A DNA stretch of 64,000 nt, from positions 119,890-183,889 of the forward strand of contig NZ_JARHTQ010000015.1 of NCBI RefSeq assembly GCF_029223525.1, written 5' to 3'. Below the pieces are notes generated by a model, which did not search any database, was not told the DNA's origin, and worked only from the letters and a program-made list of their open reading frames with translations. This document shows, piece by piece, positions 1 to 64,000 of this stretch (position 1 is its first letter; the number at the start of each line of letters is the position of its first letter). Made by a program: the position numbers and the translations under genes. Source of the stretch: Streptantibioticus ferralitis. Lineage in GTDB: Bacteria > Actinomycetota > Actinomycetes > Streptomycetales > Streptomycetaceae.

Positions 1-3000
1 CTCGATACGCCGAGGTCGGCGAGGAGTTGCTGGCGACGCGTCACTTCGCCTTGTAGGCGACCGAGCAGCCGTACCAGCCGCTCCGTCTCGTCTCGGGTGA
101 CGATGCCTCCGCAGTGTGGCAGCCGCGTGAGCGGCAGCAGGACGTTGGCGCCGCAATCCACCCCGTAGATGTGTATGTCGGAGGGAGAGGCTGTCATGGC
201 CAGCGATGCGGCGATCGTCCGCAGAGCGGTGGACCGGCCGGAGCGTGGGCCGCCGATGATCAGCAGGTGTTCGCCGTCGACCAGGTCGAGCGACAACGGG
301 GCACGGGCCTGACGGGCTGGCACGTCGACCACCCCGAAGATGGCCGCAGGCACATCCCCGTGTGCAGGCTCCTTCGATTCATAGAGCTCGGCGACGGTAA
401 TCTGCTTGGGCAGCGGCGGCAACCACGGGCTGCGGGGCTTGCCGAAGCCCATCTGCTGGGATCCGGCGCGGATGGCGTCGACCAGGACCGCCAAGTCGGT
501 CTGCATCGTACCGTCGTCACCATCGTCCGCGGTCCTGGGCAGAGATCGCCCGACGGAGGGCCAGGGCAAGGGGACGACGCTGGCAGTCGGCTTCGAAGAC
601 TGTCCCGGACGTCGCCCTCCGATGCGCGCAGACTGCACCGCGACCAGCGCCTGTGCTCCGGAACGTACGTACATCCGACCCGGGGTCGACTTCGAGATGG
701 CGCCAGCGTCAGGCGCATCGATGACGTCCGAGGACTCGCCAGCGTCTGTCACACGCAGCGCGATCCGCAAGTTGGTGTTGGCACGGATGTCCGCACTGAC
801 CACACCGGCGGGGCGCTGAGTGGCGAGGACCAGGTGCACACCGAGCGAGCGACCGCGGCGGGCGATATCCACCAAGCCCTCGACGAAATCAGGGAGTTCA
901 GCGACGAGGGAAGCGAACTCGTCGATGATCAGGACGAGGCGGGGCATCGGCTCGAGTTCGGGGCGCAGCCGACGGGTGTCGGCATAGTCCTCGATGTCCT
1001 TCGCACGCGCCTCGAAGAGGATTTCCTCGCGGCGCCTGAGTTCTGCGGCGAGCGAGGCGAGAGCGCGCTCGGTGAGGTGAGCGTCGAGGTCGCTGACCAT
1101 GCCGACGGTGTGCGGTAGCCGAGCACAGTCCTGGAAGGCGCTGCCGCCTTTGTAGTCGATGAGGACGTAGTTGAGGGCGTCGGGCCGGTTGTGGGCGGCA
1201 AGTGAGGTGATGATCGTCTGAAGGAGCTCGGACTTTCCCGCTCCGGTGGTTCCGGCGACGAGTGCGTGCGGTCCGTCGCCGTGAACGTCAAGGAAGAAGG
1301 TGCCGTCCGCACCCACGCCGATGGGGGCACGGGTGGTGGCGCCTCCGGCACGCCACAGCCGTTCGATGTCGGTGCCGGTCGGGTCGGGCATGCCGAGCAG
1401 GGTCAGCAGGCGCGCAGCTGACGGCAAGGCGCTGTCGGCATCGTCGCGGCTCACATCGCGGATCGGAGCGAGTGAGCGTGCGAGAAGGTCGCACCAGGGG
1501 CCGGAGACCTGGTCAGCGAGGACGTCCCCGAGCGCTTCGAGCCCTGCACCGCGCAGGTGGAGGCGGTCCGTTGCGCCGGGAGGCCAGCAGATCGCGGCCT
1601 GGCACTCCTCAGGCAGAAGGCGTTCGTCCTCGTCGATGCAGAGCGCGAAAATCCCGTGCAGCGGGCCTTCCTGGAGGAGCTGCGGAACGCCCGGGGCTCG
1701 GCGCAGCAGGCGCGCCCCGTCGAGGACGACCAGGATGTACGGGTCCGGGCGCAGCCGTGCCGGACCTGCCATCTGGGAGCTGGCGTCCTTGCGACGGTTG
1801 AGTTCACCCAGCAGCTCGTTAACCCGGCGGCCGATGGTCTCCGAGTCGCTCCCCACCAGGGCGACACAGTCCTGCCCTTGCTGAGGGCTCGCGTGGGGCA
1901 GCCAGCGCGCCCAATCCCAGACTCCACTGGAGTCGCGAACCGATGAGAGAACCACGACAGACAGATCACGAGGACTGTGGAGGACAACGGCCTGGGCGGC
2001 AAGCCACCGTGCCGTGACGAGCGCCTGAGGCCGTGCCCCGGCGAGTCCCACTACACCAAGCTTGGTGAACGGAAGAAGAACCGGCACGTCATGTACGGCG
2101 GGTACCTCGGGGGGCGGCTCGTCAGATCCCGTTCCAGGCGCGGGGACAAGCTCAATGTCCGCGGGGAGGTCTGCGACGCCGATGCGGAGCAGTAGGGCGT
2201 CCGGATCGGTGATGCGGCGCTCCCAAAGGCGACGACGAGGCCCGGTCGCGAACAGCAGGAGGGAGGCGGCGTCAGGGTGTGCGGTGCGGCGAGCCTGCTG
2301 GTCGACACGCGTCAGGCGGACCAGCTCAGAATCGTACTTGTCCTTCTCCTCTTTGTACTGCTTCAGCGACGTCCGGTGCTTCTTCTTGCCTTCGCGGTTA
2401 TGGCTGAACCACTCACCGATCATCAAGGCAGGGGTCATCGCGCAGAACAGCAGCGAGTACAGCTGTTTGGACGTCAGGTACATCAGCAGCCCGAACACCG
2501 CTGGCGCAATCATGGCGATGAGCCGGAACGGTGTGCGCTCCGCCTTGCCAGGGGCCCGCGGGACCACAAGTCGGGAACGCTGGGGAAGGGAGTTCAGCCT
2601 CGGCGGCCGGTTGTAGGCGAGACCGCCCTCGCCCATGGGCATGAGGTGCGCGTCAGGCTCTGCGGGGGCGTCGAGGACGAACAGAGACGCCCCGCACTTG
2701 ACCAGAGCACCCCGGGGCCATTCGCGCTCACCCTCAACAGGCTCGTTGTCGAGCAGTACCGGCACGCTCATGCCTCGTCGGGCAAGCTTCACCTGGCCGT
2801 CGGCAGCGATACTCACGCAGAGCGCTTCGTGGGGCAGGCGTGTATCCGGGACAGTGATGGTGCACCTATCTGCAGAGCCGACGGTCGTGACGCCGACAGC
2901 CAGGCGTGCAACTCGGCCGGCGCCGGGCCCACCGACGACCTTGAGTTCGTAATGCCCGGACGGCTCACCTGCGCGCAGGTACGGGCCGATGGCGTCATCG

Positions 3001-3269
3001 ACGGATATCCGCATACCGTCCCGCAGCACGTCGCTCACGCGCGCATCAGGGTCACAACGGCGCCCGTCCGCCCACAGAACCGGGGCGTCGGCGCGACCGG
3101 CGAATCGCGGATCGTAGGGAACACCCGGCAGCGCCGTAACCACGGCAGAGTCGGTAGTCGGCGGCGACAGTGCCTTGGCCACCTCGGCGACGCTCGCGTC
3201 CTCCTCCACATTCAGAAGGACGTCCTGTGGTTCCACACCTTGCTGGACCACAGTCACTGACACCCTCAT
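1..3269 (-). CDS. FHA-FtsK/SpoIIIE ATPase, EccC/EssC-like type VII secretion motor (partial, 3' end outside window)
   Basis: About 1089 residues are visible and the C-terminus lies beyond base 1. Start is ATG at 3269, with GGGGAGG about 10 bases upstream. An FHA-like domain lies near residues 105-190 (VGSADRCTITVPD, then LPHEAL). Two hydrophobic segments follow at about 240-285 (FGLLMYLT, YSLLFCAMTPALM). The first FtsK/SpoIIIE ATPase domain has Walker A GTTGAGKSEL near residue 676 and Walker B LVLIIDEF near 777, and a second domain begins with GGPRSGRSTAL near 1010. In type VII systems this membrane ATPase drives export of WXG100 substrates. The N-terminal FHA plus paired membrane helices resemble Firmicute EssC more than mycobacterial EccC. 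No WXG100 gene is in view, so the link to secretion is by family only. Confidence 0.85.
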   Translation of the reverse strand, partial: MRVSVTVVQQGVEPQDVLLNVEEDASVAEVAKALSPPTTDSAVVTALPGVPYDPRFAGRADAPVLWADGRRCDPDARVSDVLRDGMRISVDDAIGPYLRAGEPSGHYELKVVGGPGAGRVARLAVGVTTVGSADRCTITVPDTRLPHEALCVSIAADGQVKLARRGMSVPVLLDNEPVEGEREWPRGALVKCGASLFVLDAPAEPDAHLMPMGEGGLAYNRPPRLNSLPQRSRLVVPRAPGKAERTPFRLIAMIAPAVFGLLMYLTSKQLYSLLFCAMTPALMIGEWFSHNREGKKKHRTSLKQYKEEKDKYDSELVRLTRVDQQARRTAHPDAASLLLFATGPRRRLWERRITDPDALLLRIGVADLPADIELVPAPGTGSDEPPPEVPAVHDVPVLLPFTKLGVVGLAGARPQALVTARWLAAQAVVLHSPRDLSVVVLSSVRDSSGVWDWARWLPHASPQQGQDCVALVGSDSETIGRRVNELLGELNRRKDASSQMAGPARLRPDPYILVVLDGARLLRRAPGVPQLLQEGPLHGIFALCIDEDERLLPEECQAAICWPPGATDRLHLRGAGLEALGDVLADQVSGPWCDLLARSLAPIRDVSRDDADSALPSAARLLTLLGMPDPTGTDIERLWRAGGATTRAPIGVGADGTFFLDVHGDGPHALVAGTTGAGKSELLQTIITSLAAHNRPDALNYVLIDYKGGSAFQDCARLPHTVGMVSDLDAHLTERALASLAAELRRREEILFEARAKDIEDYADTRRLRPELEPMPRLVLIIDEFASLVAELPDFVEGLVDIARRGRSLGVHLVLATQRPAGVVSADIRANTNLRIALRVTDAGESSDVIDAPDAGAISKSTPGRMYVRSGAQALVAVQSARIGGRRPGQSSKPTASVVPLPWPSVGRSLPRTADDGDDGTMQTDLAVLVDAIRAGSQQMGFGKPRSPWLPPLPKQITVAELYESKEPAHGDVPAAIFGVVDVPARQARAPLSLDLVDGEHLLIIGGPRSGRSTALRTIAASLAMTASPSDIHIYGVDCGANVLLPLTRLPHCGGIVTRDETERLVRLLGRLQGEVTRRQQLLADLGVS

Positions 3270-3631
3270 CGACCGTGTTCCTCCCCAGAGACCCGGCGGT
3301 CCTGCTGCTCCGATACGTCTGCTGAGGCTATCTCGCTCCTTCGTGCGTCAAGAGGCAGGTCATTACATCGCGTTGACCCGGCAGTGCCCGAATCGGTACT
3401 GAGCGTCTTACATTTCGGCACTGTTGCTCCGGATGGCATGAGGTTCGTCAGGGCCGCTTGGCCCTCAGTGTCGAAGTGGGCTGTTCGGTGGGTCGACCTC
3501 GCGTAGGAGCGCGACGCAAGCTCAAAGCCCCACGCGCCTACCCCGCTTCGGCTGGCCGGATAGCGCATCGGTGGATGCAGCGGCCGACAGACAGCGGCGG
3601 TGTTGTCGGTGGCAGTGTTTAGCGTGGTCTC
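3270..3631. other. intergenic region between divergent genes, no gene seen
   Basis: This 362-base gap separates the leftward FHA-FtsK gene from the rightward hypothetical gene and must hold both promoters. Open frames in it show no codon bias. I see no clear hairpin or repeat apart from the ribosome binding site of the leftward gene near 3280-3286. Confidence 0.4.
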
Positions 3632-4267
3632 ATGGGGATCACCACGGCATGGGCGATCAGCGCCCATAACGATGCGTTCATCGAAGGCCTGGCGCCGCGA
3701 ATACAGCCGCTGATAGAGGCCGAGTGCAGCGATCCGGTGGCATGCGAGCGCTGGCGGCGCTGGCAGGCCGAGCCATTGCCGGATTACCGTACTTGGCGGG
3801 ACGTCGAGTCGGGGTCGCCCATAGCAGAAGCTATCGGCTCCTTCCTGAAGTTGACCGCCTCCGGCCAGTACATCCAGGAGATGTATGACGGCGGTGGCTG
3901 TGACGAGTTCTGGCTGATCGAGGACGTCTGGGGGGTGAGCGAGGACGCGGAGCGGATGTTCCTGTCCGTACAGTCCAAAACTCATGCGCTGTCCGCCTTC
4001 TTCCACGCTATCGGGCCGAATCGCGCGGCGCTGCTTCCGGGCTGGTGCGGGAACTTTCTGCTCACGTCGGCCGAGGTACGCGACAGCCTGCCGCAGGTGG
4101 AGCGCGCCCTGACCTTCACCGATGAGGAACGGGCGGCGGCGGCGAGCCGGATATGGCTGGATGATGGTCCAGACGAAGAGAGCGTGCTGGACGGACCGCT
4201 TCGGCAGTGGCGGCAGGCTGCCGCCGCGGGACTCGGCTTGTGCGGTGTCTCATTGACGATCTATTGA
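3632..4267 (+). CDS. hypothetical protein, 211 residues
   Basis: I do not recognise this family. The protein is acidic and rich in Trp and Glu (RWRRWQAEPLPDY, GGCDEFWLIEDVWG). It has no signal peptide, membrane segment or zinc motif, and its composition is that of a soluble globular protein. Third codon positions are G/C-rich, which supports real coding over the antisense frame. The ATG at 3632 lacks a strong ribosome binding site. It stands alone, and the gene to its right appears broken. Its size and acidity would suit an immunity or accessory protein, but nothing in the sequence proves this. Confidence 0.65.
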   Translation: MGITTAWAISAHNDAFIEGLAPRIQPLIEAECSDPVACERWRRWQAEPLPDYRTWRDVESGSPIAEAIGSFLKLTASGQYIQEMYDGGGCDEFWLIEDVWGVSEDAERMFLSVQSKTHALSAFFHAIGPNRAALLPGWCGNFLLTSAEVRDSLPQVERALTFTDEERAAAASRIWLDDGPDEESVLDGPLRQWRQAAAAGLGLCGVSLTIY

Positions 4268-4317
4268 CGCCGCTGTCCTGGTCGGCGTGTCCCGACAGCC
4301 GCATATCGCCAGAGCCG

Positions 4318-4555
4318 CCCATCGAACAACTGCCAGACCTAACAGCGGTAGTCGCCACCGAGCACAACCTGCACTCCCTGCTGGCCCGACGCCGCGCAGC
4401 CCGCCGTGACCTCACCATCCCCGCACGCCTCGAAGACCTCCCCATCCCCCTCGCCTTCGCGCTCGGCGCCCAAGCAGTGCAGGAAATCGGCCTCGACCAC
4501 GCACGCCGCCCGCCCCTGCCCACTACTCCCCCAAAGCCGCCCGGCCCCACGGAGT
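4318..4555 (+). pseudogene. remnant of an unidentified coding sequence
   Basis: About 75 codons here have strongly G/C third positions and give a protein-like stretch (IEQLPDLTAVVATEH, then LPIPLAFALGAQAVQEIG, ending in a Pro-rich run). Codon bias collapses on both sides, and no start codon with a ribosome binding site precedes it. It looks like the surviving middle of a gene. I cannot name the family. Confidence 0.35.
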
Positions 4556-4796
4556 GCCTGGTTTGTACTACCCCCTCGGCGAGAGCCCGTCTGCCTCCAG
4601 TTGGGCAGCGCTGCAACAGCTCATGCGCCATCTTCGTCCCACAAGCGAAAAGCAAGGCTGAAGATCTACTGCTCCGGCGCGACGTCCTGTGGTTGGCTTC
4701 GTTGTCCTTCATGCGGGATGGGTGTGTCGACGGGCGGCCCGCCTCGGCGTCGGCCTTGACCAAGCCCCGCGAAGGCTGGTCCGCTTGGAGGACGAG

Positions 4797-4913
4797 GTGT
4801 CGTACTGGGGGTGGGCCTTCGTGGTCAGATCGGAGCTGTGTGCGCTGCTTTGGGTGGACCGCGGCCAGGCGGACACGGACAGGCTCGTGACCAACGCGGA
4901 GGCGCGCGCATGA
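4797..4913 (+). CDS. small ORF translationally overlapping the NB-ARC gene
   Basis: This 38-residue frame (VSYWGWAFVVRSELCALL, ending AEARA) starts with GTG after GGAGGACGAG and ends in a TGA that overlaps the next gene's ATG as ATGA. The overlap and spacing suggest translational coupling. The same frame is open upstream to 4689, so a 74-residue version starting with GTG there is possible. No family is recognised. It may be a leader or the tail of a decayed gene. Confidence 0.35.
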   Translation: MSYWGWAFVVRSELCALLWVDRGQADTDRLVTNAEARA

Positions 4914-7690
4914 GGCTCCGCCAGGGCATCACTATCGCCGTCGTCGCCGGTGGTGGCGCGCTGACGACAATGCTCGTGGGGCTCGTCACGAACGCGGTGT
5001 CCAGCCAGTCGCGTTGGCCCGGATGGCTGGGATGGATACAGCGGCACCCTTGGCTCTCGTTCGTCATGCTGGGCGTGGCGACAGTCGGGTTAACCGCGTT
5101 GCTCGCCGCGCTGTCCGAGAGCCGCGGGCCCACGCTGAGTGCTGAGCCGCCGCCTCGGCCGAAAGATGACGCGGGCCCGCCGGGTGCCGCGCTGGTGCTG
5201 CGGTCGCTGCCGCGCGACTCTGCGGCGTTCACTGATCGGTCCGCCGAGCTGGAGCGGCTGGAGGTGTCGGTGCGGGCGTCGCAGGAGAGGGGCGAGGCGC
5301 TGCCCGTTCATGTGATCGACGGGATGGCAGGGGTTGGGAAGACCAGCTTCGCGGTCCACGCCGGGCATGTGCTCTCGGAGCGGTTTCCAGATGGTCAGCT
5401 CTTTGTGAACCTCAACGGGCACACGCCGGGGCGGAGCCCGGTGCAGGCTGTCGAAGCGCTGGCCTCGCTGCTGGCGGCTGCCGGTGTGCCGACGCAGCAG
5501 ATCCCGGTCGGCGATGACGTGGACGCGGTCACGGAGGCGCGGGCCGCCATATGGCGGAGCCGGCTCGCGGACAAGAAGGCGCTGCTCATCCTCGACAACG
5601 CGGCCAGCTACCGGCAGCTGGAGCCCCTGCTTCCAGGTAGTGGTGGCTGTCTGGTGCTGGTGACCAGTCGTAAGCGTCTTGCGGCGCACGAGGAGGTAGT
5701 CCTGCCGGTGGATGCGCTGCCGCCGGACGACGCGGTCAACCTGTTCGTACGGCTCAGCGGGCGGTCTGCCGACACCCTCGACCGGGGCGTGCTGGAAGAG
5801 TTGGTGCGGCTGTGCGGATACCTGCCGCTGGGGGTGTCGCTGCTCGCGGCACGACTGCGGCACCATCCGTCCTGGAGTGCCGAGGACCTACGGGAGCGGC
5901 TGGTGGCGGCCCGGGACCGGCTGGGGGAACTGCGCGCCGGGGAGCGCGCGGTTACCGCGACGTTCGATCTGTCCTTTCGGGATCTCACGCCAGAGCGTCA
6001 ACGTTTCTTCCAGTCTCTCGGCTTCTACCCTGGTACGGACCTCGACGCGTACGTCGGGGCCGCGCTCGGCTTGGTTTCGGTGGCAGCGGCCCGTAGCCAC
6101 CTCGACGCGCTCTACGACGCCCATCTGATCGACGAACACCCAGGGAGCCGCTACCGGCTTCATGATCTCTTACGCGACTACGCCCGCGGTTTCGCCGACG
6201 AGGGAGCCAGCATGGACCACGTTCAGGCTGTCCAGCGTGTGTGCACCTACTATCTGGCTGCGCTCGCCGCCGCGAACACCCACATCGTCCGCGGCGACGC
6301 GGTCGCAGCGTCCGCGCTGGACATCGCCTTCCGGGTGGAGCCCCCGCCCATGCAGACGCGTCCTGCGGCTCTGAGTTGGCTGGAGAACGAGCGGCCCAAC
6401 ATTTTGGCCTGCATCCGGCGGGCGAACAGCCTCGCCCTGCATGACCTGGTGATCCGCCTGGCCGCGGCCATGGCTCCCTTCCTGCGGCAGGCCGGCCCCT
6501 GGGACCAGGCCGTGGGCCTGCACCGGACGGCAGCCGAGGCCGCTCGGCACACCGGCGACCGGCGGGCCCTCGCCGGCGCGCTGGCCGAACTCGGAGTCGT
6601 ACGACGCTGCATGGCCGCCTACCCCGAAGCGACCGAAGCCCTAAACGAGGCAGTGCGGCAATACGAGACGGTCGGCGACCGGCGCGGAAAGGCGGATGCC
6701 CTGAACCAGGCGGGCATTGTCTGGTACCTGACCGCGGACAACGAAGCCGCGGCCCGAGCCCAGAGCGAGGCTCTCGCCCTCTACCGGGAGCTCGGCGACC
6801 GGCTCGGCCAAGCCAACGCGCTCGCGGACCTGGGCATGGTGCGCCGGCAGACGAGCCAGTTCGACGCGGCCGTGGAGGCGCAAAGCGAAGCCCTGTTGAT
6901 CTACCGTGAGCTGAACGACCGCTATGGGGAGGCCAACTCACTGCGGGACCTTGGCGTCGTGCACTGCCTCATGGGCGAGTACGAACGAGCCGCCCGACAA
7001 CACCGCGAAGCGCTCGACATCTACCGAGAGCTCGACGACCGGCACCACCAGGCCTACGCCCTCAACGAGTTGGGCGTGGTGTGTCGGCTGAGCGGTGATC
7101 TCGCCGGTGCCCGGGACGCTCACGCCCAGGCGCTGGAGCTCTTCACCGAGTTCGGCGACCGGTTCGGGCGCGCGAACAGCATCCGTCACCTCGGGGTACT
7201 GGAGCGCGTTTCTGGGAACGCCACGGAGGCGATCCGGCTGCTGGAAGAAGCCCTGGACGCCTATCGCGATCTGGGCAGTCGCGGGGGCGAGGCCGCCTCG
7301 CTGAGCGAGCTTGGAGCGGCTCTCGGGAACATCGGGAACCGAGACGGCGCTGTGGAGGCGTTCCAACGCAGCCTGGAGATCCTGAGCGAGCTGGGTGACC
7401 GGTGCGGCGAAGCTGAGGTGTTGAACCACTGGGGATCGCTGCTGCGCACCTGCGGTGACCAGGCCGCCGCCCGCGAACGCTTCGAGCGAGCGCTGACTGT
7501 GGCCCGTGACATCCGCTGCCCGCTGGAGGAAGCACGGGCACTGGAAGGCATCGGCCGCTGCGACTGGGCGGTCGACAGGCCCGTTCAGGCCGCAGGCTCG
7601 CTGCGTCAAGCACTGGCCATATACAGGAAGTTGGGCGCGGACCCGGCGGCTGACGACATCGAGCGACTGCTGACATCGCAGCCCGGATAG
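4910..7690 (+). CDS. membrane-anchored NB-ARC (STAND) ATPase with TPR repeats
   Basis: The protein has 926 residues from ATG 4910 (GGAGG 8 bases upstream); the frame is open further left, but this start fits the ribosome binding site. Two hydrophobic segments lie at about residues 8-28 and 45-65. An NB-ARC ATPase follows, with Walker A GMAGVGKTS near 139, Walker B ALLILDNAA near 225 and the plant R-protein-like LPLGVSLLAARL motif. From about residue 535 there are eight or more 40-residue TPR units of the form ALxxYRELGDRxGxANAL. It lacks the N-terminal DNA-binding domain of AfsR/SARP regulators. STAND ATPases of this layout sense a ligand or partner and then oligomerise. The gene lies 130 bases before a peptide and an FxsB-type enzyme, and FxSxx-COOH loci commonly encode a TPR/NB-ARC protein, so a role in that system is likely but inferred. 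Confidence 0.85.
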   Translation: MRLRQGITIAVVAGGGALTTMLVGLVTNAVSSQSRWPGWLGWIQRHPWLSFVMLGVATVGLTALLAALSESRGPTLSAEPPPRPKDDAGPPGAALVLRSLPRDSAAFTDRSAELERLEVSVRASQERGEALPVHVIDGMAGVGKTSFAVHAGHVLSERFPDGQLFVNLNGHTPGRSPVQAVEALASLLAAAGVPTQQIPVGDDVDAVTEARAAIWRSRLADKKALLILDNAASYRQLEPLLPGSGGCLVLVTSRKRLAAHEEVVLPVDALPPDDAVNLFVRLSGRSADTLDRGVLEELVRLCGYLPLGVSLLAARLRHHPSWSAEDLRERLVAARDRLGELRAGERAVTATFDLSFRDLTPERQRFFQSLGFYPGTDLDAYVGAALGLVSVAAARSHLDALYDAHLIDEHPGSRYRLHDLLRDYARGFADEGASMDHVQAVQRVCTYYLAALAAANTHIVRGDAVAASALDIAFRVEPPPMQTRPAALSWLENERPNILACIRRANSLALHDLVIRLAAAMAPFLRQAGPWDQAVGLHRTAAEAARHTGDRRALAGALAELGVVRRCMAAYPEATEALNEAVRQYETVGDRRGKADALNQAGIVWYLTADNEAAARAQSEALALYRELGDRLGQANALADLGMVRRQTSQFDAAVEAQSEALLIYRELNDRYGEANSLRDLGVVHCLMGEYERAARQHREALDIYRELDDRHHQAYALNELGVVCRLSGDLAGARDAHAQALELFTEFGDRFGRANSIRHLGVLERVSGNATEAIRLLEEALDAYRDLGSRGGEAASLSELGAALGNIGNRDGAVEAFQRSLEILSELGDRCGEAEVLNHWGSLLRTCGDQAAARERFERALTVARDIRCPLEEARALEGIGRCDWAVDRPVQAAGSLRQALAIYRKLGADPAADDIERLLTSQPG

Positions 7691-7820
7691 CCAGGCATGT
7701 GACCGGTTTCGGTATGCCGCCGCGAGCGGTACGGCTGTTACGTTGCCAGCTCATCTGTCGTCTCCACCGCCGTCGCACTGTGCCGGTCTGCCACGGTGTG
7801 CCCATCACGAGGAGCGCTGA

Positions 7821-8021
7821 ATGCCGTCACCCACGTCTGCTCCCGCGCCACACGCCTCGGCTCCCGTCGGCCCCGAGCCCGCGCAGGCGGCACAAGGCAC
7901 GGCGGTCTTGGACCGTGTCGCCGCCCGTATCCGGCAGCGGCTAGCGGCCGAGCAGGCCGCGACGAACCGCGTCGGCGACGGCTCCCACGCAGCCTCGATC
8001 ATCTGGCCCTGGCCACTGTGA
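7821..8021 (+). CDS. putative RiPP precursor peptide with C-terminal WPWPL
   Basis: A 66-residue peptide starts with ATG after GAGGAG. It has a Pro/Ala-rich N-terminus, an amphipathic leader-like helix (VLDRVAARIRQRL, then AEQAATNRV) and the C-terminal core ASIIWPWPL. The radical SAM gene begins 14 bases after its stop. In FxSxx-COOH loci a peptide of this size with a short aromatic C-terminal motif precedes the FxsB maturase. Here the terminal FxSxx is replaced by IIWPWPL. Two Trp residues separated by Pro are plausible sites for a radical SAM cyclophane (Trp carbon to a nearby side chain). Assignment as substrate rests on position, size and the conspicuous C-terminus. Confidence 0.7.
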   Translation: MPSPTSAPAPHASAPVGPEPAQAAQGTAVLDRVAARIRQRLAAEQAATNRVGDGSHAASIIWPWPL

Positions 8022-8034
8022 GCGCTACCGCTCG

Positions 8035-9195
8035 ATGACACCCCGGGAAGCCACCGCACCCTTTCAGACGTTCATCCTCAAGGTCGCGAACCGCTGCAAC
8101 ATCGACTGCGACTACTGCTACGTCTTCAACTCCACGGACCAAGCCTGGCGGCACCTTCCCGCCCGGATGAGCCTGGACGTGGCCCGAGTTGCGGGTCGAC
8201 GGATTGGTGAGCACGTCACGGCTCACGGGCTGCGTACGGTGCATGTCGTGCTGCACGGTGGCGAACCGCTGCTCGCCGGTCCTCGTCACATGGCCGACGT
8301 GCTCAGCGTTGTCCGGGATGGGATACCGGCGGATACGGCGGTCCGCTTCGAGCTCCAGACCAACGGGACGCTCCTCACGACGGTGTGGCTGAATCTCTTC
8401 GAGCAGTATGAGGTGGCCGTGGGCGTCAGCCTCGACGGGCCGCCAGCCGCGAACGACCGGCATCGGCTGACTCATGCCTCGCGATCGAGCGCCGCCTCGG
8501 CCGTACGCGGCATCGAACTCCTGCGGTCCCGACCGCACCTGTTCGCCGGACTGCTCGCCGTCGTGGACCTGGCCAACGACCCGGTGGAGGTCCACGACTA
8601 CCTGGCATCGTTCGATCCCCCAGTAATCGACTTCAACCTCCCGCACGGAACGCACGACCAGCCGCCCCACCGCAACGACCCGACCGTGCCCGAATACGGG
8701 CTGTGGATGAGCCGTGTCTACGACGCCTGGCTCGCCCGGCCCGACCACCGGCACAGCGTCCGGATGCTGGAAGACATCGTCGCGCTCACCTCCGGCGTAC
8801 ACGGCTCAGTGGAAACCCTCGGCCTCGCCCCGCCGACCAGCGTCGTAATCGAGTCCGACGGCACGATCGAAGGCGTGGACACCCTGCGATCCGTCGAGGA
8901 AGGTGCCTCCTGGCTAGGGCTCAACCTCGCCCACCACACCTTCGACGGTGCTCTTCGCCATCCGAAGCTTCAGCACCGGGAATACGGCATTACCGCGCTG
9001 GCCGACAAATGCCAGAGCTGCCCGCTGGTGGACGTGTGCGGCGGCGGCTACCTCCCGCATCGCTTCAGCGCCACCCGCGGCTACCGGAATCCATCCGTCT
9101 ACTGCGCAGACCTCGAGCACCTCATACGCCACGTCCACAACTCCCTACAGCAGCAGGGCTGGGACCCACACGCACCAACCGCCCCCTCCCCTTAG
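8035..9195 (+). CDS. radical SAM/SPASM peptide maturase, FxsB family
   Basis: The protein has 386 residues. The radical SAM motif CNIDCDYC (CxxxCxxC) lies near residue 22, in the context FQTFILKVANRC, which is typical of FxsB and three-residue cyclophane-forming enzymes. GGEPLL and the SAM-binding strands follow. The C-terminal SPASM-like region has CQSCPLVDVCGGGYLPHR and, later, NPSVYC, which bind an auxiliary Fe-S cluster. These enzymes use SAM and reducing equivalents to crosslink aromatic side chains in a precursor peptide. No ribosome binding site precedes ATG 8035, so translation is probably coupled to the peptide 14 bases upstream. The likely substrate is that peptide's WPWPL end. Confidence 0.85.
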   Translation: MTPREATAPFQTFILKVANRCNIDCDYCYVFNSTDQAWRHLPARMSLDVARVAGRRIGEHVTAHGLRTVHVVLHGGEPLLAGPRHMADVLSVVRDGIPADTAVRFELQTNGTLLTTVWLNLFEQYEVAVGVSLDGPPAANDRHRLTHASRSSAASAVRGIELLRSRPHLFAGLLAVVDLANDPVEVHDYLASFDPPVIDFNLPHGTHDQPPHRNDPTVPEYGLWMSRVYDAWLARPDHRHSVRMLEDIVALTSGVHGSVETLGLAPPTSVVIESDGTIEGVDTLRSVEEGASWLGLNLAHHTFDGALRHPKLQHREYGITALADKCQSCPLVDVCGGGYLPHRFSATRGYRNPSVYCADLEHLIRHVHNSLQQQGWDPHAPTAPSP

Positions 9196-9270
9196 CCACG
9201 CCGCACCCCCACAGGGGATCACGCGTTGGACCAAGCGAGTGCAGCGACTGAAGAACAACAGGAGACGCCG

Positions 9271-9744
9271 ATGACCGTGACGATCCGCCCCGCCGACAAG
9301 CGGGACATCCTCGCCGTGGCCGAACTGATCGAGGAGATCGAACGGTTCTACGGGGCGACCGAAATCCAGCCGCTCGAAGAACGCCGGTCCCAAGTGGAGG
9401 AAGCCCTCTTCGGATCACCGCCGCTCGCATCCGCCCTCCTAGTCGAAGACGACGCCGGCGACCTCGTCGGCCTCGCCGCCTACTCCTTCCTCTGGCCAGC
9501 AGCAGGCTCCTCCCACTCCCTCTTCCTCAAAGAGCTCTACGTCCGCGACACCCTCCGCCGACAAGGCATCGGCGCCCAACTCATGAACGAACTCCGCGCC
9601 CTCGCCGCCGCACGCCCCGGCTGCAGCCGTGTCGAGTGGATGACAGACCACGACAACCCAGACGCACGGTCCTTCTACCAGTCGCTCGGATTCGCCGAGT
9701 TCGACGGAAAGGTCGTCTATCGCATCGACACCAATACAGTGTGA
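9271..9744 (+). CDS. GNAT-family N-acetyltransferase
   Basis: The protein has 157 residues from ATG 9271, with AGGAG six bases upstream. The GNAT fold shows in the acetyl-CoA binding motif RRQGIGAQLM and the C-terminal NPDARSFYQSLGF. It transfers an acetyl group from acetyl-CoA to an amine. It lies 75 bases after the radical SAM gene on the same strand and may modify the mature peptide or give self-protection. Substrate and operon membership are inferences. Confidence 0.85.
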   Translation: MTVTIRPADKRDILAVAELIEEIERFYGATEIQPLEERRSQVEEALFGSPPLASALLVEDDAGDLVGLAAYSFLWPAAGSSHSLFLKELYVRDTLRRQGIGAQLMNELRALAAARPGCSRVEWMTDHDNPDARSFYQSLGFAEFDGKVVYRIDTNTV

Positions 9745-9945
9745 GGACTGAGTAGCAGGAACTGCCTGAGCAGCCTGAGGGGTGTCTTTACTGGCGCAGC
9801 GTGTCTGATCAGCGGGTTTGTGCATCCCTATGTCCCGGGCATGATCGCTGATCGCGAGTCTGCGACTTCTGCATAGGTCCCATCAAGCGATGAATCAGTC
9901 AGCACTCCTGCAAGCCATCCCTGAATCGCATCGACCCCGGACAGA

Positions 9946-10206
9946 TCAGGAACTGCACTGCTGCCGGTCGGCGAAGAGCACCAGCCCGGCTCGAGTGCGG
10001 TCCGATGCTCCGGGCAGGGCCCCGTCTATCGAGGCGTCGGCAAGGCCGTGTGTTTCGTAAGAGGAGAAGTCTCCCGGATTGGCGGGGACCACGATGCTTA
10101 CAGGAGCGTCATCGGGCAGGCCCAGCGATTGTAAGTACGTGCGCAGGGTCCCTACGGTCCATTCACAAACGCGGTCATCCGACGCGGTCACAAGACCCTC
10201 CATCAT
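9946..10206 (-). CDS. DUF6225-like small protein
   Basis: The 86-residue protein matches the pattern I know from DUF6225 proteins of Streptomyces: WTVGTLRTYLQSLG, then LPDDAPVSIVVPANPGDF and a conserved acidic C-terminal half ending in LVLFADRQ. Function is unknown. Two ATG codons are tandem at the start (10206 and 10203), with only a weak G-rich site upstream. It stands alone between the two RiPP-like loci. Family recognition is from memory. Confidence 0.6.
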   Translation of the reverse strand: MMEGLVTASDDRVCEWTVGTLRTYLQSLGLPDDAPVSIVVPANPGDFSSYETHGLADASIDGALPGASDRTRAGLVLFADRQQCSS

Positions 10207-10300
10207 TTTATCGGCATGCCCCCGTCAGGACATGATCCCAGCACAGGCAGATAAACGTTTCCTGAACGCCGCTGAGCTGCCTGCTAGTTGGCACGCCAAA

Positions 10301-10335
10301 CGGCCCGCTGGTGTAGGTAACCAACCAGCGGGCCG
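10301..10335 (-). terminator. stem-loop at the end of the radical SAM/methyltransferase operon
   Basis: Perfect 12-bp arms (CGGCCCGCTGGT / ACCAGCGGGCCG) enclose an 11-base loop, 23 bases after the methyltransferase stop. There is no T-run on the transcribed strand, as is common in Streptomyces. The stem is symmetric and could also act on the plus strand. Confidence 0.7.
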
Positions 10336-10357
10336 TCAAGCAGCCTGAAAGAACTAC

Positions 10358-11104
10358 TCAGGCCGACTTATGCGCTACCAGTACCAGTCTCGGCGACCTG
10401 TCCGTCAAGGGACTTTGGTCCCAGTCCCCCCACATGCCGGTCATTTCGAGCCCTACGTAGCGGATGATGTGGCGCAGTTCGGCGGGCCATAGGTAGCGCA
10501 AGTCGGCGGGGAGGATCCGCGTGCCGCTACCGGTCAACAAGAGGTGCTTGAGTCGGATGACCTGGCCAGTAGCGTCATGGCGACCGGCGATGACGGTCAC
10601 CTCCTCGTCGTTGAGTTCCTGGGGCTGCCAGGAGCGACCGAATGAGTAGCCGAGGGTGGCTTGAGCGGGATTTACCACCTCCACCACCAGTACCCCGTCG
10701 GGTTCTAGGTGGCGGGCACAGCGGTCGAACGTAGCTATTTGTTCTTCTTCGCTGAGAACGAAGTTGATGGTGTTGAAGACGGAGAAGATACCGGTGAACC
10801 TCTTGACGCCCAGGTCGAAGTCCGTCATCGAGGCCAGATGTTTTCCAGTGATTTTACTTCTGGTGTCCTTGGATGCGAGGATATCCAGCATCTCTTTGCT
10901 GGCGTCGAGGCCGGCAATGCGGTACCCCGCATCAGCTAGGGGAAAAGCTACACGCCCGGTCCCGACCCCGACCTCTAAGATTTCACCGTCCTTGGGCAAC
11001 ACCCGCACAAGGAAGCCCAACATGGGGTCGTCCGGGGGTAGAGCCGGGTAGGTCTGGTCGTAGACGTCCGCCCATGCCCGGCCCATCTGGTCGTAAACGC
11101 TCAA
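10358..11104 (-). CDS. class I SAM-dependent methyltransferase of a RiPP-like locus
   Basis: The protein has 248 residues. Motif I is ILEVGVGTGRVAFPL near residue 45, with the acidic residue after the second strand in AGLDASKEML. The chosen start is TTG 11104, which overlaps the radical SAM stop (TTGA) and has GGGAG upstream; the frame is open further but runs antisense to the radical SAM gene's own frame. The tight coupling implies a shared product. It may methylate the matured peptide (a Cys thiol, backbone amide or C-terminal carboxylate) or a small intermediate. Substrate cannot be read from the sequence. Confidence 0.8.
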   Translation of the reverse strand: MSVYDQMGRAWADVYDQTYPALPPDDPMLGFLVRVLPKDGEILEVGVGTGRVAFPLADAGYRIAGLDASKEMLDILASKDTRSKITGKHLASMTDFDLGVKRFTGIFSVFNTINFVLSEEEQIATFDRCARHLEPDGVLVVEVVNPAQATLGYSFGRSWQPQELNDEEVTVIAGRHDATGQVIRLKHLLLTGSGTRILPADLRYLWPAELRHIIRYVGLEMTGMWGDWDQSPLTDRSPRLVLVAHKSA

Positions 11105-12441
11105 AGGACACTCCCGGTTATCTCGGTCAGCCCGTTGATCTGCGCGGACAGGCGCATCCGGGCCTGATGGTTGAGCTTGTAGCTGGGACACGGCACGTTT
11201 CCGTCCACCCATGCCTTGGGGCACGCTCCACCACACACCGGCAGGAAGACGCAACCGGAGCACGGCACGTCACCGCGGCTGACGCGGTTGTGCCAGTCAT
11301 CGAACGCCCCGGCGGGACGTAAGTTGAGGATGGGCAACTCGGTGAGGTGCCCGACCGCCGACGCGACCTCCTTCGGTACCAGCGGCTGCTCCGTGCAGGA
11401 GAACACCTGTCCGTCGCTGGAGATCACTTCGGCGGATCTGGTGACCGCCGAGCACACAGGTCCGGCTGGAGCCGTGGGGAGCAGTTCGATGTTCAACCCC
11501 AAGTCCAGGAGCCGTTCCAGCAGCATGGTCTCCAGCTCGGCGTAGTGCTGCCTGCTGACCTGGAGCTGGGAGATGTCGTTGCCCCATGGGTGGATGGGTT
11601 TGAGGCTGAACCGTACTCTGGGGTGGGCCAGGCCACGGTGGGCGAGGTCTTCGAAGAACCCGTCCAGGTAGTCGCAGTTGTTGGCGTCGATGTTTGTGCG
11701 GATGCTGAACGACAAGCCGCCCAGGCTCCCGTCACCTAACGCCCTGGCGATCGTTTCCACGATCTTGTCGTATGAGCCACCGCCACCCTTCAGCGGTCGG
11801 TGCGCGTCATGCACGGGCGCAGGTCCATCGATCGTGATCTCACAGTGCTGGACGCGGCAATGACTGTGCAGCGTCCTCAATTTCCTTATGGTGAGCAGGG
11901 ATCCGTTGGTGACCATGCGTGCCGAGTAGTGTTTGCCGTGTCGCTCGGCCGAGGCGGCGAACGCCGTTGACAGGGCGCGGATGACGGCGAAGCCCATCAT
12001 GGGTTCGGCCCCGAACCAGTTCACCAGCACCTCGCATACGCCGGGGTCGGCCATGGCGGCATCGATCCTGGCGGCTATGGCGCCGCGGTGGTGCGGTGCG
12101 AGGATTCCTTTGGTGTGCTCCTGACCGCAGTAGGCGCAGCCCATGTTGCAGTACGAGGTCGGCAGCAGCGTGAACTTCCGTAACGTCTTCGCGCTGCTCG
12201 CTGCCTGTTGCCTTGCAGGAATGTCCTCACTGGTAGTGGTGAGGACACCCGCGTCGACGAGGTAGGCGCGCTCTGTTTCGGTCAGCCGGTCGGGAGCGTG
12301 GTCCGCTAAGGCGTTGCCGACTGCAGCGGGTAAGGCGTGAAGTGTGGCTGTGGTGGTCTGGTACAACAGCCTTACCGGGCCTTCGATACCGTGGTAAACC
12401 TGGTCACTGAGGATCGCGTACTTGCTCACTCGCTCGCTCAA
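11101..12441 (-). CDS. radical SAM/SPASM peptide maturase
   Basis: The protein has 446 residues from TTG 12441, with AAGGAGG 8 bases upstream; a longer in-frame start at 12507 has no such site. An N-terminal segment (KYAILSDQVYHG, LLYQTTTATLHAL) comes before the radical SAM motif CNMGCAYC near residue 98. A SPASM domain with about seven cysteines ends the protein (PCSGCVFLPVCGGACPK, then CPSY), so auxiliary Fe-S clusters are expected. It belongs with maturases that install thioether, C-C or epimer modifications in ribosomal peptides. It lies between a 22-residue peptide gene and a methyltransferase overlapping its stop. I do not recognise the exact subfamily. Confidence 0.85.
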   Translation of the reverse strand: MSERVSKYAILSDQVYHGIEGPVRLLYQTTTATLHALPAAVGNALADHAPDRLTETERAYLVDAGVLTTTSEDIPARQQAASSAKTLRKFTLLPTSYCNMGCAYCGQEHTKGILAPHHRGAIAARIDAAMADPGVCEVLVNWFGAEPMMGFAVIRALSTAFAASAERHGKHYSARMVTNGSLLTIRKLRTLHSHCRVQHCEITIDGPAPVHDAHRPLKGGGGSYDKIVETIARALGDGSLGGLSFSIRTNIDANNCDYLDGFFEDLAHRGLAHPRVRFSLKPIHPWGNDISQLQVSRQHYAELETMLLERLLDLGLNIELLPTAPAGPVCSAVTRSAEVISSDGQVFSCTEQPLVPKEVASAVGHLTELPILNLRPAGAFDDWHNRVSRGDVPCSGCVFLPVCGGACPKAWVDGNVPCPSYKLNHQARMRLSAQINGLTEITGSVL

Positions 12442-12463
12442 CGCGCGGCCCTCCTTCGGTGCG

Positions 12464-12500
12464 GTGCACGGCCGCCTGTTAGGAGCGGGCGGCCGTGCAC
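12464..12500 (-). promoter_or_regulatory. strong stem-loop between precursor peptide and maturase
   Basis: Perfect 13-bp arms (GTGCACGGCCGCC / GGCGGCCGTGCAC) enclose 11 bases. It begins 20 bases after the peptide stop and ends just before the maturase ribosome binding site. No T-run follows on the minus strand. Placement fits an attenuator or an mRNA-stabilising hairpin that gives many peptide transcripts per maturase transcript, as is common in RiPP operons. Confidence 0.7.
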
Positions 12501-12520
12501 TCTTCAACTAGGTGCGAGCC

Positions 12521-12589
12521 TCAGCAGGAGCCGTTGACGATCACGTCAGCCTCAGCCTGCTTGGTCGTGGTAGTAGTCAGCGTCGACAT
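12521..12589 (-). CDS. 22-residue putative RiPP precursor with C-terminal Cys
   Basis: The ATG at 12589 has an excellent ribosome binding site, AAAGGAGG, 7 bases upstream. The peptide begins MSTLTTTTTKQ, continues with AEAD and ends VIVNGSC followed by TGA. It is the first frame of the operon read by the TTGACA promoter, and the stem-loop and maturase follow. The lone Cys at the very C-terminus and the Asn-Gly-Ser before it are the natural targets for modification. The peptide is too short for most gene callers. Its role as substrate is inferred from position, the ribosome binding site and the neighbouring radical SAM/SPASM enzyme. Confidence 0.75.
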   Translation of the reverse strand: MSTLTTTTTKQAEADVIVNGSC

Positions 12590-12975
12590 GGTTCGACCTC
12601 CTTTCGCATATGTGTAGTGGCTTAGGTACGAGGCAGGTTGTGCTCGAAGCCTCGACCCGAGAACCGATGGTATGGGTCACTCAAGCAAGGGTGTCAAGTA
12701 GTCGCTTGGAAGTTTTAAGCGATCACTTGGAGGTCTAACTATCCAGATCTGCAAGGGATTTGATTCCCTGCCAATCCCTCACCTGCGCTAACACCCTTCC
12801 ACCCAGGCCCGACGAGGCTTCAGAGGCCGGCACTTGACGAGGGTGCACCGACGAACGCAGCGGCGCCGCTTGGGAGTTGTAACTCCGGCAAGATCACCTA
12901 TTGTGGCGTGGGCCATTGCGGCCTAGCTCCGTTGTGCTCCATCATTGCCTCCAAGCGCATGCTTGGAGGACAGTT
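12590..12975. promoter_or_regulatory. divergent control region of the 22-residue peptide operon and its regulator
   Basis: For the leftward operon a consensus -35 TTGACA lies at 12697-12692 (minus strand), with candidate -10 hexamers CATACC (12674-12669) or TACCAT (12672-12667) at 17-19 base spacing. Imperfect palindromes overlap or flank the -35: TCAAGTAGTCGCTTGGA at 12694-12710 and AAGCGATCACTTGG at 12717-12730. Both share the CTTGGA/TCCAAG half-site with the perfect palindrome before the ArsR-like gene. The stretch 12740-12900 holds nothing else that I recognise. Confidence 0.6.
12948..12969. promoter_or_regulatory. perfect palindrome, probable operator of the ArsR-like regulator
   Basis: CCTCCAAGC-GCAT-GCTTGGAGG has 9-bp arms. 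Its right arm contains the GGAGG ribosome binding site of the regulator starting at 12976. A repressor bound here could block its own transcription, and the RNA hairpin could hide the ribosome binding site. The same half-site recurs at the promoter of the peptide operon. Confidence 0.6.
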
Positions 12976-13506
12976 GTGGCCACCGACCGCACCACGCTCA
13001 GGGCACTCTCCGACCCGTTGCGGCTGCGCCTGCTCAACCTGCTCGGCACACAGACCCTGTCCGCAGCCGAAGCGGCCCGCGCGATCGGCATCACCCAAGC
13101 ACTCGCCAGCTACCACCTGCGAAAGCTCCTCGACGCCGGGCTCGTCGTGGTACAGCACACCCGCAGCAACCGGGGCGCCACCGAGAAGGTCTACGAGCTG
13201 GCTTCCGCCCAGGAACGCCCCTTGGTGTTCGCCGGCGATGACCTCGCGCTGTTCCTGGAAGCCGTCGCCACCGAAATCCGCCGCCGCGCCGCCTCCGCCG
13301 ACACAGACGCGCCGTCGTTGGTATCCGACACCGAACTGTGGGCAACCGAAGAAGCCATCAACCAGGCTCGCACCGCACTGGCCGGAGCCACTCGCGCGCT
13401 CGTCGACGGCAAACGCCCAGCTGGCACGCCGGGCACATTGCCAGTGAGCGCCACCACCGTCTTCTTCCAGCTCAAACCTGAAGCATCTGATGACGTCGGC
13501 GCTTAG
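12976..13506 (+). CDS. ArsR-like winged-helix transcriptional regulator
   Basis: The protein has 176 residues from GTG 12976, chosen for GGAGGA five bases upstream rather than the longer open frame from 12901. The HTH_20-type winged helix is clear: TTLRALSDPLRLRLLNLL, the recognition helix region ALASYHLRKLLDAGLV and the wing VYELAS. No metal-binding Cys pair is seen, so a non-metal signal is likely. The C-terminal half may bind the inducer. Its stop overlaps the MFS gene by 17 bases. Shared palindromes suggest that it represses itself, the exporter and the divergent peptide operon. Confidence 0.8.
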   Translation: MATDRTTLRALSDPLRLRLLNLLGTQTLSAAEAARAIGITQALASYHLRKLLDAGLVVVQHTRSNRGATEKVYELASAQERPLVFAGDDLALFLEAVATEIRRRAASADTDAPSLVSDTELWATEEAINQARTALAGATRALVDGKRPAGTPGTLPVSATTVFFQLKPEASDDVGA

Positions 13507-14758
13507 GCACAAGCCGTTCGCCCTGTTATGGGGCGGCCAGGCCTTCAGCTCCCTGGGTGACTGCCTGTACGCCGTCGCCATCGCGACACTGGTCCTCCAG
13601 CGTGGCGCTTCGCCGACCGCTCTCGCGGTGATCATGGCGGCACGTGCCATCGGCACAACTGCCACAGCCGCCCTTGGAGGTGTCCTCGCCGACCGCATCA
13701 CACCAGGGCGCGCCATGCTCGCCGCCGACATCGCCCGCGCCGCGGTGCTGGCCGTCTTAGCGCTGGCAGGGTCCGTCATGCCGGTGGCCGCCATCGCGGC
13801 TCTGACGTTCGCCACCGGGGTGGGCGAAGCAGTTTTCCTGCCCGCCTACATGGCCCTGATCCCCCTGGTCGCCCCGCCTGCGGCTTTGCGATCGGCCAAC
13901 GCATGGACTTCGATCGCCCAAAGAACGGCACAGGTAGCGGGCCCCGTGACCGCAGGCGGCATCGTGGCGGCTTGGCGACCACAAACCGCCCTCGGTGTCG
14001 ATGCGTTCACCTTCACCGCGAGTATCGCCACCCTCGCCGTCCTGACCCGCCGCTTGCCAGCAGCGCCGTCCGACCACACGGGAAGGATCACTTGCGCGGA
14101 GGTCTTGGCAGGGCTGACTGAAATGCGGTCCCGTCCATGGCTGGCTGCAACGGTCGCCGGTTCCGCCAGCCATATCCTGTTCGGCCTCGGCCCCCTCCTT
14201 CTGCTGCTGCCCTGGCTGGCCAAAAGCCACGCCACCTCCACCTTGCCCTACTCCATGCTCCTGGCCGCGTTCGGTGCTGGTTCCATCCTGGGTACGTCCT
14301 TGTCCACCCGGGTCAGAAGGACACACCGGGGAGTCGTGGGCCAAGCCGGATTGGCGACCACCGCGGTCGCGATGCTCACTCTCGGGACCTCGGCACCGCT
14401 CCCGTGCGCCCTGTCCGCGATGGCGGTGTGCGGTGCGGGATACTCCGCTTTCGGGGTCTTGTGGACCACCGCGGTCCAAGAGCAGGTTCCCGCCCACCTT
14501 CTCGGGCGCGTGGCTGCAGTTGACACCTCGGTCGGGCTCGGCTGTATGCCGCTCGGCTACCTCCTCGCTGGTACGGCGACCAACGTCCTCGGCCAACAAG
14601 GCACTCTCCTCGCCCTAGCCCCGGTGACAGCAACATGTGCCCTACTTCCGCTGCTTGCCAAAGGAACAGTCGCCTACCACACCGCGCAGCCCACGTCATC
14701 GATCAGCCGAGGCGACACGTCCGCCCCCTCACGCGCGACTCCGCCCTCCGCCTGGTGA
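13490..14758 (+). CDS. MFS transporter
   Basis: The protein has 422 residues and about 12 hydrophobic segments. The cytoplasmic-loop motif appears as GGVLADRITPGR near residue 64 and the second-half equivalent near LGRVAAVDTSVG. It starts inside the regulator gene, so the two are translationally coupled. It is likely the exporter for the product of the radical SAM locus, with the regulator controlling export. The C-terminal 30 residues are hydrophilic and Ser/Thr-rich. Confidence 0.8.
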   Translation: MTSALRHKPFALLWGGQAFSSLGDCLYAVAIATLVLQRGASPTALAVIMAARAIGTTATAALGGVLADRITPGRAMLAADIARAAVLAVLALAGSVMPVAAIAALTFATGVGEAVFLPAYMALIPLVAPPAALRSANAWTSIAQRTAQVAGPVTAGGIVAAWRPQTALGVDAFTFTASIATLAVLTRRLPAAPSDHTGRITCAEVLAGLTEMRSRPWLAATVAGSASHILFGLGPLLLLLPWLAKSHATSTLPYSMLLAAFGAGSILGTSLSTRVRRTHRGVVGQAGLATTAVAMLTLGTSAPLPCALSAMAVCGAGYSAFGVLWTTAVQEQVPAHLLGRVAAVDTSVGLGCMPLGYLLAGTATNVLGQQGTLLALAPVTATCALLPLLAKGTVAYHTAQPTSSISRGDTSAPSRATPPSAW

Positions 14759-14825
14759 CAATCCCCGGCCCGTAGCGACGGATACGCGCCGCTACATTTG
14801 GGCGTGGGCGTGCAACTCTCCTCAG

Positions 14826-17800
14826 TCACTCACCGGGTTCGGCGGGTAGGAGGGAGCCCAACTCGGGCGACCCGTAGGTCAGGAAGACGAGGTCGCTATC
14901 GCTGCTGGTGTCCCAGATGTCGCGGTCGAATGTCACGGGGACTGAGGCCGTGGACAGCTGACCCAAGTAGCACTCGACTGACGACACGCCGTCGGAACGT
15001 CCGAAGGACACGCGGGCGTGGTCACGTGGAAGGACAAGGTGGTAGATACCGGGGCGCGCATCGTCTGGGGATAAGCAGCGGCCTGAGAGGAGGTTGTTCG
15101 TGAGCTTGATGGCAAGGCCTGACGGAGTGACACCTCCGACCAGGTCGGGCGGGGTCTGGATGGTGAGGTCGTCGTCGGAAGTGCCGAGGTCGCCGGTGTT
15201 GACAGGCTGGTTGTTGATGTCGTCGATTTGGGTTCGGATGCCGGCGATCTCGCTGGCGATGACTTCGTCGCTGAGGTTTGCGGCGAGGACGAGGTCTTCG
15301 ATGACCTTCTCGACGGTGCCGAGGACGGGGGCGGCGCCGCCGAGGATGTTGGTGAAGTCATCGTAGTCCTCCTTGATGCCCTTGTAGACCTGCTCCTCGA
15401 CGGTGTCTTCGTAGAAATAGTTGCTGATCTGGAGGCGCTCGTAGGCAGCGCCGATGCGGTCGATACGGCCGATGCGCTGCTCGACACGCATCAGGTTCCA
15501 AGGCATGTCGTAGTTGATGAGGCGGCCCGACGTCTGCAGGTTGAGGCCCTCGCTCATCGAGTCGGTGCCGACCAAGATCTCGATTTCGCCGTTGCGGAAT
15601 CGGGTCTTGATCTCGGCCTTGGTGACCGGGTTCCACTTCCCTGCCACGGGATCGTACATCTCTCCGCCGCGGCCGGAGTAGCAGCCAAGTCTGTAGTAGC
15701 CGGCGGCCAAGAGGCGCACGCGGACGTAGTCCATGGTGTCGGCATACTGAGTGAAGACCACTGCGGAGTCGTACGTTTTGAAGGACTCGGCCAGGTCCTC
15801 GACGAGCTTCTTGGCCTTGGTGTCCTCGCCGGTAATATCGCCGAGGTCGTTGAGGAAGGAGCGGAGCTCGCCGATCTCCTTCTTGAGGCGGTCGGCGCGG
15901 ACGTCGAAGGCCTCGGGGTCGAAGAGGGAGTTCTCCAAGTCGACGCCGTCGTCGTCGGTGAGGAGATCAGCGAGGCTCTTGCCCTGCTCAAGTACCTCGA
16001 GGCGGCGTTGCAGGGACTGCTTGATCGCTTCGAAGGAGGAGGTCAGTCGGCGCCGGTAGACGGTCATGATGAAACCGAGGGCCTTGGTGGCCTTGTCAGA
16101 CTTGTAGGCGTTGTAGTGGCGTCGGATGTATTCCTCGATGCGGTCATACAGCTTGCGCTCGTTCGGCGCCAGGGGGATGAACTCATCGGTGACGTGCCGA
16201 TACGGGATGACGATAGAAGCCGGGATGATGCCAGCCGCCTGGTAGGCCCGCATGGTCTTGCGGGTGTTACGGAAGACCCGATCGCGTATCGGGGTGTGGC
16301 GCCGAGCCCACTTATCCATCCACTCGGAGATGGCATTGGGGAACTGTGCCCTGAGGTCAGGCGAGGGGGGATTGTCAGCCATCCCGGTCACCGTCAACGC
16401 GTCGGCCCATCCGAGTGCGTCGTTGACCTGTTGCTCCAGCTCGTAGTCGTGTTCGGCGAGCGGGTCGGAGAAATAGTCCTCCAGCATGTCGCAGATGAGT
16501 TTCCAGCCGCGCTTCTCAGGCTGATCGCCGAGGTAGGTGAAGTATTGCGTGAAGAAGAACGCCTGCTCACCCCACTTGCCCGGCAACCCGAGGAGCTCGA
16601 TGAGATCCCAGGCCTCATGGGCGTGCATCTGCATCGGGGTCGCCGAAGCGAGGTAGAGCGCACGCCACAGGTCGCGCCTCTTCATCTCCTGGAGCAGCGC
16701 GAGCAGGGAGTTGGGAGTGTCGGTCGCCTTGGAGCCGCGACGGCGAGCGTGATGGGCCTCATCGACGAGGACGACATCCCACGGTCCAGCGTCAAGAATC
16801 TGGGTACGGCGACTGCGGCGGCGAGCGAGATGGGAGGATGCGAGAACAATCGGGAAGGCCGACCACGGGTTCGCCTTCGGATTTGTCGCGATGGGCTGGT
16901 CGAACCGGTCCATGAAGCCGCCCTTGTCGTACCGGGCGACATCGAGGTTCATCTTCTCGTGGAGCTCTTCCTGCCACTGCTTCATCACCGAAGCAGGCAC
17001 CAACAACAGCGCCTTCTTCGCCCGGCCGGAGGTAAAGAGCTCACGTATCACCATGCCTGCTTCGACAGTCTTGCCGAGACCGACCTCGTCGGCGAAGAGA
17101 TAGCCGCGCGGGTACGTCGACACCACCCGGTGGATCAGCTCCGCCTGGTGCGGCAGCGGCTGAACCCACGCTGTACCCACGCCAGTCCACGCGGACGCCT
17201 TTGGCGCATCCCGGAGAGCGACCAGCTCATCCCAGGCTGCCTGGATATCGATGGCCGCATCGACAGACGGTGCCTCGTGATCGGCCTCCTCGCGCCTCGG
17301 TTGCGGCACGAGCGTGTCGAAGGGGAGCGGCGGAGCGGCGGGAGCGTGCTCTATCAGGTGTTCCCGGACGGCGGTGGGCAGGTCGATGATCGCCCACCCC
17401 TCGTCAGGGTTGGCACGCCAGTGCCGTTCGAAGGCTCGCTCCTTGGGCTCGCCATAGTCCTCCCAGGACTCGGTACGCCAGGAGCGGTAGGCGTCGAAGG
17501 TCTCATGGTTCTTCACCCATGCGGTGACCGAGGCGTTGTTGGACCCGCTGAACGCGACCCTATGGCCGTAGCGGTCCGTGAAGATGCCGTACTTGGTGTG
17601 GAAGTAGCGGCCCGACTCCTGGTGGGTGAGCAGGTGGCCGTGTTTGTCGACCGGGATGCCGACCCGGATGTGGAGCCGGTCGTTGGCGACCATCCAGGCC
17701 AGCACGCTGAGGTGCTCGCTCTGCACGATCTTCGTGCCCTCCAGGCCAGGGTCAGCCAGCAGACGTTCGGCGACCACATCGTCGAGTGGAGTACCGGAGA

Positions 17801-18140
17801 GCACCGCGTCGACGTCCTTCTTGCCGAGCTGGGCGCCGACGATAAGTCTCATCACGCCGCCACCGGCGATGAAGTACGCCGTGCCCTGCGCGGCGAACTG
17901 CAACTCGGCACCTGACCAGTACCCGACCGCGCGGTCGTAGGCAACCGCGCGTGAGAGCAGCGGCTCGTAGAACGTCTCGAACGGTGCATCGTCGGGCGAG
18001 TACATCGCCTTCAGCTTCACGCTGCGGAACGCGTCCTCGGCCGTGGCAGGGTCGTGGTCGAAGAGACCATCCTGCGCCGGTGCCGCTGGCTTGGCGGAGG
18101 CACCGGGAAACAAAGCATCGTCGTGCTCGGCCAACCTCAC
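14826..18140 (-). CDS. PLD-SNF2 type helicase of a Helicase-Methylase-ATPase (Hma-like) defence system
   Basis: The protein has 1104 residues, starting with GTG 18140 in a GTGA overlap with the methyltransferase stop. An N-terminal PLD-like domain (residues about 45-210) carries HTKYGIF and VAFSGSNN. The SF2/SNF2 core has Walker A DEVGLGKTVEAG, DEAH box VVLVDEAHHAR, SATPMQ, and the C-terminal motifs LVGTDSMSEGLNLQ and RIGRIDRIG. Such ATPases translocate on double-stranded DNA. The operon partners are a DUF1156 methyltransferase and a DUF499 ATPase, the combination described as the Hma defence system. Its probable role is restriction or remodelling of unmodified phage DNA. Confidence 0.85.
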   Translation of the reverse strand: MRLAEHDDALFPGASAKPAAPAQDGLFDHDPATAEDAFRSVKLKAMYSPDDAPFETFYEPLLSRAVAYDRAVGYWSGAELQFAAQGTAYFIAGGGVMRLIVGAQLGKKDVDAVLSGTPLDDVVAERLLADPGLEGTKIVQSEHLSVLAWMVANDRLHIRVGIPVDKHGHLLTHQESGRYFHTKYGIFTDRYGHRVAFSGSNNASVTAWVKNHETFDAYRSWRTESWEDYGEPKERAFERHWRANPDEGWAIIDLPTAVREHLIEHAPAAPPLPFDTLVPQPRREEADHEAPSVDAAIDIQAAWDELVALRDAPKASAWTGVGTAWVQPLPHQAELIHRVVSTYPRGYLFADEVGLGKTVEAGMVIRELFTSGRAKKALLLVPASVMKQWQEELHEKMNLDVARYDKGGFMDRFDQPIATNPKANPWSAFPIVLASSHLARRRSRRTQILDAGPWDVVLVDEAHHARRRGSKATDTPNSLLALLQEMKRRDLWRALYLASATPMQMHAHEAWDLIELLGLPGKWGEQAFFFTQYFTYLGDQPEKRGWKLICDMLEDYFSDPLAEHDYELEQQVNDALGWADALTVTGMADNPPSPDLRAQFPNAISEWMDKWARRHTPIRDRVFRNTRKTMRAYQAAGIIPASIVIPYRHVTDEFIPLAPNERKLYDRIEEYIRRHYNAYKSDKATKALGFIMTVYRRRLTSSFEAIKQSLQRRLEVLEQGKSLADLLTDDDGVDLENSLFDPEAFDVRADRLKKEIGELRSFLNDLGDITGEDTKAKKLVEDLAESFKTYDSAVVFTQYADTMDYVRVRLLAAGYYRLGCYSGRGGEMYDPVAGKWNPVTKAEIKTRFRNGEIEILVGTDSMSEGLNLQTSGRLINYDMPWNLMRVEQRIGRIDRIGAAYERLQISNYFYEDTVEEQVYKGIKEDYDDFTNILGGAAPVLGTVEKVIEDLVLAANLSDEVIASEIAGIRTQIDDINNQPVNTGDLGTSDDDLTIQTPPDLVGGVTPSGLAIKLTNNLLSGRCLSPDDARPGIYHLVLPRDHARVSFGRSDGVSSVECYLGQLSTASVPVTFDRDIWDTSSDSDLVFLTYGSPELGSLLPAEPGE

Positions 18141-21046
18141 TCCATTTCGAAGAGCGCGTCGGGCTTGTCCTCGACCAGCGTGGCCACGTCGGTGGCCTCC
18201 GGCAGGGTCACATCGGGGAAGTAGAGCGTGCACAGGGTGTCAAGGCGCCCGGCCTCGGGCACGACCCACTCTCCCTTGACCTTGGTGCGCGGCATCGCGT
18301 TCACCAGGCCCTGCAGGGTGGAGATGAACCCAGCGTCGTTGATGTAGCCGTGCTTGTCGAGGAATCGCTTCGCCGCCGGCATTCCATCGTGCTCGGCGAT
18401 GTACAGGGTCGTGTCGACCGCGTCGATGATGTAGTCGAACGAGGCAGCCTCGGGCCGTACGCCGGGGGCGTGGGAGTCGCCACCGCGCCGCACCCGCTCG
18501 CTCGGAATGAGCAGGATGACCTTGCCCGAGGACTTGGAGACCACTTTGGCCCCCTCGAGCTCGTCGACGTCGAGCCCGCCGACGGCGAGTGCCAAGAGGC
18601 GGGCAGTGTCGAAGGGGAACTCGCGGGCAGCGAAGGTGTCCCAGGCCAGCAGCACGAAGTCGGTTAGTGTGTCGACCTTCGCCGCCTTCCCGACCAGTCG
18701 GGAGCGGCGCAGGTCCACGATCTCCTCGCGTGCCAGGGCGAGGGCCTCCTCGGGTCGTAGCAACTTGTCGCGGCCATCCTTGTCCGGGGTCGAGGAATAG
18801 ACGGGCCAGCTCTGCGAGATCATCGAGAGCGTCGGGCCGTACGTCGACAGCATCAGGTCGACGCCCTCGATACCGGCATGCTGGAACCGGGTTGCCGCAT
18901 CGCGGGCTGCACGTCGAATATCCTGTTCGATGTCATCGAGATAGACTTTGATGTCGCCGTCTCGATCGTCGCGCTTGCGACAGACCAGCATGATTGTGGA
19001 CGCCGCGGAGTTCACATTGGCCTGGTGCAATGAAACCTCTGACTCGGTGTTGACTGGCCAGGATGTTTCGATCGTGAAGCCAGCCTGCATCAGGCCCATC
19101 CCAAGGGTGTCCCACGCCTCAGCTCGCTTGTGGGTAAACATCACCGAGAGGATGCCGTCATCGGAGAGCACACGACGCGACTCCTCGAAGATGCTGGTCA
19201 TCTTCGTCTCGTAATCGAGGTCAGCAAGTTCCTTCCGGCGCTTTCCCATCGCCGCGAAGCGCGCCGGGTTGGCCACGGCCTCGTTCTGCTTGTCGGTCAG
19301 GTCGTCGCGGAAATAGCCGGGGATGAGGCGCCCAAGGGTACGCTTCTCCCAGACGTAGAAGTAGTCGGCCAACTCGGCGTACATGACGTTGTCGTAGTAC
19401 GGCGGGTCCATGCAAATGTGGACTACTGAGCCGTCCTCAAGGTCGAGGCTCGCGGCGCTTCCCTGCAGGATGGATACTTTCCTCCTCAGCCGGTCTTCAA
19501 GGTCGCTGTCAGATGCGCCGGTCTCGTCGAGCAACCGGGCGATGCCGCCGTAGGCGTCTAGCAGTTGGTCCAGTGCCCAGGAGTAGAGCGCGGTGGCACC
19601 TTCGAACTCGGCGAACGTCCACTTGAAGGAGAAGTTGTGCTTCTCGAAGACGCTACGCATCTTCTGGCGCGATACGTCCCAGGTCGAGGCCCGGGAGTTC
19701 CAGTTGAGTGCCTTGCCCTGCATCAGGGCAAGCTGGAAGAGGGCGGCGTCCGCCGACTCTCCGAGCGCTTCCTGGACCTCAGGCACGATGCGTGCAAACT
19801 CTTCGCCGAAGGTCCCGTGTGTCAAGGCTTGGCGCGGCGTGAAGAAGTCGAGCCAGGTGTTGATGCCGTACATACGGTGACCGCGGTCATAGTTGGCCTC
19901 TACCGGGATCTCTTCGGAAGGCAAAATGTCCTTCGCCTGCCACAGCGCCTTCATCTCCTCAAGCTTCGCCTCAGCGGCGGCGATAGCGTCGAGGTCGGTC
20001 GGGGTGGGGGCGCGGAAGGTGCGTTCGCCCGAGGGCTTTCGGATGGCGACGGCGTAGAGGACCTGCTTCATCTGGCCGGCCTGGGCGGCCTGCTTAACGT
20101 AGTTGCCGTCGATGACGAGGTTGTCGTAGGGCGAGATGGCCTTGCCCCGGGCGGTGGTACCGGTGGAAGCATCGATGTTGTCGACGTCCTCGCCGAGAGC
20201 GACCTCGAAGATCGGCTCTGAGAGCTCGACGCCATCGAACTCGGTAAGCATCCGGACGGCGGCTTCTTTTCCTGCGGTCTTGCGGAGCCACTTGTCGGTC
20301 AGGAGCGGTACGAGGCGGCCGGTACGAGGGCAGGGGATGGCGTTGGCGTACAGGTAAGTTGCGACTGTCTCAGCCTTGCGGCTTGGAAAGTACTCCTTGA
20401 GGCGCTCCTCGATGCGCTTGACGAGGATGCCACCCCACTTCTTAAGTTCCGGAAGGAGGTCGAGTCCGTGGGTCGCAGGGATCTCGACGCCTGCTTTGAG
20501 CACGCTCGCGGCCACACCGTTGAGGTCGTTGGCAATAACCGGAAGCCCGAGTCGGCTGGCGGCCCACGGAATTGAACCGCCACCCGCTGTCGGGTCTGCG
20601 ATTACTGGCAGCTCGCCCCATGTGTGCGTCAGCACTGCATGGAGCAAGTCGATGTCCGCGCGCGGGATCGCGTTCCGGAAGGCTTGCTTGTAGGTGTAAG
20701 GGTTGGGGATCCGCTGGCCTGTCGCGACCGCAACGTCGTACATGCGACGGGCGATGATCGGGTCACCCCAGATGCCGATGAGGCGAAGGAGCCAGCGGTG
20801 GTAGGTGGCCTCGTCTTGGAGTTCGACGGCGTCGGGATACGCCTTTGCGAGCTCCTCGGTCCAGGCAGGCAGGACGCCGGCGAGGGCGACGGCCGCGGAG
20901 GCAACGAGGGGACGGCGGGCCCACCAGATGTGGAGGAAGGAGAGCGGTGGGAGCGCGGAGGCGGCGCCGCGTTCCCGACGGGATTCGATGCCGAGCTCAG
21001 CGACGGGGAGCCAGTCCTCGATGAGGACACGTGGTTTGGTGCTCAT
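18137..21046 (-). CDS. DUF1156-type DNA amino-methyltransferase (Hma-like system)
   Basis: The protein has 969 residues. The N-terminus IEDWLPVAELGIESRRE with LSFLHIWWARRP is the DUF1156 signature. SAM-binding motif I is seen as PTAGGGSIPWAASRLG near residue 152, and the catalytic motif DPPYYDNVMYAELADYF near 550 marks an N6-adenine or N4-cytosine enzyme. It starts 11 bases after the preceding small gene and its stop overlaps the helicase start. It most likely modifies host DNA so that the helicase-ATPase partners act only on foreign DNA, or labels targets. Recognition specificity cannot be predicted. Confidence 0.85.
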   Translation of the reverse strand: MSTKPRVLIEDWLPVAELGIESRRERGAASALPPLSFLHIWWARRPLVASAAVALAGVLPAWTEELAKAYPDAVELQDEATYHRWLLRLIGIWGDPIIARRMYDVAVATGQRIPNPYTYKQAFRNAIPRADIDLLHAVLTHTWGELPVIADPTAGGGSIPWAASRLGLPVIANDLNGVAASVLKAGVEIPATHGLDLLPELKKWGGILVKRIEERLKEYFPSRKAETVATYLYANAIPCPRTGRLVPLLTDKWLRKTAGKEAAVRMLTEFDGVELSEPIFEVALGEDVDNIDASTGTTARGKAISPYDNLVIDGNYVKQAAQAGQMKQVLYAVAIRKPSGERTFRAPTPTDLDAIAAAEAKLEEMKALWQAKDILPSEEIPVEANYDRGHRMYGINTWLDFFTPRQALTHGTFGEEFARIVPEVQEALGESADAALFQLALMQGKALNWNSRASTWDVSRQKMRSVFEKHNFSFKWTFAEFEGATALYSWALDQLLDAYGGIARLLDETGASDSDLEDRLRRKVSILQGSAASLDLEDGSVVHICMDPPYYDNVMYAELADYFYVWEKRTLGRLIPGYFRDDLTDKQNEAVANPARFAAMGKRRKELADLDYETKMTSIFEESRRVLSDDGILSVMFTHKRAEAWDTLGMGLMQAGFTIETSWPVNTESEVSLHQANVNSAASTIMLVCRKRDDRDGDIKVYLDDIEQDIRRAARDAATRFQHAGIEGVDLMLSTYGPTLSMISQSWPVYSSTPDKDGRDKLLRPEEALALAREEIVDLRRSRLVGKAAKVDTLTDFVLLAWDTFAAREFPFDTARLLALAVGGLDVDELEGAKVVSKSSGKVILLIPSERVRRGGDSHAPGVRPEAASFDYIIDAVDTTLYIAEHDGMPAAKRFLDKHGYINDAGFISTLQGLVNAMPRTKVKGEWVVPEAGRLDTLCTLYFPDVTLPEATDVATLVEDKPDALFEME

Positions 21047-21057
21047 GGGTGGCTCTT

Positions 21058-21537
21058 TCAGTCGTCAGAAAGGAGGGTGCGGAGGGCCTTGCGGGCGCGA
21101 TTGGCGTCGACACCAATGCACTTGGAGTACCAGTAGTAGGTCTCCTCGGTGCTCATGGCGTTGATGCCAGCGACGAGTGCGCGGACGCGCTCGCGCTTGG
21201 CGATGGGCTGGGTGGCGAGCAGGATCAGAGTCAGGCGTACGCCGTCGGGTTCGGCAAGCCGGATGGGTGCCTTGCGGGTGAAGGTCAGCACGCTGGGCTG
21301 GTAGCCCGATCGCCGAATGGCGGCGAAGAGGGCGTCGATGACGCGGCCTGTCTGCTGTGGGGTGACGGTGACGACCGCGGTAGCAAGGACAGAGCCGACC
21401 TCGCCGTACGTCTCCTCGATGGTGAGGCCGTACGTCTCGCCGCGGCCAGGCTTCACGATGAGACGGAAACCGCGGACGCCGTTGACGGCAGCAAGCCGTC
21501 GGCTCTGAACGGTCATCGCGCGCTGGGGACTGGTCAC
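21058..21537 (-). CDS. small protein of the Hma-like defence operon
   Basis: The protein has 159 residues, with a GTG start overlapping the DUF499 stop (GTGA). It is basic and soluble and has a beta-rich middle (GFRLIVKPGRGETYGLTIEE) and a C-terminal helix pair around YYWYSKCIGVDANRARKAL. I do not recognise a named domain. Small proteins of unknown function often sit between DUF499 and DUF1156 genes in these operons. Coupling on both sides supports a part in the same complex. Confidence 0.7.
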   Translation of the reverse strand: MTSPQRAMTVQSRRLAAVNGVRGFRLIVKPGRGETYGLTIEETYGEVGSVLATAVVTVTPQQTGRVIDALFAAIRRSGYQPSVLTFTRKAPIRLAEPDGVRLTLILLATQPIAKRERVRALVAGINAMSTEETYYWYSKCIGVDANRARKALRTLLSDD

Positions 21538-24500
21538 TTGGTCACCTCGGCGGTCATCGTCGTGCTCTTCATGCCGAGCTTCTTGATGACGTCATGGATC
21601 TGGGCGAACTGTGGGTCGTCGACGTCGAGTGCCGGTTCAAACCGGAAGGTAAGGGTGACGTCGCCAACGACCTTGGTGGCGGCGGTGAGTGCTTTCTTAG
21701 CGTGGCCGTAGGCCATCTGGAAGTCGGCGCGCTCGGCGGTGCCCTGGAACTGGATGCCGCCTCCGGTGAGGCCCTTGTATTCGGCGCGGATGGTGGAGCG
21801 GACCATGATGGTCTGCTTCTGCAGCATGCCGAGTGAGGCGACGGCGAGGTCGATGTCGCTCGTGCCTGACGCGGCATCCGCGCTCACCTTCAAAGTGAGG
21901 GTCGAGATGGCGCGGATCGCGTAGTCGGATACGGCATCGAGCAGGGTCTGCATGGCTGCGCCGCCGGGGCCGTTCGCCGTGAAGGTCTTGGAGGTGGCCG
22001 TGCGAGTGGGGACCTCGACGCCGATCTCATCGGCGATCTCGCGAGGCAGGATGTGAAGAGTGTCGAGGCCCTTGTCCTTTATCGCCGAGGGTGAGAGCGC
22101 CCGGACGCCAGCGGCAGGCTCGGTGTCGGTGACGATGAACCAGCTGTACTCGCTGGACTGGACGGCGGTGGCCAGCAGGTCGAGGACATCGGTCTTGGAG
22201 GGCTCGCCGCCAGAGGCTGCCTCAAGGCGGGCGCGGAGGTCGGCACCAGTGAACCGGTCGCTGGTGAGCACCGAGCGGAGGTCGGTCTGGGTGGGTTTGC
22301 GGGCCAGCAGGCCGCGCTTCTGTGCCTCGGCCATGGTCATGACCTCGGTGTCGGCGCTGAAGGTGATCGACATGCCGGCCTGGTTGTTGGCCGTGTAGGC
22401 CTTGCCGCTGGCCGAGTCGTAGTAGACCCAGCCGTCGTGGTTGACGCCGTTGACGATCGCGTCACGCAGCAGGGAGGTGTTGCGGACGATGGAGACCTTG
22501 TGATCGGACCAGAAGTAGGCGGCGATCGCGGCAGTGCTCGTGGCCTCCTTGTTGGCCCAAGTTCGGTTACGCAGGAAGGATGCGGTGAACGGGCTGGTAC
22601 GGATCTTCTCCTCGTCGGTCAGCAGCGTGATGACTGCAGAGGTGGCATTCTTCGGATCGCCCTGGGCCTGGGCGGGAAGCTCGCGGTGGCGCAGGTAGCC
22701 GGTGGCCTTCTCGTCAGCCGGGTAGTAGATATGCTTGAAGCACCGGGTGACCGCGATGCGTGCCTGGAGGCGGGCCTCCTTGTCGTAGGCCTCGACCTTC
22801 TTGCGGACCTCCTCGCTGAACTGACCCAGCCGGTGAGTGTCGGCGGCGAGGTTGCTGGAGGCGATCAGGGCACGTGCGCGGTCCTTAAGCACGTGGACCT
22901 GCTCGGCGTCGGACAGGGCGAAAACCAGGGAGTTGCGGTACTTGCGCGGCGCGCCGGCCGAGCCGACCTTGTCGAGCATCTCCACGATCTGTGCCGGCGG
23001 CTGGTCGGCGTGGCCCTGGTCAACTGTCACGACATCGTGGTCGAGCACGACCACGCGCAGCGCGTCCTTGTCTGGGATCTCGGCAGGGCCTGACGGGAAA
23101 TGGATCGCGGTGACGCCGCCGTCGTTGGCAAATGCCTTCTGTATGAGACTGTCGACTTCCGCGGCAACCGCGGTGTTGGCGACGTTGCGCTTCTCGGTCT
23201 CGATGATGGCGTTGACGTTGGGCTCGATGTTGAAGCGCCAGCGAGCTCCGTCGTACGACAGGTGCCAGAAGACCTTCTCCGACTCGGTGAGCGCCTTCTC
23301 GAAGATGGTGGCGTCCTCGCCGGGGCGCAGGGTGCCGACCAGCCAGTCGTTGCGGCCCGCCCCTGCCGTGGAGACCATTTCCAAGGAGTGGGTAAACACG
23401 GTGCGGGCCACGCGGGTGACATAGGCAGGCTTGCCAGGGAAGACATCGGCGTCGACGACAGCCGCATGGGAAGCCTTGGAGGCAAAGTCGCCCTTGGCCA
23501 CGCTCGCGTACTCGGCACGGCCGAGGCCGTCGGTGAGGTGATTGAGGACCGGCTCGTTGGAGTAGTCGATGTCACCGACGTTGATGATTGCTGTATCCGC
23601 GTTGGTGGCGTAGATGTTGGCCACGACCTCAGCCAGGAGCTTCAAGGCGCCGCGGGCGCGCTGGAAATCGGTTATGTTGCCCAGACGCTTGTCGAGGACG
23701 CGGACCAGCTCGGGGTGGAACGGGTAGGTCTTAGTGACCAAGTCGCCATAGGAAGCCGGGTGCTCGGCGCCGCCAGCGAGCTGCTCGGTCTTGGCGAGCT
23801 GTTCGTAGAAGTCCCTGTATGCCTCCCCGGCCGCCCTGGCGGCATCCTCGTCGACTGAGGCGAAAAGGCGCTTCTTAAGGATTTCTCCGATCTCGTTGTC
23901 ATCGGCCGGCGTGATCACCGCGCTCGGCCGCACGGCGCGGGTCAGGACCTCGCCGGTCTCCTGGGCGGCTTTGACCAAGGCGGCGTTGGCGGCGTCGACC
24001 TTCTCCTTCTCCTCACCGATCAGCTCGCTGATCTCGGTGGTCTCTGCACCAAACGCGTTGGTGGTCGCGGCCAGGGTGATGATGACCGAGACCCTGTTGG
24101 TCGGGTCGGAGGCAACCTCGAAGAGGTTGCCGAGGAAGGCGGGTATCGCGCCGGCCATGCGGCGTATGTCCTCGCTGCCGGAGGAGGTCAGTACACGCAG
24201 ATGTTTGGAGATCTCGTCGACGATCACGACCGTCGGGTTGCCACGGAAGGCGGCCTTGATTGTGGCGGTGCCCGGAACGGTGCGTTGGGTGTCGTTCGCC
24301 TCCATGGCTGCGAACGCGTCATCGCCGATTTGGGCGGCCATCTCACCCCATATCGTGTAGGTGCGACGGCCGTTGGTTTCGATGCCCACAGCGGGGTCAA
24401 GGACGTCGCCGACCAAGGCCGCAACCTGGACCGGGCCGTCAGGAAGCAGGCTTGGGTCAAGGAACTCGGGGATGGTGGATGGCCGGGCACCCTTGGCGAG

Positions 24501-24815
24501 GTGGTAGACAGCAGTCAGGCCGTGGGTCTTACCGCCACCGAACGAGGTCGTCGGGCGAAGCACGCCGTTCTCCCCCGCGACACCCTTCGCTCCGCTCAGG
24601 CGGCCGAATGTCTTGGTGAGCAGCTTCTTCAGGCCGCTCGTGGGGTAGGTCTGCGCGAAGAATGCTTCCGCGTCGCCATACACCGGATAGTGCTCCGCGT
24701 CGCGGACCACCTTGTCCAGTTGTGCTGCGAAGTGATTGTCCGCCAACCCGCCTTCGAGCACGTCCCGCCGCGGGACACACACGTTCCTCAGAGCCACCAG
24801 GCTCGACGCTGCCAT
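21534..24815 (-). CDS. DUF499-type AAA ATPase (Hma-like system)
   Basis: The protein has 1093 residues. The N-terminus (VPRRDVLEGGLADNHFAAQL) and the P-loop PTTSFGGGKTHGL near residue 93 are typical of DUF499 ATPases. Walker B is VVIVDEISKHL near residue 198, followed by a sensor-like IITLAATTNAFG. The start is ATG 24815 with GGAGAGG upstream. It heads the four-gene operon that runs leftward. DUF499 proteins partner DUF1156 methyltransferases and SF2 helicases in anti-phage loci. ATP hydrolysis probably gates assembly of the complex on DNA. Confidence 0.85.
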   Translation of the reverse strand: MAASSLVALRNVCVPRRDVLEGGLADNHFAAQLDKVVRDAEHYPVYGDAEAFFAQTYPTSGLKKLLTKTFGRLSGAKGVAGENGVLRPTTSFGGGKTHGLTAVYHLAKGARPSTIPEFLDPSLLPDGPVQVAALVGDVLDPAVGIETNGRRTYTIWGEMAAQIGDDAFAAMEANDTQRTVPGTATIKAAFRGNPTVVIVDEISKHLRVLTSSGSEDIRRMAGAIPAFLGNLFEVASDPTNRVSVIITLAATTNAFGAETTEISELIGEEKEKVDAANAALVKAAQETGEVLTRAVRPSAVITPADDNEIGEILKKRLFASVDEDAARAAGEAYRDFYEQLAKTEQLAGGAEHPASYGDLVTKTYPFHPELVRVLDKRLGNITDFQRARGALKLLAEVVANIYATNADTAIINVGDIDYSNEPVLNHLTDGLGRAEYASVAKGDFASKASHAAVVDADVFPGKPAYVTRVARTVFTHSLEMVSTAGAGRNDWLVGTLRPGEDATIFEKALTESEKVFWHLSYDGARWRFNIEPNVNAIIETEKRNVANTAVAAEVDSLIQKAFANDGGVTAIHFPSGPAEIPDKDALRVVVLDHDVVTVDQGHADQPPAQIVEMLDKVGSAGAPRKYRNSLVFALSDAEQVHVLKDRARALIASSNLAADTHRLGQFSEEVRKKVEAYDKEARLQARIAVTRCFKHIYYPADEKATGYLRHRELPAQAQGDPKNATSAVITLLTDEEKIRTSPFTASFLRNRTWANKEATSTAAIAAYFWSDHKVSIVRNTSLLRDAIVNGVNHDGWVYYDSASGKAYTANNQAGMSITFSADTEVMTMAEAQKRGLLARKPTQTDLRSVLTSDRFTGADLRARLEAASGGEPSKTDVLDLLATAVQSSEYSWFIVTDTEPAAGVRALSPSAIKDKGLDTLHILPREIADEIGVEVPTRTATSKTFTANGPGGAAMQTLLDAVSDYAIRAISTLTLKVSADAASGTSDIDLAVASLGMLQKQTIMVRSTIRAEYKGLTGGGIQFQGTAERADFQMAYGHAKKALTAATKVVGDVTLTFRFEPALDVDDPQFAQIHDVIKKLGMKSTTMTAEVTK

Positions 24816-25199
24816 GCCTCTCCTGCCCCCAGACGCCGTGCGCGCGGCGTCGCCCCTCCTGCATATCGTGTGATGGTCAAGTTACCAATAATTACGCGGA
24901 GTTGAGCGACGTCTGGCGTAGGACTCCTCGAACTTGTCGAGGCCGCCTTCCTCAGCCTTCCTGTTCCGTAAGCCGTCCGCCACGCTCGCAGCGCACGACG
25001 AGCGGGAAGCGTCCAGGGGTCCATCCCGGGCATCCGAGTGCGCGGGTCACCGACCCGAACGCACCGGAGCGGCTGGCGTCAGGCTCATTGCAGGGCGACG
25101 CGGACCATCCGTGAACAAGCAAGGCGCCCGCGGCAGTTGGAAGGCCTGTGAACTACTAGAACAGCGGAGACACCGACGGCTTCCGGAGCTGTGTGCGCA
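24816..25199. other. upstream region of the defence operon, no gene seen
   Basis: An AT-richer patch at 24870-24905 (GTCAAGTTACCAATAATTACG on the plus strand) is the likely promoter of the leftward DUF499 operon, given its contrast with the surrounding GC content. No protein-like frame with coding bias follows up to the DUF2637 remnant. Confidence 0.35.
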
Positions 25200-25565
25200 G
25201 GCTCGATCCTACCGAAGGGGTCGGCGAGCACTGCCCTCCGCATGCACGATGGCCACCAAATCCCGAGATCGGACAGCCCCCCCCGATGAGGAGTCGCTTG
25301 CGCAGCGTCTCAGCCGAGATGGGCCGCTGATAGGTCTCCCAGTGCCAAGCATCTTCTCGACGGGCGTGCCCAAGGAGATCGTCTTCCTTGGGCTGGTCGG
25401 CGGGCTCCTCGGAAGACGAGCCCGAATGGCTGGCCCCTGGGTCGCCTCCGATCGCATGGCGCGGTGCCGCCTCGGTCAGTTCGTTGCTCAACAACGGGAC
25501 GTACGGCCGGATTCGGCTCTCCCGCTTGAAGTCCGTTGATGGCTTGGAGCAAGCTCGGCCCGCGG
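25200..25565 (-). pseudogene. third, decayed copy of the DUF2637 (SpdB-like) gene
   Basis: The minus strand here repeats the C-terminal part of the two full DUF2637 genes: GPSLLQAING in one frame, then ARREDAWHWETYQRPIS and AETLRKRL in another. Near 25279-25286 a run of eight C residues shifts the frame, so the end (AARSRMLVAMM in the intact copies) is lost. The N-terminal membrane half is missing and is replaced by the transposase tail at 25536-25751. Confidence 0.75.
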
Positions 25566-25751
25566 CATGCGGGAAAGATCGTCACCGTCGTCATCGAGGA
25601 CACCCACTACCGGATCCTGCACGGGGAGGACGAACTCGCTGTCAGGCCCCGCAAGAACCTCGGGCCGATCACCAGGCTCTACGTCAAAGGCATGGGCCCC
25701 CAGAAGGACCGTCAAGGATCTCCTGACGACAAACCGTCAGGGAAGTCCTGA
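25536..25751 (+). pseudogene. C-terminal fragment of a DDE transposase (IS481-like)
   Basis: The frame reads HAGKIVTVVIEDTHYRI, then a charged stretch and ITRLYVKG. This is the small beta-barrel tail that follows the integrase core in IS481-type transposases (HAGKxVTVxVxDTxxRV). The catalytic core is absent. It abuts the broken DUF2637 copy, so an insertion followed by deletion probably destroyed both. Confidence 0.5.
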
Positions 25752-25816
25752 GACCTCACACCGACAATTGGCGATGGCCAACCCGAGAGCCTCGCCTTCG
25801 GCCGGCTCCGCAGAGC

Positions 25817-27733
25817 TCATCTGACCAGCTTCTGCACGTTTTCCAGGATGGCCAGCAGGTGAAACGGTGGCTCGGAAGCTGCTGTCACGGTTGCCTCTCG
25901 ATAGGTCGACGAGTCCTTCTTGGCGAAACCGTCTCCCGAGGCGATCAGCTCTTGGCGTCGTTGACTCCAGGCCGGCCACTTGGCGCCGAGGTAGGTCTCC
26001 AAGTTGTCGTGGAAGACGGCGTACGTGGCTTCGGCGACGGTTGGGGGCCATGGATTTACCGAGGCGCCGAGATATCCCAGCAGGTCGGCGTTCTTCTCCG
26101 CGTTCTTCCCGGCTTGGCGCTCAAACTCCAGTTCCTTCTTATGCCGGTCTTCCTGCGCCATGTTCCGCACCGATTCCCGCTTCCGCTCCTCCATCTCGGC
26201 ATCCCCATCGAAGACGACGTAACAGGGCACACCGAGCGCAGTGAGGATGGCATGGCAGAGCAGGATGTTGTCTTTGCCCTCCGCGTTGATCACCGAGATA
26301 CCCTGCGCGCCAAGGCTGATGCGCTGCCGCTCCGCACTGCCGAGCAGAACTGCCTCCTCAGTGAAACCCTCGACCAGCACGACGGCATGAGAGAAAAAGC
26401 CCTCTGCAAGCGGACCGGAACATCGCGCGCCCGCGTATCGCTGTACCGACTCCTCCTTCACCAGACCGGAGAGCGACTGGCACAGCTCGATCTCGGACAC
26501 CTGTAGGACACGGGTGACGGGGTGCTCCTCGCCCCCCTCGCGGCTAAGCCGACGGATCTGGTGGTAGTTCCGCGGATCAATGAAAACCGGGTTGTGCGTT
26601 GCGTACATCACCTGGGTTCGCCCTTGAGACGACGAAGCCACGAGGCTGCGGAGCACCTCAGCGAATGTCCTCGCCTGCGGAGGATGCTGGAACAGCTCGG
26701 GCTCCTCAATGGCGAGGCAGAGCGTCCGGGTGCCACCTTGCGGCCTTCTGCGCTCCGCAAGGAGCTTCAACGCCGCAATGATTAACGCGCGTTGGAAGCC
26801 GTGGCCCTGTCGATACACTGAGGTTTCGGCGGCCCCATCTCTAATACTCACCTGAAACATCGTCCGGGAGGGCTTCGGTGCCTGAACCACGGGCGTCACA
26901 ACCACCTGGCGTCCGGTAGTGAACTTGGCAACCTCGTTCGATAGCGCAGCCGAGATGTCGTCGAGCATGGGCCCGTATACCTTGGTATGCACGTCCTGGC
27001 GCGCCTGGTGAGCGTTCTCCTCGATCTCCCCGAGGTGCTCGTTCGCTTGGGACCGGTCCACAGCGTGGTCGAGAATCCGGCCGATGGCAGTGGCCTTGCG
27101 GTCGTCGGCCTCCTCGTACGCGCGCAGATCGGCGGATATGAAGACGAAGTCGATCAGTTTGGCCAGCTGACTCTGTCCGGCGAAGCCGAAGAAGTGAGTG
27201 TCGTCAACTTGCGACTCGGTGAGCTTGTCGCGGTTGGCTAGCTCCCAGGTCCGCATTGCCTCATCCACGGCGTCCGCAGAGCCTACCGTCGGGAGACCAA
27301 GACCAGGGTCACATTCCCGAAGGGCGTTGTAGGCCCTCCGCTTGTCCATCGCCTTGGTGTGGCGACGTACCTCCTCGAACGGCGCGTAAGCGAGGGCCTT
27401 GCCAGTGATCTTGTCGGCGCCGTACTCCCATGTCCGCCAGATGCTGACAGTCTCCGCTCCCTCCGGTGCATAACGCCCCAGTACCTCGCGGTCGTGAGAG
27501 GTGATCCCGTCGAACTCCACCTCCACGGTGATGCGCTCGCCGTCCGCGGCCGAATGGACATCGTCCGTGCTCAGCCCGACCTCTTTTTCACCGTTGAAGA
27601 ACCAGTCCAGTGCTCGTAGCACGGTGGACTTACCGACGCCAGTGGGGCCGATGAAGGAGGTTATCTCCTCGAATGCAATGTCCACCTGGTGCAGGCAGCA
27701 GAAGTTCTCGATACGTACTCGGCTGATCTTCAC
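25817..27733 (-). CDS. OLD-family ATPase-TOPRIM nuclease
   Basis: The protein has 638 residues from GTG 27733 (AGGA 7 bases upstream, MKISRVRIENF-type beginning); the open frame extends 135 codons further but without an N-terminus typical of the family. An ABC/SMC-type ATPase has Walker A GPTGVGKST near residue 30, a signature-like HGFQRALIIAALKLL and Walker B LCLAIEEPELFQHP, with the D-loop/His switch TQVMYATHNP. The TOPRIM domain shows VLVEGFTEEAVLL near 452 and VVFDGDAE near 508. OLD proteins are metal-dependent nucleases with anti-phage roles. No UvrD-like partner (as in Gabija) is adjacent, so this looks like a stand-alone class 1 OLD gene. It sits 1 kb beyond the Hma-like operon, inside a defence island. 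Confidence 0.85.
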   Translation of the reverse strand: MKISRVRIENFCCLHQVDIAFEEITSFIGPTGVGKSTVLRALDWFFNGEKEVGLSTDDVHSAADGERITVEVEFDGITSHDREVLGRYAPEGAETVSIWRTWEYGADKITGKALAYAPFEEVRRHTKAMDKRRAYNALRECDPGLGLPTVGSADAVDEAMRTWELANRDKLTESQVDDTHFFGFAGQSQLAKLIDFVFISADLRAYEEADDRKATAIGRILDHAVDRSQANEHLGEIEENAHQARQDVHTKVYGPMLDDISAALSNEVAKFTTGRQVVVTPVVQAPKPSRTMFQVSIRDGAAETSVYRQGHGFQRALIIAALKLLAERRRPQGGTRTLCLAIEEPELFQHPPQARTFAEVLRSLVASSSQGRTQVMYATHNPVFIDPRNYHQIRRLSREGGEEHPVTRVLQVSEIELCQSLSGLVKEESVQRYAGARCSGPLAEGFFSHAVVLVEGFTEEAVLLGSAERQRISLGAQGISVINAEGKDNILLCHAILTALGVPCYVVFDGDAEMEERKRESVRNMAQEDRHKKELEFERQAGKNAEKNADLLGYLGASVNPWPPTVAEATYAVFHDNLETYLGAKWPAWSQRRQELIASGDGFAKKDSSTYREATVTAASEPPFHLLAILENVQKLVR

Positions 27734-28122
27734 GGTCGTCCTGAAGGCATGATGCGGATGGGCTGATTGAGCCCGGGGACACAGGCGTGATGCTAGCGAC
27801 GCAGGTGACGTCCCCTCAGTTGTTTTACTTCTGGATGAAGCTAGCCCCGGGCATATCCGGCATGACGCTCGTGCGTGTACGTCCTGGTGTTCGACATTCG
27901 GCCATTTGTTCCGATCTGGACCGTTCGCGCCTACCCGGTGACAGCCCAAGTGTGAGCTCAGGACGCATGACACACGACATATGGCGCGACGTGGTGCTCG
28001 TCGAAGGCGGCCCGGCGACCACCTAACAGCTCGAGCACCTGCGCTGCGTGCTGGACACGGAGGTGCAGTGTGTCTGCGACCGGACGCAATCCGGCCCCGT
28101 GATCTGACCTGTGTGAACGCCT
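27734..28122. other. intergenic region left of the att-like junction
   Basis: No frame with coding bias is present. It holds the promoter of the OLD gene and ends at the junction at 28123-28126. Nothing else is recognised. Confidence 0.35.
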
Positions 28123-28140
28123 GAATCTCATGCTCCACCC
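28123..28140 (-). other. att-like junction C: tRNA-Gly 5'-side arm joined to unrelated DNA
   Basis: Read on the minus strand, GGGTGGAGCATGAG matches the D-arm to anticodon-stem part of the tRNA-Gly(CCC)-like site at 42.8 kb. It then switches, at the anticodon loop, to ATTCAGGCG. Its plus-strand core GAAT is shared with junction A at 38089-38092. Tyrosine recombinases often cross over in tRNA anticodon loops. Confidence 0.55.
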
Positions 28141-28916
28141 GAGCGCGATCGGCGAGAACGGCTGTCCGCGCGCATCATGGCCACCAGCATCCGGGACCTA
28201 GCAGCTCCGATGTGGAGTCGTTTGCGCAGCGTCTCGGCCGAGATGGGGCGTTGATAGGCCTCCCAGTGCCAAGCGTCTTCTCTACGGGCCGACTCAAGGA
28301 GATCACCTTCCGGGACACGTTTCCTATCGAGGGACTCGCGGTCTTGTTGAGGAGGCGAGCCAGAGCCGTTGGCGTTCGGGCCGCTTTCCTCGGCTGGGCT
28401 CGGCGCTTCGTTAGCCGGGTCTTGCTTAACGGCTGGATCGGGAGGCAGAGTCGGCGCCACTGCATGGACCCCACCGATGGCTTGCAGCAGGCCGGGGCCT
28501 ACCTCGGCCCATCCGATCAGCAGCAGGGGCCCAACCGCATCGAAGGCGGCCTTGCCTACCTGGTCGGTGATCAGCGGATCCGCCACGTTCAACGCCAACG
28601 TCATCACGCTGGAGAAGACCAGGAGCCGACGCGCGGGACGGAGTTGCTCGCGGCTCGCTCCGTGAAGCGCCATGTATCGAGTCCCCAACAACAGCCCAAG
28701 AACCGACAGGTCCACGGCCGGGGCCACCAACGGAGCGACCAGAGTGGGCACCCCTAGCCGCAGCGCAAGCAGCCACACATTCCCAAACCCGAACAAGAAC
28801 GTGAGCCCTACCACCGCGCCCATGATCGCTGTAACGATGCGTAGAGTGATTGTCTGCTCGAACGCCGCACCAGTGTCACGGATAGTGGCCGTATCCTTCC
28901 TGGAAGCTGGCATCAC
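28128..28916 (-). CDS. DUF2637 membrane protein, SpdB-like (copy 1)
   Basis: The protein has 262 residues (GTG 28916 or ATG 28913). About four hydrophobic segments lie in residues 25-150 (AIMGAVVGLTFLFGFG, LVAPAVDLSVLGLLLG, LLVFSSVMTLALNVAD, AVGPLLLIGWAEVGPGLL), which is the DUF2637 pattern. A disordered Pro/Ser/Asn-rich linker and a helix-turn-helix-like end (RPISAETLRKRLHIGAARS) follow. Related proteins are carried by Streptomyces conjugative plasmids and integrated elements, where Spd proteins help plasmid spread. It is nearly identical in its membrane part to the gene at 42842-43630. Its stop codon lies inside the att-like junction. Confidence 0.8.
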   Translation of the reverse strand: MMPASRKDTATIRDTGAAFEQTITLRIVTAIMGAVVGLTFLFGFGNVWLLALRLGVPTLVAPLVAPAVDLSVLGLLLGTRYMALHGASREQLRPARRLLVFSSVMTLALNVADPLITDQVGKAAFDAVGPLLLIGWAEVGPGLLQAIGGVHAVAPTLPPDPAVKQDPANEAPSPAEESGPNANGSGSPPQQDRESLDRKRVPEGDLLESARREDAWHWEAYQRPISAETLRKRLHIGAARSRMLVAMMRADSRSRRSRSGGA

Positions 28917-29255
28917 AGGCCCCCATCCCGTGCCGCGGGGTGGAACTGCCCCTCAACAACGAGCCGCCCGGGAGGAAAGCGCAGGTCAGCCCCGCATCCT
29001 TCTGCATGTAGTCCCGCCGGGGGCACTCCGATCACTGACCGTGTTTTCGCAGGTCAGGGCGGCCATCTGCCCTACCGGTGCCCTTACCGACAGGTGCGAT
29101 GAACCGCATGGTGCGATTTGAAGATCAATCCGCCTTGGGGTGCATTACCGCAGGTGAGCGCGCGCAGCAACGGTGGATCCGCCCTTCTGCCACCGCCGCA
29201 GGTTCGAGTCATAGGGGGTAACTGGAGCTAGCGCCTCGTCACGCTCTGCGGTCAA
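28128..29255. repeat. direct repeat, copy 1 (DUF2637 gene plus about 340 bases upstream)
   Basis: The DUF2637 gene and the noncoding sequence to its right match 42842-43965 closely. The match includes GACCGTGTTTTCGCAGGTC, the GAACCGCATGGTGCGATT segment and CCGCAGGTTCGAGTCATA. The noncoding part is at least as similar as the coding part, so the copies are recent or under constraint. The noncoding stretch 28917-29261 holds no gene. Confidence 0.8.
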
Positions 29256-29261
29256 CCCTGC

Positions 29262-29561
29262 TCATACGGGTTCGTCGTCCCGCGGATGGGGGTCCGACCC
29301 GTGTGAGTCAGCTTCTCCGGATGCCGGACTGGCCTCGTTCCCGGCGCTCGGCTCTGGCACAGCCGCCCGCCCCGAATGCTCGGCGACCCAGGTCAGCACA
29401 TCGCGCATCGCAGCGGCCTGCTGCAGAGCCAACGCCTCCGCTTCTGCCCTATCTTTCTGAGCCTCGATCACGCAGATCTCAAATCTGAAGGCCAGCGGAC
29501 GCCTTCCGGAAGCATCGGCCGCAACGTCCTCGGATTCGCTGGCGACGTGTTCAGTACCCAC
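29262..29561 (-). CDS. small hypothetical protein upstream of DUF2637
   Basis: A 99-residue acidic frame runs from GTG 29561. It has a helical middle rich in Ala/Glu/Gln (KDRAEAEALALQQ) and a disordered tail ending HPRDDEPV. No strong ribosome binding site is visible. Part of its 3' end is matched in the second repeat near 43975-44030, where the rest is missing. It may be co-transcribed with DUF2637. Function is unknown. Confidence 0.4.
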   Translation of the reverse strand: MGTEHVASESEDVAADASGRRPLAFRFEICVIEAQKDRAEAEALALQQAAAMRDVLTWVAEHSGRAAVPEPSAGNEASPASGEADSHGSDPHPRDDEPV

Positions 29562-30055
29562 GTACCACAGGCTCTCGCAAGAGCCACCCCCCTACTGGAA
29601 ATCAAGGCGCAGGCGACACATACGGATGACCCAGAACCCATCGGTGAGGTCATCGGTCACGCTGGTACACCGGGTGACGTGACCGACGGTGATGGCCAGC
29701 CGGGAGCTTCTCGTCGGTCAGCCACTCCAGGGCGTGGCGACGCCCTTCCAAAGTTCGCCTGCCGTAGGCGCGCCAACAGTGAGCAGCAGCGGGCGATCTG
29801 ACCATCTGGGTGGCCCAGCCTGAAGGTGAGGAACTGGCTGGGCTTGTAAGGTCATCCCGGTTGATGCCTGCGTAAAGATCTGGCCCCGGCGAGAGAGACA
29901 TCATCCCCCCACGGAGCTGATACCCCCCGACCAGTCAACTGAAGGTGAGGACCTCTTGCCAAAGGCAGCCTTCTCGCTTGGTCACTGGCGCCGCGCGCCG
30001 CAGCTGAACCGCTGCGAGGCGACGCCGAAGGAACTTCCACCGCAGCGACGCGGAT
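29562..30055. other. noncoding stretch without recognised features
   Basis: Frames here lack third-position bias and contain no motif I know. It separates the DUF2637 unit from the transposon debris. Confidence 0.3.
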
Positions 30056-30268
30056 GACGAGGGCGCGCTGCCCGGCGACTACCGCAAGATCCAGGCGATC
30101 GTGCGGGAGGCCGAGGGCCCGGTGCGGGTCAGGGCGGTCGGCGAGCGGCCGGGTCTGGACGCCTCGGTGCGCGGCAAGCTGGAACCTTTGCGGGCGAAGA
30201 TAACCAAGCTCGCCGACCGCGGCTGGCTGCACAAGCGGGGCGACGGGCGGTTCACGGCACGCCCGTAG
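30056..30268 (+). pseudogene. C-terminal remnant of a winged-helix-like protein
   Basis: An open frame with good codon bias ends at TAG 30268 and reads GDYRKIQAIVREAEGPV, then KLEPLRAKITKLADRGWL and GRFTARP. The pattern of paired helices followed by a wing resembles small helix-turn-helix proteins found next to transposases. No start codon with upstream coding sequence survives. Confidence 0.4.
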
Positions 30269-30279
30269 TCGCGCGGGCT

Positions 30280-31258
30280 GTGCCCGTAACTGACGGTCCT
30301 CCGACGGCAGTTGAGTTGGGGTGTGAAGGAAAACAACGGTCTCGCCGAGGGCCCTGACGGCCTTGTTTACACTGCCCGCCTGCCGCTGTCGAGCGCGACC
30401 TTGAACTATATTGCGGACCTGATGCGCGGTCGCCTGAAGAAGATCGGCTCGCGGTGGCGGGCGCTGCCCGCGGGGAAGATCGCCCGCATCGTGCTGACGG
30501 TGCTGCGCTGCGACCAGCGGCCCGGCGATCTGGCCGACGGGAACGGGGTGCACCGCACCACCGTGAGCCGGTGGGTGCGCGAAGTCGTCGGCCTGCTGGC
30601 CACCCGAGCCCCGCGCCTGGACCGCGCGTTGGGGAAGATCACCCGAAAGGGCGGCGGCGTGGTCCTGCTGGACGGCTCCCTCATACGCACCCGCCGTCCA
30701 CCGGAGCGGACAACCGGCCGAACTACTCGGGCAAACACAAATGCCATGGCCTGCTCGTGATCGCGCTCACCGACGACCGCGGTCGACTGGTATGGATCTC
30801 CGCGGTTCGGCCCGGACGCACATCCGAGATCACCGCCTGCCGACACGACAAGCTCACCGCCCACCTGCGGGCCGCCGGGCTCGGCGCCATCGCCGACCTG
30901 GGGTTCATCGGCCTCGACGACGGTCCTCCTGACGCCGACCCAGCGGTGATCACCGGCTACAAGGCGGCCCGGAACCGACCCCTGACCCGCGGCCAGAAGC
31001 TGTCCAACAAGGCACTGGCCGCGGTGCGGGCCCCGGTTGAGCACGGCTTCGCCCATCTGAAGAACTGGAGAGTTCTCGGCAAGGTCCGCACGGATCCGAG
31101 GTGGGCGACCACGCTGGTGCGGGCCCTGCTGGTGCTTACGAACCGGCAGGTGGCCCGCTGACGAATGATCGAGTCGGTGGACTACCGCTCCGGACCTGCC
31201 CGAGCTTCCTGACGCCTACCCACACCAAGCCGTCTGACGTGCAGTTTTCATTACGCAC
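30280..31258 (+). mobile_element. IS5-family-like insertion sequence
   Basis: A DDE transposase is flanked by imperfect inverted termini. The left end begins GTGCCCGTAACTGACGG near 30280, and the right end, read in reverse, begins GTGCGTAATGAAAACTG near 31258; both run on to GACGGC. No clear target duplication was found. Limits are approximate. Confidence 0.5.
30323..31161 (+). pseudogene. IS5-type DDE transposase with a frameshift
   Basis: The N-terminal frame carries the usual YTARLPLSSATLNYIADLM, a helix-turn-helix (HRTTVSRWVREV) and the first catalytic Asp in VVLLDGSLIRT. The reading then moves to the -1 frame near 30700, giving NRPNYSGKHKCHGLL, ADLGFIGLDD and EHGFAHLKNWRVL, which supply the rest of the DDE fold. 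No classic slippery heptamer is obvious at the switch, so loss of function is likelier than programmed shifting. The start (GTG 30323) is a guess. Confidence 0.7.
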
Positions 31259-31301
31259 GGGTCTCATTGGGGCCTCGCTCACGCGAGGTCCCACGACGGG
31301 A

Positions 31302-32231
31302 TCAGACGGTGAGGACGAGCTTGCCCTGGAGGTGACCGGCGTCGAGCAGCCGGTGCGCGTCGGCGACGCGCTCGAACGGGAACGTCTCCTGCACGTGAAC
31401 CCGGAGCCTGCCCTGTTCGACAAGTTCGACGAGACCTCGCAGTGCGACTGGATCGGGGTCGACCGCGATGCCGCTGAAGCGCATGCCGGCCGCCTCGTAC
31501 TTGGCGGTGAGCTCCGCATCCTCCTCGGCGACCGCCGTCACCAGGTGACCGCCTGGGCGGAGCACTTCGAGCGACCGCTCGACGGTGTCGCCGCCGATGG
31601 TGTCGAGCACGACGTCGATGTCGCGGACTGCCTCGGTGAAGTCGGCCGCCGTGTAGTCGATCACCTCGTCGGCGCCGAACCCCTCGACGAACTTCCGCTT
31701 GCTCCCGCTGGCGGTCGCGATCACGTGCGCGCCGAGCGATTTCGCGATCTGGATCGCGACGTGGCCGACCCCGCCACCACCGCCGTGGACCAGGACGCGG
31801 TCGCCCTCGGTCACGCCGCCGAGGTCGACGAGGCCCTGCCACGCCGTCAGCCCGACGATCGGCAGCGCCGACGCCTCGACGTGCGAGAGCGACGCCGGCT
31901 TGCGTGCCAGGTGCAAAGCCGGCGCCGACACGACCTCGGCGTACGCGCTCGCCGCCCGAGGGAACAGCGGCATCCCGAACACCTCGTCGCCGTGCCTGAA
32001 CCGCCACGTCTGCGGCGCCTCTTCGACCACGCCGCTGATGTCCCAGCCGAGGACGAACGGCGGCCGGCCGATCAGCGGGAACTCGCCGGAACGCAGGCGC
32101 GCCTCCAGCGGGTTCAGCCCGATCGCCTTGACGCGGACGACAACCTCGGTCGGGAGGGGCTGGGGCTCGGGCGCGTCCACGATGGTGAGCACCTCGGGAC
32201 CGCCGAGCGTCTGCTGGGTGATGACTCGCAT
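31302..32231 (-). CDS. NADP-dependent quinone oxidoreductase, MDR superfamily
   Basis: The protein has 309 residues. The GroES-like N-terminal half has GPEVLTIVDAPEPQP and KAIGLNPLEARLRSG. The Rossmann half has VLVHGGGGGVGHVAIQIAKSLGA. Structural zinc cysteines are absent, which fits the zinc-free QOR branch. It reduces quinones or enones with NAD(P)H and protects against electrophile stress. It is divergent from an HxlR regulator, with a palindrome between them, a common regulator-enzyme pair. Confidence 0.85.
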   Translation of the reverse strand: MRVITQQTLGGPEVLTIVDAPEPQPLPTEVVVRVKAIGLNPLEARLRSGEFPLIGRPPFVLGWDISGVVEEAPQTWRFRHGDEVFGMPLFPRAASAYAEVVSAPALHLARKPASLSHVEASALPIVGLTAWQGLVDLGGVTEGDRVLVHGGGGGVGHVAIQIAKSLGAHVIATASGSKRKFVEGFGADEVIDYTAADFTEAVRDIDVVLDTIGGDTVERSLEVLRPGGHLVTAVAEEDAELTAKYEAAGMRFSGIAVDPDPVALRGLVELVEQGRLRVHVQETFPFERVADAHRLLDAGHLQGKLVLTV

Positions 32232-32270
32232 GACTCTCCTGGCTTTGAAGGGGGGAGAGAACCCAGGCTA

Positions 32271-32287
32271 GGTTTCCGATAGGAACC
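32271..32287. promoter_or_regulatory. palindrome between oxidoreductase and HxlR regulator
   Basis: GGTTTCC-GATA-GGAACC is an inverted repeat with one unpaired base, centred in the 75-base gap between the divergent genes and 20 bases before the HxlR start. It is a good candidate operator for the HxlR protein. Confidence 0.5.
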
Positions 32288-32306
32288 AGCAGGTACCTTT
32301 GGCGCC

Positions 32307-32687
32307 ATGAGCGGTTTCGGTCCCGGTGATCCCTTTCTCGCGGACTGTCCGGCGCGTCTGGCGGTCGAGCTCATCGCCGACAAGTGGACGGTGGTCGTGC
32401 TCTACGGCCTCAGCAAGGGCCCGGTGCGCCATGGCGAGCTGATCGAGCTGATCGGCGGCATCTCCCGCAAGATGCTCACCCAGACGCTCCGACGGCTCGA
32501 GGCACACGGACTCGTCCGCCGCCACGCCTACGCCGAGGTGCCGCCCCGCGTCGAGTACGAGCTCACCCCGCTCGGGGCGACGCTGATCGATCCGATCCAC
32601 ATGCTGACCGAGTGGGCGAGGGCGAACGGCGACGCAGTGCTCGATGCGATCGACGCCGATCCCGAGCCAGTCACCCATACCGACTGA
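32307..32687 (+). CDS. HxlR-family transcriptional regulator
   Basis: The protein has 126 residues. The HxlR signature is present: CPARLAVELIADKWTVVVLYGL, ISRKMLTQTLRRLEAHGL and the wing VEYELTPLG. The conserved N-terminal Cys is the redox or electrophile sensor in several family members. It likely controls the divergent quinone oxidoreductase through the palindrome just upstream. Confidence 0.85.
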   Translation: MSGFGPGDPFLADCPARLAVELIADKWTVVVLYGLSKGPVRHGELIELIGGISRKMLTQTLRRLEAHGLVRRHAYAEVPPRVEYELTPLGATLIDPIHMLTEWARANGDAVLDAIDADPEPVTHTD

Positions 32688-32694
32688 GCCCCCG

Positions 32695-32943
32695 CTAGGT
32701 GTTCTGAGTATCCTCTCGGCCGCTACTCGGTATCGGCCCGCCGCGCTCGGTCTGCAGGCTCTCGATTACCGGAGCGACAGCCCCGGCGTCGGCCCGGGCC
32801 TGCTCGGCCAGGCGATTCAACACCCGCTCCGCGACCGCCAGTTCATCCCGCTCGGCCTGGACCTCCAGGAGTTTCTTGGCCAACTCCTCGGCGAGGGCAT
32901 CCAGTTCGCTCCGGCAGGCGGTAATCCACTGCCGCTCCTGCAT
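32695..32943 (-). CDS. small coiled-coil hypothetical protein
   Basis: An 82-residue frame begins MQERQWITACRSELDALAEEL and is predicted almost entirely as an amphipathic coiled coil up to residue 55, then turns disordered. Similar short proteins are common near mobile DNA in Streptomyces, but I do not know a function. It converges on the HxlR gene. Confidence 0.5.
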   Translation of the reverse strand: MQERQWITACRSELDALAEELAKKLLEVQAERDELAVAERVLNRLAEQARADAGAVAPVIESLQTERGGPIPSSGREDTQNT

Positions 32944-33355
32944 CCCCCGCGCCCTCCCGCGTTCTCACCGCGTGCCGACCTACTGACGGAACGTAGGCGG
33001 GGGCCGGTCGTGGGCGCAGCCGAACCCGGCATCCCGCCGGAGCCGGACCCACCCGATGATCTACGCCATGGTCATCGGCACCGACCGGCACGAGTACCCA
33101 ACTCGTCATTCACACCAGACCCGTGACCTGCGACTTCACGATGCACACCGCTCAATGGGCCTACTGAAAACGCGAGTTCGGTCCCCACGACGTGCCCGCC
33201 GCGATGCCAGTGCCGTTACAGGCTGATCTTGTCCGTCTGTTAAGTGTCCCCGGGGGGACTTTAGCGCTCGTACCAAGAGCCTTGGGCAGGAATCGGTGAA
33301 CTGCGGCTGGGGTCGCAGTCCCGAACAGCGCTCTGCGGATGCCAAACGGTGCCCG
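32944..33355. other. upstream region of the helicase-PLD gene
   Basis: The only notable structure is a palindrome at 33242-33262 (AAGTGTCCCC followed by GGGGGACTTT), about 95 bases before the helicase start. It could be an operator or a terminator-like hairpin. Otherwise nothing is recognised. Confidence 0.4.
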
Positions 33356-36300
33356 ATGGGTAGGGTGCGAGCCAGCGACCAGTTTGCGGGCAGGGGGCGG
33401 CGGCAGTTGGGATGGCGTGAGGAGATCGTTGCGGGGCTGGGTGAATGGATCGCGAACGAGGGGGGCGCGGGAAAGCCGGCGCGCTGGCAGCGCTTGGGGA
33501 GAGCGGTCCGCTCGGGTGGACCTGGTAGTTACGCGGTCGACCTGCGCGGCTTCGACATCGGTCCTGACCAGCTCGATGGCCTGAAACTCGCGGGGCCAGA
33601 GTCGGACAGCATCCAGGCGAGCGGGTTCTCCGTTTCTGAGATCGTTCAGAACGGCTCACTGCTCACGATGAAGGTCCCCGAGTTCGCCGACATCCCGGAC
33701 CCGTATCTGTGGCTGCTGAAGCAGCCGCCGACCTTCCTGATCGAGGCGCTTCGTGACGGTGTCGCAGGGCTGGGCGAAGCCCCACTGGCCAGTGCGCTGG
33801 CCGCGGGGATGATTGGCGGCGAGTCGTCGGCGATGCCCGTACCGCCCGGCTTTCACCCTGCTCAGGGCGATGCCTACCGGGCATGTCTCGGCAAGGGCGT
33901 CCAGTTGGTGTGGGGGCCGCCGGGCACCGGCAAGACCACTGTCCTCAAACGCGCCATCGGCGACCTCATCGCAGCTGGTGACCGTGTGCTGCTGGTCTCT
34001 GCCACCAACATCGCCGTCGACAACGCACTGCTGGGAGTAGTCAAGGAGAAGCGGCACCGCCCCGGTGACATCGTCCGCGTCGGTCCCCCACAACTGAGGG
34101 AGGTAGCCGACAACCCCGAGGTGTCCCTCCCGGCCATGGTGCGTGAACGCCTCATGGAGGTCGAAGCGCGGCGCCGCGGGATCGAGGGCGAACTGATGGC
34201 GATCCGCGCCCGCACCGCGGAACTAGCAGCGCTGGGCACGGAACTCGTCGGCTTCGACCCCGATGCATACTTCGCGGCGCTGAAGCTCCTGCGGATTCCC
34301 GGCCAAGACCTGGAATCCACCACCGCGCGGGCGGCTGACGGGAGCGCCCTGTTGGCAGGTGCAATACAGGCCCTGCAGCAGGCGGAGACAGCCGTGCACG
34401 AGGCGCGCTCGCGTGTCACAGCCGCCGATCCTGCACGTCGTCGGTGGGACGAGGCCGACGGGATCCGGAAGCAACAGACCCAGGTCCTCAAAGCGGCAGA
34501 GGGCAAGGACGCAGCGGCTCTGCTCAGCGAAGGCCAATGCCTGGAGCTGCGAGAGCAGTTACAGGAGTTGGAAGGCAAGGGCGCCCTGGCCAGATGGCGC
34601 GCGCGAGGGGGCATCGAAGGGCTCCGCCAGCGGCTGTACGAAGCTGAACAACAGGCAATCCTCGAACGCGGTGAAGCAAGAAGCGCTCGCTCCACGGCCA
34701 ACGCCCACTACACCACGCTCGAAACGCGGTTGGTGGACCTGATCGCGGACATCCCCTATACACGCGAGCAGATCAGCGAACTCGATTCGGCGCTCGCATC
34801 GGCACGAGCCGCCAAGGAAGCCGCCGAGCGCCAGGTGTCCGCGGTACGACGTGAGGCCGAGAGCCGTGAACAGGCGGCACGGCGTGCCCGGGAGGCGCAC
34901 GCCGTTGCAGCGCACGCGGAGCAGAGGGGCTGGCCAGCCCTTCACGCGAAGGCGGAGCGGCTACGGCCACTCGCGACGGCCGACAGCAAACGGCACAGCG
35001 ACCTGGAGAAGCAGTTCCAGCAGGTCCAGGAGGAGTACGAGCGGCTCGCTCGCAACGCTCAGGGTGAGATCATCAAGAGCGCCAGGCTGGTTGCCACCAC
35101 ACTGGCCAGGTTCCGTACGAACAAGGCGGTCTTCGAAGGCCCCTACGACGTCGTCCTGGTCGACGAGGCAGGGGCGGCAACGCTGCCCGAGGTGATCCTC
35201 GCCACCGGGAAGGCAGCTCGCGCCGCCGTGCTGCTTGGGGACTTCATGCAGCTCGGGGCCGTGATCCCGCAGGCGCTCAAGGACCTCGACCGGCCGGACG
35301 TCAAGCGCTGGCTACTCCCCGACGTCTTCCAGCACTGCGGGATCACGGACCCGGAGGACGCGGGGCGGCATCCGGCCTGCGTCACACTGGTCGAGCAGCA
35401 CCGGTTCGGCCCAGCCGTCATGCGGCTGGCCAACGAACTGGCCTACGGAGGCGTGCTGCAGGGCAGCAGCCAGGTTCTGGCGCCGAGACCGCCTAACGAC
35501 CCCGAGATCGTTCTCGTCGACACCGACGGGCTGCACGAACTGGCGCGAGCCCATCTGACCGGCAGCCGCAAAGGCTGGTGGGCGGCGGGTTCGCTGATCT
35601 CCAGGGCACTGGTCGAACTGCACCGCGAGGGCGGTGAGGAGGCTGGAATCGTCACGCCGTACGGGGTGCAGACCGAAGCCACCCTTGAAGCCCTCCGGGA
35701 CGTTGAGCCCGAAGGCAGGCCACTGGCCGAGGTCGGCACGGCGCACCGGTTCCAGGGACGTGAGTTCCCCGTCGTCATCTTCGACACGGTGGAGGGAGCG
35801 GACAGCCGCGAGCTGTGGATGGCCCGCGCCCACCGTCAGCCGAACGCCAACGAGTGGGAGCGCAACGGAGTCCGGCTTTTCAACGTCGCGGTCACCCGAG
35901 TTCAGACGCGTCTGTACGTCATCGGCAGCTGGCAGCGCATCGAAGGGGCGAAGCGCGGTACGGCGCTCGCCCATCTGGCCGCGATGGTCGGTACACCTGG
36001 GGTACGACGCCTCCAGGCCAAACAGCTGATCACTCCGCCTCAGGCGCACGGCCCCCACCTCGGCGAGTTCGGCTCCGCCCTCGCTGAGGTGCTCAGTCGG
36101 CACGTGGAAGTCACTGACGTCCAAGACGAGTTGGCCTTCTACAGCACCTTCGAGGACCAGATCCGTGCGGCCAGGGCATCCTTGTGGCTGTGGGCGCCGT
36201 GGGTGGCGAACAGGGTCCGCGGCATCCTTCCCCTGTTGCGGGATGCGGTGCGGCGCGGAGTGCGGGTCACGGTCTTCATCCGTGACGACACCGACCAGAT

Positions 36301-36694
36301 CCAGGGCAAGCCCGCGAATCAGGACCTCATCGCGGACCTGAGAGCCGTGGTGCACACGGTCGTTCCCATCAACGTCATGCACCAGAAGGTCGTGGTGATC
36401 GACGAGCGAACGGTGATGCTCGGGAGCCTCAACACGCTCTCCCAGAGCTGGACCCGGGAGGTGATGCTGACCATGCGCGGTGCGTATTTCGCTCGCAAGC
36501 TGATGGCGCACCTGAACGCCGAGGTGTTCTCCCGACCGCCCAAGTGCGGCAGATGCGGAGGCACGAGCATCGAGATCCGGCGCCGCAAGAACGGCAACTG
36601 GTTCTGGCGCTGCTACGACGCTGTCTGCAAGACGGGGCCCTCAGGCAGGAGCGACGCCTGGAACCGTGACATCCGGCTCAGCGGGACGCGTTGA
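33356..36694 (+). CDS. SF1 helicase-coiled coil-PLD fusion, Mokosh type II-like defence protein
   Basis: The protein has 1112 residues from ATG 33356 (the frame is open to 33296, and GTG 33368 is also possible). The Upf1-like SF1 core is split: Walker A WGPPGTGKTT near residue 188, then a coiled coil of about 300 residues, then DEAG box VVLVDEAGAA near 600, EQHRFGPAVMRLANEL, AHRFQGREFPVVIFDT and FNVAVTR near 842. A phospholipase D nuclease domain follows (HQKVVVIDERTVMLGSLN near 1010), with a four-Cys zinc ribbon at the end (CGRCGG and two later Cys). The single-protein helicase-PLD architecture matches what was described as Mokosh type II (MkoC). It is predicted to act on phage RNA or RNA-DNA intermediates. 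Confidence 0.8.
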   Translation: MGRVRASDQFAGRGRRQLGWREEIVAGLGEWIANEGGAGKPARWQRLGRAVRSGGPGSYAVDLRGFDIGPDQLDGLKLAGPESDSIQASGFSVSEIVQNGSLLTMKVPEFADIPDPYLWLLKQPPTFLIEALRDGVAGLGEAPLASALAAGMIGGESSAMPVPPGFHPAQGDAYRACLGKGVQLVWGPPGTGKTTVLKRAIGDLIAAGDRVLLVSATNIAVDNALLGVVKEKRHRPGDIVRVGPPQLREVADNPEVSLPAMVRERLMEVEARRRGIEGELMAIRARTAELAALGTELVGFDPDAYFAALKLLRIPGQDLESTTARAADGSALLAGAIQALQQAETAVHEARSRVTAADPARRRWDEADGIRKQQTQVLKAAEGKDAAALLSEGQCLELREQLQELEGKGALARWRARGGIEGLRQRLYEAEQQAILERGEARSARSTANAHYTTLETRLVDLIADIPYTREQISELDSALASARAAKEAAERQVSAVRREAESREQAARRAREAHAVAAHAEQRGWPALHAKAERLRPLATADSKRHSDLEKQFQQVQEEYERLARNAQGEIIKSARLVATTLARFRTNKAVFEGPYDVVLVDEAGAATLPEVILATGKAARAAVLLGDFMQLGAVIPQALKDLDRPDVKRWLLPDVFQHCGITDPEDAGRHPACVTLVEQHRFGPAVMRLANELAYGGVLQGSSQVLAPRPPNDPEIVLVDTDGLHELARAHLTGSRKGWWAAGSLISRALVELHREGGEEAGIVTPYGVQTEATLEALRDVEPEGRPLAEVGTAHRFQGREFPVVIFDTVEGADSRELWMARAHRQPNANEWERNGVRLFNVAVTRVQTRLYVIGSWQRIEGAKRGTALAHLAAMVGTPGVRRLQAKQLITPPQAHGPHLGEFGSALAEVLSRHVEVTDVQDELAFYSTFEDQIRAARASLWLWAPWVANRVRGILPLLRDAVRRGVRVTVFIRDDTDQIQGKPANQDLIADLRAVVHTVVPINVMHQKVVVIDERTVMLGSLNTLSQSWTREVMLTMRGAYFARKLMAHLNAEVFSRPPKCGRCGGTSIEIRRRKNGNWFWRCYDAVCKTGPSGRSDAWNRDIRLSGTR

Positions 36695-36840
36695 GACGCG
36701 CCCCGGGCAGCCTCGCAATGGCTCGCTTCCATTCTGGCTACACGTCCGAATTTCAAGGTTTTCGGCACCAATGTGGAGCGTCATCCTGGTCATGGGAGCC
36801 CTCCTCGGGCGGGGGCGTGCAGGGCTCGTTGGGGGCGGCG

Positions 36841-37890
36841 ATGGCGTATGTGCCGATCTTGAAGGGCAAGCGTGGTGAGTTCAGAGCGTTAGGGGAGATG
36901 GCGCCCGCTGTCCAGGCCGATGTTCATCCGGTCCTGGAAGTCGTGAACGATCAGCTGCTACGGGACGTCATGGAGACCTTCCGCGAACACGCCTGGAACC
37001 AGCTGCCACCGGGGTTGGATGTCGCCGTTGACTGCAGTGACCTCTGGCGGACTGGCCCGGTCGGAGGGGTTTGGTCCGGCCACCCGATGAACTGGCTCAG
37101 CGAAGCCTTCGGGGCATGGCTGCTTCCGCTCATTCCTGTCTTCCGCCCACACGATCCGCTTGGAGCGCTGGCGGAAACGCGTGATGTGCATCGTGCGCAT
37201 CATCGTGGAGCCACCCTTCGGCTCCTCGTCCTCGAACTGTCCAGCGACGCATCAGCAATCTCTCGTACGTGCCGCGACGCACTGCGGGCGGTGAAGCTCG
37301 TCCCGGAACAAGTGGATCTATTGCTCGACGCCGGCTATCTCTCGGGAGACGCGGCCGTGGCCGAAGCGCTGCCCGCGATGCTGCACGCGCTGAACTGGGC
37401 TCAGTCGGTGCCCTGGCGCAACGTCGTGGTGGCGTCCGGCGCCTTTCCTCGTTCCTTGGCGCGCATGGTACGAGGGCGCCTCAACCGCGTGCACCGCTGG
37501 GATGCCTCGCTGTGGCACAAGGTCGCGCGAAGTACTGAGGGGAAGCCACCGCACTTCGGTGACTATGGCGTCAGTCATCCGGCGATGCCGATGGGTGGTC
37601 GAGGGAGCATCCCCAACCTTCGCTACACCAACGGCGAAGTCTGGGACGTCTACGTTGCATCTCGACGGCACCCCGGCAATGACGGCTTCTTTGCGATCTG
37701 TCGCGAGTTGGTGTGCTCCGACCGATGGCCCGCTCATGGTGAGACGGTGTCGTGGGGCGACGAGCAGATAGCGAGGTGCGCCCGGCGTGAACGCCCGAAG
37801 GGCGGTGGCCCCAGTGAATGGCGCGCGTGGGCGACGTCTCACCACTTGGCGGTAATCACTCAAGCATTGCGGTCGATGGGCAGCCCGTGA
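36841..37890 (+). CDS. T4 beta-type (beta family) protein
   Basis: The protein has 349 residues from ATG 36841; the frame is open from 36691 but the part before MAYVPILKGKRGEF is not protein-like. That N-terminus, with the repeated pattern of VDLLLDAGYL and WRNVVVASGAFP, is the signature of the Beta_protein family (named after a phage T4 protein). Homologues are scattered in bacterial defence and prophage regions, and the biochemical function is unknown. It follows the helicase-PLD gene by 146 bases on the same strand and may belong to the same defence unit. Confidence 0.65.
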   Translation: MAYVPILKGKRGEFRALGEMAPAVQADVHPVLEVVNDQLLRDVMETFREHAWNQLPPGLDVAVDCSDLWRTGPVGGVWSGHPMNWLSEAFGAWLLPLIPVFRPHDPLGALAETRDVHRAHHRGATLRLLVLELSSDASAISRTCRDALRAVKLVPEQVDLLLDAGYLSGDAAVAEALPAMLHALNWAQSVPWRNVVVASGAFPRSLARMVRGRLNRVHRWDASLWHKVARSTEGKPPHFGDYGVSHPAMPMGGRGSIPNLRYTNGEVWDVYVASRRHPGNDGFFAICRELVCSDRWPAHGETVSWGDEQIARCARRERPKGGGPSEWRAWATSHHLAVITQALRSMGSP

Positions 37891-38017
37891 ACCGCAAAGG
37901 ACAGGGCTGCCCTCTTCGTGGGCGCGCCAAACTGTGTCCCCATCTCCTTCTCGCCAGAGCCGCTCTGCGGTTGGAGCGCGGGGAGGCACGGTGCCCTCAG
38001 CTGGTCTAGACAAAAAG

Positions 38018-38040
38018 CCCCAGGCCAGCTGGCCGGGGGT
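38018..38040 (-). terminator. intrinsic terminator after the tRNA-Gly 3' half
   Basis: On the minus strand the arms CCCCC-GGCC and GGCC-T-GGGG pair across AGCT and are followed by CTTTTTG. It lies just downstream of the tRNA-like 3' end, as expected for the end of a tRNA transcript. Confidence 0.65.
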
Positions 38041-38049
38041 GTCTTTATG

Positions 38050-38092
38050 GAGCGGGTGACGGGAATCGAACCCGCGCTCTGAGCTTGGGAAT
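38050..38092 (-). other. att-like junction A: 3' half of tRNA-Gly(CCC)
   Basis: Minus strand: ATTCCCAAGCTCAGAGCG (anticodon loop with CCC, 3' anticodon stem and variable region), then GCGGGTTCGATTCCCGT (T arm), then CACCCGC and TCC(A) as acceptor end. The 5' half of a tRNA is missing; the upstream flank is GCGCCAGTG. It is therefore not a functional tRNA gene but a duplicated attachment-site half. Confidence 0.75.
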
Positions 38093-38378
38093 CACTGGCG
38101 CCCGGGGGTGCTTATGGGGTCTGACCTGCGATTACGCCAAGGTTCAGTCCCGATTTCGTGAGCCGCCTGTGACCCTTCCTGACCTTTGTTGACCGCCTTG
38201 AAGGGCACGGATGGGGCACGGCGATGGGCGGGTGTCAGGAGCTTGTTTGCCTCCTGCCACCCGCAAGGTCAGCAGCCATACCGTTTGCTGCGCCCTGAGG
38301 ACGACTCCGCAGGTGCAAACATCGGAAACTGCCTCGCTGTGCGCGAACGGCTGCCTCGCCTCATCCTGGGGATATGTG

Positions 38379-38681
<303 letters not shown>

Positions 38682-38686
38682 TCAGG

Positions 38687-38702
38687 GTACCCCGGTGGGT
38701 AT
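38687..38702. promoter_or_regulatory. CstR-type operator 1 (before the sensor gene)
   Basis: GTACCCCGGTGGGTAT differs by one base from the ATACCC-N4-GGGTAT palindrome found four more times in 38.7-42.2 kb. It lies in the promoter region shared by the sensor (leftward); the exporter gene ends just to the right. Confidence 0.75.
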
Positions 38703-38710
38703 ATGCCGGG

Positions 38711-39577
38711 TCAGTGGCGACCGGCGGGTTCCGGAGCGGGCGCCGCCGCCCCGGGCGGGTTTTCGGCGCGGTGGGCGCGCCTGCGCCGGAGCAGCAGCCC
38801 TGCCCCGATCGCGGGGACCGCGGCCAGGACAAAGGGGCCGGTCTGCCGGCTGAGGACGAAGAGGCCCATGGCGACGACGAACCAGCCGAAGCCGGTGCGC
38901 AGGGTGTGCTGGGGGATGCGTCCGGCGAAGCGCCCGCCGATAAGGCTGCCGAGGACGGCGGCCGCGGTGACGGCCAGGGCCAGGCTCCAGTCGAGGTGCG
39001 CGCCGGAGAAGTGTCCGGCCAGTCCGGCGAACGAGTTCATGGCGATGACCAGCAGCGAGGTGCCGACCGCGATGCCCATCGGCAGGCCGGCCAGCAGCGC
39101 CAGCGCGGGCACGATGAGGAAGCCGCCACCGGCGCCGAGGACGCCGGTGACCACGCCCACGACAAGGCCCTGCAACAGCAGGCGGTGGAGCGGGAGTTCG
39201 CGGTGTGCCTGCCGGGGAGGCTTGCGTGGGCCGCGGAGCATCGCGGCCGCCGTGGCGAGCATCATCAGCGCGAACGCGACCAGCAGCACGGTGTCCGGGA
39301 TGTAGGCGGCCAGCCGTCCGCCCGCGTAGGCGCCGGCCATGCCCGCCAGGCCGAAGAGCGTCCCGGTGCGCCAGCGCACCCGGCCCGCGCGGGCATGGGA
39401 GACCAGGCCCGCGAGACTGGTGACGCCGACGACGAACAGCGAGGTGGTGATCGCCTGCTTGGTGTCCTGGCCGGCCAGGTAGACCAGGATCGGGACGGTG
39501 AGCATGGACCCGCCACCGCCCAGGATCCCGAGGAGGACCCCGATCAGCAGCGAGGCTGCGATGGCGAGAGCGGTCAC
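38711..39577 (-). CDS. TauE/SafE-family sulfite or thiosulfate exporter
   Basis: The protein has 288 residues from GTG 39577, which overlaps the upstream rhodanese stop (GTGA). Eight or so hydrophobic segments form two repeats, each with the family motif: GVLLGILGGGGSMLTVPIL at the N-terminus and VGVVTGVLGAGGGFLIVPAL in the middle. It would export sulfite or related oxyanions made by the persulfide dioxygenase. It is translationally coupled to the rhodanese. Confidence 0.85.
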   Translation of the reverse strand: MTALAIAASLLIGVLLGILGGGGSMLTVPILVYLAGQDTKQAITTSLFVVGVTSLAGLVSHARAGRVRWRTGTLFGLAGMAGAYAGGRLAAYIPDTVLLVAFALMMLATAAAMLRGPRKPPRQAHRELPLHRLLLQGLVVGVVTGVLGAGGGFLIVPALALLAGLPMGIAVGTSLLVIAMNSFAGLAGHFSGAHLDWSLALAVTAAAVLGSLIGGRFAGRIPQHTLRTGFGWFVVAMGLFVLSRQTGPFVLAAVPAIGAGLLLRRRRAHRAENPPGAAAPAPEPAGRH

Positions 39578-40158
39578 GGCCGGCTCCTGAGGGCGGCGAT
39601 CACCGAGCCGATGTCGGTGCGCGCGCCGCGGTTGTAGGGCAGCTTGGCGAGCAGCATGCCCATGGCGCAGGTGTTGGTGACCGCGGCGAAGGTGAGGCCG
39701 GCTCCGACCGCAGTGGCGACCAGACCAACGCCGGGCACCGCGAGGCCGATCAGCCCGGAGACGAGCACGATCGAACCGGCGATCAGCCGGACCTGGCGTT
39801 CCAGTTCCCAGCGGGCCGACCCGCGGGTCACCGGGCCGCCGGTCGCCTCCCAGGCAACCATGCCGCCGTCCAGGACGCGCAGGTTGGGCAGTCCGGCGTC
39901 GGCGAGTGCCTGCTCGGCCTGGGCGGCGCGGGCGCCGGAGCGGCATATCAGGACGGTGTCCTCGTCGAGGTGGTGGCGCAGCTCGGCGCGGTGCTCGCGC
40001 AGCGTGTCCAGGGGCACGTTGTAGGCGCCGGGGATGTGGACGGTGTGGAACTCGCCGGGAGTACGCACGTCCAGCAGGCGCGGGCCGCTGCCGTCCTTGG
40101 TGAGTTCCCTCAGGGCGGCGACGTCGAGTCTGGCGGGGGTGCGGGTGGGGGTGGTCAT
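39574..40158 (-). CDS. rhodanese with two-helix membrane tail (YgaP-like)
   Basis: The protein has 194 residues. The rhodanese domain spans about residues 10-110, with the catalytic loop ICRSGARAAQ around the active Cys. A DUF2892-like pair of membrane helices follows (LIAGSIVLVSGLIGLAV, GAGLTFAAVTNTCAMG). It transfers sulfane sulfur at the membrane, perhaps handing sulfur to or from the adjacent TauE exporter. A CstR-type palindrome lies 38 bases upstream. Confidence 0.85.
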   Translation of the reverse strand: MTTPTRTPARLDVAALRELTKDGSGPRLLDVRTPGEFHTVHIPGAYNVPLDTLREHRAELRHHLDEDTVLICRSGARAAQAEQALADAGLPNLRVLDGGMVAWEATGGPVTRGSARWELERQVRLIAGSIVLVSGLIGLAVPGVGLVATAVGAGLTFAAVTNTCAMGMLLAKLPYNRGARTDIGSVIAALRSRP

Positions 40159-40195
40159 GGGGACTCCGTTGTCGGTTCTGCAAGGGCCGGGCGGG

Positions 40196-40211
40196 ATACC
40201 CGCCCGGGTAT
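40196..40211. promoter_or_regulatory. CstR-type operator 2
   Basis: ATACCCGCCCGGGTAT, a perfect ATACCC-N4-GGGTAT palindrome, lies 38 bases before the membrane rhodanese start, between it and the dioxygenase gene. Confidence 0.8.
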
Positions 40212-40304
40212 GGACCAGGATGTGGCGGGGGATGGGTGTCCGGTGGTGCGGAGGGCTGATGACGGTCGGCCTCCGCGCCGGATCCCGGCGCCCGAGGGGT
40301 GCGG

Positions 40305-41699
40305 TCAGGTGGCGGCGGGTTCGGTGAGCAGCGCCCAGGCGCCGTAGCCGCCGAGTACGTCGGAGACGTCCTCGAAGCCGTGGTGGCGCAGCAGGCTGGC
40401 GGCGATGGAGGAGCGGTGTCCGCCGGCGCAGTGCAGTACCAGGGGGCGGCCGGCAGGGATCTCGTCCAGGCGGTGGGGCAGTTCGCCCAGTGCGATGTGC
40501 AGTGAGCCGTCGATGGAGCCGCCCGTGCGCTCGGAGCAGTTGCGGACGTCCAGGACCACCGGCGGCTGGTCACCGGCGAGGGCGGTGCGCAGCTGGTCGG
40601 CGGTCAGGCGGCTGGCCGGGGCGACCTCGTCGGGCATCGCCGCGAGGGCGTCGTCGGGGCTGCGCAGGTAGCCGGCCACGTGGTCGAAGCCGATGCGGGC
40701 GAGGCGGGTGGTGATCTCTCCCTCGCGGTTCTGCGGCGCGATGACCAGGATGCGGCTGTCGGGGGTCAGGACGGTGCCGGCCTGCTCGGCGAAGCGGCCG
40801 TCGGCGGGGATGTTGATCGCGCCGCGCACATGGCCGGTGCCGAACTCCTGCGGGTTGCGGGCATCGACCACCACCGCTCCGGCCGCGCGCTCGGTGCGGA
40901 ACTCTTCCACCGACAGCGGCCGGGGCGCGGCAGCCGGGTCGAACAGGTCGCGCTCCTGGCGGTTGAGGGTGGCGTCGTAGGCGAAGTAGCCGGGTGCGGC
41001 GGACTGTCCGGCGGTGACGATGGCGGCGAACTCGTCCTCGCTCATCGGCCGGCAGGCGTAGTTGGTGGCGCGCTGGGCGCCGATGGTGGACTGCTTCTCG
41101 GTGGAGAGGTTCTTGCCGCAGGCCGAGCCGGCGCCGTGGGCGGGGAAGACCCGCACCTCGTCGGGCAGGCCCATCAGCTTGTGCTGCACGCTGTGGTGGA
41201 GCATCCGGCCGAGTTCCTCGGCGGTGACGCCCACCGAGGCGAGCAGGTCGGGACGGCCGACATCGCCGATGAACAGCGCGTCTCCGGTCAGCACTCCGTA
41301 GGGGACCTCGTCGACGGCGTGTTCGTAGACCAGGACGCTGATCGACTCCGGGGTGTGGCCGGGGGTCTCCATGATCTGCAGGGTGACGTCGCCGAGGCTG
41401 ATCCGCTCGCCGTCGGCGAGCTTGCGGATCGGGTACTCGGTCTCGGCGCGCTGCCCGTAGCCGATCCAAGCGCCGGTGCGGGCGGCCATCTCCAGGTGGC
41501 CTGCGATGAAGTCGGCGTGGAAGTGGGTGTTGATGACGGCCTCGACGGTGAAGCCGTGTGCCTGGGCGTCGGACAGGTACTCGGAGATGTCCCGGCGCGG
41601 GTCGACGACCACCGCCTTGCCGGTGGACTCGTCGGCGATCATGTACGACGCCTGGGAGAGGCAGTCGAGGTAGTACTGGGCGAAGAACACGGGGAACAA
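40305..41699 (-). CDS. persulfide dioxygenase-rhodanese fusion (CstB/ETHE1-like)
   Basis: The protein has 464 residues. The N-terminal metallo-beta-lactamase domain has THFHADFIAGHLE, TPGHTPES, GDALFIGDVGRPDL and PAHGAGSACG, the iron ligands and substrate loop of persulfide dioxygenases. Two rhodanese domains follow: the first lacks its Cys (ILVIAPQNREGE), the second keeps it (VLHCAGGHRSS). This MBL, inactive rhodanese, active rhodanese order is that of CstB, which converts low-molecular persulfide to sulfite or thiosulfate. It is oriented with the exporter and has its own operator. Confidence 0.9.
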   Translation of the reverse strand: MFPVFFAQYYLDCLSQASYMIADESTGKAVVVDPRRDISEYLSDAQAHGFTVEAVINTHFHADFIAGHLEMAARTGAWIGYGQRAETEYPIRKLADGERISLGDVTLQIMETPGHTPESISVLVYEHAVDEVPYGVLTGDALFIGDVGRPDLLASVGVTAEELGRMLHHSVQHKLMGLPDEVRVFPAHGAGSACGKNLSTEKQSTIGAQRATNYACRPMSEDEFAAIVTAGQSAAPGYFAYDATLNRQERDLFDPAAAPRPLSVEEFRTERAAGAVVVDARNPQEFGTGHVRGAINIPADGRFAEQAGTVLTPDSRILVIAPQNREGEITTRLARIGFDHVAGYLRSPDDALAAMPDEVAPASRLTADQLRTALAGDQPPVVLDVRNCSERTGGSIDGSLHIALGELPHRLDEIPAGRPLVLHCAGGHRSSIAASLLRHHGFEDVSDVLGGYGAWALLTEPAAT

Positions 41700-41732
41700 C
41701 CTTTCCGATCCAGGATCTACACCGGGCTCGAT

Positions 41733-41748
41733 ATACCCGGTGGGGTAT
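41733..41748. promoter_or_regulatory. CstR-type operator 3
   Basis: ATACCCGGTGGGGTAT is a perfect-arm palindrome 34 bases upstream of the dioxygenase start, in an AT-richer stretch that likely holds the promoter. Confidence 0.8.
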
Positions 41749-41805
41749 TAAAACGGGCAGGGTGGGGCCATGGCCGGTCGGTGACAGGCCGCGGCTTCGG
41801 GTAGG

Positions 41806-42126
41806 TCAGCGCGGATGCGGGACGGTGGCGAGGGGGTGTCCGGCCTGGGCCCAGCCGCGGGCGCCGCCGTTGACTGAGCGCTCGTCGATGCCGCGGGCGC
41901 ACATCCAGTCGGCGGCCCCCAGGCTGGGGATACCGCTCGCGCAGATCGCATATGCCGGCCGATCCGTGGGGGCGTCGCCCCAGGCGGGCAGCTTCGCGAG
42001 CGGCACGAGCAGTGCGCCGGGCACGTGTCCCGCGCGGTACTCATCCGGCTCGTGCACGTCCAGGAGGACGAAGCCGCCCTCGGCCCAGGACCCGGCGAAG
42101 GTGTCGAGGTCGATTTCACGGGTCAC
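41806..42126 (-). CDS. single-domain rhodanese
   Basis: The protein has 106 residues. The fold markers are FVLLDVHEPDEYRAGHVPGA and the active-site loop AICASGIPSLGA with the catalytic Cys. It moves sulfane sulfur between thiol carriers and fits with the dioxygenase next to it. An ATACCC palindrome lies 18 bases upstream of its start, overlapping the expected promoter. Confidence 0.85.
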   Translation of the reverse strand: MTREIDLDTFAGSWAEGGFVLLDVHEPDEYRAGHVPGALLVPLAKLPAWGDAPTDRPAYAICASGIPSLGAADWMCARGIDERSVNGGARGWAQAGHPLATVPHPR

Positions 42127-42143
42127 GTCATTCCTCCTTCCAT

Positions 42144-42159
42144 ATACCCCCCCGGGTAT
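42144..42159. promoter_or_regulatory. CstR-type operator 4
   Basis: ATACCCCCCCGGGTAT, perfect arms, 18 bases before the single-domain rhodanese start. Confidence 0.8.
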
Positions 42160-42199
42160 CTTGTTTTCGAACGTAACGCCTCAGAGCCGCTGCCGTCAA

Positions 42200-42215
42200 A
42201 TACCCCCCTGGGTAT
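42200..42215. promoter_or_regulatory. CstR-type operator 5
   Basis: ATACCCCCCTGGGTAT, perfect arms, 41 bases to the right of operator 4. The paired sites may load two sensor tetramers, or this one may control a former rightward gene now lost. Confidence 0.75.
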
Positions 42216-42372
42216 CCCTGTGGGGCGGTGAGCGGTTCGGATTGGAGGCCATGGAACCGCCCGCTGTGCACCACTGCGGCGCGGTCGACCTCGCCGGCGG
42301 GCACCACGAGCGCCGACTACGTTTCGTCGTCCGGCCCCCCCAAGGCCGGCCCGCAGCCGTTCCGAACTCGGC

Positions 42373-42590
42373 TCACTCCCGCAGGCGGTTCTCGTACATG
42401 CGCAGAGCGACGACGAGACCGGAGGCGGCGATGAGGGCAGTGACGGCCCAGATCGCGGTCGTCAGGCCGTAGGCGTCGGCGAAGGCTTCGACGAGCAGGG
42501 CGGCTCCTACTGCGAAGCCGCCGTCGCGCCACAGCTGGTAGACGCCGACCGTGCGGTCCCGCCAGGCGGGATGGGCGACGTCGCCGAGTC
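42373..42590 (-). pseudogene. C-terminal fragment of an MFS transporter
   Basis: The minus strand reads GDVAHPAWRDRTVGVYQLW, then two hydrophobic stretches (GFAVGAALLVEAF, AVTALIAASGLVVAL) and ends MYENRLRE-stop. This is the last two helices of an MFS permease. Everything upstream of GDVAHP is absent, so this is a truncated relic, possibly of a sulfur-linked permease deleted during insertion. The stretch 42591-42762 holds no gene. Confidence 0.7.
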
Positions 42591-42762
42591 GAGGAGGACG
42601 CCGCTTACGGCGTGGCGCAGGTCACGCAATGCGATCTCGGTGTTCGAGACCGCCGCGACGCTGTTCCCGGACTGCGGGGCCCGCACTGCTCAACTTCGGC
42701 CCGCCGAACGCCTCTTGTGGTGCGCGAGTGGTGCGGTGCCCCAAACTGGTCTGGGTAACGAA

Positions 42763-42791
42763 AAAGGCCCAGGTCGCTGACCTGGGCCTTT
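42763..42791. terminator. bidirectional intrinsic terminator
   Basis: AAAGGCCCAGGT and ACCTGGGCCTTT form a 12-bp stem with a 5-base loop and flanking A/T runs. On the minus strand it directly follows the tRNA-like 3' end at 42799, as at 38.0 kb. Confidence 0.8.
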
Positions 42792-42798
42792 CATCAAG

Positions 42799-42852
42799 AG
42801 CGGGCGACGAGAATCGAACTCGCGCTCTGAGCTTGGGAAGCTCATGCTCCAC
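42799..42852 (-). other. att-like site B: tRNA-Gly(CCC)-like sequence lacking the 5' acceptor arm
   Basis: Minus strand: GTGGAGCATGAGC then TTCCCAAGCTCAGAGCGC (full anticodon stem and loop, anticodon CCC), GAGTTCGATTCTCG (T arm) and TCGCCCGCTC (3' acceptor). Before GTGGAGC the sequence is the coding end of the DUF2637 gene, and no GCGGGCG partner for the acceptor is present. It keeps both arms that are separate at junctions C (28.1 kb) and A (38.1 kb). Confidence 0.75.
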
Positions 42853-43630
42853 CTGAGTTCGATCGGCGAGAACTGCTGTCCGCGCGCATCATGGCCACCA
42901 ACATCCGGGATCTGGCAGCCCCGACGTGGAGTCGCTTGCGCAGCGTCTCGGCCGAGATGGGGCGCTTGTGCGTCTCCCAGTGCCATGCGTCTTCTCGACG
43001 GGCCGAGTCAAGGAGATCATCTTCCAGGGAACGTTCCCCGTCGAGCGGCTCACAGGCTTGTTGAGGAGGCGAGTTGGAGTCCTCGGCGTTCGGGTCGCTC
43101 GCTTCGGCCGGGCTCGGCGCCTTGTTGGCCCGGTCCTGCTCAACGGCTGGAGAGGTGAGCGGAATCGGCGCCGCCGCGTGGACTCCATTGATGGCTTGCA
43201 GCAAGCCGGGGCCTACCTCAGCCCATCCGATCAGCAGCAGCGGCCCAACCGCATCGAACGCGGCCTTACCCACCTGGTCGGTGATCACCGGATCCGCCAC
43301 GTTCAGCGCCAGCGTCATCACGCTGGAGAAGACCAGGAGTCGCCGCGCAGGGCGCAGTTGCTCGCGACTCGCTCCGTGCAGCGCCAAGTATCGCGTTCCC
43401 AGCAACAGTCCCAGAACCGACAGGTCCACGGCTGGGGCCACCAACGGAGCGACCACAGTGGGCACCCCCAACCGCAGCGCCAACAGCCACACGTTCCCGA
43501 ACCCGAACAAAAACGTGAGCCCGACAACCGCACCCATGATCGCCGTGACCACGCGGAGAGTGGTCACCTGCTCGACGTCAGCGCCAACGTCACAAGCAGT
43601 AGTCGGCGGCCTCCTCACACCCGCCATCAC
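42842..43630 (-). CDS. DUF2637 membrane protein, SpdB-like (copy 2)
   Basis: The protein has 262 residues (GTG 43630 or ATG 43627), and its layout is the same as copy 1: four membrane segments, a disordered linker and the helix-turn-helix-like tail RPISAETLRKRLHVGAARS. The first 30 residues and the linker differ between the copies, while the membrane part is nearly identical. Its stop falls in the tRNA-like att site, so gene and att site form one unit of the mobile element. It may affect intermycelial spread of the element, by analogy with Spd proteins. Confidence 0.8.
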   Translation of the reverse strand: MMAGVRRPPTTACDVGADVEQVTTLRVVTAIMGAVVGLTFLFGFGNVWLLALRLGVPTVVAPLVAPAVDLSVLGLLLGTRYLALHGASREQLRPARRLLVFSSVMTLALNVADPVITDQVGKAAFDAVGPLLLIGWAEVGPGLLQAINGVHAAAPIPLTSPAVEQDRANKAPSPAEASDPNAEDSNSPPQQACEPLDGERSLEDDLLDSARREDAWHWETHKRPISAETLRKRLHVGAARSRMLVAMMRADSSSRRSNSGGA

Positions 43631-43965
43631 AGGGCCCCGTCCTTCGTCGTGGGGCGGAACTGTCCCTCCACGATGAGTTGTCCAGGAGGAAACTGCTGGT
43701 CAGCCCTGCATCCTTCTGCGTGTAGTCCCGCCGGGGGCACTTCGGTCACTGACCGTGTTTTCGCAGGTCAGGGCAGCCATCAGTGCTACCGGTGCCCCTA
43801 CCGATGGGCGCGATGAACCGCATGGTGCGATTGGAAGATCAGTCCGTCTTGGAGTGCATTACCGCAGGTGAGCCCGCGCGGCAGCAGTAAATCCGCCCTT
43901 CTGCAACCGCCGCAGGTTCGAGTCATAGGGGGCAACTGGAGCTAGCACCTCGTCGCGCTCTGCGA
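42842..43965. repeat. direct repeat, copy 2 (DUF2637 gene plus upstream noncoding)
   Basis: It matches 28128-29255 in the same orientation. The conserved noncoding part at 43631-43965 includes GACCGTGTTTTCGCAGGTC and GAACCGCATGGTGCGATT. No gene is seen between 43631 and 44149. Weaker similarity to the 3' end of the 29262 gene continues to about 44030. Confidence 0.8.
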
Positions 43966-44149
43966 TGTACTTTTCGTCGTCCCGCCGGTCGGAGTGCGGC
44001 GCATGCGAGTCAGCTTCTCCGCGGCCGAGAGCCAGTGGATGCAGCGGAGCCCCATCGTCGCCGTGGGCCTCGCCGAAGCGGGCCCGGCATCCAGTCCGGG
44101 AAGTGCAGTGGTGCGGACGGGGCCGCCCCGGGGCGGACGTACGGCGGAC

Positions 44150-44556
44150 CTATCGCTGGTGGCGGATGTGGGGAGCTATGCTGCGGAGCTTCTCTCGTGT
44201 TTCCTCGAACTGCCTGTCCGGTGCCGACCCTGGCATGATCCCCGCACCGGCTCTGCGCCACGTTCGGCCGTCGTGGTGGAAAACCGTCCGCAGGACCAGC
44301 GCCGCGTCCAGGGCCCCTTCCGTGTCCGCCGTGATCACTGCCCGCCGTACAAGCCTTGCGGCGTCTCCTCGTACCGGGACAGCGCCGCCAGTGCCTCCCG
44401 CTTCGGTGCGCCCGTCGCCGTCACTGCGGGGAAGAGCATGCTGAACGCGTCCCAAGGGCCTTGGCCCTCCCGCAGCAGGCCGCTCACGAGCGAGGCCAGG
44501 TGCTGAACCGCTCGAACTTGGTGGCATCCGTGACGGGCATGCGGATCACCTCCCAA
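44150..44556 (-). pseudogene. frameshifted C-terminal fragment of a chorismate-utilising enzyme
   Basis: Two minus-strand frames together give the end of an anthranilate/salicylate/isochorismate synthase: LASLVSGLLREGQGPWDAF, then FPAVTATGAPKREAL and EETPQGLYGG, then in the next frame LRTVFHHDGRTWRRAGAGI and ETREKLRSIAPHI. The TGAPK and GAGI signatures are catalytic-domain motifs of the family. A shift near 44345 and the missing N-terminal 300 residues make it non-functional. Confidence 0.75.
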
Positions 44557-44572
44557 GGTGGGTGTGGACCGG

Positions 44573-46261
44573 TCAGCTGTTGGCTGCTCCCACCTCCCTC
44601 AGCCGCTCGTGGATCAGGCGTACCGCCATCGCGCCCTCGCCGATGGCGGAGGCAACCCGTTTGATGGAGCCGCTGCGTACGTCGCCCACGGCGAATACAC
44701 CCGGCCGGTTGGTCTCCAGCGCCATGGGGGTTCGGTCCAGGTAATTCCATTCGTTCTCATGGGCGTTGGCGATGGTTTCCTGGCCGGTCGACACGAAGCC
44801 GTGCGAATCCAGGGCGACGGTGTCCTCCAGCCATCGCGTGCAGGGTACGGCGCCGATGAAGATGAACAGCGCGTGCACCGGAAGGCGGTGAACATCCCCG
44901 GTGTGGTTGTTCTCCACGGTCACCGACTCCACCGAACGGGTACCTGTCACCTCGCGGACCTCTGTGCGCGGCAGGACTTCGATCCCCGGGTGCTGCTCGA
45001 TGCGGTCGACCAGGTACCGGGACATGTTGGCACTGAGATCGTCGCCGCGTACGAGGAGGTAGACCCGCGGTACCTGGCGGGTGAGGAACAGTGCGGCCTG
45101 CCCGGCCGAGTTACCGCCGCCCACCACCGCGACCGGATCGGCTCGGCATCGGCGGGCTTCCACCACCGTGGCGGCGTAGTACACGCCCAGGCCCTCCAAC
45201 TCGGTGATGCCGGGAACATTCAGCCGTCGGTATCGGGCACCGGTGGCGAGCACGATCGTCCGGCCCCGGGCACTGTCCTCGTCGAGGGAGACGACGTAGT
45301 GGTCGTCCTTTCGTTCCAGTGCCATGGCACGCGCCGGAACGGTGATACCCGCACCGAACCGGGCCGCCTGGACCACGGCCCGTTCGGCGAGTTCCGCACC
45401 GCTGACACCGGTGGGAAAGCCGAGGTAATTTTCGATCCTGGAGGACGTGGCCGCCTGACCTCCGGTGGCCACCTCCTCCAGCACACCTGTGCTCAGCCCT
45501 TCGGACGCGCCGTAGACCGCGGCGGCGAGCCCGGCCGGTCCGGCGCCGATGACCAACAGGTCACACACTCGGGAGTTGGGTACGGCGGAGCGCATGCCGA
45601 TGGCGCGGGCCAACTGCGCGTTGTCCGGATTGCGCAGCACCTGGATGCTGTTGAGCACCACGATCGGGGTGTCGGACGTTGGCACGCCCAGTCGTTTCAG
45701 CAACGCCTCCGCGTTCCTGTCCCGCTCCAGATCGATCCACCGGTGGGGAAGCCGGTTGCGGGCGGCGAACTCCAGCAGTCGGCGGGTGTCCGGGGAGAAG
45801 CCCGAGCCGATGATCCGGAAGCCGGTGCCCTGCCCCACCAACTCGGAGCGGCGCAGCAGATATGCGCGGAGGATGAGGTCGCCGAGGCTGGGTTCGCGCG
45901 CCAGTATGCCGCGCAACTCGCTCACTTCGACCACGAGCACCTCGCCGTCCTCGACGACCACGGCAGTGAAGAACGCGTTCTGGCCCTCCAGGAGCGCCAG
46001 TTCGCCGAGGAAGCGTCGCGGGCCGTGCACCCGCAGGACGTGTTCGTCGACCTCGTATCCCTCGATGATCGCCACCTTGCCGCTGAGCACGACGAAGAAC
46101 TGAGAGCACGGATGACCCTCGCGGAAGAGGACCTCACCCGACCGCACCTGACGCCGCTCGCCGCACTCGGCCAGTATCTCGATCTGCTGGTCCGAAAGCC
46201 GCGGGTACGCGCCGTGAGCGTCGGGCGTCTCATTGGTAGGGACGGTGTCGCTGCTGCCCAT
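44573..46261 (-). CDS. cNMP-binding/glutaredoxin-like/TrxR-like flavoprotein
   Basis: The protein has 562 residues from ATG 46261 (GAGGAG 6 bases upstream). A cyclic-nucleotide-binding domain (about 20-135) has LFREGHPCSQFFVVLSGKVA and FLGELALLEGQ. A glutaredoxin-fold segment (about 150-215) lacks a CxxC (IIGSGFSPDTRRLLEF). The rest is a two-domain TrxR-like FAD/NADPH enzyme: VIGAGPAGLAAAVYGASEG, VAVVGGGNSAGQAALFL and the FAD end GVFAVGDVRSGS. The redox CATC of thioredoxin reductase is replaced by AATVVEARR, so it cannot reduce thioredoxin by the usual dithiol route. It may reduce another partner under cNMP control. It is near a thioredoxin gene on the same strand. Confidence 0.85.
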   Translation of the reverse strand: MGSSDTVPTNETPDAHGAYPRLSDQQIEILAECGERRQVRSGEVLFREGHPCSQFFVVLSGKVAIIEGYEVDEHVLRVHGPRRFLGELALLEGQNAFFTAVVVEDGEVLVVEVSELRGILAREPSLGDLILRAYLLRRSELVGQGTGFRIIGSGFSPDTRRLLEFAARNRLPHRWIDLERDRNAEALLKRLGVPTSDTPIVVLNSIQVLRNPDNAQLARAIGMRSAVPNSRVCDLLVIGAGPAGLAAAVYGASEGLSTGVLEEVATGGQAATSSRIENYLGFPTGVSGAELAERAVVQAARFGAGITVPARAMALERKDDHYVVSLDEDSARGRTIVLATGARYRRLNVPGITELEGLGVYYAATVVEARRCRADPVAVVGGGNSAGQAALFLTRQVPRVYLLVRGDDLSANMSRYLVDRIEQHPGIEVLPRTEVREVTGTRSVESVTVENNHTGDVHRLPVHALFIFIGAVPCTRWLEDTVALDSHGFVSTGQETIANAHENEWNYLDRTPMALETNRPGVFAVGDVRSGSIKRVASAIGEGAMAVRLIHERLREVGAANS

Positions 46262-46306
46262 GGCGGCTCCTCGCGGCATTGATTGGCGGCTCATCCCCGC
46301 CGCGGC

Positions 46307-46570
46307 TCATACGAACGCCTCGTGCGCATAGCACCAGCGCCAGTCCTCTCCCGGCTGGAACGAACGGACGATGGGGTGTGCGACGGCGGCGGCGTGCGCC
46401 CTGGCGTGCTGACCCGGCGAGGAGTCGCAGCAGCCCACGTGTCCGCAGGTGAGGCACAGGCGTAGATGCACCCACCCCATGCCGAGTCTCAGGCACTCCT
46501 CGCAGCCGTCCGGGGTCCTGGGGCTGACCTGGCGCACCAGGCTCAGATGGGGATCGTAACCGACGGTCAT
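46307..46570 (-). CDS. UBP-type zinc finger protein
   Basis: The protein has 87 residues. Cys/His ligands follow the zf-UBP order: CEECLRLG, LCLTCGHVGCCDSSPGQHARAH and HPIVRSFQPGEDWRWCYAHEA. Bacterial copies are short stand-alone domains next to TrxR-like flavoproteins and redox genes; their role is unknown since ubiquitin is absent. It lies 45 bases before the flavoprotein and 16 bases after the thioredoxin gene, so one transcript is likely. Confidence 0.85.
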   Translation of the reverse strand: MTVGYDPHLSLVRQVSPRTPDGCEECLRLGMGWVHLRLCLTCGHVGCCDSSPGQHARAHAAAVAHPIVRSFQPGEDWRWCYAHEAFV

Positions 46571-46586
46571 GGCTGCCTCCGGGGCG

Positions 46587-47051
46587 TCATGCGGGTTGTG
46601 CGCGGCTGGCCAGGGTTTTCTCCACCCAGTCCCGCAGTACGTGTGGCGGTGCGGCCCCCGCCTGTCGCGCGATCTCCGTGCCCCGATCGAGGATCAGCAG
46701 GGTGGGCACGGCCTGCACCTCGAACCGCTGTTGCAGTCGCGGGGACTTGTCCACGTCGACCTTGACCAGCTTGATCCGGCCGGCCATCTCCCGTGCGACC
46801 TGTTCGAGTGCCGGGCTGACCATGCGGCACGGCCCGCACCAGCTCGCCCACAGGTCCACCAGGACCGGCAGCGTCGCCTGTTCGGCGATCTCGGCGAAGT
46901 CCCGGTCCCCGGCGTCAGCGATCCACGGCAGCGGCTGGTGGCAGTTGCCGCACTTGGGGCTGCCCTGGGCGGCGGCCGGGATGCGGTTGGTCCTGCCGCA
47001 GTTGGCGCATCTCACGGTTCGCGTTGCCGCTGGCCCGTTGTTGTCGCTCAT
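46587..47051 (-). CDS. trxC: thioredoxin 2-type protein with N-terminal zinc motif
   Basis: The protein has 154 residues. Two CxxC pairs (VRCANCGR and PKCGNCHQ) form the N-terminal zinc knuckle of Trx2/TrxC. The thioredoxin fold has DLWASWCGPCRMVSP with the WCGPC active site and the cis-Pro loop AVPTLLIL. It reduces protein disulfides and is linked to oxidative stress. It lies 21 bases after clpB and continues the same gene train. Confidence 0.85.
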   Translation of the reverse strand: MSDNNGPAATRTVRCANCGRTNRIPAAAQGSPKCGNCHQPLPWIADAGDRDFAEIAEQATLPVLVDLWASWCGPCRMVSPALEQVAREMAGRIKLVKVDVDKSPRLQQRFEVQAVPTLLILDRGTEIARQAGAAPPHVLRDWVEKTLASRAQPA

Positions 47052-47072
47052 GGCGTCTCCCGACGACCGCGA

Positions 47073-49703
47073 TCAGGCGGCCCTGGCTTGTTGCGGAGGA
47101 GCGCCGGCGACGTCGACGGCCAGCTCGTCGTCGCGAGCGGTCACGACCACCGTGATGCCCTCCCGGATCTCGCCGCGGATCAGCGCGCGCCCGATCTTGG
47201 TCTCCACCTCGTGCGAGATGAAGCGGCGCAGCGGCCGGGCCCCGAAGACGGGGTCGAAGCCTTCCTGGGCGATCAGGCGGCGTCCTTCCTCGGTCAGCTC
47301 CAGGGTGATGCGCTGCTCGGCCAGCCGCCGCCGCAGCTCGTCGAAGAGCAGGTCCACGATCCGTTCGATCTGGGCCAGGCCGAGCGGCCGGAAGATCACC
47401 ACGTCGTCCACCCGGTTGAGGAACTCGGGGCGGAAGTGGGCATGCAGCTCGGCCATGACCAACTCCCTGACCTCAGGCTTGATCTCGCCCTCCGCGGTGG
47501 CGTCCTGGAGCAGGTGCTGGGAACCGAGGTTGGAGGTCATGATGATGACCGTGTTGCGGAAGTCGACGGTGTGGCCCTGGGCGTCGGTGATCCGGCCGTC
47601 GTCCAACACCTGTAGCAACGTGTTGAAGACGTCGGCGTGTGCCTTCTCGATCTCGTCGAAGAGCACCACCGAGTACGGCTTGCGCCGTACGGCCTCGGTC
47701 AGTTGACCGCCCTCCTCGTATCCGACGTATCCGGGAGGAGCGCCCATCAGGCGGCTGACCGTGTGCTTCTCCTGGTACTCGCTCATGTCGAGACGGACCA
47801 TGTTCTCCTCGCTGTCGAACAGCGCGGCGGCCAGCGTCTTGGCCAGCTCTGTCTTGCCCACGCCGGTCGGGCCCAGGAAGATGAACGAGCCGATGGGACG
47901 GCGCGGGTCGCGGATCCCGGACCTGGCCCGGATCACGGCATCGGCGACGAGCTGTACGGCCTCGTCCTGGCCGATGACGCGCTCGCGCAGTATCTCGTCG
48001 AGGCGCAACAGCTTCTCCCGCTCGCCCTCTTGCAGACGGGACACCGGGATGCCGGTCCACGCGGCCACGATCTCGGCGATCTCGTCCTCGGTGACCACTT
48101 CCGGCAGTAGCCGCTGTTCGCCCTGCTTGCTGCTGAGTTGCTGTTCCTCGGCTGCGAGTTTGCGTTCCAGTTCGGTGATCTTCCCGTACCGGAGTTCGGC
48201 GGCCCGGTTCAAGTCGTAGTTGCGCTCCGCCTCTTCGGCCTCGTGGCGGGCCTGTTCCAGTTCCTGGCGCAGGCCCTGGACACGCCGGATGGCCTGCCGC
48301 TCGGCGTCCCACTGAGCGTGTTTGGAGTCCGCCTCGGCCCGTAGGTCGGCCAGTTCACGGCGGAGTTCCTCGAGCCGGGCCTTGCTGGCAGGGTCTTCCT
48401 CCTTCGCCAGCGCGGCTTCCTCGATCTCCAGTCGGGTGACCCGCCGGGTGAGTTCGTCCAACTCGGAGGGCAGGGAGTCGATTTCGGTGCGCAGCCGGGC
48501 GCACGCCTCGTCCACCAGGTCGATGGCCTTGTCGGGGAGGAACCGGTCGGTGATGTAGCGGTGGCTGAGGGTGGCCGCTGCGACCAGGGCGGTGTCCTGG
48601 ATCTTGACTCCGTGGAACACCTCAAGGCGTTCACGCAGTCCACGCAGGATGGAGATGGTGTCCTCGACGCTGGGCTCGTCCACCATGACCGGCTGGAATC
48701 GCCGCTCCAGCGCCGCGTCGGTTTCCACGTGCTTGCGGTACTCGTCCAGCGTGGTGGCGCCGATCATGTGCAACTCGCCGCGGGCCAGCATCGGTTTGAG
48801 CATGTTGCCCGCGTCCATGGCGCCTTCCGCCGCGCCCGCGCCCACCACGGTGTGCAGTTCGTCGACGAACAGCAGGATCCGGCCCTCGGCGGCCTTGACC
48901 TCCGCCAGTACCGCCTTGAGGCGTTCCTCGAACTCCCCCCGGTACTTCGCACCCGCCACCAGCGAGCCCATGTCGAGGGCGAACACGGTCTTGTCACGCA
49001 GGCCCTCGGGCACGTCGCCGCGGACGATGCGCTGTGCGAGCCCTTCGACGATGGCTGTCTTGCCGACTCCGGGATCGCCGATGAGCACCGGGTTGTTCTT
49101 CGTCTTGCGGCTGAGGATCTGGATCACGCGGCGGATCTCCGCGTCCCGGCCGATCACCGGATCGAGTTTTCCGGCCTGGCCCTCGGCGACCAGGTCCCGG
49201 CCGTACTTCTCCAGCGCCTCGTAGGTGCCCTCCGGGCTCGCCGAGGTCACGCGTTGATGGCCGCGTATCTGGGTGAGCGCGGCGAGGAAGGACTCCCGGG
49301 TGACACCGTGCTCCTTCAGCCGCCGCCCGGCCGCTGAGGCGCTGCCCTCGTCGACCAGTGCGAGGACCAGGTGCTCGACCGAGACGTATTCGTCCTTCAG
49401 CCGTCGGGCCTCCTGGTCGGCGGCGTCCAGCAGTCGGGCCAGCCGCTGGGTGACGTAGACCTGCCCGGGCGTGGCGCCCGGTCCGGTGACCTTGGGACGC
49501 CGCTCCAGGTCGCCTTCCACATCGGCCCGTAGCCCGTCGGTGTCGGCGCCGGACTGCTTCAACAGACGCGGCACGAGGCCGTCGGCCTGGTCGAGTAGCG
49601 CGAGCAGCAGATGTTCGCCGTCAACCTCGGTGTGGCCCATCCGCGTCGCCGTGTTCTGTGCCTCCTGCAGCGCCTCCTGGGACTTCTGGGTGAGTCGGTT
49701 CAT
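47073..49703 (-). CDS. clpB: ClpB disaggregase (accessory copy)
   Basis: The protein has 876 residues from ATG 49703, which overlaps the CbpM stop as ATGA; GTG 49709 is a near alternative. Clp N-repeats come first ([32 protein letters not shown]), then AAA-1 Walker [14 protein letters not shown], the ClpB middle coiled coil (residues about 410-520) and AAA-2 [14 protein letters not shown]. No ClpP-binding IGF loop was seen. ClpB works with DnaK-DnaJ-GrpE to dissolve aggregates, and all four partners are encoded here. Streptomyces normally keeps clpB elsewhere, so this is probably an extra set. Confidence 0.9.
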
Positions 49704-50098
49704 GTCCACGACGGTCCACTCCTTGGCTGTCCGATGGGTGCCCCTGCCTGCGGTAGGGCGGCGTTCGCGCGGCGCAACGCGGCCTCCAACGCCTCGATGC
49801 GGTCCAGCAGGTCCAGGACCACTCCGACCGAGGCGTAGTTGAGGCACAGTCCGGTCCGCAGCCGTTGGACGCGGGCGATCGCGGCGGGCGCGCTCGCGGG
49901 GAACCACAGCTTTCCGGCGGAGTCCCGGGCGGAGTCCACCAGGCCCAGCGCGACGAACTTGCGGACGAGGTCGGGGTGCAGTCCGCAGCGGCGGGCGACG
50001 GCGGCCAGGCTGAGCCGGTACGGGCGGGTCAGCGGATAGCGGACCGCGACCGACTCCGACGCGCGCTGCGCGGCGGTTGACGCGGGGCGGTGGCCCAT
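49700..50098 (-). CDS. CbpM/MerR-like chaperone modulator
   Basis: The protein has 132 residues. A MerR-like helix-turn-helix ([28 protein letters not shown]) is followed by a helical tail around [22 protein letters not shown]. CbpM proteins bind the J-domain of CbpA-type DnaJ and restrain it; HspR-type relatives repress heat-shock genes. Position, one base after the DnaJ stop and overlapping clpB, fits either. A HAIR operator was not found, which favours the modulator role. Confidence 0.75.
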
Positions 50099-50099
50099 C

Positions 50100-51065
50100 T
50101 CACTGCCTCCTCGGATCGAAGGTCGATACGGTGGCGAGTTGCTCCAGCAGCTCCTTCTCCTTCGGGGTCGGCGAGGGCGGGACCATCACGCGGATGTGCG
50201 CGTACAGATCGCCTGGAGCACCCCTCCGGCTGGGCATCCCCTCCCCGCGCAGCCGCAGCTTGCGGCCGGTGGACGAGCCGGGCGGGACGGTGACCTTGGC
50301 GGTACCGCCCGGTGTCGCCAGCGGCACGGTCGCGCCCAGGGCCGCTTCCCAGGGCGTGACCGGCAGGTCGACGTGGATGTCGCGGCCGGAGAGCCGGTAC
50401 TGCTCGTGCGGGAGGATCCGCACCCTCAGGTACAGGTCGCCGGCGGAACCGTCGCCCATGCCCCGCCCGCCCTCCCCTACGAGACGGATGCGCTGGCCGT
50501 CGACCACGCCGGGCGGAATGTTCACCTCGTAGCTGCGCGGTTTGTCCGGGCCACCGAGGGTCACCTTGCGTTTGCCGCCGCGGTACGCCTCCTCCACGGT
50601 GAGCCTCAGCTCCGCCTCCTGGTCGGCTCCCGGCATCGGGCCCGGGGCGCCGCGGCCCCCGAAGATGCCGCCGAGCAGGTCCTCGATGTCGATCCCGGCA
50701 CCCTCGAAGCCTTCGCCCCCGGTCCACACCCGGGCACCTGCTGGCCCCCGTCCGCCGGAGGTGGACCAGCGGACCCGTCCACCCGGCCCGCCACCGCCAC
50801 CGAATCCCGCCCCCGCGGCCACCCGCTCGTCGAAGTCCTCCGGTATCTGCCGGAAGTCATGGCCGTAGCGGTCATAGCGTGCGCGGGTCTTCGGATCGGA
50901 CAGCACCTGGTACGCCTCGTTGATCTCCTTGAACCGCTCCTCGGCGGCCGGATCGCGGTTGATGTCCGGGTGGTGGCGGCGGGCGAGCTTGCGGAAGGCT
51001 TGCTGGATCTCCTCGGCGCTCGCGCCGCGGGACACGCCCAGCACCTCGTAGTAGTCGCGTGCCAT
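50100..51065 (-). CDS. DnaJ/CbpA-type co-chaperone
   Basis: The protein has 321 residues. The J-domain occupies residues 1-70 with the HPD motif in [18 protein letters not shown] Gly-rich linker ([15 protein letters not shown]) and the two beta-barrel client-binding domains follow ([46 protein letters not shown]). The Cys-rich zinc domain of classical DnaJ is missing, as in CbpA. It delivers clients to the DnaK encoded upstream. It starts 4 bases after grpE. Confidence 0.85.
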
Positions 51066-51069
51066 GCCG

Positions 51070-51618
51070 TCACTCCTGCTTCCGGCTCACCACCACGGCG
51101 GCGGGGCGAAGCTGCCGCTCGGGCTCGCCGTAGCCGGGCCGGAGCACCTGTACCACCGTGCCCGGCGCGGTATCCGTGTCGTCCACCACGCTGACCACCT
51201 CGTGCCGAGTGGGATCGAACGGAACGCCCGTCTCGTCATGGCGCGGATAGCCGAGGTCTCGGAGGATCTGCACCGCCTGGTCGCGCACCGCCCGTACCCC
51301 CTCCACAACGGAGTTGGGGTCGGACTCGGCGTGCGAGATGGCCAGTTCCAGGTTGTCCACCACCGGCAGCCAGGCCGTGGCGACGTGGGCGCGTTCGACT
51401 TCCCGGGCGTGCCGCAACTCGCGGGCGTGGCGCTTGCGTTGGTTGTCCAGCTCCGCCATGGCCCGCCGCCAGCGGTCGTCCAACTCCTCCACCGCAGCGG
51501 ACAGTTCATCAGCCGTCGCGGTGTCAGCCGCGTCGGTGCGAGCCCGGTCGTCGCCATGCTCGGTCGACTGGTCCGAGGTCGGCTCGGTTGGCGGGCACTG
51601 GTTCCTGTCGTCGGACAT
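51070..51618 (-). CDS. grpE: GrpE nucleotide exchange factor
   Basis: The protein has 182 residues from ATG 51618. A disordered acidic N-terminus leads into the long coiled coil ([16 protein letters not shown]) and the beta-wing ([39 protein letters not shown]). It releases ADP from DnaK. It lies 9 bases after dnaK. Confidence 0.9.
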
Positions 51619-51627
51619 CAAACCGCC

Positions 51628-53520
<1,893 letters not shown>

Positions 53521-53618
53521 CTGGCACTCCTAGCTCGGTACTCCCCCCTCGTGGACGGCGCGACCGATGGGATCCACCGCACCTTGTACCCAGCGTGCAC
53601 AGCTCGCAGAGCCGCAGG

Positions 53619-53642
53619 CATGGACCCGGGGGGACGAATTCG
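53619..53642. promoter_or_regulatory. shared 24-base element, copy 1 (upstream of dnaK)
   Basis: CATGGACCCGG then GGGGACGAATTCG matches 57227-57250 at 21 of 24 positions. It sits 99 bases before the dnaK start. GGGAC and GTCCC arms nine bases apart (53632-53650) give it partial dyad symmetry. Confidence 0.5.
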
Positions 53643-53692
53643 GCGTCCCGTACCGACCCGGCGGGTCGAGACGGTGCGCCTCCCCGGCGCGG

Positions 53693-54517
53693 CTAGCGGA
53701 AACGACCGGCCAGCTGCGACAGCCGGTCCAGTTCCTCCAGCGACTCGCGCTCCGGCCTGGTCTCCAGGTTGAGCAGCACCCGGTCGACCCCCACCTCGCG
53801 GTAGCCGTCGACCAACTCGGGGTCGGCGGGGGTGTAGGCCACCGTCACCGGTACCTCACGGCCCGCCGTGTCGCGCAGTTGCTCCATGCGCTGCCGGAGT
53901 TCCTGGGGAGGCAAGGCGTTGGCGATCCAGGCGTCGCCGAACTCCGCGATCCGTGGGAACGCGGCCTCCCCGCCACCGACGTAGATGGGCGGATGGGGTT
54001 TTCGTACCGGCTTGGGCCAGCAGTACACCGGGGCAAAGTCGACGAACTCCCCGTGGTACTCGGCCTTCTCCTTGGTCCACAGCTCGATGATGGCGCGGAG
54101 CCGCTCATTGACCAGTCGGCCTCTGGTGGCCGGATTGGTGCCGTGGTTGGCGATCTCCTCGCGCAGCCAGCCCGCTCCCACGCCGAAGACCACCCGACCC
54201 CCCGAGACGAGGTCGAGCGAGGCGACCTCCTTGGCCGTGATGATGGGATCCCGCTGCACCACCAGGGCGATGCCCGTTCCCAGCAGCAGTGAGTCGGTGA
54301 CCGCCGCGATGACGCTCAGCGAGACGAACGGGTCGAGGGTGCGGTAGTACTTCTGTGGAATCTCCCCGCCGAACGGGTACGGGGTTCGGCGCTCCACCGG
54401 GATGTGCGAATGTTCGGCGATGAACAGTGAGTCGAACGCACGTTCCTCGACGGCTCGTCCCAGCACGCGCGGTCTGATGCCCTGATCGGTGATAAAGGTC
54501 GAGATCCCGAACTTCAT
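53693..54517 (-). CDS. LLM-class F420-dependent oxidoreductase
   Basis: The protein has 274 residues from ATG 54517 with AAGGAG 9 bases upstream, preferred over the longer open frame. Luciferase-like features include MKFGISTFITDQG, SLFIAEHSHIP, GTGIALVVQRDPI, GGRVVFGVGAGWLREE and PHPPIYVGGG. Actinobacterial members use reduced F420 for hydride transfer to small substrates. It sits between FUSC and dnaK on the same strand and may supply redox protection. The substrate is unknown. Confidence 0.85.
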   Translation of the reverse strand: MKFGISTFITDQGIRPRVLGRAVEERAFDSLFIAEHSHIPVERRTPYPFGGEIPQKYYRTLDPFVSLSVIAAVTDSLLLGTGIALVVQRDPIITAKEVASLDLVSGGRVVFGVGAGWLREEIANHGTNPATRGRLVNERLRAIIELWTKEKAEYHGEFVDFAPVYCWPKPVRKPHPPIYVGGGEAAFPRIAEFGDAWIANALPPQELRQRMEQLRDTAGREVPVTVAYTPADPELVDGYREVGVDRVLLNLETRPERESLEELDRLSQLAGRFR

Positions 54518-54664
54518 GGCGGTGACTCCTTCACTCGACGTTGGGTGCGCCGAAGGCGGCTTCAACGGCGCTGGGCGTCCGGCGTGGTGCCCCTCTCACG
54601 ACGATCACCCGGGCCGTCGGGGGCCGATACGTCCACGGCATGGCGGGCGGGCGGTCCGGTTGCC

Positions 54665-56956
54665 TCAGACGGCGGTGACGTCCGACTCCCGACGGGGGTT
54701 GGATGGCTCCTCGGAGTCGGCGCCGAGGCGTACACCGAGTGGGCGGGCCAGACCCGAGATCTCCTCATCGACCCGCTGGATGTGTCGCAGTGCCTCGGCC
54801 GCGGTGCCGTCCGGCTCCTCCGCCTGCCGCGGGTACGCGGACGGTGCTTCGACGGCCCGCACCGCACGTCGCTCAGGTGCCGACGTCTTCGTGCCGGAGG
54901 TCTCCAGGCGGTCGATGAGCGTGCCGAGGTTGTGGTCCACGCGGTCCGCGGCCTTCCGTAGCCGCGCGTCGGACCTGATGGTGCGGCGACCCGAAGCCTG
55001 CTGAGCCATGGCCGCCAGACTGCGCGCGTGATACGCCGCGGTCTCAAGCAGTCCCAGGACGTAGCGGGTGACCCTCCTGCGGTTGCGCAACGGCGTGATG
55101 GGGTGGCGCAGCGGCTGTGTAATGCTCCTTAGACCGTCCACCGCGGCGTCCAGCGTCCGGGACCGTTCCAGCAAGTCAACCTGTCGTCCACCGCTGAGCT
55201 CCGCCACGCCCTTCCCGGTCACCTCGCGCAGCCGGTCCAGCACCTCGCGGATCTGCTCCTCGGTGCGTTGATGGGTGGGCACGGGCAGTACGAGCGTTCC
55301 CGCGAGCATGGCGCAGACGGCACCGATCACGGATTCCTCCAGCCTCAGCTCCAGCAAGCCGGGGGTGAGACTGTGCAGCAACGTGTACAGCATGCAGACA
55401 GCGGTGGTGACGAAGAAGGACACCAGCGCGTAGGTGGTCGCCGTCGCATAGAACGTGCCGAAGACACACAGGATGAGCAGTGCGAACGCCGTCGGGGGGT
55501 GATGGCCGACCAAGTCCGCGAGACCGATCCCGGTCAGCACCCCCAGCAGCGTGCCAGCGACCCGACGGTAGCCCTTGACCAGGATCTCTCCGCTGGACGA
55601 CGTGTTCACGAACACCACCCAGCAGGTGAGCACCGCCCAGATCCAACGCTGCGGAGACAGCAGTTCGCCGCCGAGGATGGCAAGTGCCGAGGCCACCGCC
55701 GCCTGGACGGCCACGCGTCTGGTGCCACGGCGCAGGCTCGTCGGCTCGGTCTGCCGACTCCGCACCTGTTGGGCGGCGTCCTCCGCCGCGAGCACGGCTT
55801 CCTCCGCCTGCAGCGCCTCCCGCGAGCGCACGGCCTCCACCGCGTCGTCCGGGCTTTCGTCGGGTCCGGCGAGTGCGATGCGGATGCCCAGCAGGGCCCG
55901 GCTCAGCTCCCCGATGGTCCTGAAGACTTCCCGTACCGCGTCCGGAGCCTCGGGGAGCCGTTCGGGTTCCTGGTAGCCGAGGAGCCGGTCCCTGACGATC
56001 TTCAGGCCGACGCCCCGGTCGTTACAAGCGGTCCTGCTGGCGATCACCCGTAGGGCCCTGAGCTCGGCCTTGAGGCGCCGCACGACCTCCGGCGGGGCCG
56101 CTTCGAGTGGTACCCGCTCCGACGGTCGGGCCTGCCCCAGACGATCGGTGAGGTCATGGGCCACCGGATTGACGCCCGGTAGCCCCAGCGAGCCCAGCAG
56201 GACGACCCCCAGCCGCTCCGCGGCGACCTCGGCGTCGGCGATGCGCCGCCGCACGTCGGCCGCGACGGCGGTGTCGTTGGTGCCTTCGTCCAGGTGGTCC
56301 TGGACCATCAGCGCGGCTTGGTGCAGACGTTCCGTGCGGCGCCGCAGCCTTCGCAGCACGGTTTCTCGTGGGGCCGCACCGGGCGGCTGCCCGGCCACCT
56401 CGATGAGCGAGTCGATCAGCTGCAACAGCCGGGCGCGGAAGGACTCGCGCAAGCGGAGCAGAGTGCGTTCCGGAGAAGTGCGCACCACCACGAACCGGAC
56501 CAGCGCACTGACAACCCACCCGACCACCACCACGGCGCTCACCAGCGGCAGTGCCTTCGGCCCCGCGTGTACGAAGAAGGAGATGAAGAACATCTGGAAG
56601 GCGATGACACCGAGGTCGCTGCCACGCTTGCCGAAACGTCTGGCGTAGACGGCCAGGAACACCACCAACACACACGTCACATCGCCCAGTGCGCGGTTCG
56701 ACGGGAGCAGGGTGGCGATCGTCGCGGCGGCCAGGCCGACGGGCAGACCGACGGCCAGCGTCAGGGCCTGCTCCCTGCCGTGCGCGTCGGAGACCGCGAA
56801 GGAGAACACCTCCGCCGCCGTCCCGCCGGCGACCACCGCGGGGGCGGGAAGGCCCAACCCGACCAGCACCGCGACGCAGACGAGGAGCGCCACGACGATG
56901 CGGACGGCCTTCAGGAGTCGGATGAGCCCCGGGTCGGACGCCACCAGGCGGTCCAC
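54665..56956 (-). CDS. FUSC-family membrane transporter (aromatic acid exporter-like)
   Basis: The protein has 763 residues from a GTG at 56956; the true start could be further upstream because the frame stays open and no ribosome binding site is clear. Two six-helix membrane blocks (residues about 15-150 and 405-530, e.g. VALLVCVAVLVGLGLPA and AVQAAVASALAILGGELL) are each followed by cytosolic helical domains. This is the FUSC/AaeB-YccS plan. Such proteins export aromatic acids or similar toxic compounds. Its place in a stress island suggests export of harmful metabolites, but the substrate is unknown. Confidence 0.8.
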   Translation of the reverse strand: MDRLVASDPGLIRLLKAVRIVVALLVCVAVLVGLGLPAPAVVAGGTAAEVFSFAVSDAHGREQALTLAVGLPVGLAAATIATLLPSNRALGDVTCVLVVFLAVYARRFGKRGSDLGVIAFQMFFISFFVHAGPKALPLVSAVVVVGWVVSALVRFVVVRTSPERTLLRLRESFRARLLQLIDSLIEVAGQPPGAAPRETVLRRLRRRTERLHQAALMVQDHLDEGTNDTAVAADVRRRIADAEVAAERLGVVLLGSLGLPGVNPVAHDLTDRLGQARPSERVPLEAAPPEVVRRLKAELRALRVIASRTACNDRGVGLKIVRDRLLGYQEPERLPEAPDAVREVFRTIGELSRALLGIRIALAGPDESPDDAVEAVRSREALQAEEAVLAAEDAAQQVRSRQTEPTSLRRGTRRVAVQAAVASALAILGGELLSPQRWIWAVLTCWVVFVNTSSSGEILVKGYRRVAGTLLGVLTGIGLADLVGHHPPTAFALLILCVFGTFYATATTYALVSFFVTTAVCMLYTLLHSLTPGLLELRLEESVIGAVCAMLAGTLVLPVPTHQRTEEQIREVLDRLREVTGKGVAELSGGRQVDLLERSRTLDAAVDGLRSITQPLRHPITPLRNRRRVTRYVLGLLETAAYHARSLAAMAQQASGRRTIRSDARLRKAADRVDHNLGTLIDRLETSGTKTSAPERRAVRAVEAPSAYPRQAEEPDGTAAEALRHIQRVDEEISGLARPLGVRLGADSEEPSNPRRESDVTAV

Positions 56957-57349
56957 CGCCTGCCACCACGCGGCGCAACCCTTCCTGGACCACTCAGACG
57001 GCCAGGCGAGCGCTCGTTCCGCGCGGGTGTGCTGGTCCGTGGCTCTGCCTCCGGAGTGCGGCCGGACGGTGTTCAGGTCACCGCGGCGGCCGAGTCGGAC
57101 GGCGGCTCGGGCTGCCGGGGCTGCGGATGGTGGCCTCCACGCTTGACGGCATGCGGCGCGGCCGACCGCGCGTTGTTATGGAATCCCGTCCCTGGTGTCA
57201 GCTTGCCCGGGACGGGTAGCAAAGAACATGGGCCCGGTGGGACGAATTGGCCACACCGAATCACCCCAGTGGGCCGAGGCCGGGCACTGATCTGTGCCTT
57301 TCCGGCACCGCCCGGTGCGGTGAGCACGGCGGTCTCGGAAGGAGACGGT
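56957..57349. other. divergent promoter region between FUSC and the PucR-type regulator
   Basis: This 393-base region serves two divergent genes. It holds the 24-base shared element (57227-57250) and the GGAAGGAG ribosome binding site at 57337-57344. No other structure is recognised. Confidence 0.4.
57227..57250. promoter_or_regulatory. shared 24-base element, copy 2 (upstream of PucR-type gene)
   Basis: CATGGGCCCGG then TGGGACGAATTGG, 21 of 24 identical to the element before dnaK. It is 100 bases from the regulator start on the right and 271 from the FUSC start on the left. Confidence 0.5.
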
Positions 57350-59038
57350 ATGGACACCATTCCGCTCAAGCCGTCGCTGCCGGAACCCTCATCCCGCCTT
57401 GGCCGGATGGCCAGCCTCTGCGAGCTGGCGACGATGATGTTCGACGCCCGTGACGAGAAGGGCGTCCTGAAGCTGGCCGCCGCCTGGATCGCCTCGCTGG
57501 GAAGTTCGCTGACCGCGGTGGGATACCTCAAGCGCGACGGGCTGCTGGTTCGAACCGGAGCTCGCAAGCCCGCGACGGACGACCGAACGGTGGACTCCAA
57601 GGTACGGGCGCTGAGCGGCGAGGACGCCGCACTCGACGTGCCGGGGTTCGGCCGTGCTCTGGCACTGAGGCACCGCGGCACATGCCATGGCTACCTCGTA
57701 CTGAGTGCGCCCGTGCCTCTCTCGGCCGACGACCAATACATGGCCACGGTTCTGGCACGCCAGACGGCCGCGGCGCTGGAACACGTACGGGCGCGTCGGA
57801 ACCAACGTGAGCGCGCAGGGCAACTGCGGCGACTCAACCGCAGCGTGACCGAGGTCAACGCGAGCCTTCGGACCGTCGTGGCCGAACTCCAGCGCCGGAT
57901 GGCGATCCACGAAGCACTGAACCGGGTCGCGTTCTCCGGACAGGGCGAGCAGGGCATCCTGCGCGTGCTGCACGAACTGACGGGCTTCCCAACGCTCGCC
58001 GAGGACCGGTTCGGCCGCCTGCGGGCGTGGGCCGGGCCCAAGGGCTCCGCCCCGCCCCACGGCCTGGACCCCGCGCGCAGAGCCGCGGTACTCCGCCGCG
58101 CCGAACACGAACGCGGTCCGGTGCGCGAGCAGGACCTGCTGGTCAGCGTGGCGCGCCCACATGGAGAACTACTCGGCCTCCTCATGGTGGCCGATCCTCA
58201 CCGCCGAGCCGGAGAGACCGAGACGTTCGCCCTGGACCAGGCTGGAACGGCGCTTGCTCTGGAGCTCTCGCGGGAACGCCATCTGGCGGACGCGGAGCTG
58301 CGCATGGGAAGCGAACTGGTGGAGGACCTGGTGACCGGGACGGACGAAAAGCGCGCCTTCGCTCGGTCGGAGTCCCTGGGCCACGATCTGCACGGACCAC
58401 ACCGGGTGGTGGTCGTGAAGTGGACCGGGCCCTGGAGCGAGGGGACGGTCACCGAGGCGGTCGGTCGGGCGGCCTCGGTAGGCCGGCTCGACTACCTGCT
58501 GGGGAGTTGTGCGGGCGCGACGGTACTCGTGGTCGGTGGCCCGGTGGTCGGGGACACCTTCTACGACGGGGTGTCCAGGGAACTCGGCGCCGCGGACGGT
58601 GCGATCGGCGTTGGAGGCCGGTGCGAAACCCCGGGCGAGTATCCGCACTCCTATCAGGAGGCTTTGCGCGCCCTGGAGATCCGGCAGAACTCGACAAGGC
58701 CCCACGGGCTGAGCGAATTCGACCGGCTCGGTCTCTACCGGGTGCTGCGCACCGGTGACCACGACGCGCACACCGAGCGCTTCGTACGCGAGTGGCTCGG
58801 TCCGCTCATCGACTACGACACGGCACACCACGGCGAACTCGTGCCAACCTTGACCGCCTACCTGGAGAACAGCAGCTATGACGCCACCGCGGCGTCACTC
58901 GCGATCCACCGCAGCACACTTCGCTACCGGCTCCGTCGCATCCGTGAGATATCCGGACTGGACATCACTGATGTCGAAGCCCGGCTCAACCTGCATGTGG
59001 CATCCCGCATCTGGAACATGCTCACCAACGCGCCGTGA
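57350..59038 (+). CDS. GAF-PucR/CdaR-type transcriptional regulator
   Basis: The protein has 562 residues from ATG 57350 with GGAAGGAG 5 bases upstream. An N-terminal GAF-like region (about 25-165: LAAAWIASLGSSLTAVGYL, DDQYMATVLARQTAAALEHV) and a second sensor-like segment (about 195-315) come before a GGDEF-like CdaR domain. The C-terminal PucR helix-turn-helix is clear: TAYLENSSYDATAASLAIHR then STLRYRLRRIREISG. Such regulators respond to small molecules or redox state. It is divergent from FUSC and could control it. Confidence 0.85.
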   Translation: MDTIPLKPSLPEPSSRLGRMASLCELATMMFDARDEKGVLKLAAAWIASLGSSLTAVGYLKRDGLLVRTGARKPATDDRTVDSKVRALSGEDAALDVPGFGRALALRHRGTCHGYLVLSAPVPLSADDQYMATVLARQTAAALEHVRARRNQRERAGQLRRLNRSVTEVNASLRTVVAELQRRMAIHEALNRVAFSGQGEQGILRVLHELTGFPTLAEDRFGRLRAWAGPKGSAPPHGLDPARRAAVLRRAEHERGPVREQDLLVSVARPHGELLGLLMVADPHRRAGETETFALDQAGTALALELSRERHLADAELRMGSELVEDLVTGTDEKRAFARSESLGHDLHGPHRVVVVKWTGPWSEGTVTEAVGRAASVGRLDYLLGSCAGATVLVVGGPVVGDTFYDGVSRELGAADGAIGVGGRCETPGEYPHSYQEALRALEIRQNSTRPHGLSEFDRLGLYRVLRTGDHDAHTERFVREWLGPLIDYDTAHHGELVPTLTAYLENSSYDATAASLAIHRSTLRYRLRRIREISGLDITDVEARLNLHVASRIWNMLTNAP

Positions 59039-59071
59039 GCCGTCCCGCTCTCCCGTCGCCCACGTTGGCGG

Positions 59072-60265
59072 TCACGGCTCGGGCGGCTGCCACTCGATCA
59101 TGAGGATCGTTGCGTCGTCGGTGAGCTCGTTGCGTCGGTGCTCGAGGATGGCGTGGATCAGCAGACGCAGCACCTCCGGGGCGCCCTGGCCCGCCGCGGT
59201 CGACCGGATGACGTAGTCGGTGAAGCGTTCCAAGCCGAACTCTTCGCCTTGCTCGTTGCGGGATTCCACGACGCCATCCGAGTAGAGCAATATCCGGTCA
59301 CCGGGCTCGAGGTTGACGTCGTACACCTGGCGGGAGGTCCCAGCCAAGCTGGCAGGCAAGCCCAGCGGGGGCTCAGGGGGGCGCTCCAGGGCCTTTTGGA
59401 GTAGGCGGTGGCGGCGGATGAGCAACGGGGGCGGGTGACCGCAGTTACACCATCGCAGCACACCGGTGGGCAGATGGAGCTGGGTGAAGATACCCGTGCA
59501 GAACTGGTCCGGAAGCCACTTTGCAAGCGCCTGATCGACGGTGTCCGCCAGTTCGGTCAGCTCTGCTCCCGTGCGCCGGGCGTTGCGGCAACCCGCCATG
59601 GCCACAGACGTGGCAAGCCCGGATGCCAGATCGTGGCCCATGCCATCGAGGATGGTGGCATGCAGCACATCCTCGGTGAATGAATGGTCGAAGGCATCGC
59701 CGCCCAGCTCGTACGCAGGCTCCACAACCGCCGTAGAGACGACCCGTCCGGTGCCAATCGAGCGAGGAGGTAGAAAGGCCCTCACCATCTCCGTGTGTAG
59801 TTGCATCACCCGCGTCCGCATGCGCTGCGCAAAAGTGTCGCTGTAGGTGCGCTTCGATGTGATGATCAAGGCAAGAAACAGCGCCAAGGTCCGGCAGCGC
59901 CACAGCTTGAGCCCGTCCAAGGACTCCATGCTCAGCTCGAGGACGCCCAGCCGCTCCGCCCCATCGGCCAGCGGCAGCCAGACGGCAAGCCCTCCCGCAC
60001 TGCTCTCTTCCACCCGTAGAGACTCGGTGCGGTAGGCCCATCCAGCCAGGGAAGCATCAAGCTCCAATATCGGCTCGCCGTCGACAAGCGGGACGAGGAA
60101 TCGCTGCTGGATATCGACCAGGTACACCACAGCCCGGCCCACCCCCATGGCCTCGGTATATCGTCTCAGGACCGTGGAAAGTTCCTCGGGTGAGGCCAGC
60201 TGTGCCGTCCTCACCAGTTCCTCCCAAAGCCGCTCCCCCGCCCCGACCGGCATGCTCCTGCCCAT
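59072..60265 (-). CDS. SpoIIE-type PP2C serine/threonine phosphatase
   Basis: The protein has 397 residues from ATG 60265; ATG 60277 and 60253 are alternatives. A GAF-like sensor (about 25-165: AVVYLVDIQQRFLVPLVDGE) leads to the PP2C-SpoIIE catalytic domain: YELGGDAFDHSF, DGMGHDLASGLATS, NCGHPPPLLIR, LLYSDGVVESR and DDATILMI supply the metal-binding aspartates. It would dephosphorylate an anti-anti-sigma factor and so turn on a stress sigma factor. No partner gene is adjacent. Confidence 0.85.
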   Translation of the reverse strand: MGRSMPVGAGERLWEELVRTAQLASPEELSTVLRRYTEAMGVGRAVVYLVDIQQRFLVPLVDGEPILELDASLAGWAYRTESLRVEESSAGGLAVWLPLADGAERLGVLELSMESLDGLKLWRCRTLALFLALIITSKRTYSDTFAQRMRTRVMQLHTEMVRAFLPPRSIGTGRVVSTAVVEPAYELGGDAFDHSFTEDVLHATILDGMGHDLASGLATSVAMAGCRNARRTGAELTELADTVDQALAKWLPDQFCTGIFTQLHLPTGVLRWCNCGHPPPLLIRRHRLLQKALERPPEPPLGLPASLAGTSRQVYDVNLEPGDRILLYSDGVVESRNEQGEEFGLERFTDYVIRSTAAGQGAPEVLRLLIHAILEHRRNELTDDATILMIEWQPPEP

Positions 60266-60902
60266 GAGTACGATCATCCCCACGGCGCACCGCCACCACA
60301 ATCTGAAGCCGTCCGAACCCGAAGCGGCCGTTAGGGAACGAAGCGGAGCGGACGCGTCCCGGACCATCATCGCCCCGACAGGGGATAAAGCCAGGTCAGG
60401 GCGGGTACGCCACTCTAGGTGGTGGCAGGGCGATCGCGCGACGGCCACCGGCCGACGCCCGCCTCTCCGGCCGCGCGCAGCCCAGTGTCGTCTCCCAGGA
60501 GGTGGAGTGGCCGTTGGCCAGACGCGCCCACGCGGTACTTTGCAGAAGCACGCTTGCTTGATCTTGTTCGCCGCTGCTCGAACGTTCCAGGCAGATGTGC
60601 ATGACGCTCATGTGGTCAGCGTCAAGTTTTTGCGCTGAGTGAGGGGGCGCCCCGGTGTGCAGAGTTTTCGGCTCAACGGCCGTGAAGGTGCGATGAGTGC
60701 CGATGGCTTGCCCGCCCGTTTCGCTGCCTCGGCCGGGCACCACCGTCACCGGCGGACCGCGCTCCGGCCGGGGCTGGCGGTCCGGGAACCGGCACTGGCC
60801 CAGCATGGTTCAAGGTGGTGGAGTGCGGCCATGAGCTGGGATTTCTCCCCTCGCTGAGACGAGGCAGGGCTCAGATTGAGTCCAGAGCGGAAGGAGTGAC
60901 CC
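60266..60902. other. long intergenic region before hsp20
   Basis: No frame in these 637 bases shows convincing codon bias. The divergent promoters of the SpoIIE phosphatase and hsp20 must lie here. A short dyad CTCA-GAT-TGAG lies about 30 bases before the hsp20 start, which is half of a HAIR-like site at best. Nothing else is recognised. Confidence 0.35.
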
Positions 60903-61328
60903 GTGATGCTCATGCGAACCGACCCTCTGCGAGACTTCGACCGGCTTGCCCGGCAGCTGTTCGGTACCGTCGCCCAGCCCGCGGCGATGCCTATGGACGC
61001 CTACCGCTCGGGCGAGGACCTCGTGGTCCACTTCGACCTTCCCGGCATCGACCCGGAGACGATCGATCTCGATGTCGAGCGGAACGTTCTCAGTGTTCGC
61101 GCCGAGCGCCGCACGCCGACCCCCGAGGGCGCCGAGGTGCTCGCGGCGGAGCGCCCGTCCGGATCCTTTGGCCGCCAGCTGTTCCTCGGCGAGAGCCTGG
61201 ACACCAAACGGATCGACGCCTCGTACGACGCGGGGGTACTGACCGTCCGCATCCCGGTTGCCGAGGAGGCCAAGCCGCGGAAGATCCAGATCACCGGTGG
61301 CAGCGTGCCGAAGGAGATCGTCGGCTGA
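60903..61328 (+). CDS. Hsp20/alpha-crystallin small heat-shock protein
   Basis: The protein has 141 residues (GTG 60903 directly followed by ATG; GGAAGGAG upstream). The alpha-crystallin domain shows in [42 protein letters not shown] and [12 protein letters not shown], and the C-terminal IQI-type anchor is KIQITGG. It holds unfolding proteins for the DnaK-ClpB machine encoded in the same island. Confidence 0.9.
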
Positions 61329-61385
61329 CCGGTGGATTAGCGGATCAGCAGCCGACCGGAAACGCTGAGGAGGTGCAGCACAGTC

Positions 61386-61853
61386 ATGCGGTGGAGCGAG
61401 TTCGTGGACGAAGTGCGCGAGCGCGGGCAGTACGCCACCGCCAAGGAGGCCGAGCGGATCACCCGTATCGTGCTGTCGGCGCTCGGCGGACATGTGACCG
61501 GGCCCGAGCGGGCGGAGCTGGCTCGCCGGCTGCCGCCCGAGGCGGCGATGGTGGTGACCGGACAACTGCCCGCCGTCCGGCCGCAGACGGCGGCTGAGTT
61601 CGTCGAGGGTGTCGCCCGCAGGATTGACGGTGCCGCGGCGGCAACTGTCCGGTGGGACGTCGGTTCCGTATTGAGCGTCGTGGCGGACCTGGCCGGTGAC
61701 GGGCTGCTCGACCGCGTGCTGCGCCGGCTGCCGCCGGGGTATGCGCTGCTGTTCGGTCGCGCCCAGCTGACGGGCACAGTCCCGGCTCCGGCTCCGGCCT
61801 CAGCGGTGAAGGAGGACAGGGAGGGCGCGGCCCAACTCGTCGGGCCGAGCTGA
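61386..61853 (+). CDS. DUF2267 protein
   Basis: The protein has 155 residues. Two similar helical repeats each follow the pattern of DUF2267: AERITRIVLSALGGHVTGPE with ELARRLPPEAAM, then AAEFVEGVARRI. A Pro/Ala-rich tail follows. Proteins of this family are common beside small heat-shock and stress genes, with no known activity. It follows hsp20 by 57 bases and is probably co-transcribed. Confidence 0.8.
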   Translation: MRWSEFVDEVRERGQYATAKEAERITRIVLSALGGHVTGPERAELARRLPPEAAMVVTGQLPAVRPQTAAEFVEGVARRIDGAAAATVRWDVGSVLSVVADLAGDGLLDRVLRRLPPGYALLFGRAQLTGTVPAPAPASAVKEDREGAAQLVGPS

Positions 61854-61879
61854 CTTTTGCGCATCGGTACACCAGTACG

Positions 61880-62377
61880 TCAGCTACGCGACGCGGCCCT
61901 GAGGCTGTCGAAGTCCTGGGGCCGCGTCGAGCGCCGCCAGGTGTACACGGCCACCGCCATCACGAGAATCAGCCCCGCCAGGATGAGCAACTCGATTCCC
62001 TGAGCGCTCCAATTGAAGGTCTTGCCCGCCTCGGCCGTCACGATGAGCACCTTGCGAATGCCCGCGATCAGACCGACGACGAGGAACGGTTCGGCGTCCA
62101 GCGTCTGGTTTCTGATGGTGAGCCGGACGGTGTGCAGGAGTTCGGCCACGATGAACAGGACCAGGCCGTTGTCCAGCGCGGACAGCACAATCGCCTTCTC
62201 GACGTACGGGCCCCTGATGGCGCTCACGACATCGCCGACGACCCCGATGGTCAGCAGCGCGGCGAGCAGTATGAGGAAGGCCGCGACGACCAGATGGATG
62301 CCGTCCTCGGCCGTCTGCAGAAAGCTCTGCAGCTGACGGCTCTCGAACCTTCGGGAAATGGTCGGCACACACAGCAT
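61880..62377 (-). CDS. PsiE-like membrane protein
   Basis: The protein has 165 residues and four hydrophobic segments (LVVAAFLILLAALLTIGVVG, NGLVLFIVAELLHTV, VVGLIAGIRKVLIV, LLILAGLILVMAVAVY). The RNQTLDAEPFLVVGLIAGIRK segment between helices two and three is typical of phosphate-starvation-inducible PsiE relatives. A PsiE protein is also a fixed part of the proteobacterial stress-tolerance locus. Function is unknown. It converges with DUF2267. Confidence 0.8.
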   Translation of the reverse strand: MLCVPTISRRFESRQLQSFLQTAEDGIHLVVAAFLILLAALLTIGVVGDVVSAIRGPYVEKAIVLSALDNGLVLFIVAELLHTVRLTIRNQTLDAEPFLVVGLIAGIRKVLIVTAEAGKTFNWSAQGIELLILAGLILVMAVAVYTWRRSTRPQDFDSLRAASRS

Positions 62378-62430
62378 GCTAGGCCCGCGGCTCCTGACCC
62401 GCCTGATGGCTCCTGCGGTCGCACGCTGCG

Positions 62431-63093
62431 ATGACCTGGCGAAGAATGGGCGGCTACGGGCAAATCGACTACAGCAGGCTGTACGCGGCCGTTGTGCAGC
62501 CCGCCGGACGGGATGGTCCCTGTGACGACCTCGCCCTCGGGTTCGGCGACCCCTTTTCCGACCTTTTCAACCGCCTCTTCGGTATGAGCCCATCGGCTTC
62601 TCCACCGGCCGTCCAGCGCGTGCCCATAGGCCGCCTCCTCAGCGATTCCTCGCACGAGCTGCTGGCAGCGGCCGGCGGCCGCGCGGCCGAGGACGGGGCC
62701 TATCTCGACACGGTGCACCTGCTGTGGGCCGCCACACAGCTGCCGACCTCCCGGCAACTGCTCGAACATGCCGGGGTGGATCCCGACCACCTCGCCGAGA
62801 GCCTGGAGCAGACCCTCCCCACCGGCACCGGCACCGGCGACGGGGATCCCGCGCTCACCCCGGCGGCGAAGCGCGCCCTGCTCGCCGCCCACGCGCGCTC
62901 CCAGGCGGCCGGCGCCTCGCACATCGGCCCGGAGCACATCCTGGCCGCGCTGATGGACGACCCCCGTGCCGGTTTCGCGGGGACGCTGAGATCCGAGGGT
63001 GTGTCGCCCGGTGCGCTGAGTGGTGCCGGACCAGGCGCCCCGGGCGGCGGCCGGGATGCGGCTGCCGGCGGACACAGCGACACCCCGACCCTC
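62431..63093 (+). pseudogene. Clp ATPase N-terminal region, truncated by insertion
   Basis: About 220 codons encode the front of an accessory Clp ATPase: GDPFSDLFNRLFGMSPSAS, PPAVQRVPIGRLLSDSSHEL, a Clp_N repeat pair (DTVHLLWAATQLPTSRQLL, HIGPEHILAALMDDP) and the Gly-rich linker ending HSDTPTL. In intact relatives DQFGRDLT and the AAA-1 domain follow. Here the frame passes at 63093 into unrelated sequence, so both ATPase modules are lost. Start (62431 or 62446) is uncertain because no ribosome binding site is clear. Confidence 0.75.
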
Positions 63094-63167
63094 CGAGTTG
63101 TTCGCGGCCTTGGTTCAGATCACCTTTGCCTGTATGTACTGATAGCAGAGTCGATGCTGGCTGTTAG

Positions 63168-63677
63168 TCAGCTCTGCTGGAGGGGGGACGGGTGGCGATC
63201 CAGGTGCTGTCTGTGTCTGAGATGGTCCTCGATTCTTGGGTGCGTCGAGCCGGTCTGGCGCGGTCGGGTGCAGCAACTGCATGCCGTAGCGCACCCACAA
63301 ACATCCGCAGGCTCTTCGGCGTGCGGGGTTGAGGGCGCGGCGGCGATGGCACAGCAGCTCTCTCCGCGCCAGGTGGCGCGGCCTTCCTTCACGGCCACGG
63401 CGGCGATGACGAGGGCGGCGACCGGGTCGGCCCAAGACCAGCTGAGGAGGGAGTCGGCGAGCAGGCCGACGAGGAGCACTGCTGACAGGTACGTGCACAA
63501 CAGGGTCTGCCTGGAGTCGGCGACAGCCGAGGCCGAGCCCTGTTCGCGTCCGGCACGCCGTTGGGCGGTGGACAGGGCTGGCATGACGATGAGCGAGAGG
63601 GCGGCCAGCAGGATTCCGGAGAGTGAGTGGCTGGTCTCGGCCGCGCCCGCCAGAGCCCGTATCGCTTCGGCTGTCAC
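63168..63677 (-). pseudogene. cation diffusion facilitator remnant
   Basis: The frame carries the last membrane helices of a CDF transporter: SLSGILLAALSLIVMPAL, AVADSRQTLLCTYLSAV, DPVAALVIAAVAVKEG and WRGESCC, then a Cys-rich tail (CGCATACSCC). The first half of the protein is missing: a TGA lies just upstream at the junction with the ArsR remnant. The unrelated extension after the Cys-rich tail suggests the 3' end is also damaged. Confidence 0.65.
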
Positions 63678-63678
63678 G

Positions 63679-63880
63679 TAGGCGGCCAGGGCTCATAGCG
63701 GGTTCGGCGACCGACGGGAACCGCGACGACCAGGCCGCAGTCGCGCAGGCAGGCTAGGTGGTTCGACAGGCGGGTCCGCGAGATCCCGAGAGCGTCGGCC
63801 AGGTCGGATGGGTGAGCCGGGGCTTCGCGAAGTGCCAGCAGAGTTGGTCAGGGCCTACGAGCGCGGTCTCCTCTGAGCTG
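63679..63880 (-). pseudogene. ArsR-family metal regulator remnant
   Basis: The minus strand reads LALREAPAHPSDLADALG, ISRTRLSNHLACLRDCGLV and VPVGRRTRYE, the winged-helix core of a CmtR/ArsR-type metal sensor with its DNA-recognition helix and Cys. The start and C-terminal metal site are gone. Next to the CDF remnant it marks a former metal-efflux operon. Confidence 0.7.
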
Positions 63881-63947
63881 AACCGGATTTTGTAGCGGCC
63901 CTGAAGCCAGGCATGATCGCCTCGGCAGATGGGAGAACACAGGTCCG

Positions 63948-64000
63948 ATGCCTGCACCACGGAAGTACCCCGACGAACTGCGTGAGCGGGCCGTCCGCGA
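63948..64000 (+). CDS. IS3-type transposase OrfA (partial, runs off the right edge)
   Basis: The first residues MPAPRKYPDELRERAVRE are the usual start of the helix-turn-helix OrfA of actinobacterial IS3 elements. Only 17 codons are inside the window. Its insertion beside the ArsR remnant may explain the operon's decay. Confidence 0.7.
   Translation, partial: MPAPRKYPDELRERAVR

What the first reader, a model, noticed from the sequence alone, without database searches (positions are those of the whole stretch)
10358..14758. Candidate new RiPP locus with a 22-residue precursor ending in Cys
A very short gene at 12521-12589 (MSTLTTTTTK... ending VIVNGSC) has a near-perfect ribosome binding site and its own promoter. 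It is followed by a hairpin, a radical SAM/SPASM maturase with its own AAGGAGG, and an overlapping methyltransferase; a repressor and an MFS exporter are divergent. I do not know a described RiPP class with a lone C-terminal Cys after NGS and this enzyme pair. Family names of the enzymes are established; the precursor role and the product are inferred.
Basis: partly seen in the sequence, partly recalled or inferred. Interest (0 to 1): 0.85.

Follow-up and report, generated by a model that had tools for sequence, protein, structure and literature searches.

The report
Asn-x-x-Cys ring-peptide locus with methyltransferase
A 22-residue gene ending in Asn-Gly-Ser-Cys sits beside a radical SAM enzyme, and 43 of 54 related loci carry an upstream frame with the same Asn-x-x-Cys pattern, so the enzyme is predicted to tie the last cysteine to that asparagine, giving a small ring peptide that is likely then methylated and exported.

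Summary
Of 54 actinobacterial loci with a related maturase (39-48% identical), 35 have a ribosome-site-preceded frame ending in Cys just upstream, against 0 of 81 control frames. 43 of 54 hold Asn-x-x-Cys near the end of an upstream frame, against 0 of 200 reverse-strand frames. The window's NGSC is this motif at the very C-terminus.

The chemistry has precedent, so a wholly new class is too strong. Streptococcal NxxcB joins Cys to the beta-carbon of Asn three residues upstream. A LanD-type flavoprotein with a radical SAM enzyme makes AviCamCys (second-hand). 25 of 25 relatives with a terminal Asn-x-x-Cys have a PF02441 flavoprotein; 0 of 18 others do (one clade).

The window breaks this rule: terminal motif, no flavoprotein, and in its place an overlapping methyltransferase of the CcbJ/CypM/YunM fold.

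Best reading: a C-terminal Asn-Cys thioether ring that keeps its carboxylate, on an N-methylated peptide. Precursor role: strong. Ring: likely. Methylation site: weak. New variant of a known kind.

The parts
12521..12589 (-). Precursor peptide gene, 22 aa, MSTLTTTTTKQAEADVIVNGSC; core Asn19-Gly-Ser-Cys22
   Evidence: N19 and C22 invariant among nine chosen short precursors; motif in 43 of 54 loci
12597..12603 (-). AAGGAGG ribosome binding site of the precursor, 7 nt spacing
   Evidence: read in the sequence
12464..12500 (-). Stem-loop (13-bp stem) between precursor and maturase; likely attenuator or mRNA stabiliser
   Evidence: each of 22 spacers folded shows a GC-rich stem-loop, z -2.0 or lower in 17
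12450..12456 (-). AAGGAGG ribosome binding site of the maturase, 8 nt spacing
   Evidence: read in the sequence
11101..12441 (-). Radical SAM/SPASM maturase, 446 aa, TTG start
   Evidence: AF2 model pLDDT 90.8; structural matches
10358..11104 (-). Class I methyltransferase, 248 aa, TTG start overlapping the maturase stop (TTGA)
   Evidence: CcbJ/YunM/CypM fold group
12976..13506 (+). ArsR-like HTH_20 regulator, likely repressor of both operons
   Evidence: PF12840 50.8 bits, cut-off 27; function inferred
12948..12969 (.). Inverted repeat CCTCCAAGC-4-GCTTGGAGG ending 6 nt before the regulator start; related copies at 12696-12712 and 12717-12733; candidate operator
   Evidence: role inferred
13490..14758 (+). 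MFS transporter, likely exporter
   Evidence: PF05977 and PF07690 above cut-off; MFS genes near the maturase in 28 of 54 loci plus window in one BLAST cluster

Best explanation
This is a RiPP locus whose radical SAM/SPASM maturase is predicted to join the sulphur of the last cysteine (Cys22) to the beta-carbon of Asn19 in the likely 22-residue precursor, giving a likely C-terminal Asn-x-x-Cys thioether ring that would keep its carboxylate, and whose overlapping methyltransferase would N-methylate the peptide. Shown here: the frame and the family-wide Asn-x-x-Cys pattern upstream of related maturases, the stem-loop, the gene order, the SPASM-maturase fold, the CcbJ/CypM-like methyltransferase fold, and the lack of the flavoprotein gene that lies beside the maturase in the relatives with a terminal motif. 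Inferred: the bond and its position, the methylation and its site (most likely the alpha-amine freed by leader removal, as for CypM), repression by the ArsR-like protein, export by the MFS protein, and leader removal by a protease encoded elsewhere.
Confidence: 0.58

Rival explanations
1. Same precursor and enzyme, but the bond is a sactionine: Cys22 sulphur to the alpha-carbon of Asn19 or of a neighbour.
For: NCBI models call the aroma_sacti relatives sactipeptides; Asn alpha-carbon acceptors are known in ruminococcin C and thurincin H (PMC8172795, passages).
Against: In NxxcA, with the same Asn-x-x-Cys spacing, the bond is at the beta-carbon, and AviCamCys is named as a 3-carbamoylcysteine.
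Confidence: 0.15
2. Same ring, but the methyltransferase methylates the C-terminal carboxylate of Cys22, masking it where relatives would remove it by decarboxylation.
For: The methyltransferase gene takes the place that the flavoprotein gene has in relatives with a terminal motif.
Against: Best sequence and fold matches are CcbJ, YunM and CypM, N-methyltransferases (CypM by its PDB title, the others recalled).
Confidence: 0.17
3. The locus makes an AviCamCys-type product with a flavoprotein acting from elsewhere in the genome.
For: The terminal Asn-x-x-Cys goes with a PF02441 flavoprotein in 25 of 25 relatives.
Against: The genome (99.17% complete) has two PF02441 proteins, one UbiX-type and one in a 454-aa frame, probably CoaBC; the window maturase lies outside the flavoprotein clade.
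Confidence: 0.06
4. The 22-codon frame is chance and the enzyme has another substrate.
For: Tiny frames are common in any genome.
Against: Motif, position, ribosome site and stem-loop recur in relatives, with zero in the controls.
Confidence: 0.02

Closest known systems
Streptococcal NxxC subfamily (NxxcA/NxxcB), a ranthipeptide
   Same: Asn-x-x-Cys core with the same spacing, acted on by one radical SAM/SPASM enzyme (PMC13361665, PMC8326336, passages)
   Different: The subfamilies were found linked to Rgg regulators in streptococci; here ArsR-like and MFS genes and a methyltransferase; Cys is the last residue; sequence kinship to NxxcB not tested
AviCamCys pathway (LanD flavoprotein with radical SAM enzyme; Cheng et al. 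2023, not read, cited in PMC11162475)
   Same: C-terminal macrocycle through a thioether to what the name implies was Asn; relatives here with terminal Asn-x-x-Cys carry a PF02441 flavoprotein, which I infer is this type
   Different: No flavoprotein in the window; a methyltransferase in its place; separate branch of the maturase tree
aroma_sacti / StsA-related sactipeptides (NF045560, NF045559)
   Same: Same maturase family and terminal Asn-x-x-Cys in relatives such as L007 and L017
   Different: The window precursor lacks the leader domain
TIGR04463 radical SAM/SPASM maturases
   Same: Best NCBIfam match of the window maturase, 165.5 bits
   Different: Far below the cut-off of 525
CcbJ, YunM and CypM methyltransferases
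   Same: Fold and profile match over almost the whole protein
   Different: 24-35% identity in the structural alignments; CypM acts in a linaridin pathway without radical chemistry (recalled)

Membership tests
NxxC subfamily / ranthipeptide | Asn-x-x-Cys core in the precursor | tested here: met
NxxC subfamily / ranthipeptide | S to non-alpha carbon bond (beta-carbon of Asn) | not testable with these tools
   needs product; precedent only
NxxC subfamily / ranthipeptide | maturase orthologous to NxxcB | not tested
   NxxcB sequence was not at hand; primary paper not held
NxxC subfamily / ranthipeptide | Rgg/SHP quorum-sensing neighbourhood | tested here: not met
   divergent regulator is ArsR-like HTH_20
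AviCamCys system | LanD-type flavoprotein (PF02441) with the radical SAM enzyme | tested here: not met
   none in the locus; two in the genome, UbiX-type and probably CoaBC
AviCamCys system | C-terminal Cys with Asn upstream | tested here: met
   NGSC at the C-terminus; the Asn is inferred from the name of the residue
aroma_sacti / StsA-related | leader matching NF045560 or NF045559 | tested here: not met
   no match for the 22-mer, which is short for such a test; L007-type precursor 65.9 bits
TIGR04463 maturases | score above the curated cut-off of 525 bits | tested here: not met
   165.5 bits
CcbJ/CypM methyltransferase fold group | profile and fold match over nearly the full length | tested here: met
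   a shared fold does not show the substrate
CcbJ/CypM methyltransferase fold group | methylates an amine | not testable with these tools
   needs assay

The most novel reading that the evidence does not exclude
A new RiPP subclass: a radical-made C-terminal 3-carbamoyl-lanthionine ring (Asn beta-carbon to Cys sulphur, carboxylate kept) combined with linaridin-style alpha-N-methylation, one branch of a large actinobacterial Asn-x-x-Cys superfamily in which unlike leaders and interchangeable tailoring enzymes (flavoprotein, methyltransferase, none) are built around one conserved thioether-forming enzyme.
Probability: 0.38. Interest if true: 0.68.

Novelty: new variant of a known kind. Interest (0 to 1): 0.56.

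Why it matters
It links the streptococcal NxxC chemistry and AviCamCys to a broad actinobacterial enzyme family through one simple rule, Asn-x-x-Cys, that can be searched in any genome. It also gives a clean comparison: relatives with the motif at the very C-terminus carry a candidate decarboxylase, whereas this one carries a methyltransferase, so two fates of the same predicted ring can be compared. Precursors this short may fall below the length limit of common gene callers (recalled), so such loci may be missed by standard annotation.

Tried and rejected
Rejected: chance frame; aroma_sacti membership; plain AviCamCys. My first idea, carboxyl methylation of Cys22 in place of decarboxylation, was demoted to a rival once the fold matches came out as CcbJ/CypM/YunM.

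Led nowhere: viral contigs, 65 stretches matched a pattern and none was a relative; plasmids, two records below 60% identity; whole-genome searches, window counted in each: 1 of 3 in the genus, 3 of 293 in the order, 1 of 394 in the class, 11 of 394 in the family, 1 of 396 in the phylum, at differing E limits; no methyltransferase relative beside the loci so found (flanks of 1.5 kb). Rfam none at gathering; promoter scan none. Literature: ten searches; one search combined radical SAM, RiPP, C-terminal cysteine and methyltransferase, and its 18 listed papers showed no such locus by title or abstract start. The library holds open-licence papers only, so absence from print is not shown. Passages only were read of PMC8172795, PMC12395415, PMC11002830, PMC9415263, PMC13361665, PMC8326336, PMC11162475 and PMC12291118.

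Rows dropped before counts: of the 80 loci (L055-L076, L078-L081; 37% identity or less, non-actinobacterial by title) were not scanned for precursors; L012 starts 37 nt before the gene and was left out; L082 was added and L083 (35% identical) was not. One search used the 43 loci with a motif out of 54. One search used 21 chosen loci plus the window. One search used eight chosen short precursors plus the window. loci are held with 1.5 kb each side.

Full report
What is there. On the minus strand lie a 22-codon frame (12521-12589) with AAGGAGG 7 nt upstream, a 13-bp GC-rich stem-loop, a 446-residue radical SAM/SPASM maturase with its own AAGGAGG, and a methyltransferase whose TTG start overlaps the maturase stop. 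Divergent from them are an ArsR-like HTH_20 protein and an MFS protein. An inverted repeat, CCTCCAAGC-4-GCTTGGAGG, ends 6 nt before the regulator's GTG, and related copies lie towards the precursor, which suits autoregulation (inferred). A consensus promoter scan found nothing. The host is likely of the Streptomycetaceae: genome G162, of the window's family, holds a maturase row identical to that of Streptomyces L007.

Is the small frame real? Homologues of the maturase were taken from a scan of one genome per species plus L082. Of 54 loci, 35 upstream regions hold a ribosome-site-preceded frame of 15-110 aa ending in Cys (37 of 63 frames). Controls gave 0 of 28 frames on the reverse strand, 0 of 3 downstream and 0 of 50 in 157 far-upstream blocks. 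With looser rules, 43 of 54 have N..C within the last 12 residues of an upstream frame (45 of 199 frames), against 0 of 200 reverse-strand frames. Many loci are close Streptomyces relatives and so not independent; but the leaders are of several unlike kinds (short LTT-rich; a long domain matching NF045560; signal-peptide-like; LFLEEIT-like; kinds judged by eye), and Asn-x-x-Cys is what they share. Among nine chosen short precursors only N19 and C22 are invariant. Nearest in look are L003 (MDETLTTTTDIGEPDEHVNIAC), L005 and L014; L005 and L014 also have a divergent ArsR-like plus MFS pair, and L003 a divergent MFS with only a partial ArsR-like match. In the background, 0 of 143 comparable frames end in N..C. 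Each of 22 spacers folded shows a stem-loop between precursor and maturase; z is -2.0 or lower in 17 and weaker in five (L004, L005, L013, L017, L027).

Where the rule fails. Of the 11 loci without the motif, eight form a separate clade of the maturase tree (100/99); L040 has DGGC, L026 DGDCC at the end of a longer frame, and L041 shows nothing. Three of nine further loci also lack it.

What sets the window apart. In 25 of 25 loci where Asn-x-x-Cys ends the peptide, a PF02441 flavoprotein gene lies downstream of the maturase; in 0 of 18 other motif-bearing loci does it (Fisher 1.6e-12, not corrected for descent, and the flavoprotein loci form one clade). In nine further loci, four have the terminal motif and all four have the flavoprotein; the two with a non-terminal motif and the three without one do not, within the flanks held. 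Of the 30 flavoproteins so found, 30 keep a PxMNxxMW motif, 25 PATAN, and 18 the His pattern tried (motif meaning recalled). The window has the terminal motif but no such gene, and its genome's two PF02441 proteins are one UbiX-type and one in a 454-aa frame, probably CoaBC. In the tree the window joins P0002 (62% identical) and P0003 (97/88), outside the flavoprotein clade. In the flavoprotein's place is a methyltransferase whose model (pLDDT 92.0) and profile match CcbJ, YunM and CypM best. CypM is the cypemycin N-terminal methyltransferase by its PDB title; that the other two are N-methyltransferases is recalled. The other loci carry no relative of it; the protein search found one 97% identical metagenome protein and then 43% and less.

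Conclusion. Precursor and RiPP nature: strong. Asn19-Cys22 beta-thioether: likely, by precedent and motif. Kept carboxylate: likely. N-methylation: a fair guess. Export and repression: by gene type only. The variant, a terminal Asn-x-x-Cys ring with a methyltransferase and no decarboxylase, is what may be new.

Noticed in passing
4811-9744: A complete-looking HaaA-type cyclophane RiPP cluster lies right beside this locus: HaaT (1600.9 bits, cut-off 1125), HaaA precursor 7821-8021 ending SIIWPWPL (114.1, cut-off 55), FxsB-type radical SAM enzyme (418.8, cut-off 370) and HaaN acetyltransferase (317.9, cut-off 250).
   Followed up: partly
14826-19954: A 1135-aa PLD/SNF2-type helicase (BrxHI, PbeA, DrmD-like) and a 605-aa HmaB-like DNA methylase, perhaps an anti-phage defence system; the helicase is below the NCBIfam cut-offs.
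   Followed up: partly
L007:4971-5504: In aroma_sacti loci such as L007 a divergent LuxR-type regulator (PF00196) ends in a stretch resembling the precursor leader (DALHALREAGHPVDLL...VEGQ), as if regulator and precursor shared a domain; seen by eye.
   Followed up: no
L007:10097-11560: Many aroma_sacti loci carry a second radical SAM protein (PF04055) near the maturase.
   Followed up: no
L034, L044, L051, just upstream of the maturase: Loci of the clade without Asn-x-x-Cys have an upstream frame of about 85-100 aa without the motif, ending like ASGxWS or ASGGLAS; a different substrate or a partner protein.
   Followed up: no
L002, L004, L010, L013, L029, L031: A sister group has two-Cys cores such as NGVCGNGC, followed by an MFS gene and no flavoprotein; perhaps two rings.
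   Followed up: partly
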